This document shows, one piece after another, positions 1 through 64,000 of a stretch of 64,000 bases of DNA. Numbering within the stretch: position 1 is the first letter of the stretch; the number at the start of each line of letters is the position of its first letter. A program made the translations under genes and the position numbers. The stretch is from an uncultured Spirochaetaceae bacterium. GTDB taxonomy: Bacteria > Spirochaetota > Spirochaetia > Sphaerochaetales > Sphaerochaetaceae. The notes beneath the pieces are model-generated. The model saw only the letters and a program-made list of their open reading frames with translations. It was not told the origin of the DNA and did not search any database. The stretch spans positions 124,001-188,000 of the forward strand of contig CALXMP010000001.1 in assembly GCA_944389505.1 (NCBI GenBank). The letters run 5' to 3'.

Positions 1-1108
1 CTTCGCTCTCTGTCTCAGCTCCCTTGCCGATATCATGGAGAAGACCACCGCGCTTCGCAATCTCAGGATCCGCACCGACTTCAGAGGCGATCATGCCAGC
101 AAGTATTGCGACTTCCTTTGAGTGCAGAAGCACATTCTGTCCATAGCTCGTTCTAAAGTGGAGACGACCAAGCGCACGGATCATCTCTGGTCCCATGTTA
201 TGGATACCGAGATCGAACACGACCTTCTCTCCCTCATCAACGATTACGCGGCCAACTTCCTTAGATACCTTGTTGACAACCTCTTCGATGCGGGCTGGAT
301 GGATACGTCCGTCCTGGACAAGACGCTCAAGAGCAACCCTTGCAATCTCCTTCCTGACAGGATCGAAACAGGAGATAACAACGGCCTCAGGAGTATCATC
401 GATGATGATATCAACACCGGTAAGCGTCTCCAGGGTGCGGATATTCCTACCCTCACGCCCAATGATCCTTCCCTTCATCTCATCGCTTGGAAGCGATACA
501 GAAGCAGTAGTAGTCTCTCCGGAAACCTCTGTGGCAAGACGCTGGATTGATGTCACGATGATATCACGAGCAACCTTATCGGCCTGAATCTGAGCCTCCT
601 GCTCGATTTTGTTGACATAGACCTGTCCATCATGCTCAGCATCCCTCTTCATCTCCTCGATGATGAGATTCTTTGCTTCCTCACGGGTCATCGATGCAAC
701 ACGCTCAAGCTCCGAACGCAGATTCTCCATCGTCTCCTCAGCTTCTTTCTCTTTTCTGCCGAGGGCTTCATCTCTCTCTCCAAGCTGCTGCTTTATCTTT
801 TCAAGCTCTTCCTGCCTATGATCAAGATTTTCCTCTTTCTGCAGAAGCCTCCTCTCGGATTTCTGCAGCTCAAATCGTCTCTCTCTAGCTTCCCGCTCCT
901 GCTGCTGCTGTTCTTTCAGAAGCTTATCACGGGTTTCAAGGAGGATTTCCCTGGACTGAGCCTCTGCCTTTGAGACAGCCTCATCCGAGATCCTCTGAGC
1001 TTTCTGTTCTGCCGAAGTCAGCTTTGACTTGGCATATATCCAACGGGCTACAACGCCAATTGCAATACCTAAGCATAAACATAGGAGAGAAATCAATAAT
1101 GTTGCCAT
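1..1108 (-). CDS. rny: Ribonuclease Y, 5' part (truncated by window edge)
   Basis: This membrane-anchored endoribonuclease starts bulk mRNA decay. The first 369 residues lie in the window and the C-terminal part is cut off at position 1. An N-terminal membrane segment (about residues 3-25) is followed by a long charged coiled coil rich in Glu/Gln/Lys/Arg (about 30-160), a KH domain with GRIIGREGRNIR near residue 211, and the beginning of the HD domain with its metal-binding LLHDIGKG near residue 356. The ATG at 1106-1108 is chosen because GAGGAGG lies about 8 nt upstream and the membrane segment begins straight after it. The family is usually about 510 residues long. It lies downstream of, and on the same strand as, the lipoprotein and ribosomal genes, but a hairpin at 1309-1335 separates it from them. 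Confidence 0.95.
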   Translation of the reverse strand, partial: MATLLISLLCLCLGIAIGVVARWIYAKSKLTSAEQKAQRISDEAVSKAEAQSREILLETRDKLLKEQQQQEREARERRFELQKSERRLLQKEENLDHRQEELEKIKQQLGERDEALGRKEKEAEETMENLRSELERVASMTREEAKNLIIEEMKRDAEHDGQVYVNKIEQEAQIQADKVARDIIVTSIQRLATEVSGETTTASVSLPSDEMKGRIIGREGRNIRTLETLTGVDIIIDDTPEAVVISCFDPVRKEIARVALERLVQDGRIHPARIEEVVNKVSKEVGRVIVDEGEKVVFDLGIHNMGPEMIRALGRLHFRTSYGQNVLLHSKEVAILAGMIASEVGADPEIAKRGGLLHDIGKGAETESE

Positions 1109-1308
1109 ATATTCATTCCTCCTCTCTGACTTAATATTCTGATATTGCCCCAAAGCGCCGTAGCTGTCAATGCAGAACTACCTATCCGGGGTTACCTCCA
1201 TACTGTCATCATACATTTTTGGAGCATTATTTAGAACAGAAAACACAGAAACTATATATAATCTTTGCCCTTGGCCATGCCTTAACAAAGTCACTGCCTT
1301 CAATACAA

Positions 1309-1335
1309 ATGCCCGAAGAAATCATCCTCGGGCAT
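1309..1335 (-). terminator. Putative terminator after lipoprotein gene
   Basis: ATGCCCGA and TCGGGCAT form a perfect 8-bp stem with an 11-nt loop. Read on the minus strand it is followed by TTGTATT, a weak T tract. It lies 35 nt beyond the lipoprotein stop codon. The rest of 1109-1370 shows no gene. Confidence 0.6.
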
Positions 1336-1370
1336 CGCATTCTGATTATTGTTAAAGATAAACTTCCCTA

Positions 1371-2456
1371 TCACGTATTTTTCGCAGTAAGTTTCTCTTC
1401 ATTGAGATATGTATTCTCACCCCAATAAGAACGCTCTTTTATAGTTTTTGCATATGCAGAATCACAATCTGCATCAAAAGAGATTCTTGCCGAGTTGCTG
1501 CCGTTGCTGGATATATATACTGTACGTGCATTGGCCCCTGCCTTAACAGTCAGAACGGAGTTCTTAACTATGCAAGATGTATCATATGCATAAGAAGTTC
1601 CTCCCCTGTTTCCAGCAACAAGAGCTGCAAAAGGAACCTCATTCCCAGGCCCCCAATTATCATTAAAATAGTAATTGGATCCTGTATATTTTCCTGTTGT
1701 TGAAATAGTGCTGTTGATAATTTCAGCATTACCGCCTCTGACAACCAGTCCCTGCCGGTCACCCGTGATTTTTGAGTTTCTGATAGTAAGATTACCAGGT
1801 ACATTAATCAGTAATCCACAACTATCATTATCATCTTTTCCTGTTGCAATAAGCTCAGAATCAATAATTTCTATATTAATTGGGATAAATGCACCAGAAT
1901 CGTATTTATTAGCATTTGTTGCAATTGTGTATACGCCATTTGCCCTTATAGTTGAATTATTAATCTTTAATTTAACCCCTGATGGGGTCTCGTTCGTAGA
2001 GCCTATTGCAATTGCACTTGAATCAGCGACCAAATCAACATTGGTCAATTTCAATGTACCATTCTCTTGAATACCGATACAGCCATGAGAACCATAAGAA
2101 TCATTATCCTCAGATGGATAGGAAGCTTCAACATCTCCATCTGAAATTGATAAACTTACTCCATTGCCAATTGCCATAGATCCGCCCACATCAAATGCAA
2201 TCTTATTTCCATTCAGATCGATATTATATGACCTTCCTTCTTCCAGATCCATAGGACTTATTATATCAATATCTGATGTAAGACGAGCATTTCCAGTTGT
2301 TTCAAGCATTGATTCAAGATCCTCAGAAGAACCTACATCATACGGTGTTGTATCATCCTCAGGTGGGAAAAATGGTATAAACCTATATTGCGAACAAGAT
2401 GAGGCAAAAATACCTAAACAAATAACAATGGCTAAACCTAAACGAGTCTTTTTCAT
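1371..2456 (-). CDS. Lipoprotein with beta-helix-like repeats (unknown function)
   Basis: The 361-residue product begins with a lipoprotein signal peptide: basic MKKTR, a hydrophobic stretch, and a lipobox ending FASSC with Cys21 as the likely lipidated residue. After an acidic linker the body is a series of short strand-like units with repeated Asn/Ser turns (patterns such as LTIRNSKI, AEIINSTI, LKLTNVDL). This resembles right-handed parallel beta-helix (pectate-lyase-like) surface proteins; I see no catalytic signature. The ATG at 2456 is preferred because it starts the signal peptide and has GGAG about 10 nt upstream; a TTG-started in-frame extension to 2513 would run through the C8 tract. 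It sits between rplQ and rny, where a lipoprotein is not expected, and is low in GC compared with the ribosomal genes. Probably surface exposed (inference). Confidence 0.85.
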   Translation of the reverse strand: MKKTRLGLAIVICLGIFASSCSQYRFIPFFPPEDDTTPYDVGSSEDLESMLETTGNARLTSDIDIISPMDLEEGRSYNIDLNGNKIAFDVGGSMAIGNGVSLSISDGDVEASYPSEDNDSYGSHGCIGIQENGTLKLTNVDLVADSSAIAIGSTNETPSGVKLKINNSTIRANGVYTIATNANKYDSGAFIPINIEIIDSELIATGKDDNDSCGLLINVPGNLTIRNSKITGDRQGLVVRGGNAEIINSTISTTGKYTGSNYYFNDNWGPGNEVPFAALVAGNRGGTSYAYDTSCIVKNSVLTVKAGANARTVYISSNGSNSARISFDADCDSAYAKTIKERSYWGENTYLNEEKLTAKNT

Positions 2457-2481
2457 AAAACCCACGCCCTCCATTGATACC

Positions 2482-2513
2482 AGTATGCCCAATACCGGGG
2501 GGGGAGTAGTCAA
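2482..2513 (-). promoter_or_regulatory. Candidate promoter with C8 tract in spacer
   Basis: On the minus strand a -35-like TTGACT (2513-2508) is followed by ACT, eight C residues (2504-2497), and a -10-like CATACT (2487-2482). The present spacer is 20 nt; losing three C would give the optimal 17. The start codon is 25 nt further on. Homopolymer tracts in promoter spacers are known phase-variation devices, and poly-G tracts precede several Treponema pallidum surface-protein genes. Confidence 0.55.
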
Positions 2514-2563
2514 GAATTATGTAACATATCCTACAAAGATTATCGGAAACATCATATCTGGGC

Positions 2564-2591
2564 AAATAAAAACCGCCACACACGGTGACGG
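2564..2591 (-). terminator. Rho-independent terminator of ribosomal operon
   Basis: On the minus strand CCGTCAC and GTGGCGG form a 7-bp stem (one G-T pair) with a CGTGT loop, followed by TTTTTATTT. It lies 47 nt after rplQ and ends the long minus-strand ribosomal operon, so the lipoprotein gene beyond it needs its own promoter. Confidence 0.85.
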
Positions 2592-2637
2592 CTTCAGGGA
2601 AATGTCCCTGTCGTTCTGCTTCTACTGAAGCATGGCC

Positions 2638-3057
2638 TTACTTTGCTTCGGCCTTGTCGGCTTTCTTGTCAGCCTTCTTTGCAGCTTTCTCTTCCTTCTT
2701 TGTCTTCTCGACAAGCTCGAGTATGACCATCTCAGCTGCATCGCCAAGTCTGTTTCCAGTCTTGAGTATGCGGGTATATCCGCCATTTCTCTCTGCGAAG
2801 AGAGGTCCGATTTCCTTGAAAAGCTTGTTCACAACAGTCTCATCATAGATGTAGCGTGCTGCAACACGGCGATTGTGGACAGAGTCCGTCTTGCCGCGTG
2901 TGATCAGCTTCTCAGCCATCTTCCTTACCTCAAGTGCCTTAGCCTTGGTTGTCTCAATCCTCTCATATCTGAGAAGGGAAGTAACCATGCTGCGCATAAG
3001 TGCTTTGCGCTGACTTGATTTGCGGGAAAGCGCATTGAATCCGATTCTATGCTTCAT
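2638..3057 (-). CDS. rplQ: 50S ribosomal protein L17
   Basis: L17 binds 23S rRNA near the exit of the peptide tunnel. The start [24 protein letters not shown] is typical of the family, and the core (to about residue 118) is followed by a Lys/Ala/Glu/Asp-rich tail of about 20 residues, which explains the 139-residue length. The start codon overlaps the end of rpoA by 11 nt, indicating coupled translation. It is the last gene before the operon terminator. Confidence 0.97.
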
Positions 3058-4108
3058 TGTTTTCCTCTTCCTTGTTCTCTGGAACTTTGATAGACGTCTT
3101 TAATACACTGAAGTCTGTCATGCCGAGTGTAAGACCCCACTCCCTGAGCTTGTCCTTGATCTCAGAAAGCGACTTCTTTCCGAAGTTGCGTGTCTTGGCA
3201 ATCTCATCCTCAGTCTTCCTAGCCAGATCTCCGATGGTCTTAATGCCGGCATTCTTGAGGCAGTTGGAGGAACGGACAGTAAGCTCAAGCTCCTCTACAG
3301 GAGTATTGAGAAGATCCCTGATCCTAGCCTCTTCCTCGTCGGCTTCCTCGGTTGTGCAGATCTTACCCTCATCGAAGTTGATGAAGATCGTGAAGTGCTC
3401 CTTTACGATCTTTGCAGCTTCGCCAAGCGCATTCTCCGGAGTGATAGTTCCATCTGTCCAGATCTCGAGAGTGAGCTTCTCATAGTCATTCCTCTGACCG
3501 ACCCTTGTCGGCTCGATAGAGTATCTGACTCTCTTAACAGGAGAATAGAATGCATCGATTGATATCACTCCAGGCTCCTCAGAGTACTTCTCGTTGAGCT
3601 CGGAAGGAACATAGCCCCTGCCGAGGTCAATCTGGACCTCCATCTCAAGATCGCAGTCATCCATCATCGTGAAGATAGGAAGGTCAGGATTTGTCACCTT
3701 GACCATATCGCGCTCGAAATCCTTGCCGGTGATGACACCAGGTCCCTTGCAGGGGATTACAAGCACTGTACCCTCACTCTCCTCAGGCATGCTGATCTGC
3801 AGTTTCTTAATGGCTGCAATGATATCGCTGATATCCTCCCTGACACCACGGAGCGGCTCAAACTCAGATGTAACCATATGAGGCTCGCTATGATCCGCAT
3901 TGCCGAATGTCGTGAAGCGGATTGCTGTCACGGCATAGCCCTGGATTGAGGAAAGGAGAACGCGGCGGAGCGTGTTTCCAACCGTTGTTCCGAATCCCCT
4001 CTCGAACGGATATGCGACGAACTTGCCGTAGTCGGATGTCGAGACGGTGTGATCTGATGTGATCCCAGAAGGTCTCTTGAATCCCTTGAGAAGATTTTTC
4101 CTAGCCAT
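3047..4108 (-). CDS. rpoA: DNA-directed RNA polymerase alpha subunit
   Basis: The alpha dimer is the assembly platform of RNA polymerase. The N-terminal domain (about 1-240) carries the typical [20 protein letters not shown] near residue 36, which forms the dimer interface. An acidic linker ([15 protein letters not shown]) leads to the C-terminal domain (about 265-335) with the helix-hairpin-helix region [15 protein letters not shown] that contacts UP elements and activators. Length 353 is a little longer than E. coli (329), mostly in the linker and tail. It lies between rpsK and rplQ as in most bacteria; no rpsD sits next to it here. Confidence 0.98.
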
Positions 4109-4150
4109 TATTGCTCCTTATTACACAGCTGCGGGAAAACCCGCAGTCAA

Positions 4151-4528
4151 TCAGACACGGCGTGTCTTGCGAGGACGGCAGCCGTTGTGGGGAATCGGGG
4201 TAACGTCCCTGATTGTGCGGACCTTGAGTCCAAGAACACCGAGTGTCCTTATTGCGCTCTCACGTCCAACACCTGGCCCCTTAACGAATACGTTCACTTC
4301 CTTGAGGCCGAAATCCATCGCCTTCTTTGCCGCAGTCTCGCACGTTGTCTGTGCTGCATACGGAGTAGACTTCTTTGCGCCACGGAATCCGAGTCCGCCA
4401 GCAGAAGCCCATGCTATCGCATTCCCTGTAAGGTCTGTAACTGTGATGATCGTATTGTTGAAGGTTGCCTGGATGTAGACATTTCCCTCAATGACGGTCT
4501 TCTTTGTCTTCTTCTTTACGTTAGCCAT
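4151..4528 (-). CDS. rpsK: 30S ribosomal protein S11
   Basis: S11 lies in the platform of the small subunit near the Shine-Dalgarno helix. The 125-residue product has the conserved [12 protein letters not shown] segment and a C-terminal basic end ([13 protein letters not shown]) that matches the family. It follows rpsM after 13 nt and precedes rpoA after 42 nt. Confidence 0.97.
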
Positions 4529-4541
4529 TTCTCACCTGCCC

Positions 4542-4907
4542 TTACTTCTTCTTGTTCGCAACAGTCTTCTTGCGGCCCTTTCTGGTCCTGGCATTGGTCT
4601 TTGTCCTCTGACCTCTGACAGGGAGTCCCTTCCTGTGCCTGAGTCCCCTGTAGCAGCCGATATCCATCAGTCTCTTGATGTTAAGGGCAACTTCAGTGCG
4701 GAGATGTCCCTCGATCTTGTAGTCCTCTTCAATGACCTTTCTCAGAAGAGCAAGCTCATCCGATGAGAGAGTATTGATTCTGACATCCGGATCAATGTTC
4801 GTCTTCTTGCAGATATCGGCAGCAGAAGTCCTGCCGATACCATAGATATATGTAAGTGCTATCTTAACTGCCTTATTCGGCAGGTCAACACCCGCTATAC
4901 GTGCCAT
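4542..4907 (-). CDS. rpsM: 30S ribosomal protein S13
   Basis: S13 sits in the head of the small subunit and contacts P-site tRNA and the large subunit. [20 protein letters not shown] is the standard start, the helix-hairpin-helix [11 protein letters not shown] follows near residue 22, and the Lys/Arg-rich tail is typical. Length 121 is normal. It is 12 nt downstream of rpmJ. Confidence 0.97.
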
Positions 4908-4919
4908 TCATGGCCTCCT

Positions 4920-5033
4920 CTATTTCTGTCTCTGCTTGTGCTTCGGGTTCTCGCAGATAATGCGTACAACACCAGCACGTCTGATTACCTTGCACTTGTC
5001 ACAAATCGGTTTGACACTAGCTCTAACTTTCAT
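4920..5033 (-). CDS. rpmJ: 50S ribosomal protein L36 (zinc-binding form)
   Basis: This 37-codon gene was read directly on the minus strand. The product starts [19 protein letters not shown] and has the zinc ligands Cys11, Cys14, Cys27 and His32, so it is the C+ form. It lies directly between secY and rpsM; infA, adk and map, which often occupy this gap in other phyla, are absent. Confidence 0.96.
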
Positions 5034-5045
5034 AGCCTAAGCTCC

Positions 5046-6347
5046 TTAGAATTTCTTGAGTCTGCGCTTCTTTGCGTCCACGAATCCCTCATGATGATGC
5101 ATCTTCATCAAAGCGTCAAGCTGTCTCATCGTCTCGAGGTCAACGCCTACAAGAATGATAAGCGAAGTTCCGCCGAAAAGCATAGCAACATTCTGCGGGA
5201 AATCAAAGAACATCTGGATGAGCGTAGGGATCAATGCGATGAACGCAAGGAAGATAGCGCCAGGGAGAACGATGCGGTTAAGAACCTTTGTAAGGTACTC
5301 CTCAAGCTTCTCATTCCTTACTCCAGGGATCGAGCCTCCGTTATCGCGGATATTCTTGGCCATCTCAATCGGGTTCAGGCTGACCTGCGTATAGAAGAAT
5401 GCAAACGCGATGATCAGTGCTGTATAGATGATCAGGTACGGAGCACCCTGAGGATCAAGGAAATCCGCAATAGCCCTGAGCCACCCGATATTCGAGTTGT
5501 AGCCGATCTGCAGAGGGAACGAAAGAAGTGTCGATGCGAAGATTACAGGGATAACTCCGGATGGGTTGATCTTAAATGGGATATAGGAACTCTGGGAACC
5601 ATACATCCTTCTTCCAACAACTCTTCTTGAGTACTGTACTGGAATCTTCCTCTGTCCTTTCTCCTCATAGACTACGAGAGCAATGACGAAGAAGAACATG
5701 ATTACAACAACAATAAGACCAACAGGATTCATCATTCCGCTTCTGATTTCCACGATCATTGTATAGACCGCAGAAGGAATGCGGGCGACGATACCTGCGA
5801 AGATCAGGAGAGAGACACCGTTTCCGACGCCAAACTGCGTGATCTTCTCACCAAGCCATACCATGAGCATCGAGCCTGCTGTTACGGAGATGATCGACAC
5901 GATTGTGAATGGAACAGTGCCAATCATGATCGCACCAGGGATGCTGCGTGCGTAGACGGATGCGGCAAGCGACTGGATTACGCAGACCAGGACAGTCCCG
6001 TAGCGGGTATACTGCTGGATCTTCTTAGATCCCTGCGGATCCTGCGCGAGCTTCTTAAGCGAAGGAATGACAAGCATCAGCAGCTGCATGATGATCTGAG
6101 TGCTGATGTATGGCATTACGCCAAGCATGAATATCGAGAAGTTCGCGAAAGCACCGCCGGAGAAGAAGTTCAGGTAATCCGTAAATGAGTTCGAGAATTC
6201 CTCGAAGTATGAAAGAACAGCTCCAGGATTGATGCCTGGGATCGGGAGAGCTGCTCCCACCCTCGTTACCGCAAGGATACCGAGAGTGAAGAGTATCTTC
6301 TTCCTTATGTCTTTCATTCTGAACATTTCTACCAGAGTGTTTGCCAT
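5046..6347 (-). CDS. secY: Protein translocase subunit SecY
   Basis: SecY forms the protein-conducting channel of the inner membrane with SecE and SecG. The 433-residue protein shows about ten hydrophobic membrane segments, an N-terminal cytoplasmic helix (MKDIRKKILFTLGILAVTRV), the plug region after PIPGINP, and the cytoplasmic loop with GQRKIPVQYSRR that contacts SecA and the ribosome. It lies 10 nt after rplO and 12 nt before rpmJ, so it is co-transcribed with ribosomal genes. Confidence 0.98.
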   Translation of the reverse strand: MANTLVEMFRMKDIRKKILFTLGILAVTRVGAALPIPGINPGAVLSYFEEFSNSFTDYLNFFSGGAFANFSIFMLGVMPYISTQIIMQLLMLVIPSLKKLAQDPQGSKKIQQYTRYGTVLVCVIQSLAASVYARSIPGAIMIGTVPFTIVSIISVTAGSMLMVWLGEKITQFGVGNGVSLLIFAGIVARIPSAVYTMIVEIRSGMMNPVGLIVVVIMFFFVIALVVYEEKGQRKIPVQYSRRVVGRRMYGSQSSYIPFKINPSGVIPVIFASTLLSFPLQIGYNSNIGWLRAIADFLDPQGAPYLIIYTALIIAFAFFYTQVSLNPIEMAKNIRDNGGSIPGVRNEKLEEYLTKVLNRIVLPGAIFLAFIALIPTLIQMFFDFPQNVAMLFGGTSLIILVGVDLETMRQLDALMKMHHHEGFVDAKKRRLKKF

Positions 6348-6357
6348 GACAGTCCTC

Positions 6358-6789
6358 TTACTTGATCTCGCCGCCTGCTGCCTTGATCTTCTCCTGAGCA
6401 GCTGCAGAAACCTTCACACCCTCGATAGTGAGCTTCTTTGTGATCTCTCCATCGGAAAGGATCTTTGCCTCCGATGTGTGACCCTTGAGAAGTCCCTTCT
6501 CCCTGAGTGTCTCATCAGAGACTGTCTCACCCTCAGCATAGACTGCATCAAGAGTGAAAAGAGAAATTGCCTGTCTCTCGATCTTGAATGGGTAGTTCGA
6601 GAAACCGCGGCGGGCGATGCGCCTGTAGAGAGGCATCTGTCCGCCTTCGAATCCGAGACGGACTCCACCGCCGGAGCGGCTGTTCTGTCCATCATGGCCA
6701 CGGCCGCAGGCTCTTCCCTTGGAAGAAGCTCCGCGTCCTACTATAGTCTTGCGCTTTGTAGCGCCAAGAGGCTTTACAATCTGTGCCAT
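6358..6789 (-). CDS. rplO: 50S ribosomal protein L15
   Basis: L15 is a late-assembling large-subunit protein. The N-terminal part has the glycine/arginine-rich extension (KRKTIVGRGASSKGRACGRGHDGQ) and the GFEGGQMPLYRRIARRGF signature that pins it to rRNA. Length 143 is typical. Its start lies one base beyond the rpmD stop codon. Confidence 0.97.
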   Translation of the reverse strand: MAQIVKPLGATKRKTIVGRGASSKGRACGRGHDGQNSRSGGGVRLGFEGGQMPLYRRIARRGFSNYPFKIERQAISLFTLDAVYAEGETVSDETLREKGLLKGHTSEAKILSDGEITKKLTIEGVKVSAAAQEKIKAAGGEIK

Positions 6790-6790
6790 T

Positions 6791-6973
6791 TCAGACCTCC
6801 TCCACCTTTACAAGATGGGAAACAACGCGGACCATGCCAAGATTGACAGGATTGGCCTCGCGTACAACCGAGCTGGAGATCTTGCCCAGTCCGAGTGCCT
6901 TGATGGTCTTCCTCTGGACGGGGAGAGTTCCCGACAGCCCCCTTACGAGTGTTATCTTGATCTCCTTAGCCAT
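6791..6973 (-). CDS. rpmD: 50S ribosomal protein L30
   Basis: L30 is a small surface protein of the large subunit. The start at 6973 (MAKEIKITLVRG) gives 60 residues, the normal length of the short bacterial form, and includes TLPVQRKTIKALGLGKI, the family's core helix. An upstream in-frame ATG would add only four unusual residues (MELI). Confidence 0.96.
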   Translation of the reverse strand: MAKEIKITLVRGLSGTLPVQRKTIKALGLGKISSSVVREANPVNLGMVRVVSHLVKVEEV

Positions 6974-6975
6974 AA

Positions 6976-7482
6976 TCAGCTCCACATTTCCTTAAGAGTC
7001 TTGCCTCTTGTCTTAGCGACAGCACCTGCATCGAACATGTGCTCGAGAGCATCGAATGTCGCCTTTACTGTATTGATGCCATTCCTGGAACCAAGGGACT
7101 TCGAAAGGACATCCCTGATACCAGCTGCATCGCATACGAGACGAACTGCTCCGCCTGCCTTAACTCCAGTTCCCGGAACAGCCGGGCGAAGGAGAACAGA
7201 TGCGCTCTTGAAATTGCCGACGATCTCGTGAGGGATAGTCGTACCCTTAAGAGGCACTGTGATGATGCTGTTTCTAGCCTTCTCTGTAGCCTTTCTGATT
7301 GCATCGGTGACATCGTTGGCCTTGCCGAAGCCATATCCGACACGGCCGTCGCCATAACCGACGACAACAAGCGCTGAGAACGAGAAATTCTTACCGCCCT
7401 TTACAACCTTGGCTACACGATTGAGCTTGACGAGCTTCTCAATAGCTCCGTCTTTGACTTCTCTATCTTTTGCCCTATCCAT
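6976..7482 (-). CDS. rpsE: 30S ribosomal protein S5
   Basis: S5 helps keep decoding accurate and lines the mRNA entry tunnel. The double-stranded RNA-binding domain ([20 protein letters not shown], about residues 21-40) is followed by the S5-fold with [10 protein letters not shown] and TIPHEIVG. Length 168. It lies 8 nt after rplR and its stop is 2 nt from rpmD. Confidence 0.97.
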
Positions 7483-7490
7483 ACGATCTC

Positions 7491-7850
7491 CTAGAACTTG
7501 ATCCCGGCTTTTCTTGCGCCGTCAGCGATACCCTTTACGATACCATGGTAGATATAACCATTGCGATCGAAGACAACGCTGTCGATATTCTTCTCAAGGA
7601 GTCTCTTTCCGATGATCTCACCAAGCTTCTCAGCATTGGCAACAGTATTCCTGAGTTCCCTGAGATCGGCCTCGACGGTGGAAGCTGAGGCAAGAGTCCT
7701 GCCAGCCATATCATCGATAACCTGGACATACATATGGTAGTTTGACCTGAAGACAGTCATCCTCGGCCTTGAGGCGGTCCCGGATACTCTCTTCCTGATG
7801 TGGGCCTTCCTCTTGAGGTGCCTTCTTCTTTTATCAACCATTCTGTTCAT
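7491..7850 (-). CDS. rplR: 50S ribosomal protein L18
   Basis: L18 binds 5S rRNA in the central protuberance together with L5. The 119-residue product has the basic N-terminus ([17 protein letters not shown]) and the fold ending [20 protein letters not shown] that marks the family. Confidence 0.96.
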
Positions 7851-7863
7851 ACTCTAAACCGCC

Positions 7864-8406
7864 TTATTTCTTACCACCGGACTTACCGACCTTGCGGCGG
7901 ATTGTCTCGTCTTCGTACTTGATTCCCTTGCCCTTGTAAGGCTCTGGGCCTCTGAGGGAACGGATTTCAGCAGCAACCTTACCGACCTGAGCCTTGTCGA
8001 TTCCACTGACGATGAGCTTAGCTGGACCATCAGCGGTGATTGTGATTCCCTTAGGAATGACATACTCAATCGGAGTCGAATAGCCGAGAGCGAATGCAAC
8101 GATATCGCCCTTGACCTCTGCTCTGTATCCTACACCATTGATAAGAAGCGACTTCTGGTAACCCTGGGACACGCCTACGATCATGTTGTTGATCAGCTGG
8201 CGGTAAAGCCCATGATATCCTCTTGACTCCTTCTCATCATTGTATCTGGTGACAAGAACTTCATTATCCTTGACCTCAACCTTTACCTCAGGTCTCGTCA
8301 TTGTTGAGAGAGTGCCCTTCGGACCGGTTACGGTTACATTAAGCCCATCGACTGCAACTGATACCTTCTCAGGGATCTGGATGGGGAGCTTACCAATTCT
8401 AGACAT
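7864..8406 (-). CDS. rplF: 50S ribosomal protein L6
   Basis: L6 lies near the factor-binding site of the large subunit. MSRIGKLPIQIPEKVSV is the usual start. The two related L6 folds are visible, the second ending with the signature GPEPYKGKGIKYEDE near residue 155. Length 180 is normal. Ten bases separate it from rpsH. Confidence 0.97.
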   Translation of the reverse strand: MSRIGKLPIQIPEKVSVAVDGLNVTVTGPKGTLSTMTRPEVKVEVKDNEVLVTRYNDEKESRGYHGLYRQLINNMIVGVSQGYQKSLLINGVGYRAEVKGDIVAFALGYSTPIEYVIPKGITITADGPAKLIVSGIDKAQVGKVAAEIRSLRGPEPYKGKGIKYEDETIRRKVGKSGGKK

Positions 8407-8416
8407 CGATTCCTCC

Positions 8417-8815
8417 TTACCAGATTGTGCAGATCAGCTCACCGCCGACCTTGGCTTCCTTAGCCTTCTTGCCGGTGATGACACCTGTCGATGAAGAGAC
8501 TACCACAACGCCGATTCCGTTATATACGGAAGGCATATCCTTGTAGCCGCAGTATACGCGTCTACCAGGTGTGGAGATACGCTCAAGGCCGTGCAGGACA
8601 GGAGTCTGGTCCTCTGTGTACTTGAGGAAGATCCTGATGTATGTGACATCGTCCTTGGTAACCTTCTTGAAGTTCTTGATGAAACCCTCGTTCTTAAGGA
8701 TCTTGACGATCTGAAGCTTAAGATTCGAGGCTGTTACATCTACCTTCTCATGCTTAGACTGACTAGCATTCCTGATCTTAGTCAGCATATCTGCAATTGG
8801 ATCACTAACTGCCAT
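8417..8815 (-). CDS. rpsH: 30S ribosomal protein S8
   Basis: S8 binds the central domain of 16S rRNA and in many bacteria also represses this operon by binding its own m[20 protein letters not shown] and the C-terminal [17 protein letters not shown] are family signatures. Length 132. I did not find a clear 16S-like S8 target in the mRNA. Confidence 0.97.
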
Positions 8816-8824
8816 ACTTAACTC

Positions 8825-9010
8825 CTACCAGCTCGACTTGGTTACGCCAGGGATCTGGCCTTCGCTGGCCAGCTTCCTGAAGCAGATTCTGCACATATCA
8901 AACTGGCGCATATATCCACGAGGGCGTCCGCAGATCCTGCAGCGGTTATAGCTGCGTGTCGAGAACTTCGGATCCTTCTTAGCTTTTATAATCAGAGACT
9001 TCTTTGCCAT
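8825..9010 (-). CDS. rpsN: 30S ribosomal protein S14, zinc-ribbon type
   Basis: This is the short (61-residue) S14 with a zinc ribbon: Cys24-x2-Cys27 and Cys40-x2-Cys43. The long zinc-free paralogue found in some bacteria does not occur in the window. It sits between rplE and rpsH as usual. Confidence 0.96.
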
Positions 9011-9025
9011 CTTCTATTCCCTTCC

Positions 9026-9583
9026 TTACTTTGCAAACGGCATGCCAAGAGCCTTGAGAAGCGCAAAACCCTGCTCATCGGTCTCTGCTGTCGTTACGAT
9101 AGCAATGTTAAGGCCGCTGATCCTCTCGATCTTGTCATAGTCGATCTCTGGGAAGATTATCTGCTCGGTGATGCCGAGAGAGTAATTCCCGTGTCCATCA
9201 AAAGCATTCGGGTTAACGCCCTTGAAGTCCTTGACGCGTGGAAGAGCGATACAGATAAGGCGCTCGAGGAAATACCACATATTGTCACCGCGAAGGGTAA
9301 CCATGGCGCCGATCTCCTGACCTTCCCTGACCTTGAAGTTTGCGATGGACTTCCTGGCCTTTGTCTTGACAACATGCTGGCCAGTGATCTGCTCAAGCTC
9401 CTTCACAGCAGCATCGAGAAGCTTCTTGTTTGTTGTAGCCTCACCTACGCCTACGCTCACTGTGATCTTCTCAAGCTTAGGGATCTGCATCACAGACTTG
9501 AAAGCAAAGTCCTTCATAAGCTGAGGTGCAACAGTCTCAGTGTACTTCCTCTTGAAATTCGGTACGAACTTTTCCTCTGCCAT
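9026..9583 (-). CDS. rplE: 50S ribosomal protein L5
   Basis: L5 binds 5S rRNA and contacts P-site tRNA. The 185-residue product has the conserved [20 protein letters not shown] (near residue 46) and [20 protein letters not shown] near the end. Its start is one base from the rplX stop. Confidence 0.97.
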
Positions 9584-9584
9584 A

Positions 9585-9884
9585 TTAGAGCACCTCTCCT
9601 GTCTTCTTTGCGTAACGGACCTTCTTTCCGTTCTCGATCCTGTATCCTACCCTTGAAACCTTGTCCTTAGAAACAAGCTGAACGTTGGAAACATGGATCG
9701 GAGCCTCGATTTCCACGATGCCGCCCTTGTCCTGCTGAGTCCTCTTCTTCTGAGTCTTCATGACCATGTTGGCACCCTGGACGTAGACCCTCTCATTCTC
9801 CGGATCTACCTTGATGATCTTACCGGTGCGGCCCTTGTCCTTTCCGGCAATGATCTTGACTGTGTCGTCTTTCTTCAGTCTCAT
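9585..9884 (-). CDS. rplX: 50S ribosomal protein L24
   Basis: L24 starts large-subunit assembly. The KOW motif ([19 protein letters not shown], about residues 9-27) is clear. I use the ATG at 9884 (MRLKKDD), which has AGGAG about 8 nt upstream and gives 99 residues; a longer reading from 9914 would run back into rplN and start with an odd Cys/Arg-rich string. Confidence 0.95.
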
Positions 9885-9894
9885 TCTCAGTCTC

Positions 9895-10260
9895 CTACAA
9901 CACTTCCGGCGCAAGTGAAACGATCTTCATGTAGTTATCACGAAGCTCTCTCGCAACTGGTCCGAAGATACGCTTACCGCGCGGGTTATTGTTGGCGTCG
10001 ATGATAACGCAAGCATTGTCATCGAACCTGATGTATGTACCGTCAGGTCTGCGGTATTCCTTCTTCGTGCGGACAATAACTGCCTTGAGAACATCACCCT
10101 TCTTGATGGCTCCGTTCGGCAGAGCGTCCTTCACGGCTACTACAATGATATCGCCAACGCCTGCAACATAGCGATGGCTGCCGCCGAGAACCTTGATGCA
10201 CTGCACACGCTTTGCACCGCTGTTATCTGCGACGTTAAGATAAGTCTGCATCTGTACCAT
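9895..10260 (-). CDS. rplN: 50S ribosomal protein L14
   Basis: L14 sits at the subunit interface. [20 protein letters not shown] and the end [22 protein letters not shown] match the family, length 121. The stop lies 10 nt before the rplX start. Confidence 0.97.
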
Positions 10261-10272
10261 GACTTTTCTCCT

Positions 10273-10524
10273 TTAGCGTGCCCTGGCGACGATTTCCTCA
10301 AGTCTCCAGCACTTGTCCTTGCTGATATGGCGGCTCTCAACAACGCGGACCGTGTCCCCGATGTGCGCGTCATTATTCTCATCATGGGCCTTAAGCTTCT
10401 TGGTGGAGACCACATACTTCTTGTAAATCGGGTGGAGAGTCCTGTTGGTGACTTCCACGACGATGGTCTTATCCATCTTGTCGCTGACCACAAGCCCGGT
10501 CATCCTCTTCTTATTAGCTGTCAT
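10273..10524 (-). CDS. rpsQ: 30S ribosomal protein S17
   Basis: S17 binds 16S rRNA early in assembly. The OB-fold protein of 83 residues has the expected [16 protein letters not shown] start region and [19 protein letters not shown], the family signature. Confidence 0.96.
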
Positions 10525-10534
10525 TCCGTATCTC

Positions 10535-10741
10535 CTACTTCGATGCCTTAGCTATACCGATATCGATTGCATGGATACGGGTATTCAAGCGGGCAATATC
10601 CCTTCTGGTCGTCCTGAGAGCCATGGGGTTATCGAGGTGTCCGAGAACCTTCTGCAGCCTCATATTCACCAGTTCCTTCCTGAGCTTATCGCGCTCAGCC
10701 TCAAGCTCTTTATAGCTGAGATCCTTATAAGACTTCTTCAT
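10535..10741 (-). CDS. rpmC: 50S ribosomal protein L29
   Basis: L29 is a two-helix protein at the tunnel exit where chaperones and SRP dock. The 68-residue product has the helix [20 protein letters not shown] and a second helix ending [12 protein letters not shown]. Four bases separate its start from the rplP stop. Confidence 0.95.
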
Positions 10742-10744
10742 AAA

Positions 10745-11161
10745 TCACTCCATTTCCGAACGGGCGACGAACTTCGTCTTGATTGGGAGCTTCGAAGCAG
10801 CGAGTGTAAGAGCCTCTCTTGCGAGTCCCTCTTCGACTCCACCCATCTCGAACATGATGGCTCCGGTCTTGACGACTGCAACCCATCCCTCAGGGCTGCC
10901 CTTTCCGTTTCCCTGCCTTGTTTCAGCAGGCTTCTTCGTATAAGGCATATCAGGGAAGATGCGGATCCAGACCTTTCCACCACGCTTTACGTGACGTGTC
11001 ATAGCAACACGGGCAGCCTCGATCTGGCGGTTTGTAATCCACCTTGGCTCGGTAGCCATGAGTCCGTACTCTCCGAATGCCAGTGTATTGCCTCTGTGGG
11101 CAACTGCATCGCGTGTTCCGCGCTGCTTCTTTCTGAACTTTATTCTCTTAGGACTAAGCAT
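10745..11161 (-). CDS. rplP: 50S ribosomal protein L16
   Basis: L16 shapes the A-site tRNA binding region. The 138-residue product carries [15 protein letters not shown], the [12 protein letters not shown] segment and [17 protein letters not shown], all characteristic. Confidence 0.97.
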
Positions 11162-11165
11162 CGAA

Positions 11166-11876
11166 CTAACTCCTTGCCTCTGCGGTCTCAGCTGTCTTCT
11201 TCTTTACAAGCGTTCCGACAGTCTCATCCTCAGCCTTCGCATGATCATAGATCTCACCATTGAAGATCCATACCTTGACGCCGATGCATCCGAATGATGT
11301 ATTGGCTGTTGCGAATCCATAATCGATATCAGCGCGGAGAGTGTGGAGAGGAACTCTTCCCTCTTTCATCCACTCCGTTCTGGAGAGCTCAGCACCGCCA
11401 AGACGGCCGGAGCACTTCACCTTGATACCCTCAACACCAGCTGTGCGTGCCCTTGAGATGGCATTCTTCATAGCACGGCGGAAAGCACCGCGGTTCTCAA
11501 GCTGGCGGGCAATGTTCTGAGCTACGAGCTGTGCATTGCACTCTGCCTTCTTGATCTCCTTGATCTTGATCTGGACCTTCTTCTCCGTCAGCTTCTGCAT
11601 CTTCTCGCAAAGCTTCTCGACGTTTGCACCCTTTGCACCGATGATGATGCCAGGACGTGCTGTTCCTACAACGAGAGTGATGCGCTGCGGCTTGCGGATG
11701 ATCTCGACTTCGCTGATCTCTGCACCGCTTACCTCAGGAGCTGCAAGAAGAGCCTTTCTGAGCTTGAGATCCTCATGAAGGGTGTCTGCATACTCCCTGG
11801 GATCGACATACCACTTCGACATCCAGGTCTTATTGATACCTAATCTAAGTCCAATAGGATTAACTTTCTGGCCCAT
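11166..11876 (-). CDS. rpsC: 30S ribosomal protein S3
   Basis: S3 lies at the mRNA entry site. The N-terminal KH domain includes [15 protein letters not shown] (about residues 74-88), and the C-terminal S3 domain has [20 protein letters not shown]. The tail beyond about residue 215 is rich in Ala/Glu/Lys. Its start overlaps the rplV stop in a TAATG arrangement. Confidence 0.97.
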
Positions 11877-12235
11877 TATCTTCCCACCTTCTCATCTACG
11901 ACGACTGTTATATGAGACATCCTCCTGAGGAGTATGTCACGCTTTCCATGGGAACGCGGCCAGACTCTCTTGAGACGAGGACCGTCATCGATCTTCAGAC
12001 AGGAGATGACGAGTGAATCCTCATCGAGCTTCCTGTTCTGGTTCAATGCGTTGGCACCTGCGGACTTGAGAACTTTCAGAATGAGCCTTGCACCCTTCTG
12101 CGGCATTGCCTCAAGAATGGCAACAGCTTCGACATACCCCTTGCCCCTGACAAGGTCAGCTACAGGGCGCACCTTCGAAGGAGATACCAGAATGTACTTG
12201 GCAACTGCTCTATAACCTTTCTTAGTTTCCATCAT
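11876..12235 (-). CDS. rplV: 50S ribosomal protein L22
   Basis: L22 lines the peptide tunnel; its beta hairpin is the macrolide-contact region. The 119-residue product has VSPSKVRPVADLVRGK and ends with RMSHITVVVDEK. Two adjacent ATG codons (12235 and 12232) are possible starts, both just after AGGTGGT. Confidence 0.96.
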   Translation of the reverse strand: MMETKKGYRAVAKYILVSPSKVRPVADLVRGKGYVEAVAILEAMPQKGARLILKVLKSAGANALNQNRKLDEDSLVISCLKIDDGPRLKRVWPRSHGKRDILLRRMSHITVVVDEKVGR

Positions 12236-12243
12236 ACCACCTA

Positions 12244-12516
12244 CTACTTAACCTTCTTGTCAGATGCATGGCCGCGGAAAATGCGGGTCGGCGCAAACTC
12301 ACCGAGCTTGTGGCCTACAAGGTTCTCTGTTACATAAACAGGAACCCAGGTCTTGCCGTTATAGACGGAAATAGTGAAACCAACCATCTCCGGAATAATG
12401 GTAGAGCTGCGGGAATATGTCTTGATCATCTGCTTCTGACCAGTCTTGTTTGATTCCTCGATCCTCTTAAGGAGCTTTGCTTCAATGAAAGGACCTTTCT
12501 TTATCGATCTTGCCAC
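12244..12516 (-). CDS. rpsS: 30S ribosomal protein S19
   Basis: S19 forms the top of the small-subunit head with S13. [19 protein letters not shown] and the end [19 protein letters not shown] are standard. Length 90. Confidence 0.97.
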
Positions 12517-12531
12517 TTTCTATCTCCTGAA

Positions 12532-13356
12532 CTACTTGCGTCTCTTCACGATGAAGCTGTTGGAAGGCTTCTTCTTTGAACGGGTCTTACCACCCTTGGT
12601 CGGCTTACCCCATGGAGTTACCGGATGACGTCCTGCAGCTGTCTTGCCTTCACCACCACCATGCGGATGATCGATCGGGTTCATGACAACACCTCTGACC
12701 TTCGGTCTTCTTCCGAGGTATCTTGAAACACCAGCCTTTCCGAGGGAGACATTCATGTGATCCTCGTTGCCAAGTGTGCCGATTGTAGCATAGCACTCGC
12801 CGAAGACCATTCTCATCTCACCTGATGGGAGGCGGAGCGTGACATAGTCACCTTCCTTAGCCACAACACTTGCTGCAAGACCAGCAGAGCGGACAAGCTG
12901 TCCACCGCGGCCAAGCGTAAGCTCGACGTTGTGAACCTGGAGACCAAGCGGGATATTCTTCAGAGGAAGAGCATTTCCGACTGTGAGCGGAGCTGCTGGT
13001 CCTGACATGATCTCTGTACCTACCTTGATTCCCTTCGGAGCAAGAATATAGCGCTTCTCGCCATCCTTGTAGAATACAAGAGCGATGTTTACGCTTCTGT
13101 TCGGATCGTACTCGATTGTCTTTACAATTCCTGGTACGCCATACTTATCCCTCTTGAAATCAATGATTCTGTAAGCCCTCTTGTGGCCACCGCCGCGGCG
13201 GCGTACGCTGATGCGGCCGAATGTATCGCGACCTGCCTTCTTTGAGAGGCTCACTGTAAGGGACTTCTCAGGCTTCTGCGCGGTGATTTCGGAGCGTACA
13301 AGCACGCTTCTCTGACGGAGACCCGGAGTATTTGGTTTGAATTTCTTAAGAGCCAT
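12532..13356 (-). CDS. rplB: 50S ribosomal protein L2
   Basis: L2 is needed for subunit association and peptidyl transfer. The 274-residue product has the OB and SH3-like domains and the C-terminal [18 protein letters not shown] (near residue 220) with the conserved histidine of the family. Confidence 0.98.
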
Positions 13357-13370
13357 TCTTCCTTATCTCC

Positions 13371-13673
13371 TTATACACCTTCGATGGCCTGGATCTGCTG
13401 TCCCTTGGCCAGGGTTACGATTGCCTTCTTCCAGGATGGGGTATATCCCTTGATATATCCGCCCTTGCCCCTGGAGAACTTCGGCTTGCCGCCGACATTC
13501 ATCACATTGCACTTTGTGCAGTCCACGTTGAAGATCTCCTTGACAGCTGCCATGATCTCGAACTTGTTAGCTGCTGGATCTACACGGAAAACATACTTCT
13601 TGCACTCACCCTCTCTCATGAGGTTGGACTTCTCACTGAGGATTGGTTCAATGATTACTCTATCTGCTCTCAT
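13371..13673 (-). CDS. rplW: 50S ribosomal protein L23
   Basis: L23 lies at the tunnel exit and docks trigger factor and SRP. The 100-residue product has IIEPILSEKSNLMREGECKK and YVFRVDPAANKFEI, the family core, and ends near the start of rplB after a 14-nt gap. Confidence 0.96.
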   Translation of the reverse strand: MRADRVIIEPILSEKSNLMREGECKKYVFRVDPAANKFEIMAAVKEIFNVDCTKCNVMNVGGKPKFSRGKGGYIKGYTPSWKKAIVTLAKGQQIQAIEGV

Positions 13674-13685
13674 CTTCCTGTCTCC

Positions 13686-14312
13686 TTATCTCTCACCATA
13701 GAAGCTGTTGAGATTGGAAGCTGCCCCCTTGAGGACGAGAATCTTCCTTCCGTAGAGAAGCTCCTTAGCAGAGAGCTTGTCATATGCCTGGACATGCACA
13801 TTCGGGATGTTCCTTGCAGCACGGCGGATCATTGTATCGTCAGAACCCATGATGATGAGCGTGCGCTGGTTCTCTGTCCCGAAAGCCTTGATGATTGCCA
13901 TGATCTCCTTTGTCTTGCCAGCTGTTGTGAAATCATCAACAACGACAAGTCTCTCTTCCTGTACTCCGAGAGTAAGGAGACTCTTCATTGCAAGTCTCTT
14001 GACCTTCTTTGGAAGGGAATAGGAGTAATCCCTCGGCTTTGGTCCGAAGATTGTGCCACCGCCAACTGCGATAGGAGACTTCTTGTCTCCGCGGCGTGCA
14101 TTACCTGTACCCTTCTGCTTGTAAGGCTTCGTGTTGCTGTAATTGACCTCAGCACGGGTCTTTGTGCAGGCAGTTCCAACGCGGCGGTTGGCTGCCTCGT
14201 TCCTTATGGCATGGTAGATCGAACCTGTCGATACCTGTACACCGAATACAGCATCGGAAAGCTCGATTGTTCCGGATTCCTTTCCATCAATGGAATATAC
14301 TTTCTGTTCCAT
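13686..14312 (-). CDS. rplD: 50S ribosomal protein L4
   Basis: L4 reaches into the peptide tunnel and in some bacteria also attenuates the S10 operon. The extended loop KQKGTGNARRGDKKSPIAVG (about residues 67-86) and GTIFGPKPRDYSYSLPKKV are characteristic. Length 208. Confidence 0.97.
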   Translation of the reverse strand: MEQKVYSIDGKESGTIELSDAVFGVQVSTGSIYHAIRNEAANRRVGTACTKTRAEVNYSNTKPYKQKGTGNARRGDKKSPIAVGGGTIFGPKPRDYSYSLPKKVKRLAMKSLLTLGVQEERLVVVDDFTTAGKTKEIMAIIKAFGTENQRTLIIMGSDDTMIRRAARNIPNVHVQAYDKLSAKELLYGRKILVLKGAASNLNSFYGER

Positions 14313-14322
14313 ACTCTGCCTC

Positions 14323-14940
14323 TTACTTCTTAACCGCTTTCTTGACGACTACAGTGCTCTGAGCAGGGCCTGGAATTGCACCCTTTACCATAAGAACCTG
14401 CATCTCGCTGTCCACTGCAACTACCCTGAGATTCTGCACGGTTGTCTTCTCGTTGCCCATGTGTCCAGCCATGCGATGGCCTTTGAATGTATGGGAAGGA
14501 GTCGATGACATAGCAGTACCACCGAGATCCCTGTGGAACTTTGAGCCGTGGGTTGCTCTACCGCCGCCGAAGCCATAGCGCTTCATACCGCCCTGGTAGC
14601 CTTTACCCTTGCTAGTTCCTGTTACATCAACGAAAGTGACATCCTTGAAGAGATCCACTCCGAGGACATCGCCTACTGCAACCTCGTTATCGAAATCCCT
14701 GAACTCCATTACGGTCTTCTTGACTTCTATATCCTTGAACTGGCCAGCATATGGCTTTGTGATTGTGCTCTTCTTCATAGCACCTGTGCCCAGCACTGCT
14801 GCTGAGTAGCCATTCTTCTCTTCAGTTCTGTTTGCGATGACTACGTTGTCCTCTATCTTGATAACAGTCACAGGAGTGAGTCTGCCATTAGCATCAAACA
14901 CCTGTGTCATTCCAACTTTTTTGCCGATAAGCCCTAACAT
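14323..14940 (-). CDS. rplC: 50S ribosomal protein L3
   Basis: L3 helps form the peptidyl-transferase region. [19 protein letters not shown] and the loop [20 protein letters not shown] near residue 126 are typical. Length 205. Confidence 0.97.
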
Positions 14941-14954
14941 CTCTTACCTCAACT

Positions 14955-15263
14955 TTACTGTCTGATTTCTACGTCCACACCTGCAGGGAGTTCAAGTTTC
15001 ATCAGGGCTTCCACTACCTTCTGCGTGGGATCCAGAATGTCAATCAATCTCTTGTGTGTTCTCATCTCGAACTGCTCACGAGCCTTCTTGTTAACATGCG
15101 GCGACCTGAGGACAGTATATTTGTTGATACGAGTCGGGAGAGGTACTGGGCCCGAAACCTTAGCGCCCGCCTTCACAACTGTCTGAACGATAGCCCTGGA
15201 GCTCTGCTCCACAAGCTCAACGTCAAATCCTCTCAACTTAACCCGGATTCTTTCATTTGCCAT
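14955..15263 (-). CDS. rpsJ: 30S ribosomal protein S10
   Basis: S10 belongs to the small-subunit head and in many bacteria also takes part in NusB-dependent antitermination. The start at 15263 ([14 protein letters not shown]) gives 102 residues, the normal length, with [20 protein letters not shown] in the middle. A longer frame start at 15287 would add eight hydrophobic residues with no family support. It follows tuf by 65 nt. Confidence 0.96.
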
Positions 15264-15328
15264 TTTCCAAAAATCTCCAAAAAACAATCGTCTGCCGGGG
15301 AAGACCCCGGCAAGACATAAAATTCAGA

Positions 15329-16519
15329 TTACTCTGTGATCTCAGTAACCTGGCCGGAAGCGACTGTTCTGCCGCCCTCACGGATAGCGAACCTGAGACC
15401 CTTATCCATAGCAACTGGGTGGATAAGCTCTACATTGATCTCTGTGTGATCACCAGGCATTACCATTTCCTTTCCAGCTGGGAGGTGAACAGTACCTGTG
15501 ATATCAGTTGTTCTGAAATAGAACTGAGGTCTGTAGCCATCGAAGAACGGGGAGTGTCTGCCGCCCTCTTCCTTGGAGAGAACGTATACAGTTCCTGTGA
15601 ACTTCTGATGAGGTGTGATTGAATTTGGCTTTGCAAGAACCTGACCACGGACAACTTCCTTCTTGTCGATACCGCGGAGGAGTGCTCCGATGTTATCGCC
15701 AGCCTGGCCCTCGTCGAGAAGCTTGTTGAACATCTCGATGCCTGTAACAACAGTGTTCTGAGTCTCTCTGATACCGATGATCTGGACAGGATCGTTGAGG
15801 TGGATAACACCGCGCTCTACCCTACCAGTAACAACTGTTCCACGGCCGGAGATCGAGAAGATGTCCTCGATAGGCATAAGGAACGGCTGATCAACAGCTC
15901 TCTCCGGAAGCGGAATGTAGCTGTCCATAGCATCAAGAAGCTCGTCGATGCACTTTGTAGCCTCTGGATCATCTGGCTTTGTCATAGCAAGGTATGCAGA
16001 TCCTCTGATGACAGGAGCGTTAGCACCGTCGAAGCCATACTCAGTAAGAAGATCCCTCATCTCCTCCTCAACGAGATCGATGAGCTCTGGATCGTCAACC
16101 TGATCGCACTTGTTGATGAATACGATGATTGCAGGTACACCTACCTGGCGAGCAAGAAGAAGGTGCTCTCTTGTCTGTGCCATAGCTCCGTCAGTTGCAG
16201 CTACTACGATAATAGCTCCATCCATCTGAGCAGCACCAGTGATCATGTTCTTGATGTAGTCTGCGTGTCCCGGGCAGTCAACGTGCGCATAGTGCCTGTT
16301 CTTGGACTGATACTCAACGTGTCTTGTGTTGATGGTGATACCGCGAGCCTTCTCCTCTGGTGCATTGTCGATTGCATCATATGCAAGGGCCTTGTCACCG
16401 AAAAGCTTTGCGCAGTGCATTGTGATTGCAGCTGTGAGCGTGGTCTTGCCGTGGTCGACGTGTCCGATCGTACCGACGTTTACATGTGGCTTCGTTCTCT
16501 CGAATTTTTCCTTAGCCAT
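15329..16519 (-). CDS. tuf: Elongation factor Tu
   Basis: EF-Tu is the GTPase that delivers aminoacyl-tRNA to the ribosome. The 396-residue protein has G1 GHVDHGKT (residues 19-26), DCPGH, and NKCD for guanine recognition, followed by the two beta-barrel domains. The ATG at 16519 has GGAGG 5 nt upstream; an upstream in-frame start at 16573 would add 18 residues absent from the family. It is the first gene of the ribosomal block and follows a leader of about 245 nt. Confidence 0.98.
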
Positions 16520-16765
16520 CAGTTCCTCCTTGCGGCATTGCCGCAAATCAAAAGATATCTCATAAAGGCCCATGCCTTTATAGTTTCCGAGACATACTGA
16601 TTGCTTGAGAACTTATCAAATGGTTTCCAGAGGTCGGCACCGCATATGAGTGACGACAATAGAGTCATGCTGAAAAAGACCTATCATCCGGAACCACCTT
16701 ATCGCCTGAAGCAATCGGTTTGGCTCTTTGTCAGACCAATCCTCAAAGGGCATGGTCAGACACCT
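16520..16765 (-). promoter_or_regulatory. Long structured 5' leader of tuf-ribosomal operon
   Basis: Between the predicted transcription start (about 16765) and the tuf ATG lie about 245 nt with no gene. A 7-bp hairpin TAAAGGC-CCAT-GCCTTTA spans 16563-16580. A second, TGCGGCA/TGCCGCA (16531-16545), touches the ribosome-binding site at 16524-16530. No known riboswitch is recognised. Confidence 0.5.
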
Positions 16766-16771
16766 TGACCA

Positions 16772-16800
16772 ATATACGGAAACGGATTCTCTTTGTCAAT
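16772..16800 (-). promoter_or_regulatory. Strong promoter of tuf-ribosomal operon
   Basis: TTGACA (16800-16795), exactly 17 nt, then TATATT (16777-16772) on the minus strand. This is the best promoter match in the window. A short inverted repeat GGTCA/TGACC (16755-16771) lies directly after the -10 box. Confidence 0.85.
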
Positions 16801-17560
16801 ACCTGTTTATTCTTTTCCCTGCAAAAGATTTAATCGCGGCATTCCAGCTGCATTCATAGGCACGGGAGATTATCTGAAAATGCATTTATACCTCTATATA
16901 TAGTGCTGTATATACCAGAGGGCACAAAATACGCTTACCCCAGACTATGATGCAATACGAAGTCCATTCAAAGAGGTTCCTGGCAAGAAGACTGCCGGAC
17001 ATACTATTCTGTTGGCAATCACGCACTATTCATACTTATGCAGTCTGCGGCGCATATTGCATTGGAATCCCTCGGAATCCTGATAGCGATGTGCAGCAGA
17101 ATCAATCCTAACGGACAAGAGTCCAAAATCACTGATAAGATATCGCTCCCGTTCCCAGTCAGCTACCAACGCAGTGATGCGGATTCTCTGATACCCAATA
17201 GCTTCATGGGCACTAAGATCCCGAATCCTTTCAAAGTGCATCGAGCACAGGCTATCGTATCCTGCCAGAGCATAATAGCCCATGCATCGCATCTCTTCTG
17301 CACATACGATGAGAATAAGACCAGATGCCGGAAACCATGGTCTGGCAGGTCCCTGTCAATGCAGCTCTCTCATGAGAATGCACAACGACAGAAGCCTTCA
17401 CGTCGCATATATGTCCGCTACTATGTGATTCATACAACGGTCATATGCATTCGGCTTTGATTCCATTATTAAATCACTTTTAAAATTCCTAATACGGATT
17501 AGTATTATTCTAATATATCAATATATTCATTATTTGTACAAATTATGAGAATTCTTTCCC
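16801..17560. other. Region without a convincing gene
   Basis: No frame gives a product with recognisable motifs. Short open stretches on the minus strand (about 17026-17437) in two different frames read like coding text, for example FERIRDLSAHEAIGYQ, and could be remains of a decayed gene, but they have no ribosome-binding site. An inverted repeat TAATAC-GGATTA-GTATTA lies near 17491-17508 in the AT-rich stretch before the dCMP deaminase gene. Confidence 0.35.
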
Positions 17561-17609
17561 CAGAAAGGAATTTCTGCATTATAATCAGCAGGACTTAGGA
17601 GTTGACTAT

Positions 17610-18101
17610 ATGCCAGGAAAGAGAATCGATCATATAACATGGGATGAGTACTTCATGGGAATTGCTGTACTCTCATCACTTCGCAGCAAAGATCCAAACA
17701 CGCAGGTCGGAGCCTGCATCGTAAGCCCGGACAAGAAGATCATAGGAGTCGGATACAACGGATTCCCGACAGGCTGCTCTGATGACGAGCTTCCATGGGA
17801 GCGCGAGGGAGACTGGATCAATACGAAGTATCCATATGTCTGCCATGCTGAGCTCAATGCCATACTTAATTCACCTATCTCAAGTCTTAAGGGAGCAACG
17901 CTGTATGTCGCACTGTTTCCATGCAATGAATGTGCAAAGGCAATAATCCAGACAGGGATAAAGAAAGTAATATACCTCTCCGACAAATATGCGGAATCGG
18001 ACCAGACGAAAGCAAGCAAGATGATGCTGAAATCCGCCGGAGTCGAATTCGAGAAGCTCCAGACCGGAAGGAAGGAATTAGTCCTCAATCTTAATGCCTG
18101 A
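17610..18101 (+). CDS. Deoxycytidylate (dCMP) deaminase
   Basis: The enzyme deaminates dCMP to dUMP, feeding dTMP synthesis. The 163-residue protein has the zinc-dependent cytidine-deaminase fold: His79-Ala-Glu81 (HAE) with the proton-shuttle Glu, and Pro-Cys105-x2-Cys108 (PCNEC). Substrate-side features GYNGFPTGCSDDELPW fit the ComEB/dCMP deaminase group rather than cytidine or guanine deaminases. AGGAG about 9 nt before the ATG supports this start. A palindrome CAGAAA-GGAA-TTTCTG just upstream (about 17562-17577) and a TATAAT box near 17580 mark the probable promoter. The end overlaps the next gene by 8 nt. Confidence 0.92.
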   Translation: MPGKRIDHITWDEYFMGIAVLSSLRSKDPNTQVGACIVSPDKKIIGVGYNGFPTGCSDDELPWEREGDWINTKYPYVCHAELNAILNSPISSLKGATLYVALFPCNECAKAIIQTGIKKVIYLSDKYAESDQTKASKMMLKSAGVEFEKLQTGRKELVLNLNA

Positions 18102-18543
18102 ACCGATATACAACTACAGCACACCATTTCTGCAGCCAATGATCAAAGCCGTCTCGGAAAGAAACAGAGACCATGCGATTGAATGGTCCCTCAATGAGAT
18201 CGAGAGGCCGATCAGGAGGCTGAAGCGCCGCTATCCGGAGTACACCACCCCGAGAGACTGCAAACGTCTTGGTAAGCTCTATCTGGAAGGGCGTGTCCCT
18301 CTTCAGCAAGTAGGAGATGTTGTGAATGACATCTACAGGGAGGCCGGGATAATCGGGCAGAAGGATAAATCGGGCCGCGCTTTTGCCTTTTCAATCGGAG
18401 AAGGCGTCTCCGCCCTGAAAACAAAGAGCCATGTCATGAGGTTCGTCTTCTACTATCTTACGGCTCTGAAGATCGACGGGGCTTCTGATATGCAGATAGA
18501 AAAAGAGGCTATGCGTATGACTCTATCATACACTCATTGCTGA
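18094..18543 (+). CDS. Conserved-looking hypothetical protein
   Basis: I do not recognise this 149-residue product. It is soluble, mixed alpha/beta in composition, and rich in Arg/Lys in the first half (EIERPIRRLKRRYPEYTTPRDCKRLGKLYLEGRVPLQQ is broken here by several charged turns). No signal peptide or membrane segment is visible. The start codon lies inside the end of the dCMP deaminase gene (ATG at 18094, deaminase TGA at 18099-18101), so the two are probably translated together, which suggests a nucleotide or DNA-related role. That is inference only. Confidence 0.6.
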   Translation: MPEPIYNYSTPFLQPMIKAVSERNRDHAIEWSLNEIERPIRRLKRRYPEYTTPRDCKRLGKLYLEGRVPLQQVGDVVNDIYREAGIIGQKDKSGRAFAFSIGEGVSALKTKSHVMRFVFYYLTALKIDGASDMQIEKEAMRMTLSYTHC

Positions 18544-18650
18544 AACCTTGACTTATGCCGTCTGCAGCCTGAAAATAATTAATGGACGCGGTAACACAGA
18601 CCGCTGCCATCCAGGCAGAAGCTAAGCGGCCGTTCCCCAGAGGAGATACT

Positions 18651-21206
18651 ATGACAATCATAGTCAATGGAACGCAGTACAGCATCGAAAGGGATATGAC
18701 TCTCCTTTCATTTCTCAGGGAGGAGCTATCGCTTACAGGCACAAAGGATGGGTGCAGCGAAGGAGCCTGCGGAGCATGTTCCGTGATAATAGACGGTAAG
18801 CTCGTCAAAGCATGCACGAGAAAGCTATCCCGCCTTGATGGATGCAGCGTAACAACAATCGAAGGGCTCTCTGCAAGGGAAAAGGAAGTTTATTCATATG
18901 CATTCGCCACAGCTGGTGCTGTGCAGTGTGGATTCTGCACTCCCGGTATGATCATGGCAGCAAAGGCCCTCATAGACAAAGTCCCTGATCCATCTGATGA
19001 TGAGATACGGAAAGCCATCCGCGGCAATATATGCAGATGCACAGGCTATGTTAAGATCGAGGCTGGGATAAAGCTTGCCGCTAGGATGCTCAGAGAGAAT
19101 GAGGATGTTCCTGTTCCGGATACCGATCCGAGGATATCTGGGACAATGGTACGCATCGATGCCATAGAGAAAGCTCTCGGAACTGGCATCTTTGCCGATG
19201 ATATACGGATTGAAGGCATGCTATACGCAGCTGCAGTCCGTTCTCCGGCTCCTAGATGCAGAATAGTAAGGATAGATGACGAAGAGGCAAAGGCCGATCC
19301 AAGATGCGTAGCGGTGATCAAGGCTGATTCCGTTCCATACAATAGGCATGGACATATCGTTCAGGACTGGCCCGTGCTTATCCCTGAAGGGGATATAACC
19401 TCCTATATCGGGGATGCTATATGCCTCGTAGTCGCCTCTGAGAGGGCGGCTCTGGATGAGCTTAAGGATAAAGTAAGGATAGAATACGAAGTCCTGGATG
19501 GCGTATTTACCCCGCAAGATGCGCTTAAAGATACGATTCCAGTCCATCAAGGACAATCGAATGTATATGATACTGAACGCATCGTCAGAGGAAATGCAGA
19601 CAAGGCTATTGCCGATAGCGATATCGTGATAACAGAGACTTTCACCACTCCTTTCACAGAGCATGCATTCATGGAACCTGAGTGTGCGATAGGATACCCA
19701 TATGCCGATGGAGTGCTTGTCTATGCAGGAGACCAGTCCGTATATGATGACCAGAGAGAGATAGCAAGGATGCTCTGCCTCCCGAAGGAGAAAGTCAGGA
19801 TCAAGAGCACGCTTGTAGGAGGCGGATTCGGTGGCAAGGAAGACATGTCCGTACAGCACCATGCAGCGCTGGCCGCATATGTTCTCAAGCGTCCGGTCAA
19901 CATGAAGCTTTCCAGGCAGGAGAGCCTGATGGTCCATCCGAAGCGCCATCCAATGACAATGACCATGACGCTAGGAGCTAGGAAGGATGGCAGGATAAAT
20001 GGTCTGAAGGCCGAGATACTCTCCGATACAGGAGCATACGCATCGCTTGGAGGCCCTGTCCTGCAGAGAGCTTGCACCCATGCTTCAGGCCCATACTCAT
20101 TCCAGAACTTCGAGGTAATAGGAAGAGCACTCTATACGAACAATGTGCCAGCTGGAGCATTCAGGGGATTCGGAGTGACACAGTCCTGCTTTGCGATTGA
20201 GTCCATGATGGATACGCTTGCAGCAAGAACGGGACTGGATCCATTCCAGATAAGGATGCTCAATGCGCTCTCTCCCCGCGATGTGATGCCTAACGGGCAG
20301 ATTGCATCTCCAGATACAGCCATACGGGAGTGTCTTGAGGCCGTAAAGGATGCATACTACTCGTCAGACAGAACGGGAATAGCTCTGGCTATGAAGAACA
20401 GCGGTATAGGCGTAGGATCCGAGGATACGGGACGATGCAGGCTTTCAATAGAGAATGGCCTCATACATATACGCTCATCGGCAGCATGCATGGGACAGGG
20501 AGTCGGCACAGTGGAGCTGCAGATAGCAGCAGGCACACTGGGACTTCCGTCATCGGCATTCGTTGTTGAACTTCCTGATACAGAAAGAACCCCTGACAGC
20601 GGTACTTCCACCGCTTCAAGGCAGACGGCATTCACAGGAGAGGCAGTCAGAAGAGCCGCGCTGAAGCTAAGGAATGCGCTTGAGATATATACCCTTGAAG
20701 AGCTTGAGGGGGATGAATTCTATGCTGAGTTCACATTCCATTCCGATCCAATAACAAGCACGAAGAAGAATCCTGTATCGCATCTGGCCTATTCATACTC
20801 AGCGCAGGTTGCAGAGATTGGAGAGGATGGGAAGGTAAAGAAGATCACAGCGGCCTGTGATGCAGGTACGCCTATCAATATGACAGCTATCGAAGGGCAG
20901 ATCGAAGGAGGAGTCCTGATGGGCATGGGCTATGCCCTGACAGAGAACTTCATCACGGAAGATGGCTATGTCAGATCGAAATACGGAACGCTTGGCCTTC
21001 TCCGCTCAACAGACAGGCCTGAAATCGAGCCAATTCTCGTCCATTCTGAGATCCTCCCTGGAACGGCTTTCGGATCGAAGGGTATCGGAGAGCTCTGCAC
21101 GATACCGACAGCTCCCGCTATTGCGAATGCCTATAGAAGGATTGATGGCATATTCAGGAAGTCCCTTCCTCTATCTGATACGCCTTATTCACGTAAGAAG
21201 CAGTAA
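18651..21206 (+). CDS. Xanthine dehydrogenase, fused Fe-S/molybdopterin (selenium-dependent type)
   Basis: This 851-residue enzyme probably oxidises xanthine or another purine at a molybdenum cofactor. The N-terminal domain holds a plant-type [2Fe-2S] site (Cys35, 40, 43, 55) and a second one (Cys93, 96, 128, 130). The rest is the molybdopterin domain with GGGFGGKE, the AFRGFG loop and the catalytic-glutamate region GSKGIGELC near the end. The FAD domain of classical XDH is missing; length and fused order match the 'selenium-dependent xanthine dehydrogenase' family, which carries labile selenium rather than selenocysteine. The ATG at 18651 is chosen for AGAGGAG just upstream and because it begins the ferredoxin fold; a start at 18582 lacks a binding site. 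An NCS2 purine permease gene lies 9 kb away. Confidence 0.88.
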   Translation: MTIIVNGTQYSIERDMTLLSFLREELSLTGTKDGCSEGACGACSVIIDGKLVKACTRKLSRLDGCSVTTIEGLSAREKEVYSYAFATAGAVQCGFCTPGMIMAAKALIDKVPDPSDDEIRKAIRGNICRCTGYVKIEAGIKLAARMLRENEDVPVPDTDPRISGTMVRIDAIEKALGTGIFADDIRIEGMLYAAAVRSPAPRCRIVRIDDEEAKADPRCVAVIKADSVPYNRHGHIVQDWPVLIPEGDITSYIGDAICLVVASERAALDELKDKVRIEYEVLDGVFTPQDALKDTIPVHQGQSNVYDTERIVRGNADKAIADSDIVITETFTTPFTEHAFMEPECAIGYPYADGVLVYAGDQSVYDDQREIARMLCLPKEKVRIKSTLVGGGFGGKEDMSVQHHAALAAYVLKRPVNMKLSRQESLMVHPKRHPMTMTMTLGARKDGRINGLKAEILSDTGAYASLGGPVLQRACTHASGPYSFQNFEVIGRALYTNNVPAGAFRGFGVTQSCFAIESMMDTLAARTGLDPFQIRMLNALSPRDVMPNGQIASPDTAIRECLEAVKDAYYSSDRTGIALAMKNSGIGVGSEDTGRCRLSIENGLIHIRSSAACMGQGVGTVELQIAAGTLGLPSSAFVVELPDTERTPDSGTSTASRQTAFTGEAVRRAALKLRNALEIYTLEELEGDEFYAEFTFHSDPITSTKKNPVSHLAYSYSAQVAEIGEDGKVKKITAACDAGTPINMTAIEGQIEGGVLMGMGYALTENFITEDGYVRSKYGTLGLLRSTDRPEIEPILVHSEILPGTAFGSKGIGELCTIPTAPAIANAYRRIDGIFRKSLPLSDTPYSRKKQ

Positions 21207-21269
21207 TTGCGCTCTATGTTTGGTCTCCACGCTTGACATCAGCGGATGGAAGAAAGCTATATTTTCCTT

Positions 21270-22319
21270 ATGGATAGCGTAGAATACTTCAGGACGCTGC
21301 TCTCAATCCCTTCTCCATCATGGAAGGAAGATGGAATGAGCTCGTTCATAACAAGGACGATGACATCATTCGGTTATCGTTTCGTAGATGATGCTGTTGG
21401 AAATCTGCTGTTCTTCCTACCGGGAGCGGGAGAAAGACCGATGCTGGCTTCACATATGGATACAGTACCGCTGGCACTCACACCGCATGTGATTGAGACC
21501 GGCACACATTTCATGACAGATGGTAACACAGCACTGGGAGCGGACAATAAGGCAACGACAGCTGCGATGCTTGCAGCTGCTGAGAAGCGTCTGAATGCCT
21601 GTTTTCTCTTTACACGCGCCGAAGAGGTAGGACTCCAGGGTTCGAAGAAGCTTACAGCCGAGTTCTTCGCACCATTCAGAATCTCAATGGCATTCGTGCC
21701 CGATGCGGAAGGTCATGTGGGAACTGTTATAACCTCCGCCCCCGGCAAGGATACGATAAATACTGTGATCAACGGACGCACTGCGCACGCAGGATTCTCC
21801 CCCGAAAGCGGCAGAAACGCGATACAGGCTGCAGCTATCGCGATATCTAGATCGCCATCAGGGCGTATAGATGAAGAGACAACATGCAATATCGGCATGA
21901 TAAGCGGCGGAAGTTCCACCAACACTGTCCCGGACAGGGCGGAATACCGCTATGAGGTGAGATCCCTTGATGACAGCAAGAGGAACAGGATCTCCTCCCT
22001 GATAATCTCAGAAGCGGAGAGAGCTGCAGAAGAGATGGAATGCACTGCGGATATCATCAGAACAGAGCTCTACAGCCCATATATAATCCCGGAAGACAGC
22101 AAGGCGAAAGCCACCGTCAAAACAGCAATCGAAGCACTTGGTATGGAATACAGGGAGAAAGCCACCTCGGGCGGAAGTGATACGAACAACATCAGAGCAC
22201 TTGGAATCGATGCCATCACGCTGACATCAGGGTATGAACATCCCCACAGCACCAAGGAAAGGATTGAGAAAGCCCAGCTGATTGCTCTTGAGAGACTTCT
22301 CTCAGCTCTTGCTGGCTAG
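21270..22319 (+). CDS. M20-family metallopeptidase (PepT-like)
   Basis: A two-zinc exopeptidase or deacylase. Metal ligands of the M20 family are visible: His62 and Asp64 in SHMDTV, Asp92 in GADNK, Glu118/119 in RAEEVG, and a His near the end in GYEHPHS. The lid domain is present (GRTAHAGFSPESGRNAIQ). It most resembles tripeptidase-T-like and YgeY/YqjE-type members, which include purine-cluster enzymes next to xanthine dehydrogenases, so a non-peptide amide substrate is possible. Start is uncertain: ATG at 21270 begins the family-like MDSVEYFRTLLSIPSPS, while an ATG at 21246 would add eight residues; neither has a strong binding site. The end overlaps convergent RNase D by 18 nt. Confidence 0.85.
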   Translation: MDSVEYFRTLLSIPSPSWKEDGMSSFITRTMTSFGYRFVDDAVGNLLFFLPGAGERPMLASHMDTVPLALTPHVIETGTHFMTDGNTALGADNKATTAAMLAAAEKRLNACFLFTRAEEVGLQGSKKLTAEFFAPFRISMAFVPDAEGHVGTVITSAPGKDTINTVINGRTAHAGFSPESGRNAIQAAAIAISRSPSGRIDEETTCNIGMISGGSSTNTVPDRAEYRYEVRSLDDSKRNRISSLIISEAERAAEEMECTADIIRTELYSPYIIPEDSKAKATVKTAIEALGMEYREKATSGGSDTNNIRALGIDAITLTSGYEHPHSTKERIEKAQLIALERLLSALAG

Positions 22320-23177
22320 TTCATCACTGGCTCTGGACAGAGCAGTCCAGAGCGAAGCCTGGAGCAGCTTACGGAAGCGCGGAGGAGCATCTTCCAGAAC
22401 CTTTGACAGCTCATTCTGACTCCGAGGCGGAGCAGATGCCAGCTTCAGTATCATATGCTTCTCCATGACGCGGACGGCAGGGACATTGAATCGCTCTGCT
22501 ATCGAATCACGGGCAAGGAATATATACCTTACATAGACCTTCTCCGCCTTTGACATCCTGCGCCAGTCCCCTACCTTCTTCCAGGGCTGGACAGGCGTCT
22601 TCACGGCCAGAGCCCTCTTCATCCGGCCTTCGCATTCCTTTTCCAGCCCTTTTTCCTGTATTTCCTTTTCAAGGATATCCTTGAGCTCTATAAGATGCTC
22701 CACATCCGAAAGCGCATACTCGATCTGCTCATCTCCAAGCGGCCTGACAAGCCAGTTTGATGTCTGCTTCTTCTTTTTTCCTCCTGTATCATCGATACCA
22801 AGGTACAGCTCCTCCAGACCAAGCAGATTGCCTGCATAACCGAGAAGCATCGCCGGAATGCGGATATCATAGATATTGCGTATGGTCATGCCATAGCGCT
22901 TATGGACAAGTGATGCATCGGACTGCGCATCGAAGAATATCTTCTGGACGCTGGACTGAAAGAACATGCCAAGACCTTTTGGCGATACCCCGCTGGACCG
23001 TGGATCGATTATATGATAATCCTCGCCATCGAAGATCTGCACAAGACAGAGATGCTCACCATAGATATGGAGGTTGAACTCACCTTCGAAGTCCACAGCT
23101 ATGCGGTCTCTGGCTTCCAGGACAGGAATAAGCTCAGCAATTCCCGCATCGCTCGTTATATATTCATACTTCCTCAT
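22302..23177 (-). CDS. rnd: Ribonuclease D (3'-5' exonuclease)
   Basis: RNase D trims tRNA and other stable RNA 3' ends. The DEDDy catalytic set is visible: Asp29 and Glu31 in VDFEGE, Asp in FFDAQSD (about residue 84), and Tyr-x3-Asp in YALSDVEHL (about 154-162). A C-terminal HRDC-like helical domain follows (from about 205). Length 291 is shorter than E. coli RNase D (375) but normal for forms with one HRDC domain. Its start overlaps the upstream membrane protein by 14 nt. Confidence 0.9.
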   Translation of the reverse strand: MRKYEYITSDAGIAELIPVLEARDRIAVDFEGEFNLHIYGEHLCLVQIFDGEDYHIIDPRSSGVSPKGLGMFFQSSVQKIFFDAQSDASLVHKRYGMTIRNIYDIRIPAMLLGYAGNLLGLEELYLGIDDTGGKKKKQTSNWLVRPLGDEQIEYALSDVEHLIELKDILEKEIQEKGLEKECEGRMKRALAVKTPVQPWKKVGDWRRMSKAEKVYVRYIFLARDSIAERFNVPAVRVMEKHMILKLASAPPRSQNELSKVLEDAPPRFRKLLQASLWTALSRASDELASKS

Positions 23178-23688
23178 CGTCTATCCAGACCAGATTGAAC
23201 ACCTCTGGAGCGGAAGGGACGGATGCAGACCCCTTTCCGGAGATGGTTTCCGGCTCTCCTTCCGCAATCTCCTGGCTTCTCACCGATACAGATGGAGCGG
23301 TTGGAACGCGAGGAGGCTCTACAACAGTCTGCTCTTCCTCTTCCGGCAGAGACTCTTCGGATACCGTTTCAGCAGTAGCCGGGACTTCCTCCTCCGCGAT
23401 TATCTCCTCTACAGGCGTTTCTTCAGCAGGCGCTGCAGGAGGGATTATGCTGCCAGCGCATATGGCAGAAGCTGCAAGGATTGCACAGATTGAGATCAGG
23501 ATAGAGAGGATCTTAGTGAATGCATCCCGTGATGATGATGCGAAAATGACAGCATCAGCTACCATGAATACCATGGCAATAGCCGATGCCGCTATCTGAT
23601 ACACTCCTTCTGCCGATATGGACCAATACATAAGAGCGGCAGAGACAGCGAGGATGACTATCTGCAGAAAGGCATGTTGACGTTTCAT
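23164..23688 (-). CDS. Small membrane protein with acidic tail (unknown)
   Basis: The 174-residue product is not recognised. It has three hydrophobic segments in the first 82 residues, then a long low-complexity tail rich in Glu, Pro and Val (for example EETPVEEIIAEEEVPA) ending WIDDEEV. The tail could be cytoplasmic or periplasmic. It overlaps rnd by 14 nt and may be co-transcribed with it. No good ribosome-binding site is visible before the ATG. Confidence 0.65.
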   Translation of the reverse strand: MKRQHAFLQIVILAVSAALMYWSISAEGVYQIAASAIAMVFMVADAVIFASSSRDAFTKILSILISICAILAASAICAGSIIPPAAPAEETPVEEIIAEEEVPATAETVSEESLPEEEEQTVVEPPRVPTAPSVSVRSQEIAEGEPETISGKGSASVPSAPEVFNLVWIDDEEV

Positions 23689-23720
23689 ATAAAGTCATTA
23701 TCACACAGAATGCATGCCGT

Positions 23721-23736
23721 TTCCAGATGTCTGGAA
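23721..23736. repeat. Perfect inverted repeat downstream of alpha-galactosidase gene
   Basis: TTCCAGA-TG-TCTGGAA, a 7-bp stem with a 2-nt centre, lies 23 nt beyond the alpha-galactosidase stop. No T tract follows on either strand, so it is either a weak terminator or an operator for the small membrane protein gene. Confidence 0.4.
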
Positions 23737-23758
23737 GCAGAGGAATGCCTCATGCCTT

Positions 23759-26032
23759 TCAGGTCTTCCTCACAACATAGAGATCCGCCCCATTATCCAT
23801 CAAGACACGGGTAGCAGGTTCGAATCCCCTCCCCATGAACAGCGGAGGGAGAGCTATGCCTGCTTCCGCCAATACTGCTCCGGATACTCTTATCGAGAAT
23901 GGCTCATGCAAGACGGATTCATAATCCTTCCAGAGATCGCCAAGGTCCTCTCTGAACACATGCTTGCCCCTGCGTTCTATGCTATATACCGTATCTCTGT
24001 CAGCAAATGGAATACGCAGGCGTCTATGACGTCCTGTATTCACACCATTCCTCTCCTGATACTCAAGGATTATCATCTCATCGCTGGATTCCACAGCCCA
24101 GAAGAGCGCACCGTCAGAGGAAGGCAGATGATGGAATGTCCCATGCTGGAAGGTATGCCTATGGGCTTTATAGAAAGCTATCTGATTCTTTATCACAGAA
24201 AGCTCCTCATCGGAGAGCTTATTCAGATCAAGCTCATAGCCAAGCACACCAAAACAGGCGACGCCGAAACGGTCCTCAAGCCCTGTCCTCCTCAGATTCT
24301 GATGGTTCGGGGATGCAGTCACATGGTTCGACATGGAAGAAAGTGGATAGCCCCTCAATGTCCCATTCTGTATCCTCATGCGTTCCATTGCATCGGTATC
24401 ATCGCTAACCCATCCCTGAGGAGAGAATGCCAAAGCTCCAAGGTCATAACGATTACCCCCAGAGGAGCAGAACTCAAAGAGAATGTCAGGAAATGCTGAT
24501 GTCAGTCTATCAAGAAGTGAATAAAGCCCCTGGATATATCTATGGAACAGCTCTCCCTGGAACCTTGCATCCGGGGAGGATGTGAAGTAATCGCTCATGT
24601 TTCTGTTCGCATCCCACTTCACATAATCGATACCCGATGAGAAGACCGATGACATCGACTGGAACAGATATTCGATGACATCTGCACGCGAAAGATCAAG
24701 GATATACTGATGCCGGCCTGCAGACGGTCTCCTGCCAGGGATGGCAATCATCCATTCCGGATGCTTCTCATACAACTCCGAATCCATCGATACCATCTCT
24801 GGCTCTACCCAGATGCCGGCTTTCATGCCAAGGCTATGGATCTTATCGGCATAGCCAGAAAGCCCTTCCGGAAGCTTTGACCTGTTTACAGTCCAGTCTC
24901 CCAGGCCTCTGGTATCATTGGTACGCCGCCCGAACCAGCCATCATCGAGGACGAAGAGCTCTATCCCGACAGAGGCTGCGGTGGCGGCGAGCTTCATGAT
25001 CTTCTCTTCAGTGAAGTCAAAATAGGTCGCTTCCCAGTTATTGATTGCTATCGGCCGGTCCATCTGCCCATACTGGCTCCTGACAATATAACGCTCGGCG
25101 AAGCGGTGAAGAGAGGCAGAGAGCTTATCAAGCCCGGAACAAGAATATGACAGGACGGCCTCTGGGCTACGGAATGACTCCCCTTTACCAAGCTTCCATC
25201 CGAAACCGAATGGATTGATTGATGCAATTACCCTGACAAGACCAAAGGGCGAAACCTCCACCCGCTCCTGATGATTACCTGAATATATCTGGTTTATGGC
25301 AATTGCCTCGCCATGGCTGTCATCGGCATCGGGACGGAGAAGAAAGACAAGGCTGTTATGCTCGCAGGACGAGAATCCAAGCTTGCTATCCACATAGACT
25401 ACTCCGGGAGCAAGCGGCCTTCTGTACTCATTCCTCTCCCTGGCCCACGCACCATCGAAAGTCATCAGATCCCATTCTGAATCGGGAAGATCGAGCATCA
25501 TGGACGAAACTGTCCGGAGAAGGACTTCATCATCCATCTCATTCCAGATTTCGGCGGATCGGAGTATCACATCCTCTTCCTCATAGGATGTATAGCGGAG
25601 CACAAGATAAACCGGGAGGACGGTATCGCGAAGCGTCAGCTCCAACGTATCGGCTCCATCGCCCGATACCTGCGGCAGGATCGCATAATCCTTGCCGCTG
25701 TATATCCTATGCGAATGATAGATGAAATCGAGGGTTATCAGTCCATTTCGGTATTCGGCGATAAGCGCACTCTCTCTTGTATCGCCCTTCCCTGGGACTG
25801 AATACTCCTGCAGCATACGGCTAAGGAACGTATGCTGATGATCCTCATCATAATAGGTGCCATCACCCAGCCTGATGTCATCAGGTCCTTGTATCTGCCC
25901 GATTCCTTCGGCGGAGGAAGGAATGTATCCCCCATAGTGGATATGCTCGATATGTCCTGTGGGGGATATCCGCATGATATACGAACTATGCCTGGTTGAA
26001 ATAAAGAACCAGCCTTTTCTCTCTTCAATCAT
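23759..26032 (-). CDS. Alpha-galactosidase, GH36
   Basis: Removes terminal alpha-1,6-galactose from raffinose-type sugars. The 757-residue protein has the GH36 layout: N-terminal beta-sandwich (to about 320), (beta/alpha)8 barrel, C-terminal beta domain. The catalytic nucleophile is Asp474 in YVKWDANR; the acid/base lies in WVSDDTDAMER (about 542-552). FVLDDGWFGRR and CSSGGNRYD are other barrel motifs. There is no signal peptide, so it acts on imported sugar. It is the last gene of the ABC transporter operon, 2 nt after the PLP enzyme gene, which suggests an alpha-galactoside as the transported substrate. Confidence 0.95.
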   Translation of the reverse strand: MIEERKGWFFISTRHSSYIMRISPTGHIEHIHYGGYIPSSAEGIGQIQGPDDIRLGDGTYYDEDHQHTFLSRMLQEYSVPGKGDTRESALIAEYRNGLITLDFIYHSHRIYSGKDYAILPQVSGDGADTLELTLRDTVLPVYLVLRYTSYEEEDVILRSAEIWNEMDDEVLLRTVSSMMLDLPDSEWDLMTFDGAWARERNEYRRPLAPGVVYVDSKLGFSSCEHNSLVFLLRPDADDSHGEAIAINQIYSGNHQERVEVSPFGLVRVIASINPFGFGWKLGKGESFRSPEAVLSYSCSGLDKLSASLHRFAERYIVRSQYGQMDRPIAINNWEATYFDFTEEKIMKLAATAASVGIELFVLDDGWFGRRTNDTRGLGDWTVNRSKLPEGLSGYADKIHSLGMKAGIWVEPEMVSMDSELYEKHPEWMIAIPGRRPSAGRHQYILDLSRADVIEYLFQSMSSVFSSGIDYVKWDANRNMSDYFTSSPDARFQGELFHRYIQGLYSLLDRLTSAFPDILFEFCSSGGNRYDLGALAFSPQGWVSDDTDAMERMRIQNGTLRGYPLSSMSNHVTASPNHQNLRRTGLEDRFGVACFGVLGYELDLNKLSDEELSVIKNQIAFYKAHRHTFQHGTFHHLPSSDGALFWAVESSDEMIILEYQERNGVNTGRHRRLRIPFADRDTVYSIERRGKHVFREDLGDLWKDYESVLHEPFSIRVSGAVLAEAGIALPPLFMGRGFEPATRVLMDNGADLYVVRKT

Positions 26033-26034
26033 AT

Positions 26035-27210
26035 TCAGCTTTTCATTGCATCGAATGCCGAAGCAAGGTCATCCTTGAGAAGATCGAGATTCTCGATTCC
26101 TGCATGGACCCTGATAAGCGAGATCCTGTCATCAGGAATCTCTGTTCCGGGCCTGAATGCCGTGGCATTCGGATCAAGAAGGCTCTCATACCCGCCCCAG
26201 CTTACAGCACGCTTGAAGTACCTGACGCTATCGGTGAACTTCTTAACATCCTCGAGCTTCCTTGTCTTCAGCCTGAATGAGAACAGACCGCTTCCGCCCC
26301 TCAGCTGCTTCTTTGCAAGCTCATACTGCGGGAAGGATGGAAGAAGAGGATAAAGCACGCTCTCGACCTCAGGGCGCGATTCCAGGAACTCAGCCAGCCC
26401 CATCGCATTCCTATAATGAACAGGCATACGGACTTCGAGATTCCTGAGATTGCGCAGGATAAGCCAGGCCTGCATCGGATCTGGAACAGGACCAAGCGGC
26501 ATGAATTCCGTGTTGAATATATGGGTGATATCCTCATCAGAGCCCATGATAACGCCACCTACAAGATCGGAATTTCCGCCAAAATACTTGGACGCGCTAT
26601 GAACGACGATATCGATTCCCATATCGATAGGATTCTGGAATATAGGGGTTGCCCATGTATTATCGATTATCGTCTTGATATGATGCGCCTTCGCGAGTTC
26701 TGCGACCTCCCTGAGCGGCTGGAGCTTGAAGGTGAATGTGGCAGGGCTTTCAAGATAGATGACCTTCGTATTCGGTCTTATCGCCTTCTCAAAGTCCTCT
26801 ATCACCGTTCCCTCAACGAATGTTACATCAATTCCGAAGCGCTTGAGGTATGTGAGCATCATATACCGTGTCCACGAATAGGAATCCTGGACAACAACGC
26901 AATGGTCCCCGGTCTGAAGCTGCGAAAGAAGCGCACAGGAGATAGCTGCGACGCCGCTGGATACGAGCTTCGCCCTCTCTGCATGCTCAAGTGCGGCGAG
27001 CTTCATCTCGCAGAGATTGACAGTCGGATTATTGCCTCTGGAATAGATATAGCTATGCGCTTCATCAGCTATCGCCTGCTGGAATTCATCGAATGATCCG
27101 AAACAGAAGATCGATGTCTGGAAAATAGGCGGGGAAACAGCGTTCCCCGGCAGATTATGTTCTCCCATATGCAGGAGAATATCGCTGACTTCAGGATTCT
27201 TCTTTTCCAT
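26035..27210 (-). CDS. Cys/Met-metabolism PLP enzyme (cystathionine beta-lyase-like)
   Basis: A fold-type I PLP enzyme of the trans-sulfuration family. Visible residues: YSRGNNPT (phosphate-binding Tyr/Arg pair), Tyr111, Asp183 in DNTWATP, PLP Lys208 in SASKYFGGNSD, and WGGYESL, which is closer to MetC-type lyases than to cystathionine gamma-synthase. One oddity is Asn where most members have His after the lysine (GGNSD in place of GHSD). The start at 27210 has AAAGG upstream; the ATG at 27231 is itself part of the GGAGG site. It lies within a sugar-import operon, 1 nt from the permease end and 2 nt from the alpha-galactosidase start, where an amino-acid enzyme is unexpected. Confidence 0.87.
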   Translation of the reverse strand: MEKKNPEVSDILLHMGEHNLPGNAVSPPIFQTSIFCFGSFDEFQQAIADEAHSYIYSRGNNPTVNLCEMKLAALEHAERAKLVSSGVAAISCALLSQLQTGDHCVVVQDSYSWTRYMMLTYLKRFGIDVTFVEGTVIEDFEKAIRPNTKVIYLESPATFTFKLQPLREVAELAKAHHIKTIIDNTWATPIFQNPIDMGIDIVVHSASKYFGGNSDLVGGVIMGSDEDITHIFNTEFMPLGPVPDPMQAWLILRNLRNLEVRMPVHYRNAMGLAEFLESRPEVESVLYPLLPSFPQYELAKKQLRGGSGLFSFRLKTRKLEDVKKFTDSVRYFKRAVSWGGYESLLDPNATAFRPGTEIPDDRISLIRVHAGIENLDLLKDDLASAFDAMKS

Positions 27211-27211
27211 A

Positions 27212-28054
27212 TCAGCCTTTAACACCTCCATCTGTAAGTCCTGCGACTATGTATTTCTGCCCGATTCCGAATACTATCATCGTCGGAAGCAGTGCTACGA
27301 CTACGCCTGCGCCCATGACTCCCCAGCTTATACCCGTTTTGGATATAAACGAGTTGAGTGCTACAGGGACTGTCATCTTATCACTGGAACTGAGTACTGT
27401 GACAGCGATGAAGAGCTCATTCCAGATATTGATGAATGCGAAGCAGAAGATAGCAGCCATTCCCGGGAGCGTGATAGGAAGGATGACCTTTGTCAGCGCC
27501 TGCAGGAGATTGCATCCATCTATCTTGGCAGCCTCCTCAAGCGATGCAGGAATCCTGTCGAAGAAGCTCTTTCCCATGACCGTGCAGAATGCAACGACCG
27601 TTGCGACATATACGAAACCAAGCGCGATACGGCTATTGATGAGGTGGAAGAAAGAGAAGATCGTGAAGATCGGCACCATGATGATGAATGTAGGGATTGT
27701 CTGAGTGAAGTACATCCCAAGCTCGATTACTCCCTTCAGTCTCTTTGCTGTAAGCCTTGAAAGCGCGAATCCTGCAAGAATCGAAACGACCATTGCTCCG
27801 AATGCCGCGGAGAGACTTATAAGAAGAGAGTTCCTGAAGTACAAGCCAAAATTACTGAAGCTGAAGAGCTCCCTGTAGCTGTCAAGGCTTGGCTTATCTG
27901 GCCAGTATTTAAGCGGGAATGTATAGATTTCCGTACCGGCCTTGATGCTTGTTACGAAGATCCAGTAAAGCGGCAGCAGGGCTGCAATAAGGAATATGGC
28001 AAGCAGGATCGCCCTTACTACGCTCATCGCTATTTTCTTGTTCCTGTTTATCAT
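27212..28054 (-). CDS. Carbohydrate ABC transporter permease (MalG family)
   Basis: One of the two membrane subunits of a CUT1-type sugar importer. The 280-residue protein has six hydrophobic segments and the coupling motif EAAKIDGCNLLQALTKVILPI (split here as EAAKIDG near residue 180 then the conserved LPI) that contacts the ATPase. It overlaps the other permease gene by 4 nt. No ATPase gene is in the operon, so a shared MsmK-like ATPase is expected elsewhere. Confidence 0.95.
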   Translation of the reverse strand: MINRNKKIAMSVVRAILLAIFLIAALLPLYWIFVTSIKAGTEIYTFPLKYWPDKPSLDSYRELFSFSNFGLYFRNSLLISLSAAFGAMVVSILAGFALSRLTAKRLKGVIELGMYFTQTIPTFIIMVPIFTIFSFFHLINSRIALGFVYVATVVAFCTVMGKSFFDRIPASLEEAAKIDGCNLLQALTKVILPITLPGMAAIFCFAFINIWNELFIAVTVLSSSDKMTVPVALNSFISKTGISWGVMGAGVVVALLPTMIVFGIGQKYIVAGLTDGGVKG

Positions 28055-28929
28055 ATGCTATCCTCGCTTGATTTCGTAAGTCTGAGATAGATTACGGAGT
28101 AAATGAAGAGTATCAGCATGATGACCACACCGAATGCTGAGCCCTGGCCGTAATCATACTGCTTGAATACCTCGTTGATCATCTGTGTCGCCAGGATATT
28201 CGTACTGTTGACAGGACCTCCGTTCGTCATCGCGTAAATGATATCAGGGTAGTTGACTATCCACATTGTCCTGAGAAGGATCGTGCTGACAATTGTTGGC
28301 TTGATGTATGGGATGGTGACATAGAAGAGCTGTTTGACAGCACCGCACCCATCGAGCGTTGAAGCCTCATATAGTTCGTTCGGAACGGACTGGAGAGCTG
28401 CAAGCAGCATAATCCCGAAGAATGGTACACCATACCAGATATTCGTGATTATGACGCTCATCATCGCCAGCTTAGGCGTCGAAAGGAATCCGAGCGGCGA
28501 ATCTATAATCGATAAGCGGATCAGTATATCGTTGAAAAGGCCGAACTGGCCATTGAACAGCCAGGACCAGATAAGACCGATTGCGAATCCGGAAAGGGCC
28601 CATGTATAGAACACGAGGCCGGAGTATATGCCCCTGCCTGCAAAGGGCTTCTTGAGAAGAAGCGCAAGCGTGAAGCCGAGAAGGAACTGGAAAGCCAGTG
28701 AGAACACAAGCCATATGAGCGTGTTCCACAGTATCTGCCAGAAATTCGTATATGGATCGGTTATAATAGCCTTGAAATTATCCAAGCCTATGAAATGAAG
28801 ATTTGTCAGGTCGAACATATTGTAGTTCTGGAACGCCATGACAACACCTTTCGCAAGTGGGAAATATAGAAACAGGATGACGAAGAGAAATGCGGGAATC
28901 ATCATCACAAGCAACCATTTATTCCGCAT
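28051..28929 (-). CDS. Carbohydrate ABC transporter permease (MalF family)
   Basis: The partner membrane subunit, 292 residues with six hydrophobic segments and the coupling loop ELYEASTLDGCGAVKQLFYV near residue 190. It follows the binding-protein gene after a 70-nt gap that contains a stable hairpin, and overlaps the MalG-type gene by 4 nt (ATGA). Confidence 0.95.
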   Translation of the reverse strand: MRNKWLLVMMIPAFLFVILFLYFPLAKGVVMAFQNYNMFDLTNLHFIGLDNFKAIITDPYTNFWQILWNTLIWLVFSLAFQFLLGFTLALLLKKPFAGRGIYSGLVFYTWALSGFAIGLIWSWLFNGQFGLFNDILIRLSIIDSPLGFLSTPKLAMMSVIITNIWYGVPFFGIMLLAALQSVPNELYEASTLDGCGAVKQLFYVTIPYIKPTIVSTILLRTMWIVNYPDIIYAMTNGGPVNSTNILATQMINEVFKQYDYGQGSAFGVVIMLILFIYSVIYLRLTKSSEDSI

Positions 28930-28956
28930 CAGCTACCCCCTTTTGTTTTAAATGAT

Positions 28957-28986
28957 ATTGCCATGCACCGCACGGCACATGGCAAT
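28957..28986 (-). promoter_or_regulatory. Intercistronic hairpin after sugar binding-protein gene
   Basis: ATTGCCATG and CATGGCAAT form a 9-bp stem, extended inside by TGCCG/GGTG pairing. It is followed by TATCATTT rather than a T run, so it likely protects the upstream mRNA from 3' decay or ends transcription partly, giving more binding protein than permease. Confidence 0.6.
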
Positions 28987-28999
28987 AATCCGAATGGAA

Positions 29000-30274
29000 T
29001 CAGTATCCCCAGTATTCCTTGAATGCCTTTATCGTATCATCAACACTTACTGTGCCCATGAGCATAGCCTGCATACCCTGCTCCTGGACCTGTGCCCATG
29101 CAGGATACTTCTCGGAATCAATCGGGAACTTCACGAAGATAGTATCTTCAGCAACGAGCTCATCTGCCCATGCCTTGTACTTATCTGAGCTGAAGTAGTC
29201 ATCATTCTCATAGATAGACTGGAATACCGGAAGAGGACCATAGGCCTTGCAGAATTCAGCATTCTTCTCGGAACCATTGAGCCATGCGATGAAAGCCCAT
29301 GCTTCATCAGGATGCTTACTGGTTGTTGAGACTGCGAATCCATTGTAGCCATAATCAAGATATCTGTAACCGGATGTTCCTACCGGAAGTGGTACAACAG
29401 TATAGAGGCTTGGATCCAGCTGTCCCTCAAGGGAACCGATTACATCAGGATCCTGTACGAGGAATGGAGTCGTTCCGGAGATGAATCCGTTGATCTGCTC
29501 ATTGAATCCCCAGTTGATGGAATCAGCAGGGCATCCATTCTTGTAGAGATCAAGATACTGCTCCATTGCCTTCTTTCCATTCTCATTGTCAAGCCAATAC
29601 TTGCCATCGTTCGTCTCGTAGCACATCTCTGTGTTGATATCGCCAACATTGCCGAACATCAGAACATCGCTGATCTTGAATGTGTTGGACTTGCCACGAA
29701 GGGCATATCCGAACTGAGTTGGATCGGCTGCCGCAAGCTGCTTCGAAGCCTCATACATCTCATCCATTGTTGTCGGGATAGGAATTCCATACTTCTCAAG
29801 AATGTCGGTGCGGACAAGAAGCGCCTTGACATAGAGACATGATGTGAGGATGTACGGAGTATCATCGACATTGCGTGAAATCTCATGTGCGACAGGCAGG
29901 AAATCATCCTTCTCTGCCCAGTTCTCGATATACGGTGTGAGATCGAGAAGCTTTCCATTGTTCACGAACTGCTTCTGTGTATAGTCTCTTACCTCGATGA
30001 CATCAAGTTCCTGATTGCTATTGAGCATCATGGAAAGTCTGTTGTCAGCCTGCTCGTATGGAGGGCTGATCAGCTCAATCTCGATATTAGGATTGAGGGA
30101 CTCATACTCTGCGATAAGATTCTGGAGAACCTGTGTTCTTCCAGGGCTTGTCATTGTCTCAAAGAATGTGAGCTTTATCTTTCCAGATGAATCCGCCTTG
30201 CTCTCGGAAGATCCGCCAGCGAAAAGCGAAACAGATAGAATCAGTACCAGAAGTGCAACCAAAACACGCTTCAT
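29000..30274 (-). CDS. Sugar ABC transporter substrate-binding protein
   Basis: Periplasmic or anchored solute receptor of the CUT1 family. The start at 30274 (MKRVLVALLVLILSVSLFAGGSSE) opens with a signal peptide and has AAGGAG upstream; the frame continues further 5' but without coding character. The leader lacks a lipobox Cys and ends AGGSSE, a form common in Sphaerochaeta-like spirochaetes. The mature part (about 400 residues) shows the family 1 pattern (FFETMTSPGRTQVLQNLIAEYE; PYGYNGF-like YLDYGYNGFAVS near residue 320). It heads the operon that ends with alpha-galactosidase, so an alpha-galactoside is the likely ligand. Confidence 0.92.
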   Translation of the reverse strand: MKRVLVALLVLILSVSLFAGGSSESKADSSGKIKLTFFETMTSPGRTQVLQNLIAEYESLNPNIEIELISPPYEQADNRLSMMLNSNQELDVIEVRDYTQKQFVNNGKLLDLTPYIENWAEKDDFLPVAHEISRNVDDTPYILTSCLYVKALLVRTDILEKYGIPIPTTMDEMYEASKQLAAADPTQFGYALRGKSNTFKISDVLMFGNVGDINTEMCYETNDGKYWLDNENGKKAMEQYLDLYKNGCPADSINWGFNEQINGFISGTTPFLVQDPDVIGSLEGQLDPSLYTVVPLPVGTSGYRYLDYGYNGFAVSTTSKHPDEAWAFIAWLNGSEKNAEFCKAYGPLPVFQSIYENDDYFSSDKYKAWADELVAEDTIFVKFPIDSEKYPAWAQVQEQGMQAMLMGTVSVDDTIKAFKEYWGY

Positions 30275-30309
30275 AGTTTCTCTCCTTTTTCTATCATTGT
30301 ACCATGCAT

Positions 30310-30318
30310 ATTGATAGC
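30310..30318 (-). promoter_or_regulatory. Candidate extended -10 of sugar operon
   Basis: In the 100-nt divergent gap between the binding-protein gene and the permease gene at 30375, the minus strand reads TGGTACAAT close to the binding-protein start, an extended -10-like box. A clear -35 box at the right distance is not visible. Position approximate. Confidence 0.35.
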
Positions 30319-30374
30319 CTAATGTAAAATCTTTTCTGCCATAGCTGCGAAGAAACCATGCTACAATCCTTCTT

Positions 30375-31685
30375 ATGGATAACGGAAGGGAACTTCTCTT
30401 TGACTGCAATGGCAATCTGCCTCCAGCCAGATACTCGCTGCCGATGGCTGTACAGCATCTTGTAGCGATGATTGTCGGATGCGTTACCCCTGCTATAATC
30501 ATCTCATCCGCAGCAGGTCTCAGCAGTGAACTGAGAATACTTCTTATACAGTCATCTCTCGTATGTGCGGCAGTATCTACATTGCTTCAGCTATTCGGTA
30601 TTACCAGATTCTGCGGAGCAAGACTTCCTGTGATCATGGGCGTCAGCTTTGCATATCTTGCGACTATGCAGGATATAGCTGCTAGCTATGGCCTTGCAGA
30701 AATCTTTGGAGCACAGCTTATCGGAGGAATGGTAGCAGTCGTCATAGGCCTGTTCGCAAAGAAGCTCCAGAAGCTATTTCCTCCGCTGATCACAGGAACT
30801 GTCGTATTCACGATTGGACTGTCGCTCTATCCCACAGCAATCAGCTATATGGCAGGAGGCAGCGGAAGCGCGGACTTCGGAGCATGGCAGAACTGGCTTG
30901 TCGCTATATTCACACTCGTCTGCGTAACAGTCCTCAACCATTTCGGGAAAGGGATGCTGAAACTTGCCTCCATCCTTCTTGGAATGGCTGCTGGGTATAT
31001 CTTCTCTGCATTCTTCGGAATGGTTGATGTATCAGCAATAGGGAATGCCTCTGTATTCTCTCTACCAAGGGTAGCGCCATTCGGTATACGCTTCGAATTC
31101 TCCTCTACCCTCGCCTTCTCCATACTCTTTGCTATCAATGCTGTGCAGGCCATCGGCGATATGTCAGCAACGACAATCGGCGGAATGGACAGAGAGCCCG
31201 ATGACGATGAGCTCAGAGGCGGGATAATAGGATTCGGAGTATCGAACGTCCTTTCTTCCCTTTTCGGAGGACTTCCGAATGCGACATATTCCCAGAATGT
31301 CGGAATCGTATCATCAACAAAGGTAGTGAATAGAAAGGTATTGGCACTTACAGCACTGATGCTCCTAGCTGCAGGCCTGATACCTAAGTTCTCCGCTCTT
31401 CTAACGACAATACCGCAATGCGTTCTCGGAGGAGCTACTGTATCTGTATTCGCATCAATCGCGATGACGGGCATGAAGCTCGTTGCAATGCAGCCTATGA
31501 GCTATCGCAATACATCGATAGTTGGTCTTTCAGCTGCTCTTGGAATGGGCGTAAGCATGGTAAGCGAATCGCTCTCGCAGTTCCCTGAATGGGTAACGAC
31601 TGTATTCGCTACATCCCCTGTCGTCATTGCAGCAATAGTAGCGATACTGCTGAATGTGATTCTGCCAAAGGAAGAAGGAAAGTGA
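30375..31685 (+). CDS. NCS2-family nucleobase permease (xanthine/uracil/urate type)
   Basis: A proton- or sodium-linked purine or pyrimidine importer. The 436-residue protein has about 14 membrane segments and NCS2 motifs: MAVQHLVAM near the start, AINAVQAIGDMSATT in TM8, and GGLPNATYSQNVGIVSSTKV (about 306-325), whose QNVG pattern marks the xanthine/urate cluster. Ends with KEEGK. It is transcribed away from the sugar operon and has no operon partner. A purine substrate would fit the xanthine dehydrogenase gene at 18.7 kb. Confidence 0.92.
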   Translation: MDNGRELLFDCNGNLPPARYSLPMAVQHLVAMIVGCVTPAIIISSAAGLSSELRILLIQSSLVCAAVSTLLQLFGITRFCGARLPVIMGVSFAYLATMQDIAASYGLAEIFGAQLIGGMVAVVIGLFAKKLQKLFPPLITGTVVFTIGLSLYPTAISYMAGGSGSADFGAWQNWLVAIFTLVCVTVLNHFGKGMLKLASILLGMAAGYIFSAFFGMVDVSAIGNASVFSLPRVAPFGIRFEFSSTLAFSILFAINAVQAIGDMSATTIGGMDREPDDDELRGGIIGFGVSNVLSSLFGGLPNATYSQNVGIVSSTKVVNRKVLALTALMLLAAGLIPKFSALLTTIPQCVLGGATVSVFASIAMTGMKLVAMQPMSYRNTSIVGLSAALGMGVSMVSESLSQFPEWVTTVFATSPVVIAAIVAILLNVILPKEEGK

Positions 31686-31865
31686 ACATTTTCCATCTTA
31701 TCCAAGCCAATATGACCTTGCTGAACTGAAAATCTATCTTTAAAGAAGGTGAATGGAAGAAACAGATATGACTAAAGGGGCTTCAATCCATTATCTATTA
31801 TTTGTGCCTAAATTGCATAAGCTATTAAACAACCTGGATACCGATATCTCTATCACTGGTGTAAA

Positions 31866-31890
31866 CAAAGGGCTCCGCGTGGGAGCCCTC
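31866..31890 (-). terminator. Terminator of PEP carboxykinase gene
   Basis: GGGCTCC (31870-31876) and GGAGCCC (31882-31888) pair over a 5-nt loop. On the minus strand the stem is followed by TTTGTTT. The stretch 31686-31865 between the permease and this hairpin shows nothing recognisable. Confidence 0.75.
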
Positions 31891-31909
31891 TGTGTTTTGC
31901 AAGCTGTTA

Positions 31910-33742
31910 TCAGCCCTTGTAAGCCTTGAGAGAAGCCTCGAGTGTATCGAGCATCTCTGCAAGTTCCTTCGGAAGGTGCTTGCCGAACTTCGGATAGTGG
32001 TTGGTCCTGATATCATTGACCTCCTTGAGCCATCCCTCGACATCAACCTTGAGGAGCTCAGCCATGTCAGCCTCAGAAACACCCTCTGGTCTGTCGATTG
32101 CGTCGACTGTCGGCATGATTCCGATCGGAGTATCAACTGTCTTTGCAGTACCGTCGCAGCACTCGAAGATCCACTTGAGAACGCGGCTGTTGTCACCGTA
32201 TCCCGGCCAGATGAAGTGGCCATTGGCATCCTTGCGGAACCAGTTGACGTAGAAGATCTTCGGAAGGACGTCCTGAGAAGGAGCAGCCTTGCCTACATCA
32301 ATCCAGTGCTGGAAGTAGTCACCCATGTTGTATCCGCAGAACGGAAGCATAGCGAATGGGTCACGTCTGATTGTTCCAGCCTTTACATCAAGCGTAGCAG
32401 CTGTAACCTCGGAACCTACGATTGAGCCAAGGAATACACCATGGTTCCAATTCCTGGACATATGTACGAGAGGAATTGTCGAAGGCCTTCTGCCACCGAA
32501 GAGGATAGCAGAGATAGGTACGCCTGCGGGATCTTCCCACTCTGGTGCGATGCATGGGCACTGTGCTGCAGGAGCTGTGAATCTTGAATTCGGATGCGCA
32601 GCTGGCTTCTGCTCCTTGTTGTTCTTGTCCTGTACCCACTCGTTGCCATTCCAGTCGATGAGCTTGCCAGGAGCATCGTAGCCGATTCCTTCCCACCAGA
32701 TATCCTTGTCCTCTGTAAGAGCGACGTTTGTGAAGATGGTGTTCTTGGAAGCTGCCATAAGAGCATTGTAGTTGGACTTTGCTGATGTTCCAGGAGCAAC
32801 GCCAAAGAAGCCTGCCTCTGGGTTGATAGCATAGAGCCTTCCATCCTTTCCAGGCTTCATCCATGCGATATCGTCGCCGATTGTGTGGACTTCCCAGCCA
32901 GGGATGGTAGGAATAAGCATAGCGAGGTTTGTCTTTCCGCAAGCTGATGGGAATGCACCAGTTACGTATCTGCTTCTGCCCTCTGGGTTGGTGACCTTGA
33001 GGATGAGCATGTGCTCAGCGAGCCAGCCTTCGTCACGAGCAAGTACGGAAGCTATGCGGAGAGCAAAGCACTTCTTTCCAAGAAGAGCGTTTCCACCGTA
33101 GCCAGAACCATAGGACCAGATCTCTCTTGTCTCTGGGAACTGGGAGATGTACTTGTGCTCCATTGGAGCGCATGGCCACTTGCCGCCATCTGTCTCGCCC
33201 TTCTCAAGCGGCTTGCCGACTGAGTGGAGACAAGGAACGAAATATCCATCTGTTCCGAGGAGGTCAAGAACCTTTACGCCTACACGTGTCATGATCATCA
33301 TGTTGCAGACAACGTATGCGCTATCTGTGAGCTCAACACCGATCTTTGACATCGGAGAACCAAGAGGACCCATTGAGAAAGGAATAACATAGAGAGTTCT
33401 GCCCTTCATGCATCCCCTGTAGAGATCTGTCATTGTCTTCTTGAGTTCCTTAGGATCGATCCAGTTGTTTGTAGGACCAGCTGCATCCTGAGTCTCTGCA
33501 GCGATGAATGTTCTCTTCTCGACACGAGCAACGTCGGAAGGATCGGAATCGAAAAGCACGCAATTCGGCTTCTTCTCCTCGTTGAGGCGGACACAGAGGC
33601 CCTCCTTAACCTGGAGATCGATAAGAGCCTCATACTGCTCCTGCGAACCATCGGCAATAACGATGTTGTCCGGTGTTGTAAGAGCAGCGAACTCGTTTAC
33701 CCACTGGACAAGCTTAGGATGTTTGAGATCATTAAGTGTCAT
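31910..33742 (-). CDS. pckG: Phosphoenolpyruvate carboxykinase (GTP)
   Basis: Interconverts oxaloacetate and PEP with GTP/GDP; in anaerobic fermenters it often runs toward oxaloacetate, fixing CO2 and making GTP. The 610-residue length and motifs fit the GTP-dependent family: P-loop [12 protein letters not shown] (about 275-286), metal-binding IGDDIAWM (about 304-311), the R-loop and the guanine-contact region [11 protein letters not shown] near 435. The gene is monocistronic, with its own terminator. Confidence 0.97.
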
Positions 33743-33852
33743 CGGTTTCTCCTTTATGATATCCGCATATATGCGGTATATTTACTAAGTGAAAGCATAA
33801 TTGCAATCCGATATTTTGGCAAGCAATGGGACAATTATAAGAGAGGAGATAT

Positions 33853-35898
33853 ATGGAACTCGCAATGCCCGCAGGGACTATCACGGAAGCGCTTATCGCA
33901 ATCAATGCAGGAGCGGATGCTATTTACTTTGGTATGAAGGAATTCTCTGCTCGGAAAGGCGCCGGGAACTTCTCCATTGAGGACATGCGCAGAATCCGGA
34001 AATACGCTGAGGAAAGGGACAGGCGCATATACATAACAATCAATACTCTTATCGATGATAAGGATATTCCGCGGGCATATGATCTTCTCGGAGAGATTGA
34101 AAAGTACGGCTGCGATGGCATAATCGTGCAGGATCTAGGCATCGCAAGAATCATCAGGAAGGATTTCCCATCCCTGCCTCTGCATGCATCAACGCAGCTT
34201 GCAGTGCATACGGAAGCTGGTGTCAAAGCCCTTCAGGAACTAGGATTCACAAGGGTTGTTCTTTCAAGGGAATTATCATTGAAGGAGATTGAAAGGATCA
34301 GGAAAGCCTGTCCGGATGTCGAGCTTAAGGTTTTCATACATGGAGCGCTCTGCTATGGCTTCTCAGGACTCTGCATGGCATCCCATGCCATAACAGGAAG
34401 ATCCGCCAATGAAGGAGCCTGCGCCCAGATCTGCCGCACATGGTTCACCGATGAGAAGACAGGACGGAAGCTCTATCCATTCTCATTGGAAGACCTCAAC
34501 AGCGGGACGCTGATCAAGCAGCTTGAAAAGATAGGCATAGACAGCCTTAAGGTCGAAGGAAGGATGAAAGGTCCTGAATATGCCGAAGCTGTCACAAAGT
34601 ACTACAGGGCAATACTCGACAGCAAGACAGGGACTATCCCCTATGATTCCAATGTCAATCTTTCATTCAGCAGGAAACGTGGGACAGGTTTTTTAGAAGG
34701 AACTGGACCTGGGCATCATATCCTTACCACAGGATCCTATACAGGTCATCTTGGAGAGGATATCGGTGTATGCGTAAAAAGCGGCGGAGGATCCATCACG
34801 GTTGAGACAAGACGCAATATAAATCCGCATGATGGGCTGATGCTTCTCGTTCCGGATGATGCGACAGGACTTGATACCCCGCTCCGCTTCAGCGCCTTAA
34901 TCATTGGCAAGTCTGAACCGCACAGCTGGACATATAAACTGCGGCTCGAGAATGCAAAGAGGGAATTTACTGGTCTCCGTCTCTATATGATATCAAAGAG
35001 CACAGGGAACACCAGAATACCATCAAGCGATCTGCCTATGGCAAAGGAACGCATTCCTGCGGTTATTTCTATCAATGGAAATACCCTGAGCATCAAAGCC
35101 GGCGATGTAACAGCTGATTACGACATTGAGACAGCCCCTTCTGATAAGAGCCCCATTCCTTCATTGATGCGCATATTCTCATCGTCGGACAAGGACATTC
35201 AGCTGACACCTGAAATCGAGGGAGTTACAGGCACATTCTATATCAATCCATCAAGACTGAAGGAGATACGCAGGGATTTCATCGATAAGCTAGAGCAAAG
35301 ACCAAGGGAAGAGAAGCATTACACTGCAGAAGCCACTTCATCTATTAAGGAAGCAGATCTTCCTCCACGCAAAGCGATATGCGGGGATGGTGTTCCATGG
35401 AATATATCTGGAAAGGAATACAACGGTATAACATATATAACAATGCCTCCTGTCCGATTTGATGAGAAGAGCATGTGGGACGAGGTTATTGCCAACGCCT
35501 CAAAGCATGACAAGGTGCGGATCGGCATGAATAACATCGCTGATATGCTCTTCGCGAAAGCCCACCCTGAGTATGAGTTCTTCGCGGATATATACCTTTA
35601 TGTCCCAAACCGAGAAGCTGCGAAGCTTCTATGTGAGAATATACCGAATTTCATCGGAGGTTATCTCTGGATGGAACGTGATAGCTATGAGGAGCCCTGG
35701 CCATTCAAGCCTGCTATCGTCAAGGATTTCGCTCCTCCCCTTTTCATATCAAGGGCATGCATAAGGCATGATGGATTCGGAGAGAACTGCAGTACATGCC
35801 CGGGAAGAAACGGACAATACAGACTTGAGCAGAATGGAAAGCACTATCTTGCTTCATTCCATAACTGCATGACTATCGTGACGGAGAGGAATGCATGA
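33853..35898 (+). CDS. Peptidase U32 family protein (RlhA-like)
   Basis: The U32 family includes RlhA, which hydroxylates C2501 of 23S rRNA, TrhP/TrhO-type tRNA hydroxylation factors, and some proteases. The 681-residue length and architecture fit the RlhA group: barrel-like N-terminal domain (AINAGADAIYFG), the signature FIHGALCYGFSGLC (161-174) with Cys167, Cys174, Cys190 and Cys194 as likely Fe-S ligands, and a long C-terminal extension with more cysteines (CSTCPGRNG). GAGGAG lies about 7 nt before the ATG. It overlaps the AraC-type regulator gene by 4 nt. Confidence 0.88.
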   Translation: MELAMPAGTITEALIAINAGADAIYFGMKEFSARKGAGNFSIEDMRRIRKYAEERDRRIYITINTLIDDKDIPRAYDLLGEIEKYGCDGIIVQDLGIARIIRKDFPSLPLHASTQLAVHTEAGVKALQELGFTRVVLSRELSLKEIERIRKACPDVELKVFIHGALCYGFSGLCMASHAITGRSANEGACAQICRTWFTDEKTGRKLYPFSLEDLNSGTLIKQLEKIGIDSLKVEGRMKGPEYAEAVTKYYRAILDSKTGTIPYDSNVNLSFSRKRGTGFLEGTGPGHHILTTGSYTGHLGEDIGVCVKSGGGSITVETRRNINPHDGLMLLVPDDATGLDTPLRFSALIIGKSEPHSWTYKLRLENAKREFTGLRLYMISKSTGNTRIPSSDLPMAKERIPAVISINGNTLSIKAGDVTADYDIETAPSDKSPIPSLMRIFSSSDKDIQLTPEIEGVTGTFYINPSRLKEIRRDFIDKLEQRPREEKHYTAEATSSIKEADLPPRKAICGDGVPWNISGKEYNGITYITMPPVRFDEKSMWDEVIANASKHDKVRIGMNNIADMLFAKAHPEYEFFADIYLYVPNREAAKLLCENIPNFIGGYLWMERDSYEEPWPFKPAIVKDFAPPLFISRACIRHDGFGENCSTCPGRNGQYRLEQNGKHYLASFHNCMTIVTERNA

Positions 35899-36653
35899 CA
35901 ATAACTCCCGATGGAATACTTGAGGCATACTATAGCAGCATCGCCATGACAGCAAAGCTCGGCACGACCACAATACTGATGCGTACCGATGAGATCAGCC
36001 TGCTGATAGCAACAGGATCAGGGACAGCTGCTGTGGATGGAATACAGTATGAAACAGAGAAAGGAAGCATACTCTGCCTCGCTCCTGATTCCTATTACCT
36101 CACAAATGGCTCTTTCTGGAGGATATCCTCAGAGAATCTGGAGATCCCGCCAGGACTATATACCGATAAGAACGGGGATCTGATTTCAACCGCAGAACGG
36201 CTGCATGCTGAGGATATACGCACTGACCGTTCTGAGAAGATGATCGATGCTATTCTTCAGGAGATCTCCGCAGAGATGGAACGCTCATGCATCCGTACTG
36301 GGGATATCAATGATAACGATGCATTTGACTATCTTAGGTACATCGACAGGAATTCAGGTACTGTGACACTGCAGAGATTCGCAGATCAATATGGATTCAC
36401 AGAGCAGTACGCATCAGCACTTATCAGCAAGAAGCTTGATATATCATTTACTGATCTTCTCAGGCTAATACGCATGTCAAAATCCATTCCTCTTCTCGAA
36501 GGTACATCACGCACCTGTGCTGATATAGCAACAGAGGTAGGATATTCCTCCCAGGAGCACTTCTCCAGAGTGTTCTCCAAGTTCTTTGGCACTACTCCAT
36601 TCAAATACAGATCCGATGCCAAACTTAAGAGAATAAGAAGCAACAGGAAATAA
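35895..36653 (+). CDS. AraC-family transcriptional regulator
   Basis: A 252-residue regulator. The first about 95 residues form a cupin-like sensor part (LIATGSGTAAVDGIQYETEKGSILCLAPDSYYL is broken by several beta turns), and the C-terminal about 100 residues are a double helix-turn-helix with AGYSS-like VGYSSQEHFSRVFSKFFGTTPFKYR. Its ATG overlaps the stop of the U32 gene, so it is translated with it, an unusual partner for a metabolic regulator. Target unknown. Confidence 0.85.
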   Translation: MTITPDGILEAYYSSIAMTAKLGTTTILMRTDEISLLIATGSGTAAVDGIQYETEKGSILCLAPDSYYLTNGSFWRISSENLEIPPGLYTDKNGDLISTAERLHAEDIRTDRSEKMIDAILQEISAEMERSCIRTGDINDNDAFDYLRYIDRNSGTVTLQRFADQYGFTEQYASALISKKLDISFTDLLRLIRMSKSIPLLEGTSRTCADIATEVGYSSQEHFSRVFSKFFGTTPFKYRSDAKLKRIRSNRK

Positions 36654-36659
36654 GCAGAG

Positions 36660-36692
36660 CCTTCTCCGCACAGGCTAAGAGAAGGCCCTCAT
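36660..36692 (+). terminator. Putative terminator after AraC gene
   Basis: CCTTCTC and GAGAAGG (with flanking G/C pairs, 8 bp) pair over a 12-nt loop, just after the stop codon. The tail is not T-rich (CCTCATCATTAATCT), so termination strength is uncertain. Confidence 0.45.
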
Positions 36693-36768
36693 CATTAATC
36701 TAGGAATCGAGGAATACTCCCGATCCTCATAGCAATGCACCTCAATGCATTCCCATCAGTAACGGAAG

Positions 36769-36792
36769 GGCACTGGCCTAGGCCAGCACCCG
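36769..36792 (-). terminator. Hairpin with perfect palindrome downstream of HTH gene
   Basis: The centre CTGGCCTAGGCCAG (36773-36786) is a 14-bp palindrome. On the minus strand the stem can extend to about 11 bp with G-U pairs (GGGTGCTGGCC / GGCCAGTGCCC), then TTCCGTT. Likely the end of the transcript that carries the small HTH gene. Confidence 0.5.
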
Positions 36793-36797
36793 CATAT

Positions 36798-37007
36798 TCA
36801 GACAGAAACCATGTTCCCGCCCCTGTCTGCCCAGGAGTTGTCCCCTGAGGCATAGCGCCTCTTGTAGTCTCGAACAGTATAAAGATTCAATCCTGCAAGC
36901 TGCGCCGTCTTCTTATAACCGTAACCCTCTTCAAAGAGCTTTAAGCATTCCTTACGCTTTTCTGTTGGAATCCTGTGTTTCCGGAGGGACGTATCTCTTT
37001 CTTCCAC
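36798..37007 (-). CDS. Small helix-turn-helix protein (transposase-like HTH)
   Basis: A 69-residue protein that is mostly one helix-turn-helix: KRKECLKLFEEGYGYKKTAQ then LNLYTVRDYKRRY, as in Psq/HTH_23-type domains at the start of IS3/IS630-like transposases. It has a GTG start with GGAGG 6 nt upstream, so it is set up for translation and does not look like a random fragment, but no transposase catalytic part or terminal repeats lie nearby. It follows the lipoprotein gene by 54 nt with a hairpin between. Either a remnant or a small DNA-binding regulator. Confidence 0.6.
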   Translation of the reverse strand: MEERDTSLRKHRIPTEKRKECLKLFEEGYGYKKTAQLAGLNLYTVRDYKRRYASGDNSWADRGGNMVSV

Positions 37008-37024
37008 TATCGTCCTCCTAGGTA

Positions 37025-37060
37025 TCAGTCTGCATTCTAGTGAAAGCAGACTGAGTTTTA
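37025..37060. terminator. Hairpin between lipoprotein and HTH genes
   Basis: CAGTCTGC (37026-37033) and GCAGACTG (37046-37053) form a perfect 8-bp stem. The T-rich tail (AGTTTTA) is on the plus side; on the minus strand the stem is preceded by A residues. It may act in both directions but only weakly for the lipoprotein gene. Confidence 0.45.
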
Positions 37061-37061
37061 A

Positions 37062-38258
37062 TCAAACTTCCTGATTCTCAGGAATCTGAACAGAAATAGG
37101 ATTACTTGTATATGTCTTCATCTGTGCCAGATCATCATTCATGCATACACCAATGTAAACACCGACTGATTTTGCGTCCGAGTACCTTGAAACATAAATT
37201 GACTTAACCCAATTTGTTCCATCCGTAGACACATATACATTATCAGAAGGTACTGTAGCAGCTGTATCACTTGTAAGAGTTGTAGCTGTAACAGTGAACA
37301 ATGAAGGTGTAATATTTCCACCAAGAAGTGTTGCCGGCTTAGTTGTCTGCTCAGCAGTACTTACTGCCTTATACTGATTCTCAAGAGTCAGGGTAGCAGA
37401 ATGTGTTACACTCTCATCTGTTCCAAGGCAAAGTGTTATACTCCATGAGCCTGTTGTAGAAGGAAGTGTTGCAGGAACATCTTCAGTATCCCACTGGAGA
37501 CCCGTAGCAGAAGGAGAAGCAAGAACACCAGACCATGCTTCAGTATCAGCTACACCATTTGCACTTGCCCAGATTTTATATACATCGAAATTAGAAGCAA
37601 GAGCAGATGTTCCATTCACATAGAAATGCTGGTCCTTAGCTACAACTGAGAAGTCCACAACAGAATCCTTTACGACCTCAATTACTGGTGCCTCTTCAGG
37701 ATGCATAGAGGTTGCAAAAGTAACTGTAATTGGCTTATCTACACCAACACCAGTTTCTGATGCATCATATGTAGCAGAATACTCGCTCGACTTCAGCTCT
37801 CTGCTAAGAGTCTTATCTGCATTATATGCTGTTACTGTAATATCACCTTTGAAAGGATCTGTAGTTGTTCCAGCAACACCCTTAATTACTGCATATGCTT
37901 TCGTTTCAGTAGTTGTTGCTTCAATTGAGGCAATTGGCTCTACAACAGGAGTTATTTTAGCTATCTCACCAAGGTATGTAAGAGTTACTTCCTCCGGAGA
38001 CGTAGAGCTGAGAGCAGTACCATTCGATACACTAACAACAGAATTGTCTAAATCCTCCGTTGTTCCATCCTTAAATACTGCAACAACCTTTATACCCCTA
38101 AAATCAAAATCCTCGCCGTCAAGATATGCGGAATCCCCTGTTTCAACAACAGCAATCCCTGTAAATTCCTCTGGCCAATTGATAGGCTGCTGCTCGCAAG
38201 CTGTGAATGCAACAAGCATCATAGCCGCGACCATGATTGTAAGAATCGTTTTCTTCAT
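37062..38258 (-). CDS. Lipoprotein with Ig-like domains (unknown function)
   Basis: A 398-residue lipoprotein: MKKTILTIMVAAMMLVAFTAC with Cys21 as lipidation site. After a short linker there are at least two bacterial Ig-like (Big-type) repeats: one around residues 35-105 (DGEDFDFRGIKVVAVFKDG... ending LTYLGEIAKITP) and one around 110-180 (FKGDITVTAYNADKTLSRELKSSEY..). The rest is Thr/Ser-rich beta structure with no recognised enzyme motif. AGAGGAG precedes the ATG. Probably surface exposed and used in adhesion or polysaccharide binding (inference). Its promoter region contains a nine-G tract. Confidence 0.88.
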   Translation of the reverse strand: MKKTILTIMVAAMMLVAFTACEQQPINWPEEFTGIAVVETGDSAYLDGEDFDFRGIKVVAVFKDGTTEDLDNSVVSVSNGTALSSTSPEEVTLTYLGEIAKITPVVEPIASIEATTTETKAYAVIKGVAGTTTDPFKGDITVTAYNADKTLSRELKSSEYSATYDASETGVGVDKPITVTFATSMHPEEAPVIEVVKDSVVDFSVVAKDQHFYVNGTSALASNFDVYKIWASANGVADTEAWSGVLASPSATGLQWDTEDVPATLPSTTGSWSITLCLGTDESVTHSATLTLENQYKAVSTAEQTTKPATLLGGNITPSLFTVTATTLTSDTAATVPSDNVYVSTDGTNWVKSIYVSRYSDAKSVGVYIGVCMNDDLAQMKTYTSNPISVQIPENQEV

Positions 38259-38285
38259 TTGATTCTACTCCTCTGATTAATATCA

Positions 38286-38321
38286 CGGATAGGCTACCCC
38301 CCCCCGGTTGTGTTTTGTCAA
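38286..38321 (-). promoter_or_regulatory. Candidate promoter with G9 tract in spacer
   Basis: A consensus -35 TTGACA (38321-38316) is followed by ten bases, nine G residues (38305-38297) and TAGCCTATCC, which offers weak -10 boxes (TAGCCT at spacing 19 or TATCCG at spacing 24). The tract ends 38 nt before the start codon. Changes in tract length would alter the spacing. Confidence 0.55.
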
Positions 38322-38367
38322 GGAGTTTTTTGAGGATTTTTGATTCTTTTTGAAAATTGTTCTGCAA

Positions 38368-38399
38368 TTAAAAACGGCAGAGCCGATTAAGCCCTGCCG
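38368..38399 (-). terminator. Terminator of groL
   Basis: CGGCAGGGC and GCTCTGCCG pair over a 7-nt loop (one G-T pair), followed on the minus strand by TTTTTAATT. It lies 23 nt after the groL stop. Confidence 0.85.
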
Positions 38400-38421
38400 C
38401 CTATTCATAGCTTTTTCGCTA

Positions 38422-40044
38422 TTACATTCCCATTCCTGGATTTGCCGGAGCTGGTGGCTCTGGAGCTGGAATGTCTGTTACTGCACACTCAGTTGTGAGG
38501 ATGAGCGATGCGATGGATGCTGCATTCTGAAGAGCAGATCTTGTTACCTTTACAGGATCGATGATTCCGCTCTCGACCATGTTGACCCACTTCATTGCAT
38601 TAGCATCGAAGCCAACACCAGCCTTCTCGTTCTTGCACTTGTCAGCGATGATGGATCCATCGACACCAGCATTCTCTGCAATCTGCCTGATAGGCTCCTC
38701 AAGAGCACGGATAACAATCCTGTATCCAACCTTCTCCTCTTCGGAAAGCTTGGAAAGATCGTTAGCAGCAAGCTCCTTGACTGCCTGTACAAGAGCAACA
38801 CCACCACCAGGGATAACACCTTCCTCGATAGCAGCACGTGTAGCGGAAAGAGCATCCTCAACCCTGTGCTTCTTCTCCTTGAGCTCAACCTCTGTAGCTG
38901 CACCGACGTTAACAACTGCAACACCGCCTGCTAGCTTAGCAAGCCTCTCCTGGAGCTTCTCCCTGTCATAATCAGAGGTGCAATCCTCGATCTGCATCTT
39001 GATCTGTGCAATCCTGTCACGGATAGCATCTGCAGAACCAGCACCGCTGATGATTGTTGTGTTCTCCTTCTCGACTTTGACGTTCTTTGCTCTGCCAAGC
39101 ATGGAGATATCAGCATTCTCAAGCTTCATGCCGAGCTCTTCTGTGATGACCTGTCCGCCTGTAAGGATTGCGATATCCTCGAGCATAGCCTTGCGTCTGT
39201 CACCAAATCCTGGAGCCTTTACAGCTACTACGCTGAGCGTTCCACGCACTGCGTTGAGAACGAGTGTTGCGAGAGCCTCGCCATCAACATCCTCTGCAAT
39301 GATGAGAAGCGGCTTGCCGGACTGGGCAACCTTCTCAAGAAGCGGGAGAAGATCCTTCATCGATGAGATCTTCTTGTCGTAGATGAGGATGTACGGGTTA
39401 TCAAGGACAGCTGTCATGGTGTCCCTGTTATTGCAGAAATAAGCAGAAAGATAACCGCGGTCGAACTGCATACCTTCTACGAAATCAACTGTTGTCTCGA
39501 TTGTCTTGGACTCCTCGACAGTGATGACACCATCCTTGCCAACCTTGTCCATTGCATTTGCGATCTCGTCGCCGATAGTCCTGTCGTTATTTGCGGAAAT
39601 GGATGCAACCTGTGCAATCTCTTCCTTATCCTGGATCATCTTGGCTTCCTTCTTGATGCACTCGACAGCATCCTGGACAGCCTTGTCGATTCCTCTCTTG
39701 ATGCCCATTGGGTTGACACCAGCAGCAACGCTCTTCATGCCTTCCTTTGTGATAGACCATGCAAGAACAGTAGCTGTTGTCGTTCCGTCGCCAGCGACAT
39801 CATTTGTCTTAGCTGCAACTTCCTTGAGAAGCTGAGCACCCATGTTCTCAAACGGATCCTCGAGCTCAATCTCACGAGCAACTGAAACACCATCCTTAGT
39901 CACCGTAGGAGCACCGTATTTCTTATCAAGAAGAACAAGCCTTCCCTTCGGTCCAAGTGTAGTCATAACAGCCTTGGAAATCTTCTCAACACCGTTGACA
40001 AGCGACTTCCTGGCCTCTTCATTAAACTGAAGCTGTTTTGCCAT
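38422..40044 (-). CDS. groL: Chaperonin GroEL (60 kDa)
   Basis: Forms the double-ring folding chamber. The 540-residue product has the ATP-binding [11 protein letters not shown] (about 86-96), the GGGVALV segment near 412 and a short glycine/methionine C-terminus (PGMGM). AAGGAGAG lies 9 nt before the ATG. groES is not adjacent on either side, which differs from the usual groESL operon. No CIRCE element is visible upstream. Confidence 0.98.
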
Positions 40045-40325
40045 ATCCAGAATCTCTCCTTATATATATTCAAAAGAAACATAACAGCCTTATTCAGCTG
40101 CCAACTTGAAAAATATACATAAAGCGATAATCCGGCAAGAGGTATTGGCAAAAAGCTGGCAGAAGATGGCCCTCAGGTTGGATATTGCTGCAGAAAATCT
40201 GAATACAGAACCAGAGGATTCCTTCTGAATGACATCACTCAAACTGATTCATATATCGAACACCATGTTCATTTCTGTCTTATTTATGCGACAAAAAGTG
40301 CTGGAATCTCATATTTTAACTTATT
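40045..40325. other. Upstream region of groL, no gene seen
   Basis: AT-rich stretch between groL and the small toxin-like gene. No frame codes for a recognisable product. A minus-strand TTGCCG with TATATT 15 nt later (about 40107-40133) is a weak candidate groL promoter. No inverted repeat of the CIRCE or heat-shock type was found. Confidence 0.35.
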
Positions 40326-40352
40326 TTGCACACAACCAACAAAACTTATGCT
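40326..40352 (+). promoter_or_regulatory. Tentative promoter of toxin-like gene
   Basis: TTGCAC (40326-40331) and TATGCT (40347-40352) are 15 nt apart; a start near 40360-40366 would place the first transcribed bases at GGGTGCTG, the 5' arm that pairs with the 3' end of the transcript. Confidence 0.35.
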
Positions 40353-40464
40353 AAAAACATATTCAGGGTGCTGAAGCACGGCAAGCGGTTGTCCCTCCGA
40401 CCGGGAGGGTTGCTGCAATCCTCCCGACCCGCCCTTATGGGTTATAAGGGAAAGGAGGTGCGCT

Positions 40465-40545
40465 ATGAGTGATTATGAACTCCTGATGATTGTATTCACA
40501 GTTGTTGGAATAGTAATAGCTACTTTAAAAAGCAATGACCGCTAA
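40465..40545 (+). CDS. 26-residue hydrophobic peptide, TxpA/BsrE-like type I toxin candidate
   Basis: ATG at 40465 with AAAGGAGGTG 5 nt upstream encodes 26 residues: MSDYELLMIVFTVVGIVIAT followed by LKSNDR. One membrane-spanning segment with a short charged tail and the start M-S-x-[YF]-x-x-L-M match the Firmicutes TxpA/BsrG/BsrE peptides (B. subtilis BsrE is 30 residues with the same pattern), annotated elsewhere as 'putative holin-like toxin'. These insert into the membrane and are silenced by antisense RNA. The stop codon lies inside a strong hairpin (40538-40569). The match is by pattern, not by search. Confidence 0.65.
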   Translation: MSDYELLMIVFTVVGIVIATLKSNDR

Positions 40546-40619
40546 GCCCTGAGAAAGCTTATTAGCGGTCTACGCTTTGTTTTTCTTCGGGGACGCCGCT
40601 TGCTGCAGCACCCTTTTCT
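40527..40619 (-). ncRNA. Predicted antisense RNA (antitoxin candidate)
   Basis: On the minus strand TTGACT (40653-40648) and TAATAT (40631-40626) are 16 nt apart, giving a start near 40619. The transcript would begin just at the 3' arm of the toxin mRNA, run through the ACCGCTAA/TTAGCGGT hairpin (40569-40538), and end at CTTTTT near 40527. This is about 92 nt, complementary to the toxin mRNA 3' end, the layout of bsrG/SR4 and bsrE/SR5. Confidence 0.5.
40538..40580. terminator. Bidirectional hairpin at end of toxin-like gene
   Basis: ACCGCTAA (40538-40545) pairs with TTAGCGGT (40562-40569), with an inner TAAGC/GCTTA stem. Plus-strand tail is rich in T (TTTGTTTTT); minus-strand tail is CATTGCTTTTT. 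Confidence 0.65.
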
Positions 40620-40708
40620 ATCAATATATTACCAGAAATCAGAAATCAGTCAAATGAACGCCCTGATCAATTCCCGCGGGATTTTAGCCCAAGGCAATGT
40701 ATTCTGAC

Positions 40709-41137
40709 TCAAAAGCGGAGAAATACGGATTTATCAAGGGCCATCTCAATCTTATGCATTGTCTCAAGCGTTGGATTGGTCTTATTCGGATTCTCCAGCC
40801 GCTGATACTGCGAGGGGAGCATTCCAAGTTTCTTTGCCATATCATTCTGCGTAAGATTCTTTCCCTCCCTTTCCTTCCTGAGAATAATAGCGAACTCAAT
40901 TCTGAAATCAGGGGAGAAATACTCTATATCATCTCCTGAAATATCAGAAGGTATAGGAATATTCATCTTTGCGCTATATAGATACCCTATATACGCATTT
41001 AGCGCTTCACGTGCATTTTTCCTAGCATCATCGATATTGTCGCCGTAGGTAATACAGCCATCCATCCCATCTCCCAGAAAATATACGCTGTATCTTCCAT
41101 CCCCTTCCTTTTCAAATTTCGCGGGATAACCATTCAT
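40709..41137 (-). CDS. hicB: HicB-family antitoxin with C-terminal HTH
   Basis: Antitoxin of a HicAB pair. The N-terminal half has the partial RNase H-like HicB fold (YSVYFLGDGMDGCITYGDNI, then DARKNAREALNAYIGYL), and the C-terminal half (about 78-138) is an XRE-type helix-turn-helix (LTQNDMAKKLGMLPSQYQRLE) for binding its own promoter. The product is 142 residues and looks intact. Its ATG (41137) overlaps the hicA stop codon, as is usual in the HicA-first order. Confidence 0.88.
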   Translation of the reverse strand: MNGYPAKFEKEGDGRYSVYFLGDGMDGCITYGDNIDDARKNAREALNAYIGYLYSAKMNIPIPSDISGDDIEYFSPDFRIEFAIILRKEREGKNLTQNDMAKKLGMLPSQYQRLENPNKTNPTLETMHKIEMALDKSVFLRF

Positions 41138-41301
41138 CGATAAACTCCTGTTTTCTTTCGGATTGCCATTTCCGTTCCTTTTGGCAGATCCCTATTATGA
41201 TTCGGAACAACAACCACAAGACCTTCTTTTATAAGCACAAAATGCGAACCAGAAATTCTCCTGACAACAAACCCGGCTCTGACCAGCCCTCTGATCAGCA
41301 T
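41134..41301 (-). pseudogene. hicA: hicA mRNA interferase with lost start codon
   Basis: HicA toxins are small RNA-cleaving proteins. The reading frame upstream of hicB encodes MLIRGLVRAGFVVRRISGSH with the catalytic His20 in GSHF, then VVVVPNHNRDLPKGT, the family signature. Family members begin about 7 residues earlier with (M)KPVSGK; those residues are encoded here (41319-41302), but the codon before them is TAG (41322-41320), placed exactly 7 nt after AGGAG (41334-41330), where the start should be. So the native start codon seems to be mutated. The internal ATG at 41301 could give a shortened 55-residue form but has only a weak binding site. Confidence 0.65.
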
Positions 41302-41355
41302 CTTTCCGCTAACTGGCTTCTACTGCTAACTCCTAAGGTAATACAATATATATGT

Positions 41356-41376
41356 GGTGTCAATAAATCTAACACC
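41356..41376 (-). promoter_or_regulatory. Candidate hicAB promoter/operator
   Basis: The minus strand has TTGACA (41363-41358) inside an inverted repeat GGTGT-N11-ACACC (41376-41356). A palindrome over the -35 box upstream of hicAB fits autorepression by the HicB HTH domain. A -10 box is less clear (TATTAC at spacing 14). Confidence 0.45.
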
Positions 41377-41740
41377 TGTTTATATATCGCCGCAGATGCC
41401 CATTTCTGACAGTCGGAATTCTAAAATATCTATAATTTATGAGCGTTTTTCAAAACACGAAACCATTAAATGAAAATACGTCAGGAGAGGCCTAAATATG
41501 CAAATCCACAGACAATCAGCACCGCATACAGATATCCCGCCTCTGTTCCAGCCATGAGTCTGGTAGCAATCTGTCTCGGGCTCAATGAGGCGGCTGACTG
41601 GTTCCGCATGGCAATTCACTCACATAGAGGATACCTTATAGTCCGTACTAGGTCAGGCATTCTGCTCTGCTTTATATATTCATGCAGCTTTCACTTGACA
41701 CTTCGGATTTTGGAAAATGCTCATGGCATTACTTATTATA
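41377..41740. other. Region without a convincing gene
   Basis: AT-rich to about 41470, then about 270 bases of more balanced composition with short open frames on both strands that encode nothing recognisable and lack ribosome-binding sites. Possibly decayed sequence. Confidence 0.3.
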
Positions 41741-41777
41741 ATGAAAAGGCTGCATGGAAGAGAGACAATCCAGCAGC
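41741..41777 (-). terminator. Terminator of TRAP/LarA operon
   Basis: AGGCTGC and GCAGCCT pair (7 bp), extended inside by TGGA/TCCA, followed on the minus strand by TTTTCATT. It lies 34 nt after the LarA-like gene. Confidence 0.75.
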
Positions 41778-41810
41778 CTCATACAAAAGATCCAATAGTC
41801 AGCCTATTTT

Positions 41811-43079
41811 TTAGAATAGATTTCCATTTTCATCAAAATCCATGTATTCCGGTTCGCCTATAATCTCAATCATAGGATTCTCTTTGGCTTTGGGAATAAG
41901 ATTCTCGCTTATCCAGATTTCTCCAAGAGATAGAGTATCTCGAATGCGAATCATGGTAACATCCTCAGGTTCCACACCAGCTGTCATTTTAATTGCAGCC
42001 TGTATTGTCAGCTTCTGTGTATCAAAATACATAGGAATACGACAAAGACATGTAACCGTCGAAGTTAGGCTATTTGGGTATGTCTGATCTCTATCCATCT
42101 TATCTACGACACGTTTCGAGCATGTGTCTGCCATTCCCAGCCCAACAACATTACCCAATGTCTCATCCGTAATATCCAGGACTGCAATACGCTGCGCATC
42201 TATACCACCCTGAATATTAGGAACAATCCACCGTCCAGAAACATTTGGATCCATTCCTTCGCCGCTAATGTTCTTGCCAATATAATCCACGACTAGCACA
42301 TCTACAGAAGGGAATAAGATTTTTGCCATGAGTGATTTTGCTTTCTCCAACAAAATAGGTTCCTCTATAGGAATCTGCTCTTTTGTCATCACTCGCACAA
42401 TCTCGGTCTGATCAAAAGCATTCTCAACAAGACCAATACCTAAAATGACATTTGCATTCTTCAGGATACCAAAAGCAAACTTCTCGACATTTGGTCCAAG
42501 ATGCATAATACCCTGTCTGTGACATACCTGTGCACCAAATTGGCATCCAAGTCCGATTGTAAGCATCTTCATTACCCCGCTTTCATATTTACCATGAAAA
42601 GCGGTATGCGCCTTTATCCTGTTGATTGAGATTATTGCATCTGCTTCTGCTGCCAACCTATTGATCATTATCGGACGACCATCTTCCAGTTCTCCGATTT
42701 TCACTGTATCCATAGTTGCTATGACAGGACAGCCCACATATTCCTCGGTTACACCATACTCGTGAATAATCGCCAGCTGTCCCTCTGCAGTAGATCCACC
42801 GTGGCTTCCCATAGCAGGTATAACAAATGGCTTTGCTCCATGCTCTTTCAGAAATGAAACAGTTTCTCTGATTACAAGGGCAATATTAGCCACTCCTCTG
42901 CTCCCCGCAGTCAGTGCAATTGTCATACCTGGAAGTATTTTCTCTATAACCTCTGCACGATTCAGTTCTTTTCTGACGGCCTCTGCTACATCGCCGATAG
43001 CCGTACCACTGAATTTCTCTCGGACACGGACCATTCTTGGGATCGGAATGTCCTTTAGCATTTCATTTACACTACCCAT
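41811..43079 (-). CDS. LarA-like (DUF2088) nickel-pincer racemase/epimerase homologue
   Basis: LarA uses a nickel-pincer nucleotide to racemise lactate; homologues act on other 2-hydroxy acids and sugar acids. The 422-residue product has the LarA-type N-terminal domain (LTAGSRGVANIALVIRETV, then GSHGGSTAEG with His93) and candidate catalytic/cofactor residues His158, His162, Lys164 and Lys171 in AHTAFHGKYESGVMKM. The exact pincer-lysine context differs from Lactobacillus LarA, so substrate and even chemistry are open. The start overlaps the dctM stop by 1 nt (TGATG). Cofactor genes larB, larC and larE are not in the window. Confidence 0.75.
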   Translation of the reverse strand: MGSVNEMLKDIPIPRMVRVREKFSGTAIGDVAEAVRKELNRAEVIEKILPGMTIALTAGSRGVANIALVIRETVSFLKEHGAKPFVIPAMGSHGGSTAEGQLAIIHEYGVTEEYVGCPVIATMDTVKIGELEDGRPIMINRLAAEADAIISINRIKAHTAFHGKYESGVMKMLTIGLGCQFGAQVCHRQGIMHLGPNVEKFAFGILKNANVILGIGLVENAFDQTEIVRVMTKEQIPIEEPILLEKAKSLMAKILFPSVDVLVVDYIGKNISGEGMDPNVSGRWIVPNIQGGIDAQRIAVLDITDETLGNVVGLGMADTCSKRVVDKMDRDQTYPNSLTSTVTCLCRIPMYFDTQKLTIQAAIKMTAGVEPEDVTMIRIRDTLSLGEIWISENLIPKAKENPMIEIIGEPEYMDFDENGNLF

Positions 43080-44365
43080 CAGATATACCCCAGAAGAGAC
43101 GGAAGGAATGTCACTATAGGTGGGAAGAATGTAACCACCACAAGTGCAATAAGACTTACAATACAGAAAGGAATAATACTTCTATAAAGAGAACTGAGCT
43201 TAACTCTGCCAACATTTGCTCCAACAAACAGCTGCATACCTACAGGAGGTGTAATAAGTCCTATTGTCAAATTCAGGCAAACTATTATTCCAAAATGGAC
43301 TGGATTTACCCCGAACTCCATAGCAAGAGGAAGAAGCACCGGAGTTATTACCAACAATGCAGGTGCCTGATCCATAAAAAGACCCATTATAAGAAGAAGC
43401 ACATTGCAGAAGAGCAGAAAACCTGTCTGCGTTGTTATAACAGTACTGAAGAAATCGACGAGTTCCTGTGGAATTCTGAGTACGGTTATTGTATAAGCCA
43501 TTGCACTAGCTATCCCGATAATAGCAAGAACATTAGCTGTTGATTTTGCAGCTCCTACACAGCTCTCATAAAAAGATTTCCATGTAATTGTCTTTTTAAC
43601 AAGAGCTACTATCAATGCATAAGCTACAGCAATAGCGCTTGCTTCAGTGGCTGTGAAAATCCCAAGCAGAATACCTCCCAGGATAATCAGAGGTAGCCCA
43701 AGTGCTGGAGCTGATTCATAAAATACATGAAGTCTTTCCTTCCATGAGAATTTTCTATCACGGGGATGGTTGAATTTTATTGCATAGGCATAGCAAAGTA
43801 TCATCTGCACAATACCCAGCAGTATTCCAGGGAGTATCCCCGCAAGAAACATTGCTGTCACAGAAACGTTACCCGCACAAACAGCATATATAATCATAAT
43901 GTTTGATGGAGGAATAATGGGAGAAAGTATAGCACTTGCAGCAGTAACCGTGGTTGCATAAAGGCGGTTATATCCAGCTTCTTCCATCATTTCAATCTCA
44001 ATCTTTCCAAGGCTAGTCATATCCGCAGTAGCTGATCCACTTATTCCAGCAAAAAGCATGCTTCCTAGGACATTGACCTGGGCAAGCCCTCCTCTGATAT
44101 GACCGACAAGCGAAGTACAGAATTCTTCGAGATTCTTAAGAATTCCGCAGCGACTCATGATTTCGCCGGAAAGAACAAACAAAGGAATACAGAGATAAGT
44201 GAAATTATCTATTCCGCTGAACATCTTCTGGGCTATTACCATGAAGTTTGTGAAACCAAGAGATTCAAGTCCATACATGGAAATAAATCCCATGGAAAAG
44301 AAAACCGGCAGGCCAATAACAACGGTTCCAATGAATACAATAAGAAGAATTAGAGCTGTCATCAC
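43079..44365 (-). CDS. dctM: TRAP transporter large membrane subunit (DctM)
   Basis: The transport channel of a TRAP system that imports organic or sugar acids with sodium. The 428-residue protein has about 12 hydrophobic segments and DctM motifs (GLPVFFSMGF, SGSATADMTSLGKIEIEMM near residue 110, PPSNIMIIYA, and ITPPVGMQLFV near 376). It overlaps dctQ by 4 nt. Confidence 0.95.
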   Translation of the reverse strand: MMTALILLIVFIGTVVIGLPVFFSMGFISMYGLESLGFTNFMVIAQKMFSGIDNFTYLCIPLFVLSGEIMSRCGILKNLEEFCTSLVGHIRGGLAQVNVLGSMLFAGISGSATADMTSLGKIEIEMMEEAGYNRLYATTVTAASAILSPIIPPSNIMIIYAVCAGNVSVTAMFLAGILPGILLGIVQMILCYAYAIKFNHPRDRKFSWKERLHVFYESAPALGLPLIILGGILLGIFTATEASAIAVAYALIVALVKKTITWKSFYESCVGAAKSTANVLAIIGIASAMAYTITVLRIPQELVDFFSTVITTQTGFLLFCNVLLLIMGLFMDQAPALLVITPVLLPLAMEFGVNPVHFGIIVCLNLTIGLITPPVGMQLFVGANVGRVKLSSLYRSIIPFCIVSLIALVVVTFFPPIVTFLPSLLGYI

Positions 44366-44916
44366 ATTGCCTCCACTATTTCTGCATCGCTCTTTCTACG
44401 AGATTCAAATGGCCTAAGTTCACCGGATGCCACTCCTATTATCTCTATAATCATCTCAAACAAAAGAAGCACACATGCTATGAAAGGTGCCGAATAAAGG
44501 AATACACCCGGGATATACATAACAGGAGATCTATAATTCAGCATATTGATGACCTGCGCAAATCCATATCTGATACCCACATAAAGGAACATAAGCATCA
44601 GTATCCTAGTTATCACATAAAGCACATACTTAGCTTTGCCCTTGAATGCATCTGTCAGCAGATTAAGGGTGGGCATTGTGCCTTCTTTAAAACAAACAGA
44701 TATACCTAAATAAGCTATCCAGATCATTGCATAGCGCGCATACTCCTCAGTAAAGCTAGCATGCAATGCAACAAATTTTATTATTATGAATCTATAAGCA
44801 ATCTGGAATAAAAGATCAAAAAGGCTTGTCGCGATAAGTATTGCAAGAATAACTTCTATTATCTTCTGCATAATATCAGAGATCCTTGACAACCCCGCGT
44901 AAATTGCTTTCAGCAT
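44362..44916 (-). CDS. dctQ: TRAP transporter small membrane subunit (DctQ)
   Basis: Small four-helix partner of DctM. The start at 44916 (MLKAIYAGLSRISDIMQK) has GGAGGG 5 nt upstream and gives 184 residues; the reading frame can be extended to 44949 but without support. EEYARYAMIWIAYLGISVCF, near residue 72, is the typical DctQ segment. Confidence 0.92.
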   Translation of the reverse strand: MLKAIYAGLSRISDIMQKIIEVILAILIATSLFDLLFQIAYRFIIIKFVALHASFTEEYARYAMIWIAYLGISVCFKEGTMPTLNLLTDAFKGKAKYVLYVITRILMLMFLYVGIRYGFAQVINMLNYRSPVMYIPGVFLYSAPFIACVLLLFEMIIEIIGVASGELRPFESRRKSDAEIVEAM

Positions 44917-44931
44917 ATTCCCTCCTCTATA

Positions 44932-44960
44932 TCCGGCCTCATTGAACAAATAAGGCCGGA
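44932..44960 (-). promoter_or_regulatory. Intercistronic hairpin between dctP and dctQ
   Basis: TCCGGCCT and AGGCCGGA form an 8-bp stem with a 13-nt loop, no T tract after it. Like the hairpin after the sugar binding-protein gene, it probably raises receptor expression relative to the membrane subunits. Confidence 0.6.
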
Positions 44961-44973
44961 CAAAATATGGATG

Positions 44974-45996
44974 CTAGTGGTTCGCTCTATAATCCTGGAT
45001 AACAGCCTTGAATTCATCGACTGGTGCATCACCAAGAGTATCGCGGGCATAAGATTCAGTAGCTTCCATTATAGGAGTCTGCCAAGCAATAAGCTCATCA
45101 GCTGTTGGGAAATAAATCTCAAGTCCGTAATCCTGCAGCTTCTTGATACCTTCAGACTCAATAACTACGTATGCATCAATAGCAGCCTTTTCTGCTTTCT
45201 CTACTGCATTGTCCAATGCCTGGCGGATATCATCAGGCAAGCTATTATAAAGATTTGCATTCATGATAAATGCACACATAGATGCCATATGATTATCCAT
45301 TACCATGTATTTCTGGACTTCATATGTCTTATCGACAAGAATATTATTTACAGGATTCTCCTGCCCATCGACTATGCCATTCTGAAGAGCCTGATACATT
45401 TCACCTGATGCCATTGGAACAGCATGAGCACCTAGAGCTTCAACCATCTGAACTGACAACTGATTCTGCATAACGCGGAATGTCTGCCCTTTAATACTAT
45501 CTACTGTGCTCAATGGCTTATTACTAGTAAAACAACGGAATCCATTTGAAAGAGAGGATAGGACCTTAATACCTGTAGCCTTTTCCATCCTCTCATGCAA
45601 ATCCTGTCCCCACGGTCCTGACATAATTGCATTTACCTCTTCTGCATCTGAAAGGAACCCTGGAACAGTTGGAAGGATCGTTTCCGGGAAATAACTATTG
45701 AGAATTGCATAATTGGGTGTAGCTATCTCAATTGTACCAGCCTGCACTCCCTGAACCATTTCTGTCTGATTGCCAAGCTGTTCACTTGGATATATATCAA
45801 CACGCACGCGGCCGTTCGTTTCCGACTCAAGCGTTTCCTTGAGAATATCAAGATAAAGCAACTCAGCAGAATCTACTGATCTGGAATGGCTCGTTGTAGC
45901 TTTGAATACATATTCAGGCGTTTCTTCTGCACCGCTAGAAAAAAGCGGTATAGTGACAACCAATGCCATCAGAACAATAATCAGAATCCTTTTCAT
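44974..45996 (-). CDS. dctP: TRAP transporter solute-binding protein (DctP)
   Basis: Periplasmic receptor of the TRAP system. MKRILIIVLMALVVTIPLFSSGAEE is a signal peptide, then the DctP fold with FKATTSHSRSVDSAELLYLD and the conserved MQNQLSVQMVEALGAHAVPM (about 172-191), which carries the carboxylate-binding Arg in FRVMQNQ. GEMYQALQNGIVDGQENP is the usual TRAP segment. Length 340. Ligand unknown; neighbours suggest a hydroxy or sugar acid. Confidence 0.94.
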   Translation of the reverse strand: MKRILIIVLMALVVTIPLFSSGAEETPEYVFKATTSHSRSVDSAELLYLDILKETLESETNGRVRVDIYPSEQLGNQTEMVQGVQAGTIEIATPNYAILNSYFPETILPTVPGFLSDAEEVNAIMSGPWGQDLHERMEKATGIKVLSSLSNGFRCFTSNKPLSTVDSIKGQTFRVMQNQLSVQMVEALGAHAVPMASGEMYQALQNGIVDGQENPVNNILVDKTYEVQKYMVMDNHMASMCAFIMNANLYNSLPDDIRQALDNAVEKAEKAAIDAYVVIESEGIKKLQDYGLEIYFPTADELIAWQTPIMEATESYARDTLGDAPVDEFKAVIQDYRANH

Positions 45997-46027
45997 GTTT
46001 GTCCTCCTTTTGAATCATTCATGAAAA

Positions 46028-47170
46028 TCACAGCCATTTTGGATAAAACTCTTCAAAAACCCGTTCATCGACTTCTATGCCAAGCCCAGGTGCATCTGGT
46101 ACGGAAATATAACCATCCTTTACCATATAGCTGCCAGGGCAGAGCTTACATCTCAGGTCATATGATCCACCTGATGTTATATATTCAGCTGCAAGAGCTC
46201 CGCTGCATGAACAAAGCATCTGAATAGCTGCAGACACAGCCACAGAAGCATGAATATGCGGGCAGAGAGGAATATCATAAGCCATTGCCATTGCAGCAAT
46301 TTTCTTTGTTTCAGTGATACCACCTGCATGAATAAGATCTGGCTGGATGATATTTACAGCATGGCGCTCTATAACATCCCTGAACTGATATTTCCCGTAA
46401 TAATTCTCTCCTGCAGCAATTGGTACACCTGCATTTATTGCAAGATTAGCCATATTGTATAGATCATTTATCCTTAATGGTTCTTCGATGAATGTCAGAT
46501 CAAAGGCTTTATATCCATCTATATGCCCCATCAGATCCGGATAATCAAAGCATTGATTTGCATCAACCATAATGCCAAGATCCGGACCAAGTGCTTTCCG
46601 GACTGCTTCAAGATTCGCCATGTCCTGGCTATAACCGAATCCGATCTTCATCTTAACACCGCGAAATCCCTGATCCCTGTATCTGCGGGCTTCTTCTCCG
46701 CATTCTTCCGCTGTCAGAGCCCGCCCCTTAATACCAAAAAAACCTGAAGCATACGCTGGAATCCTTTCATGAACCAGTCCGCCAAGCAGGTTGTACACTG
46801 GTGTATCGAGAAGTTTACCTGCAAGGTCCCATAATGCAATATCAATTCCAGCAGCTGCACTTACTGTCGCCCCTACAGGCCCCAATGCGTAAGCGCTTGT
46901 CCCTCGCCCAACCATTTTCTCAAACAGCCTCTCCCGCTGAAAGCAATCTTCTCCAATAACCAGTTTCTTAAGACGACTTTCAATAAGGCCTGTAACAGCC
47001 GGGAGGCCTCCACCATGCAGTGGTCCAACCTCGCCGTATCCTGCAACTCCATTCTCCGAAGTAACCTTGACTATCACGGTACTCCAATTGTCCCAGACTC
47101 CGGTAGCATCCTGAGAAGGGAATTCAAGAGGGAATTCAATAGGAAAAACTTCTACATTCTTAATTTTCAT
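46028..47170 (-). CDS. Enolase-superfamily enzyme (mandelate racemase/dehydratase-like)
   Basis: Members abstract the proton next to a carboxylate and racemise or dehydrate acids. Catalytic residues are in place: Lys173 and Lys175 in VKMKIG, metal ligands Asp203 (VDANQ), Glu229 (IEEP) and Glu255 (GEN), and His305 in CPHIHAS. The KxK-plus-His pattern places it in or near the mandelate-racemase subgroup. Start at 47170 has AAGGA 8 nt upstream. 380 residues. Four bases separate it from the DUF362 gene. The substrate cannot be read from sequence. Confidence 0.88.
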   Translation of the reverse strand: MKIKNVEVFPIEFPLEFPSQDATGVWDNWSTVIVKVTSENGVAGYGEVGPLHGGGLPAVTGLIESRLKKLVIGEDCFQRERLFEKMVGRGTSAYALGPVGATVSAAAGIDIALWDLAGKLLDTPVYNLLGGLVHERIPAYASGFFGIKGRALTAEECGEEARRYRDQGFRGVKMKIGFGYSQDMANLEAVRKALGPDLGIMVDANQCFDYPDLMGHIDGYKAFDLTFIEEPLRINDLYNMANLAINAGVPIAAGENYYGKYQFRDVIERHAVNIIQPDLIHAGGITETKKIAAMAMAYDIPLCPHIHASVAVSAAIQMLCSCSGALAAEYITSGGSYDLRCKLCPGSYMVKDGYISVPDAPGLGIEVDERVFEEFYPKWL

Positions 47171-47174
47171 AATT

Positions 47175-48392
47175 TCATTCCTTATCAAGATATTGTTCTA
47201 TTGCATCTACAATCTGTACTGATGGAAGAGGCGGATTGCCTGGTATGAACTGATATTTTCCATACCAAGGATGATCCATAGCATCATCCCCCACGATAAT
47301 CACATTTTCATAGTGCTGAACAGGAACAGGAGCTTTGCTCCCAACGATTATGCAAACATCCTGCTTTAATCTTCCGATCTTTCCATCAAGAGTAAGACGC
47401 TGAATCGCCGCTCCAATTTGGCACAATTCAAAACGACAGGCACATCCAGCAAAAATCTTCAGATGCTTATGCATTCCAATCGGATTCCATCCCTGAGGTC
47501 GCTGAAATCTGCAAGAGACCGAATCCAAGGATTCCCCGACAATATCAATCCTATCCATATCGCCTTCTCCCAGCCCCTCTGCAATTGCAAGCCGGGTTAT
47601 TGGAACATCAATAGGATCAATCATCATTACCTTACCAGAAACGACATCGGTTGCTACAACATCTTCTGATGCAATAAGCAGGTCCATCTTTACTGGCTTT
47701 GTATAAATCGGGCCATATCCTTCGCCTGCAATTATCCCATCAACAATATTGAGGTCAGGTTTTGCAGCCCTAAGCATATCAAGCATCTTCCAAGGAAAAG
47801 CCTCATTATGGAAACGGATCTTATCCTCTACAGAATAAACTCCTTGCATGCTTTTTATGCCAATGGTAACTTCTGTCTGGCAATGGGTTTTCAGCTTCGG
47901 GACATTTATAAAGTAATCTGTATCCAGAATAGATTTAGGCACCCTGACAGACTTCATAAGCTGCCCATCTGGAATCGGAACCTCAACAAACGGCTCTTCA
48001 TCCCAGCCAATCAGACGGGCTCCGGCACGCTTCACAGCTTTTCCCATTCCGGATTTATTGAAGGCATCAATGGCTCCAGATGAAATATGCTTCAGATTGA
48101 CGGATTTGCCTTCAGCTACAATTATATCCGAAACACCCTGATCCTTTAAATAGATAATAAGTGCTTCAAGAACCCGAGGATCGGTCATAACAGATCCTCC
48201 TGTTCCAGAATGAGGAACCTCGACTAAATTCGGCTTTATAATCACAGATTGCGGATGTGATGTAACTTCAGCATACCCTCCGAGATTGCGGAATGTCTCA
48301 TCAATCATATCAAGTATCACAGAGAGACTGACGTCTGAATACAAATCAGGCATCTCTGGAACAGGCTTTTTTACTATCGAAACCTTCGGCAT
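47175..48392 (-). CDS. DUF362 family protein (unknown activity)
   Basis: First gene of the TRAP operon; 405 residues. DUF362 motifs are visible: IIKPNL (51-56), TDPRVLEALIIYL, NVPKLKTH (163-170) and GIKSMQG (178-184). The family is often linked to LarA-type or ferredoxin proteins but has no settled function. Two cysteine pairs (FAGCACRFELC, near 310-320) might bind a metal. No signal peptide. GGGAGAG is 7 nt before the ATG. Confidence 0.8.
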   Translation of the reverse strand: MPKVSIVKKPVPEMPDLYSDVSLSVILDMIDETFRNLGGYAEVTSHPQSVIIKPNLVEVPHSGTGGSVMTDPRVLEALIIYLKDQGVSDIIVAEGKSVNLKHISSGAIDAFNKSGMGKAVKRAGARLIGWDEEPFVEVPIPDGQLMKSVRVPKSILDTDYFINVPKLKTHCQTEVTIGIKSMQGVYSVEDKIRFHNEAFPWKMLDMLRAAKPDLNIVDGIIAGEGYGPIYTKPVKMDLLIASEDVVATDVVSGKVMMIDPIDVPITRLAIAEGLGEGDMDRIDIVGESLDSVSCRFQRPQGWNPIGMHKHLKIFAGCACRFELCQIGAAIQRLTLDGKIGRLKQDVCIIVGSKAPVPVQHYENVIIVGDDAMDHPWYGKYQFIPGNPPLPSVQIVDAIEQYLDKE

Positions 48393-48434
48393 AAACCTCT
48401 CTCCCTTGAGCAGAAGAAATTTTATATATCATTT

Positions 48435-48473
48435 ATTGTATACAATTATTCAGCCACATCTACATACTGTCAA
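48435..48473 (-). promoter_or_regulatory. Operon promoter with GntR operator
   Basis: TTGACA (48473-48468), exactly 17 nt, AATAAT (48450-48445), overlapped by the perfect 12-bp palindrome ATTGTATACAAT (48435-48446). The palindrome would block the start of transcription of the DUF362-TRAP-LarA operon. Confidence 0.75.
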
Positions 48474-48577
48474 ACAAAATTTTTATAAAATATCGATGAA
48501 ATTTTGTAGATGATATTTTGGTAAATAAATATTTTAAAATTTAAGTTCTTATTTAGAATAGAATTATTAACATAAAT

Positions 48578-48636
48578 ATGTATACATTAGTATCTTTCGA
48601 TATCAGTTAGATATTTTGTATTATTGTATTCAATAA
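48578..48636. promoter_or_regulatory. Additional GntR-type palindromes
   Basis: ATGTATACAT (48578-48587) is a perfect palindrome and TTATTGTATTCAATAA (48621-48636) has perfect 6-bp arms. Both resemble the operator over the operon promoter, so the divergent region holds several related sites. Confidence 0.6.
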
Positions 48637-48652
48637 TACCGTACTTACTGGT

Positions 48653-48692
48653 TTGACTTAAATGAAAATTATTGAATACTATTTGAATACAA
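48653..48692 (+). promoter_or_regulatory. GntR gene promoter overlapped by operator
   Basis: TTGACT (48653-48658) and TACTAT (48677-48682) are 18 nt apart. ATTGAATAC and TTGAATACAA (48671-48692), near-copies of the operator, cover the -10 box, which suggests autoregulation. Confidence 0.55.
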
Positions 48693-48704
48693 GGAATAAT
48701 TTGT

Positions 48705-49409
48705 ATGGCGCGTAAAAAAAGTGATGCTACGGATATTGCGTTCAAATATATAAGAAATCAGATAACCCAATATGAACTCAAACCTGGCGATATAGTTTCC
48801 GATTCCGCTATTTCTCAGGAGCTTTCAATAAGCAGAACTCCTGTCAGAGAAGCAATGGCAAAACTTGTAAATACAGGACTGATAGAAAAATCAGGATATC
48901 GCTTTCTTGTTACTCATATCACATATCCAGTAATAACAGACGTATTTGAACTAAGAGAAGCGCTTGAATCATATTCTGTCAAAAAAATAATAGAAAATGG
49001 TGGATTATCTGATTTACATCGTAAAGAACTGGAAGAAATACAAGATAAATTCAGAGAAGCAATTGATTCCCATAATATACAAAGGACATTCAAACCAGAC
49101 TCTGATTTCCATATGAAAATAGTTGAGATAGCTGGGAATGAGCTTGCATTCAACATTTCAAAAGACCTTGAATTTATGAGCGAGAGAATCAGATGGCTGT
49201 CAATGCTGACCCCGGCTAGGTATATGAATACATTGGCAGAACATGAGAATATCCTGCAGAGCCTGATCTCAAAGAATGAAAAAGCCGCTGTAAAAAGCAC
49301 TGCTATCCACATAAAAAATTCTCTAAAGAATTACAAGGAAGTAATGAAGATAGCAAACTGGGAGGATATAATTATATCAATACACAACACTATTATGTCT
49401 TCAAATTAA
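48705..49409 (+). CDS. GntR-family (FadR/FCD type) transcriptional regulator
   Basis: A 234-residue regulator, divergent from the TRAP operon. The N-terminal winged HTH (ITQYELKPGDIVSDSAISQE, then SRTPVREAMAKL) is followed by an all-helical FCD ligand domain (about 85-225) with Asp/His metal-site residues in DSDFHMKIVEIAGNE. FCD regulators commonly sense small carboxylates, fitting control of an acid-uptake operon. The gene is richer in A/T than its neighbours. Confidence 0.92.
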   Translation: MARKKSDATDIAFKYIRNQITQYELKPGDIVSDSAISQELSISRTPVREAMAKLVNTGLIEKSGYRFLVTHITYPVITDVFELREALESYSVKKIIENGGLSDLHRKELEEIQDKFREAIDSHNIQRTFKPDSDFHMKIVEIAGNELAFNISKDLEFMSERIRWLSMLTPARYMNTLAEHENILQSLISKNEKAAVKSTAIHIKNSLKNYKEVMKIANWEDIIISIHNTIMSSN

Positions 49410-49440
49410 GGCTCTTAATATGTAGATGCTGTCTACTGCA

Positions 49441-50262
49441 TTAAAGTGCATGAATCAGTGACAGAAATACAGCAGTGGAAAACAATCCTGAAAGCAGGTT
49501 CACCATATCATTATCAATGAAGGGGATGCCTCTTGCTCTCTCAAGCTTCCTGCCATTCTCCATGCTTTTCTCTGTAAGGGAACCATCCTCCTTCCTGTAA
49601 TGGACCTGGACTGTTGCTCCCAGGAATGAATCGAATAAAGCTCCGATAAAGCCTGATGCCGCTATTGCAAGGAGCTCCTGGAAGCTGCATCCGAATGTTC
49701 CCATATCGAGGATTGCTATGAGAGCAGAAAATGAAAGCGCGGATAAGGTTCCGATAACAGATACCCCACCGGAAAGCCCAGGAGGAACGGGAGTGAATGT
49801 GATTATAGAGACAGGAGGCCTCGACGACAGCATTCCGATTGAGGATGCCGCGGTATCGGCCTCGGCTTCAGCAATCGCAGCGGCGAATGCCCCTATGAAT
49901 ACAGGGTTATGCGTTATACCATAAAGGACAAGCATCAGAGCTGCAGGTACACCATTGGCAATCACCTGCATCATATCACGCCGCCCAGTCTTCTCCGCAA
50001 CGGTGTTCATTCCATCAGATAGACGTGAAAGCATCGAAGCTGAAACAAAGAAGAAAAGAAAGACAGCTATCCCAGACACCCCGCCTATATAGAAGACAAT
50101 AAAACCTAGAATCACCGAGGTCATCACCCCGGAAATTGTCAGGAAGCGCTTTTTATACGAGAAGATAGCCGCGAACGCAAGGAATACCGTGATTACGATA
50201 AGCCTTATATAAAGAGGCAGATCAAAGAACAAACCATCAAGCACCGAGGTCAGAGAGCGCAT
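49441..50262 (-). CDS. DUF92 membrane protein (VTE6-like phytyl-phosphate kinase homologue)
   Basis: A 273-residue protein with about six or seven membrane segments. SRLSDGMNTVAEKTGRRDMMQVIANG and AAIAEAEADTAASSIGML are DUF92/TMEM19 features, the family of plant VTE6, which adds a second phosphate to phytyl phosphate. It overlaps the VTE5-like gene by 13 nt, so the two kinase steps are coded together. The isoprenoid substrate in a spirochaete is unknown. Confidence 0.8.
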   Translation of the reverse strand: MRSLTSVLDGLFFDLPLYIRLIVITVFLAFAAIFSYKKRFLTISGVMTSVILGFIVFYIGGVSGIAVFLFFFVSASMLSRLSDGMNTVAEKTGRRDMMQVIANGVPAALMLVLYGITHNPVFIGAFAAAIAEAEADTAASSIGMLSSRPPVSIITFTPVPPGLSGGVSVIGTLSALSFSALIAILDMGTFGCSFQELLAIAASGFIGALFDSFLGATVQVHYRKEDGSLTEKSMENGRKLERARGIPFIDNDMVNLLSGLFSTAVFLSLIHAL

Positions 50263-50846
50263 AGAACCTCCACAGCACCTGCAGTAAGCAGTGGAACGGT
50301 AAGGTTGTCCAGAGCAGATGGGGATATACGCTCAACCACCGTCGCAGCAAGAGCCGATACAGCTGCCATGATCACTCCTATGCCTGTACAGGCAAGTATC
50401 ACATTGAATGCAACGATGAACATCACAGCCGATCCCTCGATGCTCTTCCTTGTCTTTCCGAGAAGTGTCCCGGCAATGGCCGCAGCCCCATCCCCAAGTC
50501 CCATGACGAGCGTACCAGCTACAACGGATTGAACCGAAAGGATCCCCTCAATCATAAGAAAGATCATCACGGTGATCGATAAAGGAAAGAAGACAATGCC
50601 TGCGCTGATGTTACCGCTATGGATATAGAACGCAAGATTGAGAGCTGTAAAAAGCACAGGACCTGCAAGCCGCGCAACCGGGGACTCCACGCCATATGCC
50701 ATGATGAATATCCATAGCGATACGAGGATATGGACCGTCTTGCGGACGAATATGGCCTGCACACACCTTCTTCCCATGCAGTACGCAGCAAGAAGAACGG
50801 CAAGGATATACAGGAATGAGATCAGAAGCCAGAGTATATCGTTCAC
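50250..50846 (-). CDS. Dolichol/phytol kinase-like membrane protein (VTE5-like)
   Basis: A 198-residue integral membrane protein with about six hydrophobic segments. KTVHILVSLWIFIMAY (near residue 36) and the CTP-transferase-type signature MGLGDGAAAIAGTLLGKTR (about 136-153) match SEC59/VTE5 polyprenol kinases and the related CdsA fold. It overlaps the DUF2207 gene by 4 nt and the DUF92 gene by 13 nt. Confidence 0.8.
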   Translation of the reverse strand: MNDILWLLISFLYILAVLLAAYCMGRRCVQAIFVRKTVHILVSLWIFIMAYGVESPVARLAGPVLFTALNLAFYIHSGNISAGIVFFPLSITVMIFLMIEGILSVQSVVAGTLVMGLGDGAAAIAGTLLGKTRKSIEGSAVMFIVAFNVILACTGIGVIMAAVSALAATVVERISPSALDNLTVPLLTAGAVEVLCAL

Positions 50847-52666
50847 CAGCTTCTTCCTCCCCCGCCTGAGAATCCTCCTCCCGAGAAGCCTGAGGATCCA
50901 GAGAATGTTCTTGCTCCGCCGCCTCCGGTATTTCTTGGAGGATCTATATGATGGATATAATCATTGCGCCATCTTCTGCAGAAGGCAGAATAGATGAACG
51001 GATCGAACGGATATGGTGAGCTGTACCACTTCGCTTCAGTTATCGGGATATCCCTGAACTTATCTGCCCAGGAGTCGGCAAGTCCGAACACCATCGCATA
51101 CGGAAGAACATGGTAGAAGTACTCAGGGTCCTCTTCGGAGAGGGCCTTTATCCTGTCCTTCTCGACCTTATCGATGAATTCCTTGTATCCAAGGGCTTCT
51201 GTGAGCCTATCACTGCCATACCTGCTCCTTCTGGATATATGCGCAGCAAGGAACATAGAGACAGCAAGAATAATGATGAATGCGATGACAGCTGGTCCGG
51301 CGAGCGCTGTCGCAGATTCTGCAATAATTGCCAAAGACATGAAGAATGCAATGAACGCAAGGAAGAAAAGCATAGCGAAAACCTGTGATGCCCTGAGCTT
51401 CCCTGCTCTTGCAGCCTGCATCGATACAGACCTCAGAAGCATATAGGCCATGAAGGAAGGAATGATTCCGAATGGAAGGAGCATAGGATCTGCGGAAGCT
51501 GCAAGCAGTCCACCTGCGAAGAGAGCGGCAACCAAAAGCATAGCAAATACTGCTTTCCTGGCTTTGAGCGAGGAAGGCTCCTCTATTGAATTGCTTCCGG
51601 AGAAAAATCTCACAGCAAGAGGAATGACATTCCTCCTGAGTTTATCAGGGAAGCCATATGTCCTGAGCGTAACCGAATCCGTATGCTCGGATATGAAGAA
51701 TGCATTGAAAAGGGCCTTTTCTCGTTCTGTGGCTTCATCAAGTTCCTTCAGTTTGTCAAAGGAATAGGATGAGCCATCATCATTTATCCTTATATACCCT
51801 TTGTCAGCCCAGTAGATGAGCATAGCGGCAACGGCAGTGCTATCAAGGTTTCCTTCGATAAGGTACTGCGTATCCATCGGAGAGAACCCTTCAGGAGGTG
51901 TGAATCTTACAGGGATTATAAGCTTCTCATCCCTGCCTCTGAGGAAATAGACAGCGAAAGCAATAGTTGCGGCTAGTGCGATGATACCCAATGCCGCATA
52001 TATTAGCCACGCCCCATCCGGCATATCCTTGGCAAGATAGAAATACCCTTCATCCATCTCCACGCGTAGCGTTATGCCATAGCCTGCAGGAAGGGATGAA
52101 TACCGTCCGGAAACAGTCAGGCCATCTTCTGAGAGATTGAAAGGCAGACCTGCGGATGATCCATAGGCTCCATAGGTAACCCATATCCTGTCAATATCTA
52201 CAGGGGATGGGAATGTCACAGAGAAAGAGACCGTATCCATATCGCTGTCCCAATAGCCTGGCGACACGATATTGTAATAGAGCTCATCGTATCCATCATA
52301 TTCATCGGCAGGATACTGCAATGTATAGCCAAGGCTGAAATCAGCGGGACCCGTAATATATCTGTTCGGATCTCCCATGATCACACTCAGGAAATCCCCG
52401 CTTCTGTCCACCTTCGCAATCGATGTTCCGCGCACATCGCCTATCTTTATGCGTGTGCGGCCGAAATCATACTGGATATCCCTGATAAGCCCATGGGATG
52501 GTGCAGTGAAATAAAGAGATATATCCTCATCCACTGAGAGCTTCTTAGCTGCATCAGCTGTAATCCTGACCGAGTATTCCTCAACATGGAAATTCTCCGC
52601 AGAGAGTGGCATGAGGAAAGATAGAAGCAGGATGAGAATAAGGAGGATCTTCCTAGAACCTGACAT
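50843..52666 (-). CDS. DUF2207 membrane protein
   Basis: A 607-residue protein with signal peptide (KILLILILLLSFLMPLSAE), a large extracytoplasmic beta domain (about 25-215), a membrane segment, a cytoplasmic part (about 245-360), further membrane segments (about 365-460), and a Gly/Ser-rich end (SGGGFSGGGGRSW) typical of the family. DUF2207 genes very often follow lemA, as here (14-nt overlap). Function unknown; envelope roles are suspected. The ATG at 52666 starts the signal peptide; a GTG at 52672 is possible. Confidence 0.88.
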   Translation of the reverse strand: MSGSRKILLILILLLSFLMPLSAENFHVEEYSVRITADAAKKLSVDEDISLYFTAPSHGLIRDIQYDFGRTRIKIGDVRGTSIAKVDRSGDFLSVIMGDPNRYITGPADFSLGYTLQYPADEYDGYDELYYNIVSPGYWDSDMDTVSFSVTFPSPVDIDRIWVTYGAYGSSAGLPFNLSEDGLTVSGRYSSLPAGYGITLRVEMDEGYFYLAKDMPDGAWLIYAALGIIALAATIAFAVYFLRGRDEKLIIPVRFTPPEGFSPMDTQYLIEGNLDSTAVAAMLIYWADKGYIRINDDGSSYSFDKLKELDEATEREKALFNAFFISEHTDSVTLRTYGFPDKLRRNVIPLAVRFFSGSNSIEEPSSLKARKAVFAMLLVAALFAGGLLAASADPMLLPFGIIPSFMAYMLLRSVSMQAARAGKLRASQVFAMLFFLAFIAFFMSLAIIAESATALAGPAVIAFIIILAVSMFLAAHISRRSRYGSDRLTEALGYKEFIDKVEKDRIKALSEEDPEYFYHVLPYAMVFGLADSWADKFRDIPITEAKWYSSPYPFDPFIYSAFCRRWRNDYIHHIDPPRNTGGGGARTFSGSSGFSGGGFSGGGGRSW

Positions 52667-53204
52667 CGACACGGGCTCTTTCCGCCTCCTCTGCCTCGAT
52701 ATAGTCTCTCTTATCGAAGTGGAAAGCCGATGCGATTATGGAAGATGGGAATACCATCACCTTATCATTGAATGAACGGGCAACAGCATTGTAGTACTTC
52801 CTTGCATTGAGAATGCCTTCCTCTATGCCCGAAAGCTCGTTCTGCAGGCTTACGAAGTTCTGGTTTGCCTTAAGGTCCGGGTAGCTCTCAGCCAGCGCAA
52901 AGAGTCTATCAAGCGCAGCAGTAAGCCCCGCCTCTGCCTTTGCCCTCTCCTGCAGGGACTTCACGGAGACTGTCCTGTTCCTAGCCTCAATGACAGCATC
53001 AAGGGTGCTTTCCTCATGGGATGCATAGCCTTTAACCGTCTCGACAAGATTCGGAACAAGATCATAGCGCTGCTTGAGGTGGGCATCGACACCAGCTTCT
53101 GCTTCATCGGCCTTATTGCGAAGCCTGACAAGCCCGTTGTAGGCAGTGATTGCCCAGATAGCAATGATTATTATCAAAGCTATGATGATATAAAGTGCTA
53201 TCAT
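52653..53204 (-). CDS. lemA: LemA family protein
   Basis: A 183-residue protein with an N-terminal membrane anchor (MIALYIIIALIIIIAIWAI), then the all-helical LemA domain (NGLVRLRNKADEAEAGVD, LKQRYDLVPNLVETVKGYA) with the C-terminal FPSSIIASAFHF segment. The ATG at 53204 has GGAGG 6 nt upstream; an ATG two codons earlier touches the binding site. First gene of a four-gene overlapping operon. Confidence 0.92.
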   Translation of the reverse strand: MIALYIIIALIIIIAIWAITAYNGLVRLRNKADEAEAGVDAHLKQRYDLVPNLVETVKGYASHEESTLDAVIEARNRTVSVKSLQERAKAEAGLTAALDRLFALAESYPDLKANQNFVSLQNELSGIEEGILNARKYYNAVARSFNDKVMVFPSSIIASAFHFDKRDYIEAEEAERARVDVRF

Positions 53205-53245
53205 TTTCATCCTCCATATGCCTAAAGATATCATATTTTCACTGG

Positions 53246-53299
53246 TTGCATCACTCTCTTCTTCACGGTAAAATTGCATAAGGACTGCATAAGTATGCA
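53246..53299 (+). promoter_or_regulatory. argR promoter and ARG-box-like operator
   Basis: TTGCAT (53246-53251), 17 nt, TAAAAT (53269-53274). The perfect palindrome TGCATAAGTATGCA (53286-53299) follows just after the expected start, with the same 14-bp geometry as the E. coli ARG box TGAAT-N4-ATTCA. A half copy TGCATAAG precedes it. Fits ArgR autoregulation. Confidence 0.65.
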
Positions 53300-53312
53300 T
53301 TCTGGAGGATTA

Positions 53313-53783
53313 ATGAAGGAACGCCATAATAGACTCTCTGTAGTAAAGGAACTGATCCGTAACAACAGGATAGATAATCAGGATACGCTTCTTGAGCTTC
53401 TCAAGAATGAAGGATACAACGTAACGCAGGCTACGCTCTCAAGGGATCTTAAGATGCTGAAGGTAGGCAAGATATCCGATGGATGGTCAGGATACTACTA
53501 TACACTTCCCGAAAGCGACCTTGTAAGTGAATCGGAGAAAAGCTATATACAGGACGTAAGAAGAGGTATAATCTCCATTGAATTCTCTGGAAACTTCGGA
53601 GTAATCAAGACAAGACCTGGACACGCCAACAGTGTAGGTTTTGCCCTTGATGTCCTAGCTCTCCCAGAGATTCTAGGAACTGTCGCGGGGGATGATACGA
53701 TCTTCGTCATACTCAGGGAGGGAATGACGAAGGAGGACCTTCTCGAAAGCTTCAATTCTCGTATCCCGGAGGTAAAGGAATGA
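53313..53783 (+). CDS. argR: Arginine repressor
   Basis: A 156-residue hexameric arginine-sensing repressor. The winged HTH (ELIRNNRIDNQDTLLELLKN, then VTQATLSRDLKMLKV) is followed by a C-terminal oligomerisation/arginine-binding domain with GHANSVGFALD and GTVAGDDTIFVI, the two Arg-contact signatures. The ATG at 53313 has GGAGG 7 nt upstream; earlier in-frame ATGs at 53274 and 53295 lie inside the operator. It overlaps pgi by 4 nt. Confidence 0.93.
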   Translation: MKERHNRLSVVKELIRNNRIDNQDTLLELLKNEGYNVTQATLSRDLKMLKVGKISDGWSGYYYTLPESDLVSESEKSYIQDVRRGIISIEFSGNFGVIKTRPGHANSVGFALDVLALPEILGTVAGDDTIFVILREGMTKEDLLESFNSRIPEVKE

Positions 53784-55360
53784 TAACCTATAGCGATCTT
53801 GGAAAGCTCAGCAGTTTTTCCGCGCTCAAGAATGAGAGGACTGTTTCAGTAAAGAACGTGCTTACCGCTGAGCGTGTGAAGAGCTCCTCGATAACACTCG
53901 GAGGCGGACTTAAATACAACTGGGCAGCAATGCCTGTGAATGACTGCATAATCGATAAGCTCCAGGCACTCTCTGATGAAGCCCAGCTTATCGACAAATA
54001 CAAGGAAATACTCTCCGGAGTCATGATGAACACCGGAGAGAAGAGGCTTGTTCTGCACCACCTGACAAGAGGAAATGTGCTTGGCGCATCAATAACAGCA
54101 GATGATGAGGACAAGGACCAGTTCTATAAGGATGTCCTTGCATCGATAAAGGATTTCTCAGACAAGGTAAGAAGCGGCGAGATAAAAGGATCGACAGGAA
54201 AGCCCTTCACAACGGTCTGCCAGATCGGAATCGGCGGCTCCGACCTTGGTCCGAGAGCGCTCTATCTTGCTCTGAAAGGATGGGCTGAAGGTACTGGCGT
54301 AAAGACGCTTGAAGGACGTTTCATATCGAACGTAGATCCCGATGATGCTGCATCCGTCATCTCCGATCTCGATCCAGAGACAACGCTGTTCATACTTGTT
54401 TCAAAGAGCGGAACAACGCAGGAGACACTCACGAACAGGGATCTTGTGCTAAAGACGCTGAGCTCCTTGGGAATCAAGGGCTATGAGCCTGCAAAGCACA
54501 TGGTTGCCGTGACATCAAAGACATCTCCGCTCGCAAAGGATGCATCGATGCTCGCATCGTTCTTCATCGATGATTACATCGGAGGAAGATACTCATCGAC
54601 CTCTGCTGTCGGCGGCGTTGTCCTTTCGCTTACATTCGGATTCAGCACCTTCAGGAGCCTCCTTGCAGGAGCTCATGAGGAGGATGTTCTCTCAACTCAG
54701 AAGGATATCAGGAAGAACGGTGCACTGATGGATGCCCTCATCGGTTTCTATCTCAGGAATGTCCTTGGCTATCCTTCAACAGCTATCCTTCCATACTCGC
54801 AGGCGCTGTCACGCTTCCCTGCCCATCTCCAGCAGCTGGATATGGAATCCAACGGAAAGCATGTGAACAGATTCGGAGAGAAGGTGGACTACCCTACAGG
54901 CCCTGTGATCTTCGGTGAGCCGGGAACAAATGGCCAGCATTCATTCTACCAGCTGCTGCATCAGGGTTCGGATATAATCCCCCTCCAGTTCATCGGATTC
55001 AGGGAATGCCAGTACGGCAAGGATATCGAGACAGCAGGATCAATGAGCCAGACAAAGCTCAATGCGAACCTTGCAGCACAGATTGCCGCATTTGCCCGTG
55101 GAAAGGAAGACAGCAACCCGAACAAGGAGTTCGATGGCAACAGGCCGTCTTCGCTGATCTATGGCGATAAACTTACACCGGAGGCTCTCGGAGCTCTCCT
55201 CGCCCACTATGAGAATAAAGTGATGTTCCAGGGCTTCATCTGGAATCTCAACTCATTCGACCAGGAAGGCGTACAGCTCGGCAAAGTGCTTGCGAAGAAG
55301 GTCCTTGCAGGCTGTGAAGGCGATGAGCTTCTCAAAGCCTATGCAGATCTATTGATCTGA
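53780..55360 (+). CDS. pgi: Glucose-6-phosphate isomerase
   Basis: Interconverts glucose-6-P and fructose-6-P. The 526-residue protein has GIGGSDLGPRALYLAL (about 155-170), SKSGTTQET, and GEPGTNGQHSFYQLLHQG (about 375-392) with the catalytic Glu region, plus the C-terminal Lys in FDQEGVQLGK. The TGATAA overlap with argR couples their translation, an unexpected pairing of an amino-acid repressor with a glycolytic enzyme. Confidence 0.97.
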   Translation: MITYSDLGKLSSFSALKNERTVSVKNVLTAERVKSSSITLGGGLKYNWAAMPVNDCIIDKLQALSDEAQLIDKYKEILSGVMMNTGEKRLVLHHLTRGNVLGASITADDEDKDQFYKDVLASIKDFSDKVRSGEIKGSTGKPFTTVCQIGIGGSDLGPRALYLALKGWAEGTGVKTLEGRFISNVDPDDAASVISDLDPETTLFILVSKSGTTQETLTNRDLVLKTLSSLGIKGYEPAKHMVAVTSKTSPLAKDASMLASFFIDDYIGGRYSSTSAVGGVVLSLTFGFSTFRSLLAGAHEEDVLSTQKDIRKNGALMDALIGFYLRNVLGYPSTAILPYSQALSRFPAHLQQLDMESNGKHVNRFGEKVDYPTGPVIFGEPGTNGQHSFYQLLHQGSDIIPLQFIGFRECQYGKDIETAGSMSQTKLNANLAAQIAAFARGKEDSNPNKEFDGNRPSSLIYGDKLTPEALGALLAHYENKVMFQGFIWNLNSFDQEGVQLGKVLAKKVLAGCEGDELLKAYADLLI

Positions 55361-55383
55361 AAACAGAACAGCAGACATTATAT

Positions 55384-55416
55384 AGAGAGGCCGTTCAACG
55401 CGGCCTCTCTTGCTTA
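55384..55416. terminator. Bidirectional terminator between pgi and abfA
   Basis: AGAGAGGCCG (55384-55393) and CGGCCTCTCT (55401-55410) form a perfect 10-bp stem, with TTGCTT on the plus side and T-rich text on the minus side. It separates two convergent genes. Confidence 0.85.
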
Positions 55417-55432
55417 ATCTTTCAATAGAGAA

Positions 55433-56929
<1,497 letters not shown>

Positions 56930-57083
56930 TTATATCCGTATATATCCTGACAATAAAAATCATAATGGATGCACCATATGATACACCCATCCTGATTAGT
57001 CCAGATTCACTGCTAGCCGTCGCTAGTAGCCGGCTCGCAAAGGAGTTGCTTCTGCACGAATCTTTTGTACATTTCTTTTGTAT

Positions 57084-58016
57084 TCATGCTCCAAATATAT
57101 GCCTGATCTTTGCCTCGATAGCTGTGAAAGTCAGTCCATAAGCATCAAGAAGCTCATCATAGTTCTTGGCGCTCGTACCGAACTTGTCATCCACAGCAAC
57201 CATGCCGATAGGTATGCGCTCTTCTGAAAGAGCTTCTGCGATTGCCGAGCCAAGTCCACAGTACTTGTTATGCTCCTCTGCAGTCACAACAGCCTTCATC
57301 CCCTGGATGTTCGCCTTAAGCGCCTCTGCATCAAGCGGCTTTATCGTGGAGACATTGACAACACGGCAGCTGATGCCCTGCTTCTCGAGATTCTCAGCAG
57401 CTTCCAGACTCTTCGATACCATAACGCCTGTTGCGAATATGACAGCATCCTTTCCATCCCTGAGCCTGTCCATCTTTCCGATATGATACTCAGCATCGGG
57501 GTCGGTAAGCACAGGAAGGTCATTGCGGTTGATCCTAATATAGACAGGGCCATTGCACTTTATGGCCTCATCCATCATCTTCCTTGTCTCAACTGCATCG
57601 ACAGGCGATAGTACAGTCATATTCGGAAGCACTCTCATGAGCGCTATGTCATCAATACTCTGATGTGTCTTACCATCTCCGAAATCAGAGAGCCCTGCGG
57701 ATGAGCCGCAGATGACGACCGGAAGGTTCGGAATCGCAACGGATGACATGATCTGATCATACGGACGGCCTGTAGCAAATACAGCGAATGTGCTCAGGAA
57801 CGGACGCTTGCCGGTAAGAGCAAGACCCGCTGCGGTAGAGACCATATCCTGCTCCGCAATGCCCATCTGGAAATATCTCTCAGGGAACTCATTGCCGAAC
57901 ATTATGCTCATGGTGGATTTGCCGAGATCTGCCTCAAGCGCTACTACCCTCTTATCCTCTTTTCCGAGCTTTACGAGGCTTTCCCCGTATGCTTTCCTAA
58001 GGCTTTCCTTATTCAT
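57084..58016 (-). CDS. Transketolase, C-terminal subunit
   Basis: Second half of a split transketolase that moves two-carbon units between sugar phosphates. The 310-residue protein has the pyrimidine-binding domain with the catalytic Glu in MGIAEQDMVSTAAGLAL (about 52-68) and the C-terminal domain with TAEEHNKYCGLGSAI. It overlaps the N-terminal subunit gene by 8 nt. Confidence 0.93.
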   Translation of the reverse strand: MNKESLRKAYGESLVKLGKEDKRVVALEADLGKSTMSIMFGNEFPERYFQMGIAEQDMVSTAAGLALTGKRPFLSTFAVFATGRPYDQIMSSVAIPNLPVVICGSSAGLSDFGDGKTHQSIDDIALMRVLPNMTVLSPVDAVETRKMMDEAIKCNGPVYIRINRNDLPVLTDPDAEYHIGKMDRLRDGKDAVIFATGVMVSKSLEAAENLEKQGISCRVVNVSTIKPLDAEALKANIQGMKAVVTAEEHNKYCGLGSAIAEALSEERIPIGMVAVDDKFGTSAKNYDELLDAYGLTFTAIEAKIRHIFGA

Positions 58017-58860
58017 TGCAATCCTCCTCGAGCATCTTATTCACAATACGCTTGCATTCCTCATACTGCTCCTCATTGAGAGCTGCATTATGGAAAGCAG
58101 CATTTCCTTCAGCGAACGGGAATCCCTTGCCTTTTATCGTACTTGCTATTATCGCAGTCGGTACGCCTTTGACAGATTCGGCTTTATCAAGGGCATTGAT
58201 GATCGAGGCATAATCATGGCCATCGATCTCGATTACATTCCAGCCGAAGATCCTGAACCTGCCAGCGATATCATTGATCGGGAACACATCGCCCGTAGGA
58301 CCAGTGGCCTGTACCTTATTGTAATCCACGATAACGCAGAGATTATCCAGAGAGTAATTGACAGAAGTCATCATAGCTTCCCAGATCTGGCCTTCAGCAA
58401 GCTCACCATCACCGCAGACGCAGTACACTCTTGCAGGTGAATTATCTAGTCTGAGAGCCATAGCCATGCCATTGCAGATGCTCAGCCCCTGGCCAAGAGA
58501 TCCTGTTACAGCCTCGATTCCCGGTGTCTTATCGATATCAGGATGGCCCTGCAGGACACTGCCGAGAGTCTTGACTTTCGCAAGCTCTTCCCTCGGGAAG
58601 AAGCCAAGTTCAACAAGCGCTGCATACTGAGCAAGAACAGCATGCCCCTTGCTGAATACGAGCCTGTCCCTGTCCGGATTCTTCAGGTTCGCAGGATCGA
58701 TTCCCTTCATATGGTCAAAATAAAGTACGGAAAGCACATCAGCGATGGATGAGCTTCCGCCCAAATGTCCGACCTTCCCCGGGGGAATCATCTCAATGAT
58801 ATTAGCTCTGATCTTTGCTCCCATCTTCTTCAGATATGGGATTTTCCCATTATTTCCCAT
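58009..58860 (-). CDS. Transketolase, N-terminal subunit
   Basis: First half of the split enzyme, 283 residues, binding thiamine diphosphate: GHLGGSSSIADVLSVLYF, and the GDGELAEGQIWEAMMTS ... NKVQ motif (about 152-183) for ThDP and its metal. The final residues overlap the partner gene. Upstream lies a divergent GntR gene with shared operators, so this pair is likely under its control. Confidence 0.93.
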   Translation of the reverse strand: MGNNGKIPYLKKMGAKIRANIIEMIPPGKVGHLGGSSSIADVLSVLYFDHMKGIDPANLKNPDRDRLVFSKGHAVLAQYAALVELGFFPREELAKVKTLGSVLQGHPDIDKTPGIEAVTGSLGQGLSICNGMAMALRLDNSPARVYCVCGDGELAEGQIWEAMMTSVNYSLDNLCVIVDYNKVQATGPTGDVFPINDIAGRFRIFGWNVIEIDGHDYASIINALDKAESVKGVPTAIIASTIKGKGFPFAEGNAAFHNAALNEEQYEECKRIVNKMLEEDCNE

Positions 58861-59014
58861 TCTAACCTCCTACGCACCCCTTCAGTTATTCCTGAAGAAT
58901 CTTCCATCAATATTATCCGCAAGATCTCTGGAAGGCTCTGCTATATAATTCAGGCAAACCTGTTCTCTGAAAAGAATTCCCGTCCTTTATATGCGGTACG
59001 GAAATCTATTTCAG

Positions 59015-59031
59015 AAGTTATAATACAATTA
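59015..59031. promoter_or_regulatory. GntR-type operator, copy 1
   Basis: AAGTTATAATACAATTA differs by two bases from the palindromic copy at 59135-59151. It lies on the transketolase side of the divergent region and likely serves that promoter. Confidence 0.6.
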
Positions 59032-59074
59032 CCTTCCAAAAATCTTTATTTGTATTATATATTACATCATATTG

Positions 59075-59090
59075 CAGCTTTGGAAAGCTG
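59075..59090. repeat. Perfect palindrome in divergent region
   Basis: CAGCTTTGGAAAGCTG, two 8-nt self-complementary halves, lies midway between the two AAGTT-type operators. It could bind a second regulator or form a weak hairpin. Confidence 0.5.
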
Positions 59091-59115
59091 TAAAGTAAAA
59101 CTTTTTAGATTATCC

Positions 59116-59151
59116 TTGTGGATATTTCCAATAGAAGTTATAATACAACTT
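59116..59151 (+). promoter_or_regulatory. Promoter/operator for leaderless GntR mRNA
   Basis: TTGTGG (59116-59121), 17 nt, TATAAT (59139-59144). The operator AAGTT-ATAATAC-AACTT (59135-59151) covers the -10 box and ends on the base before the start codon, so transcription should begin at or next to the ATG (59152). Confidence 0.7.
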
Positions 59152-59835
59152 ATGAAAATGAAATCAGCTCTGACAGATAATGTATACAACAGCATCAAAA
59201 AGGAGATAACTGACGGAAAATGGGAAGTAGGAAATAGAATCCCCTCTGAGAAATCCCTTTGCGGGATATTCTCTGTAAGCCGGACAACTATCAGAGCAGC
59301 TCTGCAGAGGCTGGAAGCCCAGGGGTATATCAGAACAGAACAAGGCTCAGGGACTTATGTGGAATCAGCCAGAACGGCATCAAGCATTGCAAATACTATG
59401 GAAAAATGCGATCTCCATACCATATTGGAATACAGGCTTGTCATAGAAAAAGGGATTATCGGTCTCACTGCGAAGAGAATAACAGCAGAGGAAATCCAGA
59501 AGCTTAAGGATAACTACAATGATATGAAGAATGCTGTAGGTAACAATAAGGAGTTCAGCAGGCTCGACTACAGATTCCACTCCCTCTTAGCGGAATTCTC
59601 CGGCAATGAAATACTCATCAGGACAAGCCAAACCATTGAACAGATACTTGAAAAAGCTCTTGATACGATAGTTGCTATATTAGGCTGCGGACTCGGCTTA
59701 AAATACCATAAAGAGATAATCGAGGCCCTGGAGAAAAGGGACGTTGGAAAATGTGAGAAACTGATGGAAGGTCACATTCAGGAAACTATCGATGGAATCA
59801 GAATGCTCAAAGGCGAGGCTGTGATAGATATTTAA
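59152..59835 (+). CDS. GntR-family (FCD type) transcriptional regulator
   Basis: A 227-residue regulator beginning MKMKSALTDNVYNSIKKEIT. Winged HTH with PSEKSLCGIFSVSRTTIRAA and GYIRTEQGSGTYV, then an FCD helical domain (about 80-220) with metal-site Asp/His in SRLDYRFHSLLAEFSGNE. No ribosome-binding site exists before this ATG. A longer reading frame upstream to 58765 has no coding character. It probably controls the divergent transketolase genes and itself. Confidence 0.9.
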   Translation: MKMKSALTDNVYNSIKKEITDGKWEVGNRIPSEKSLCGIFSVSRTTIRAALQRLEAQGYIRTEQGSGTYVESARTASSIANTMEKCDLHTILEYRLVIEKGIIGLTAKRITAEEIQKLKDNYNDMKNAVGNNKEFSRLDYRFHSLLAEFSGNEILIRTSQTIEQILEKALDTIVAILGCGLGLKYHKEIIEALEKRDVGKCEKLMEGHIQETIDGIRMLKGEAVIDI

Positions 59836-59846
59836 AGCGGAAAGCC

Positions 59847-59872
59847 CGGGGAATGATCCCCGGACAGGTACA
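59847..59872 (+). terminator. Putative terminator after GntR gene
   Basis: CCGGGGA and TCCCCGG pair over ATGA, giving a very GC-rich short hairpin just after the stop codon, but no T tract follows (ACAGGTACAAG), so it may be a stabiliser instead. Confidence 0.4.
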
Positions 59873-60022
59873 AGATTAACGTACGATGGGAAGTTATGGT
59901 CTACTCTATGGCGGCCTCCTTAATGTGTATTTGATATATATACGCGCTAAGTTCCCTTCTCTGCCAATCCGCGGATGAAAAATCATTGAAAATTTCTTTG
60001 AGGTGCGGGCGGAGGGGCCATG

Positions 60023-60051
60023 TTGTCCTCTTTTCCTCCTCTTAATATAAT
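60023..60051 (+). promoter_or_regulatory. proS promoter
   Basis: TTGTCC (60023-60028), exactly 17 nt, TATAAT (60046-60051). The mRNA leader is only about 20 nt, so there is no room for a T-box. Confidence 0.75.
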
Positions 60052-60077
60052 GACCGGGAAGGAGAATTGATTCAGCC

Positions 60078-61835
60078 ATGAGAATGTCCAGAATGTTTTC
60101 AAGAACTCTCAGGGAGGCACCGAACGGAGCCGATACCAAAGGATATGAGTATCTACTGAGAGCAGGATATATAAGGCAGATGGGAGCGGGAATATTCTCC
60201 CTGCTTCCACTGGGATTCAAAGCTACCCAGAAGATAGAGAACATCATCCGCGAGGAGATGAACGCAATCGGCGGCGAAGAGATGCAGATGCCGGTGGTCA
60301 ATCCTGCCGATATCTGGAAGGAGACTGGAAGGTACTACTCTATCGACAAGGAGATGGGCAGATTCTCTGACAGGAACAACAGAGATATGGTCCTTGCGAT
60401 GACACATGAGGAAGCTGTCACGGATATCGCAAGGGGTGAGATCGATTCCTACAAGCGCCTCCCGCTTCTGGTATACCAGCTGCAGACAAAGTGGAGGGAT
60501 GACCCAAGGCCCAGAGCAGGTCTCATCAGGGTTAGGGAATTCACCATGCTTGATTCCTACTCCTTCGACAGGGATGCTGAAGGACTTGATAAGATCTACC
60601 GCGATCATTACAGAGCATATTTCAGGATCTTCTCCCGCTGCGGACTGCCTTCAATCGCTGTCGGCGCTGATTCCGGCATGATGGGCGGTAAGGTTTCCCA
60701 TGAATACATGTATCTCTCACCTATCGGCGAGGATACGATCATACTTTGCGACAAGTGCGGATACACAGCTAACAGGCAGATTGCAAAGTTCGGCAAGGAA
60801 TATCTTGAAGAGGAAATGAAGCCTATCGAGAAGGTTGCAACCCCAGAGGCAAAGACCATCGAGGCTCTGGCTGAATATCTGAAGATTGATTCAAGGAAGA
60901 CTGCGAAATGCGTATTCATGGTCGGAACATTCATCAATGACAAGAATGGCGAGGAAGAGGAGAAGCTCATCGTAGCCCTTGTCCGCGGTGACTATGAGGT
61001 TGAGGAATCCAAGCTTTCAAATGCTGCAAGGGCAAATTCAATCAGACCTGCGCACGAGGAGGAGATCATGGCATGCGGAATGGTTCCAGGCTATGCTTCC
61101 CCAATCGGTGCAAAGGGAAATTTCATCTGCATCGTAGATGACAGCGTTGCAAAGTCCAATAACCTTGTTGCCGGAGCAAACGACGCTGGCTACCACTACC
61201 TCAACACGAATTTCGGCCGTGATTATACAGGCACCGTTGCAGATATCGCATCGGCACGCGATGGTATGAAATGCCCTGTATGCGGAGCTCCTCTGAGAGC
61301 ATCAAAGGGCGTTGAGATCGGCAATATCTTCCAGCTCGGAACAAGATACTCGAGCGCAATGAACTGCACATACCAGGATGAGAGTGGAAAGCAGATCCCT
61401 GTCGTGATGGGTTCCTATGGAATCGGAGTGGGAAGGCTTCTTGCATGTCTTGCAGAGGAATACAACGATGAAGGAGGGCTCAAGCTCCCTGTATCGGTAG
61501 CACCATACCAGGTACACCTCGTATCGCTTGTAAAGGATACAGCTATTGCTGACAGCATCTACAATGATCTGATAGCAAAGGGCATCGAGGTCCTCTATGA
61601 CGACAGGAAGGAATCTGCCGGTGTCAAATTCGCTGATGCTGACCTCATCGGAATTCCTCTCCGCATAACACTTGGCAACAGAAGCCTCAAGGAAGGAAAG
61701 GTAGAGGTAAGAATCCGTGCAACCGGAGAGACAACAACCTACCTCCTCTCTGATATCGCGGAGGAAATCAAGGCCGAGATTGCGAAAGAACAGGCAAAGA
61801 TAGACAAAGGAATAGTCGAGAAGGAACTCGACTGA
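60078..61835 (+). CDS. proS: Prolyl-tRNA synthetase (bacterial type)
   Basis: Charges tRNA-Pro. The 585-residue protein has class II motif 1 (GFKATQKIENIIREEMNAIG), motif 2 (TKWRDDPRPRAGLIRVREFTM is read as two parts around residue 145), the editing insertion (about 225-385) between motifs 2 and 3, motif 3 (GSYGIGVGRLLACLAE) and the C-terminal anticodon-binding domain. MRMSRMFSRTL is the typical start; AAGGAG lies about 13 nt upstream. Confidence 0.97.
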   Translation: MRMSRMFSRTLREAPNGADTKGYEYLLRAGYIRQMGAGIFSLLPLGFKATQKIENIIREEMNAIGGEEMQMPVVNPADIWKETGRYYSIDKEMGRFSDRNNRDMVLAMTHEEAVTDIARGEIDSYKRLPLLVYQLQTKWRDDPRPRAGLIRVREFTMLDSYSFDRDAEGLDKIYRDHYRAYFRIFSRCGLPSIAVGADSGMMGGKVSHEYMYLSPIGEDTIILCDKCGYTANRQIAKFGKEYLEEEMKPIEKVATPEAKTIEALAEYLKIDSRKTAKCVFMVGTFINDKNGEEEEKLIVALVRGDYEVEESKLSNAARANSIRPAHEEEIMACGMVPGYASPIGAKGNFICIVDDSVAKSNNLVAGANDAGYHYLNTNFGRDYTGTVADIASARDGMKCPVCGAPLRASKGVEIGNIFQLGTRYSSAMNCTYQDESGKQIPVVMGSYGIGVGRLLACLAEEYNDEGGLKLPVSVAPYQVHLVSLVKDTAIADSIYNDLIAKGIEVLYDDRKESAGVKFADADLIGIPLRITLGNRSLKEGKVEVRIRATGETTTYLLSDIAEEIKAEIAKEQAKIDKGIVEKELD

Positions 61836-61852
61836 GTCTTATGCATGACTGC

Positions 61853-61878
61853 AAGGCTGCCTATAACCGGGCAGCCTT
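61853..61878. terminator. Terminator between proS and aldo/keto reductase
   Basis: AAGGCTGCC (61853-61861) and GGCAGCCTT (61870-61878) form a 9-bp stem, followed by ATTCATT on the plus strand. Serves two convergent genes. Confidence 0.7.
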
Positions 61879-61884
61879 ATTCAT

Positions 61885-63027
61885 TCAGGCAAAAACGCTT
61901 TCTGCCTGTTTCATTCTCTCGCTGACATGTACTCCGAACGGGCATCTTCTTTCACAGCCCCTGCATGACGTACAGTCCGCACCGTTAGCCGAAAGACTCT
62001 TATAATGGGCACGTACTGTAGCAGGGACCTCGTCATGCATCAAAGCAAGATCAAGCAGCTTGTTCACCATCGCGATATCTATCCCCGCAGGGCATGGAGC
62101 ACAGTGCCCGCAGTATGTGCACTGGCCGGAATATGCATGCGCAGGAGCTCCTGCAAGTACCGTTGCATAGTCCTTCTCCTCCTCGGAGGCTGTCTCATAG
62201 GCGACCGCCGCATCAACATGCCCGATGGAATCAAATCCAGTCAGAACACTGGCGACAGCAGGCCGTGTAAGCGCATAATGGATGCACTGTACAGGAGTCA
62301 GGGCTACTCCGAAAGGTGAAGTCTTAGCATCGAGCAGTCTTCCTCCAGCATAGCCCTTCATCACGGTGATTCCTACCCCATTCTGCTCGCAGATGCGATA
62401 CAGCTCTGCTCTCTCCGGGGTTATGCCGCCTGCATTGGCGTAATATTCATCCTTGAAGTAATCATTGAGATCCTCAGAGGCTGGAAGCATATCAAAAGCA
62501 GGATTCACAGAGAACAGTATCATCTCAATCTTGCCGCTCTCCGCAGCAAGTTTGGCAACTTCAGGATTATGGGTACTCATGCCGATATGCCTTATGATTC
62601 CTTTCTCTTTAAGGGATAAAGCAAAGGCATAGAATTCTCCATCCATCAGCGCATGGAACTCTTTTGTCTCATCGACGAAATGGATCATGCCAAGATCTAT
62701 GTAATCTGTATTGAATCTGTTCAGAAGATCCTGGAATGCAGCCCGCACTATCCCGAGATTCCGTGATTTGACATACTGTCCATTCTGCCAGGTAGAACCA
62801 AGATGGCCCTGTATGATCCAGTGCTCCCTGTTGCCTTTTATGGCTTTCCCTATATTCGATCTCACCTCTGGATTGGACATCCAGCAGTCGAGGATATTTA
62901 TGCCTTTATCCGCGCAGTAATGGACAATCTCACAGACCTCCTCTGTATTATGCCTTTCAAGCCATTCGGCGCCCAGTCCGATCTCGCTTACTTCCAACCC
63001 TGTCTTTCCAAGAGCTCTGTAATTCAT
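61885..63027 (-). CDS. Aldo/keto reductase with C-terminal 4Fe-4S domain
   Basis: An NAD(P)H-type barrel enzyme fused to a ferredoxin-like end. MNYRALGKTGLEVSEIGLG starts the barrel. The usual catalytic Tyr position carries other residues (NILDCWMSNPEVRSNIGKA), so activity may differ from classical reductases. The C-terminus has CTYCGHCAPCPAGIDI (about 303-318) and CTSCRGCERRCPFGV (about 353-367), enough for one or two 4Fe-4S clusters. Length 380. Substrate unknown; such fusions are common in anaerobes. Confidence 0.88.
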   Translation of the reverse strand: MNYRALGKTGLEVSEIGLGAEWLERHNTEEVCEIVHYCADKGINILDCWMSNPEVRSNIGKAIKGNREHWIIQGHLGSTWQNGQYVKSRNLGIVRAAFQDLLNRFNTDYIDLGMIHFVDETKEFHALMDGEFYAFALSLKEKGIIRHIGMSTHNPEVAKLAAESGKIEMILFSVNPAFDMLPASEDLNDYFKDEYYANAGGITPERAELYRICEQNGVGITVMKGYAGGRLLDAKTSPFGVALTPVQCIHYALTRPAVASVLTGFDSIGHVDAAVAYETASEEEKDYATVLAGAPAHAYSGQCTYCGHCAPCPAGIDIAMVNKLLDLALMHDEVPATVRAHYKSLSANGADCTSCRGCERRCPFGVHVSERMKQAESVFA

Positions 63028-63106
63028 CCAGCATCCTCCATAGATGATGATTATACAGCTGTAATCGTAATCCGTGGTATCATTAAGAAAATTCCAAGGA
63101 GTACAG

Positions 63107-63553
63107 ATGATCTACGACAAACTTGAAAGAATCGGATTGTATTATTCTGCAATACCACATCTCGAAGAACTTGCAGAAGAACTGAAATCAATCGATCTCA
63201 GCACCATAGAGGCAGGAACATACTATACGAAGAAAAGTGGCATAAAATACATGGTTCAGGAGTATTCCACAGCCATGTCTAAGCAGCCGGAGGTCCATGC
63301 CGAATACATGGATGTCCAGATAGTGCTTGATGGCAATGAGAGATTCCAGGCTTTCCGTGCCATAGATAGTCTTCCTGATTCATTCAGCAAAGCTGATGAC
63401 ATTGGCTTTTTTGATATCGAAGATGGCGTAGACTTCCCTCTCAGGAAGAATACATTCATCATTGTTTTCCCATATGAACCCCATACACCAGGACTCAGCC
63501 TTGGGAATCAGGAGAATATAAGGAAGATAGTGGCGAAGATACCATTCAACTAA
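63107..63553 (+). CDS. YhcH/YjgK/YiaL family protein (sugar anomerase-like)
   Basis: A cupin-fold protein of 148 residues. E. coli members include NanQ (YhcH), which speeds anomer exchange of sialic acid, and others linked to sugar pathways. GTYYTKKSGIKYMVQEYST, HAEYMDVQIVLDGNE and the HTPGLS end (metal-binding His/Glu residues) fit the family. The ATG at 63107 has AAGGAG 6 nt upstream. No sugar-acid genes lie directly beside it. It ends next to a convergent antitoxin gene. Confidence 0.87.
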   Translation: MIYDKLERIGLYYSAIPHLEELAEELKSIDLSTIEAGTYYTKKSGIKYMVQEYSTAMSKQPEVHAEYMDVQIVLDGNERFQAFRAIDSLPDSFSKADDIGFFDIEDGVDFPLRKNTFIIVFPYEPHTPGLSLGNQENIRKIVAKIPFN

Positions 63554-63847
63554 TCAATCGGATTCTGCAGATATCCCTTCAGCGCATAATCCAGAGAGCA
63601 GAGTATCATAAGAGTGCTGCAGATTAAGCCAGTAACCAATACTGGTTCCAAGCGTATTTGACAGCTTTGCTGCTATATCAATTGACAGCTTCTGTTTTCC
63701 ACCAATGATTCCATCAAGTTCATTTGGGGGAATATCAAGCATCAGTGCAAAATCGCAAGGACGCAGTTCTTTCTCCTCCAGAATCTCGTTGATGTAATAT
63801 CCAGGATGAAATGCTATCTTATCACCACATTCAATATAATTGCTCAT
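63554..63847 (-). CDS. higA: HigA/VapI-type antitoxin or regulator (unpaired)
   Basis: A 97-residue XRE helix-turn-helix protein: HPGYYINEILEEKELRPCDFA, then IPPNELDGIIGGKQKLSID and LSNTLGTSIGYWLNLQHSYD, the HigA signature. The ATG at 63847 has GGAGG 8 nt upstream. In normal loci higB lies directly upstream; here the 105 nt to the next gene hold no toxin frame, so it may be an orphan. Confidence 0.85.
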   Translation of the reverse strand: MSNYIECGDKIAFHPGYYINEILEEKELRPCDFALMLDIPPNELDGIIGGKQKLSIDIAAKLSNTLGTSIGYWLNLQHSYDTLLSGLCAEGISAESD

Positions 63848-63930
63848 GATATCCACCTCCACGGATTAGATCATAATATTATTATATTCTATGTTTCTAT
63901 CATTTTCTATTATTTTCTGCAATCATATTG

Positions 63931-63936
63931 TATAAT
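63931..63936 (+). promoter_or_regulatory. -10 box of edge gene
   Basis: TATAAT about 17 nt before the ATG at 63953. A good -35 is not visible (TATTAT at 63908-63913). The leader is short and AT-rich. Confidence 0.45.
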
Positions 63937-63952
63937 ATAGCAGGAGAAGATA

Positions 63953-64000
63953 ATGAGCGTGATAAAAGTATCCGATATCCAGATAAGTCTGGAAATGACA
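63953..64000 (+). CDS. Start of a gene cut by the window edge
   Basis: ATG at 63953 with GGAGAAG 3-9 nt upstream opens a frame of 16 codons (MSVIKVSDIQISLEMT) that runs off the window. Too short to identify. It is divergent from the HigA-type gene. Confidence 0.6.
   Translation, partial: MSVIKVSDIQISLEMT

Follow-up and report, generated by a model that had tools for sequence, protein, structure and literature searches.

A lipoprotein gene behind a G tract

Around 38 kb in the window, by which we mean the whole 64-kb stretch of DNA analysed here, a lipoprotein gene lies on the minus strand, and its coding strand reads TTGACA-N10-G9-TAGCCT, then AGGAG and the ATG (Table 1). The run of nine G's behind a TTGACA hexamer is thus present as the preliminary description had reported it. 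A single Big_3 Ig-like domain (PF07523, E 1e-5) occupies residues 41-103 of the product, and the AlphaFold model of its body is uninformative, with a mean pLDDT of 34. The gene is followed by a small HTH gene, whose 69-aa product matches HTH_23 (E 1.8e-5), HTH_29 and Terminase_5 in Pfam and no other family; NCBIfam holds no model matching either this protein or the window lipoproteins.

Table 1. Features of the two tract-linked lipoprotein loci in the window
Feature	Position	Strand	Basis
-35 hexamer TTGACA	38316..38321	-	Sequence; same hexamer heads the genus cassettes drawn by pattern
Fixed part of spacer, AAACACAACC, 10 nt	38306..38315	-	Sequence
G9 tract, putative slippery part of spacer; total spacer 19	38297..38305	-	Sequence; C9 on the + strand
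-10 hexamer TAGCCT (TAnnnT), abutting the 3' end of the tract	38291..38296	-	TAnnnT at nearly every cassette
Ribosome-binding site AGGAG	38268..38272	-	Sequence
Lipoprotein gene, 398 aa, ATG at 38258, Cys21	37062..38258	-	Sequence
Signal peptide through Cys21, constant cassette part	38196..38258	-	DNA identity with L044, L050 and L051
HTH gene, 69 aa, GTG start, second of the two cassette genes, 54 nt past the lipoprotein stop codon	36798..37007	-	HTH_23 match
Terminator-like hairpin after the HTH gene	36654..36669	-	Pattern match only
-35-like TTGACT	2508..2513	-	Sequence
C8 tract (coding strand), 3 nt behind TTGACT	2497..2504	-	Sequence
Second tract-linked lipoprotein gene, 361 aa, Cys21	1371..2456	-	Sequence

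The likeness to a second lipoprotein gene at 2.4 kb, on which the preliminary description had built its case, is borne out in its details: the distance from tract to ATG is 38 nt at the G9 gene and 40 nt at the C8 gene, the tract base on the coding strand is opposite (G at 38 kb, C at 2.4 kb), and both products, of 398 and 361 aa, carry a lipobox with its cysteine at position 21. A terminator context had been ascribed to both genes; at the 38-kb gene, to which our result is confined, it takes the form of pattern matches, namely a weak terminator-like hairpin at the end of the lipoprotein gene and the hairpin after the HTH gene. No HTH gene was found near the 2.4-kb lipoprotein gene (1371-2456, minus strand), and its C8 run, being the sole C-type promoter tract in the genome, therefore represents a different variety. 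A lipobox scan of the window returned four matches, two of them without a hydrophobic signal peptide, and on this simple reading no lipoprotein genes of the window other than the two tract genes appear convincing.

Placement of the tracts in the genome and the genus

G/C runs in the window number 133 of length 4, 16 of length 5 and one each of lengths 6, 8 and 9, so that, as noted before, there is no further run of at least 8. The genome as a whole contains 19 runs of at least 8 (lengths 8-12) and just four of exactly 7; across both counts the run lengths are bimodal, with lengths 6-7 scarce. For runs of at least 8 per 2.1 Mb, Markov models predict ~27 (first order) or ~5 (second order). The observed count alone is thus not far past chance, and the evidence lies in the shape of the run-length distribution and in placement. 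In a genome-wide pattern search, 14 of the 19 tracts were found 3-12 nt behind TTGAC[A/T]; with the pattern reversed as a control, the G-type search gave no match and the search that covers the single C-type tract gave one. The motif TTGACA-N(7-12)-G(9-12) occurs at 12 loci in this genome. Moreover, 16 of the 18 assessable tracts touch a lipobox gene, including one frameshifted and one out-of-frame copy, and the targets are, judged by this lipobox, predicted surface or exported proteins. Two tracts (L040 and L045) sit inside signal-peptide codons. The enrichment near lipoprotein genes that was to be looked for genome-wide is accordingly strong, both behind the hexamer (14/19) and at the genes (16/18). 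One G9/C9 run, at L038 (C4:95761-95769), lies beside a lipoprotein gene and upstream of a TTGACT, an arrangement unlike that of the other promoters.

The pattern recurs beyond this genome. TTGACA-N(2-14)-G7 is matched in 39 of 48 genus genomes, against one match in total for the reversed control. By pattern, 143 cassettes were taken from 18 genus genomes, and 134 of them have the pure form TTGACA-N-G-TAnnnT. Among these 134, the tract is G9 in 80, G10 in 24, G8 in 19, G11 in 5 and G12 in 5, and the fixed part of the spacer is mostly 7-10 nt long, 10 nt being commonest (81/134). TAnnnT stands directly behind the tract with its T, A and final T conserved in 49, 51 and 50 of 54 cassettes, respectively, and by a simple rule 46 of the 54 genus cassettes with flanks precede a lipobox gene. 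Several cassettes lie at contig ends (G000 C6, C16, C17), so that the true copy number may be higher.

A stricter G8 pattern was present in 56 of 296 sampled genomes of the phylum, mainly in this genus and in f3, a second family of the same class; families f5 and f24 gave zero matches in the same sample. Reversed-pattern controls stayed near zero across these searches. Members of f3 (e.g., G312, G200, G204 and G133) have numerous TTGACA-N-G8 sites, known by pattern counts alone, and at one locus in G312 (L110) no lipoprotein was found. At L111 of G294, a member of the same family as the genome analysed here, a TTGACA-N-G8 site also precedes a lipoprotein gene.

A two-gene cassette with a conserved HTH gene

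The window locus belongs to a two-gene cassette composed of a constant promoter and signal peptide, a hypervariable body and a conserved HTH gene of ~69 codons. A protein search found 11 HTH gene copies in this genome, all open; the paralogues are about 59-80 aa long, and wherever the upstream sequence is readable, a copy is mostly preceded by a lipoprotein gene. Across the genus, a same-strand HTH ORF follows 26 of 49 assessable tract genes, usually within 40-70 nt, while the other 23 have no HTH gene within 420 nt. Among the closer copies dN/dS is 0.02-0.2, showing that the HTH gene is under strong purifying selection. A profile search detected the protein in 5 of the 7 genus genomes sampled and in none of the 289 genomes sampled outside the genus, and none was found in a search of viral contigs. 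The predicted structure is a three-helix HTH with low-confidence ends. A fold search with this model returned no match below E 0.5, the weak best matches being paired-domain folds, and a PDB sequence search gave nothing significant. We rejected membership in the MerR family, given that Pfam matches are limited to HTH_23, HTH_29 and Terminase_5, that the model has three helices and that the paired-domain matches are non-significant. An origin as transposase or insertion sequence was likewise discarded, since the ORF ends at 69 aa without a catalytic domain and is absent from the viral contigs searched.

Tract lengths vary between near-identical copies

Apart from the tract, which is G9 in the window locus (L033) and G10 in its paralogue L044, these two loci do not differ between the -35 and the end of the leader, and their signal peptides are 98% identical. 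The paralogues L042 and L047, with 100% identical leaders, have G9 and G11. The orthologous locus L050 in another MAG has G8 where the window has G9, and the orthologue pair L044/L051, from different MAGs, has G10 and G9. The preliminary description had proposed to look for tract-length variation in reads; in the assembled sequences, length differs among near-identical paralogues as well as among orthologous loci from separate MAGs. The assemblies being MAGs, each homopolymer length is a majority call. At the two loci with in-codon tracts, G10 in L040 (about 2980-3075) is in frame for 408 aa, and C10 in L045 (3051-3200) leaves the lipobox in a frame different from that of the ATG. These tracts are probably translational on/off switches, assembled ON and OFF, respectively, and would represent the classic translational form of the same slippage switch. 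Taken together, length differences and in-codon tracts look like the signs expected of a slippage system. At L039 (3108-3170) a T run shifts the reading frame of the signal peptide when compared with the paralogue L043, which could mean a pseudogene or a second switch. Tract length and the fixed spacer part show no anticorrelation in the 134 pure genus cassettes (rho -0.10, p 0.24). Lengths are therefore not adjusted to a single optimum, and a slippage equilibrium accounts for this better than a tuned spacer would. The genome carries mutS; it does not lack MutS, and we count this, together with the absent anticorrelation, against the proposed spacer switch.

Bodies are replaced between constant ends

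L050 is the orthologue of the window locus: on the groEL side the two are 96.3% identical across 2.5 kb, and identity to the window locus reaches 94-100% in the flank, leader, signal peptide and HTH core. Between these ends, the 398-aa window body (37062-38190) and the 419-aa body of L050 yielded no BLASTP match at E 0.01 and no DNA alignment. The lipoprotein body has thus been replaced at the orthologous locus, with both ends kept. Signal-peptide DNA of the window locus is 98-100% identical to that of L044, L050 and L051, all with bodies that are unalignable as DNA; the bodies that do match within this genome share about 24-46% identity over partial spans. A mosaic is seen at L047: its upstream region and HTH core match L041 (100%), its leader matches L042 (100%), and its signal peptide is nearer to L042 (90%) than to L041 (67%). 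A junction therefore lies at or near the tract. Cassettes with readable upstream sequence each carry their own complete promoter.

How might the tract control transcription?

We consider it very likely that lipoprotein transcription is phase-variable through slipped-strand changes in a G tract that sets the -35/-10 spacing, and this is the explanation that best suits the sequences compared here. The G tract would form the variable part of the spacer in a sigma-70-type promoter, so that at the window locus the spacer equals 10 + n, with n = 9 giving 19. Slipped-strand mispairing at replication would add or remove G's and thereby shift the spacer, and this shift would alter transcription of the downstream surface lipoprotein in a reversible and stochastic manner, independently at each locus. 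Single cells would then probably switch their tract-promoter lipoproteins on and off at random, giving rise to switching within a population. The genome-wide switching system for lipoproteins, first proposed from two cases, gains support from the enrichment, from recurrence across the genus and from length differences between copies, and the earlier interpretation appears largely to hold.

Spacer lengths suggest a further distinction. In this genome spacers are 19-22 at HTH-linked loci and 16-18 at the others (exact p 0.0025), and HTH-linked loci have longer spacers in the genus as well (p 0.012). The modal spacer of 19 falls outside the usual 17 +/- 1, a further point against the proposed switch; among the few ordinary TTGACA...TATAAT promoters found, 16-17 is most frequent. 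Three HTH-linked cassettes of this genome without a long G tract have spacers of 19, 18 and 18, and interrupted tracts elsewhere keep a spacer of 18-21, mostly 19, before intact genes; tracts interrupted like GGGGGTGGG or degenerate like AGGGGGGTAAAAAGGGGGG mostly stay at 18-19. Because of the spacers in the HTH cassettes lacking a long tract, and because interrupted tracts keep mostly 19, we infer that in the HTH class 18-19 is active or weakly active and 20-22 nearly silent; the 19 of the interrupted tracts could instead be inherited from the modal G9. In the HTH cassettes at L153 (about 1100-1130 and 3370-3400) and L167 (C8) the G run is degenerate or short, and with their spacers of 19, 18 and 18 they are possible locked promoters.

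An over-long spacer is perhaps compensated for by the HTH protein or by the geometry of the G tract. The window-class lipoprotein is probably co-transcribed with the small HTH protein, which would then switch together with its lipoprotein. More tentatively, and with rather more doubt than confidence, we envision the HTH protein as a dedicated partner that binds the G-rich over-long spacer (at least 19 bp) and either makes the promoter productive or blocks it. If so, an ON cassette would feed back on itself or on other cassettes, and random slippage would thereby be tied to a concerted display of exchangeable lipoproteins, perhaps one at a time. A palindrome across the tract (TACC...GGTA) was dropped as a candidate because the flank varies (ACC, ACT, AAC, TAC). 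The constant promoter/signal-peptide end and the HTH end probably serve as homology arms for the exchange of bodies.

Alternative explanations

Conceivably, the G tract serves above all as a promoter element that binds a protein, for example the HTH protein, or that has a structural role, with its length held near 9. The strong mode at G9 (80/134), the interrupted or degenerate tracts that mostly hold a spacer of 18-19 before intact genes and the longer HTH-linked spacers, in this genome as in the genus, would all be consistent with such an element. Yet lengths range from 8 to 12 and are unequal even in near-identical copies and in orthologues, loci that have no HTH gene carry tracts of comparable length, and two tracts are part of a coding region, so that their length determines the reading frame; we thus regard a binding element as unlikely. 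Somewhat less probable still is a scheme whereby recombination comes first, such that tract and signal peptide do no more than supply homology for gene conversion of bodies, in the manner of T. pallidum tprK or Borrelia vls, and slippage is minor. It would account for the replaced body of L050 with both ends kept, and for the mosaic L047, in which L041-type upstream and HTH-core sequence is joined to the leader and signal peptide of L042. It sits poorly with the 23 of 49 assessable tract loci lacking an HTH gene within 420 nt, with tracts located exactly between -35 and -10 or inside codons, and with examined cassettes that have their own complete promoters rather than one expression site and silent donors.

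That the tracts are chance runs or assembly artefacts deserves next to no credence: a first-order model does predict about as many runs of at least 8 as are observed, and several cassettes do lie at contig ends, but neither would explain the placement behind TTGACA with a reversed control of 0, the recurrence in 39 of 48 genus genomes or the low number of runs of length 6-7. Slippage within the promoter spacer remains our preferred reading.

Relation to known systems

In Treponema pallidum, poly-G lies between -35 and -10 of tp0126, an OmpW homologue that is transcribed best at a spacer of 17 bp; promoters of tprE/G/J need G8 or fewer, and the tprL tract varies in vivo from 7 to 11 G (PMC7864442). 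In Neisseria meningitidis, homopolymer tracts in promoters modulate transcription of porA (poly-G), there via -35/-10 spacing as discussed in PMC7864442, and of opc (poly-C). The tract described here likewise lies between -35 and -10, as in porA and tp0126, and the switch itself would be of a known kind, by analogy with what has been shown for tp0126. With tp0126 and tprE/G/J/L our loci share the setting, a spirochaete with poly-G in promoters of surface-protein genes. Those targets are putative outer-membrane proteins, whereas here they are lipoproteins, and about a dozen promoter loci follow one shared design, with a linked HTH gene in one class. The likeness to porA and opc is that of a homopolymer tract in a surface-protein promoter, in an unrelated organism and unrelated genes; to our knowledge, neither involves a multi-locus cassette design or an HTH partner.

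T. pallidum tprK and Borrelia vls and vsp-vlp exchange a variable surface-protein body between constant ends, a feature that is present in our cassettes too. By contrast with tprK and vls, the cassettes examined have their own promoter, and most have an HTH gene; among them we saw no lone expression site fed by silent donors. MerR-type proteins activate promoters with spacers of 19-20 bp. By analogy only, the combination of over-long spacer and small DNA-binding protein is alike, but the predicted HTH protein matches HTH_23 and has a three-helix model with weak paired-domain likeness.

A search of open-licence papers returned no report of such a system in gut or uncultured spirochaetes, nor of a genus-wide lipoprotein repertoire, a constant-variable-constant cassette or a genus-restricted HTH partner. 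Poly-G promoter switching, which in T. pallidum concerns a few genes, would on our findings take in the lipoprotein repertoire of a whole genome in a genus of uncultured spirochaetes. Going by pattern counts, it possibly also reaches many genomes of a second family in the class. The HTH cassette would unite three layers, slippage, body exchange and a linked DNA-binding protein, and offers a simple, reporter-testable model for spirochaete control of variable lipoproteins.
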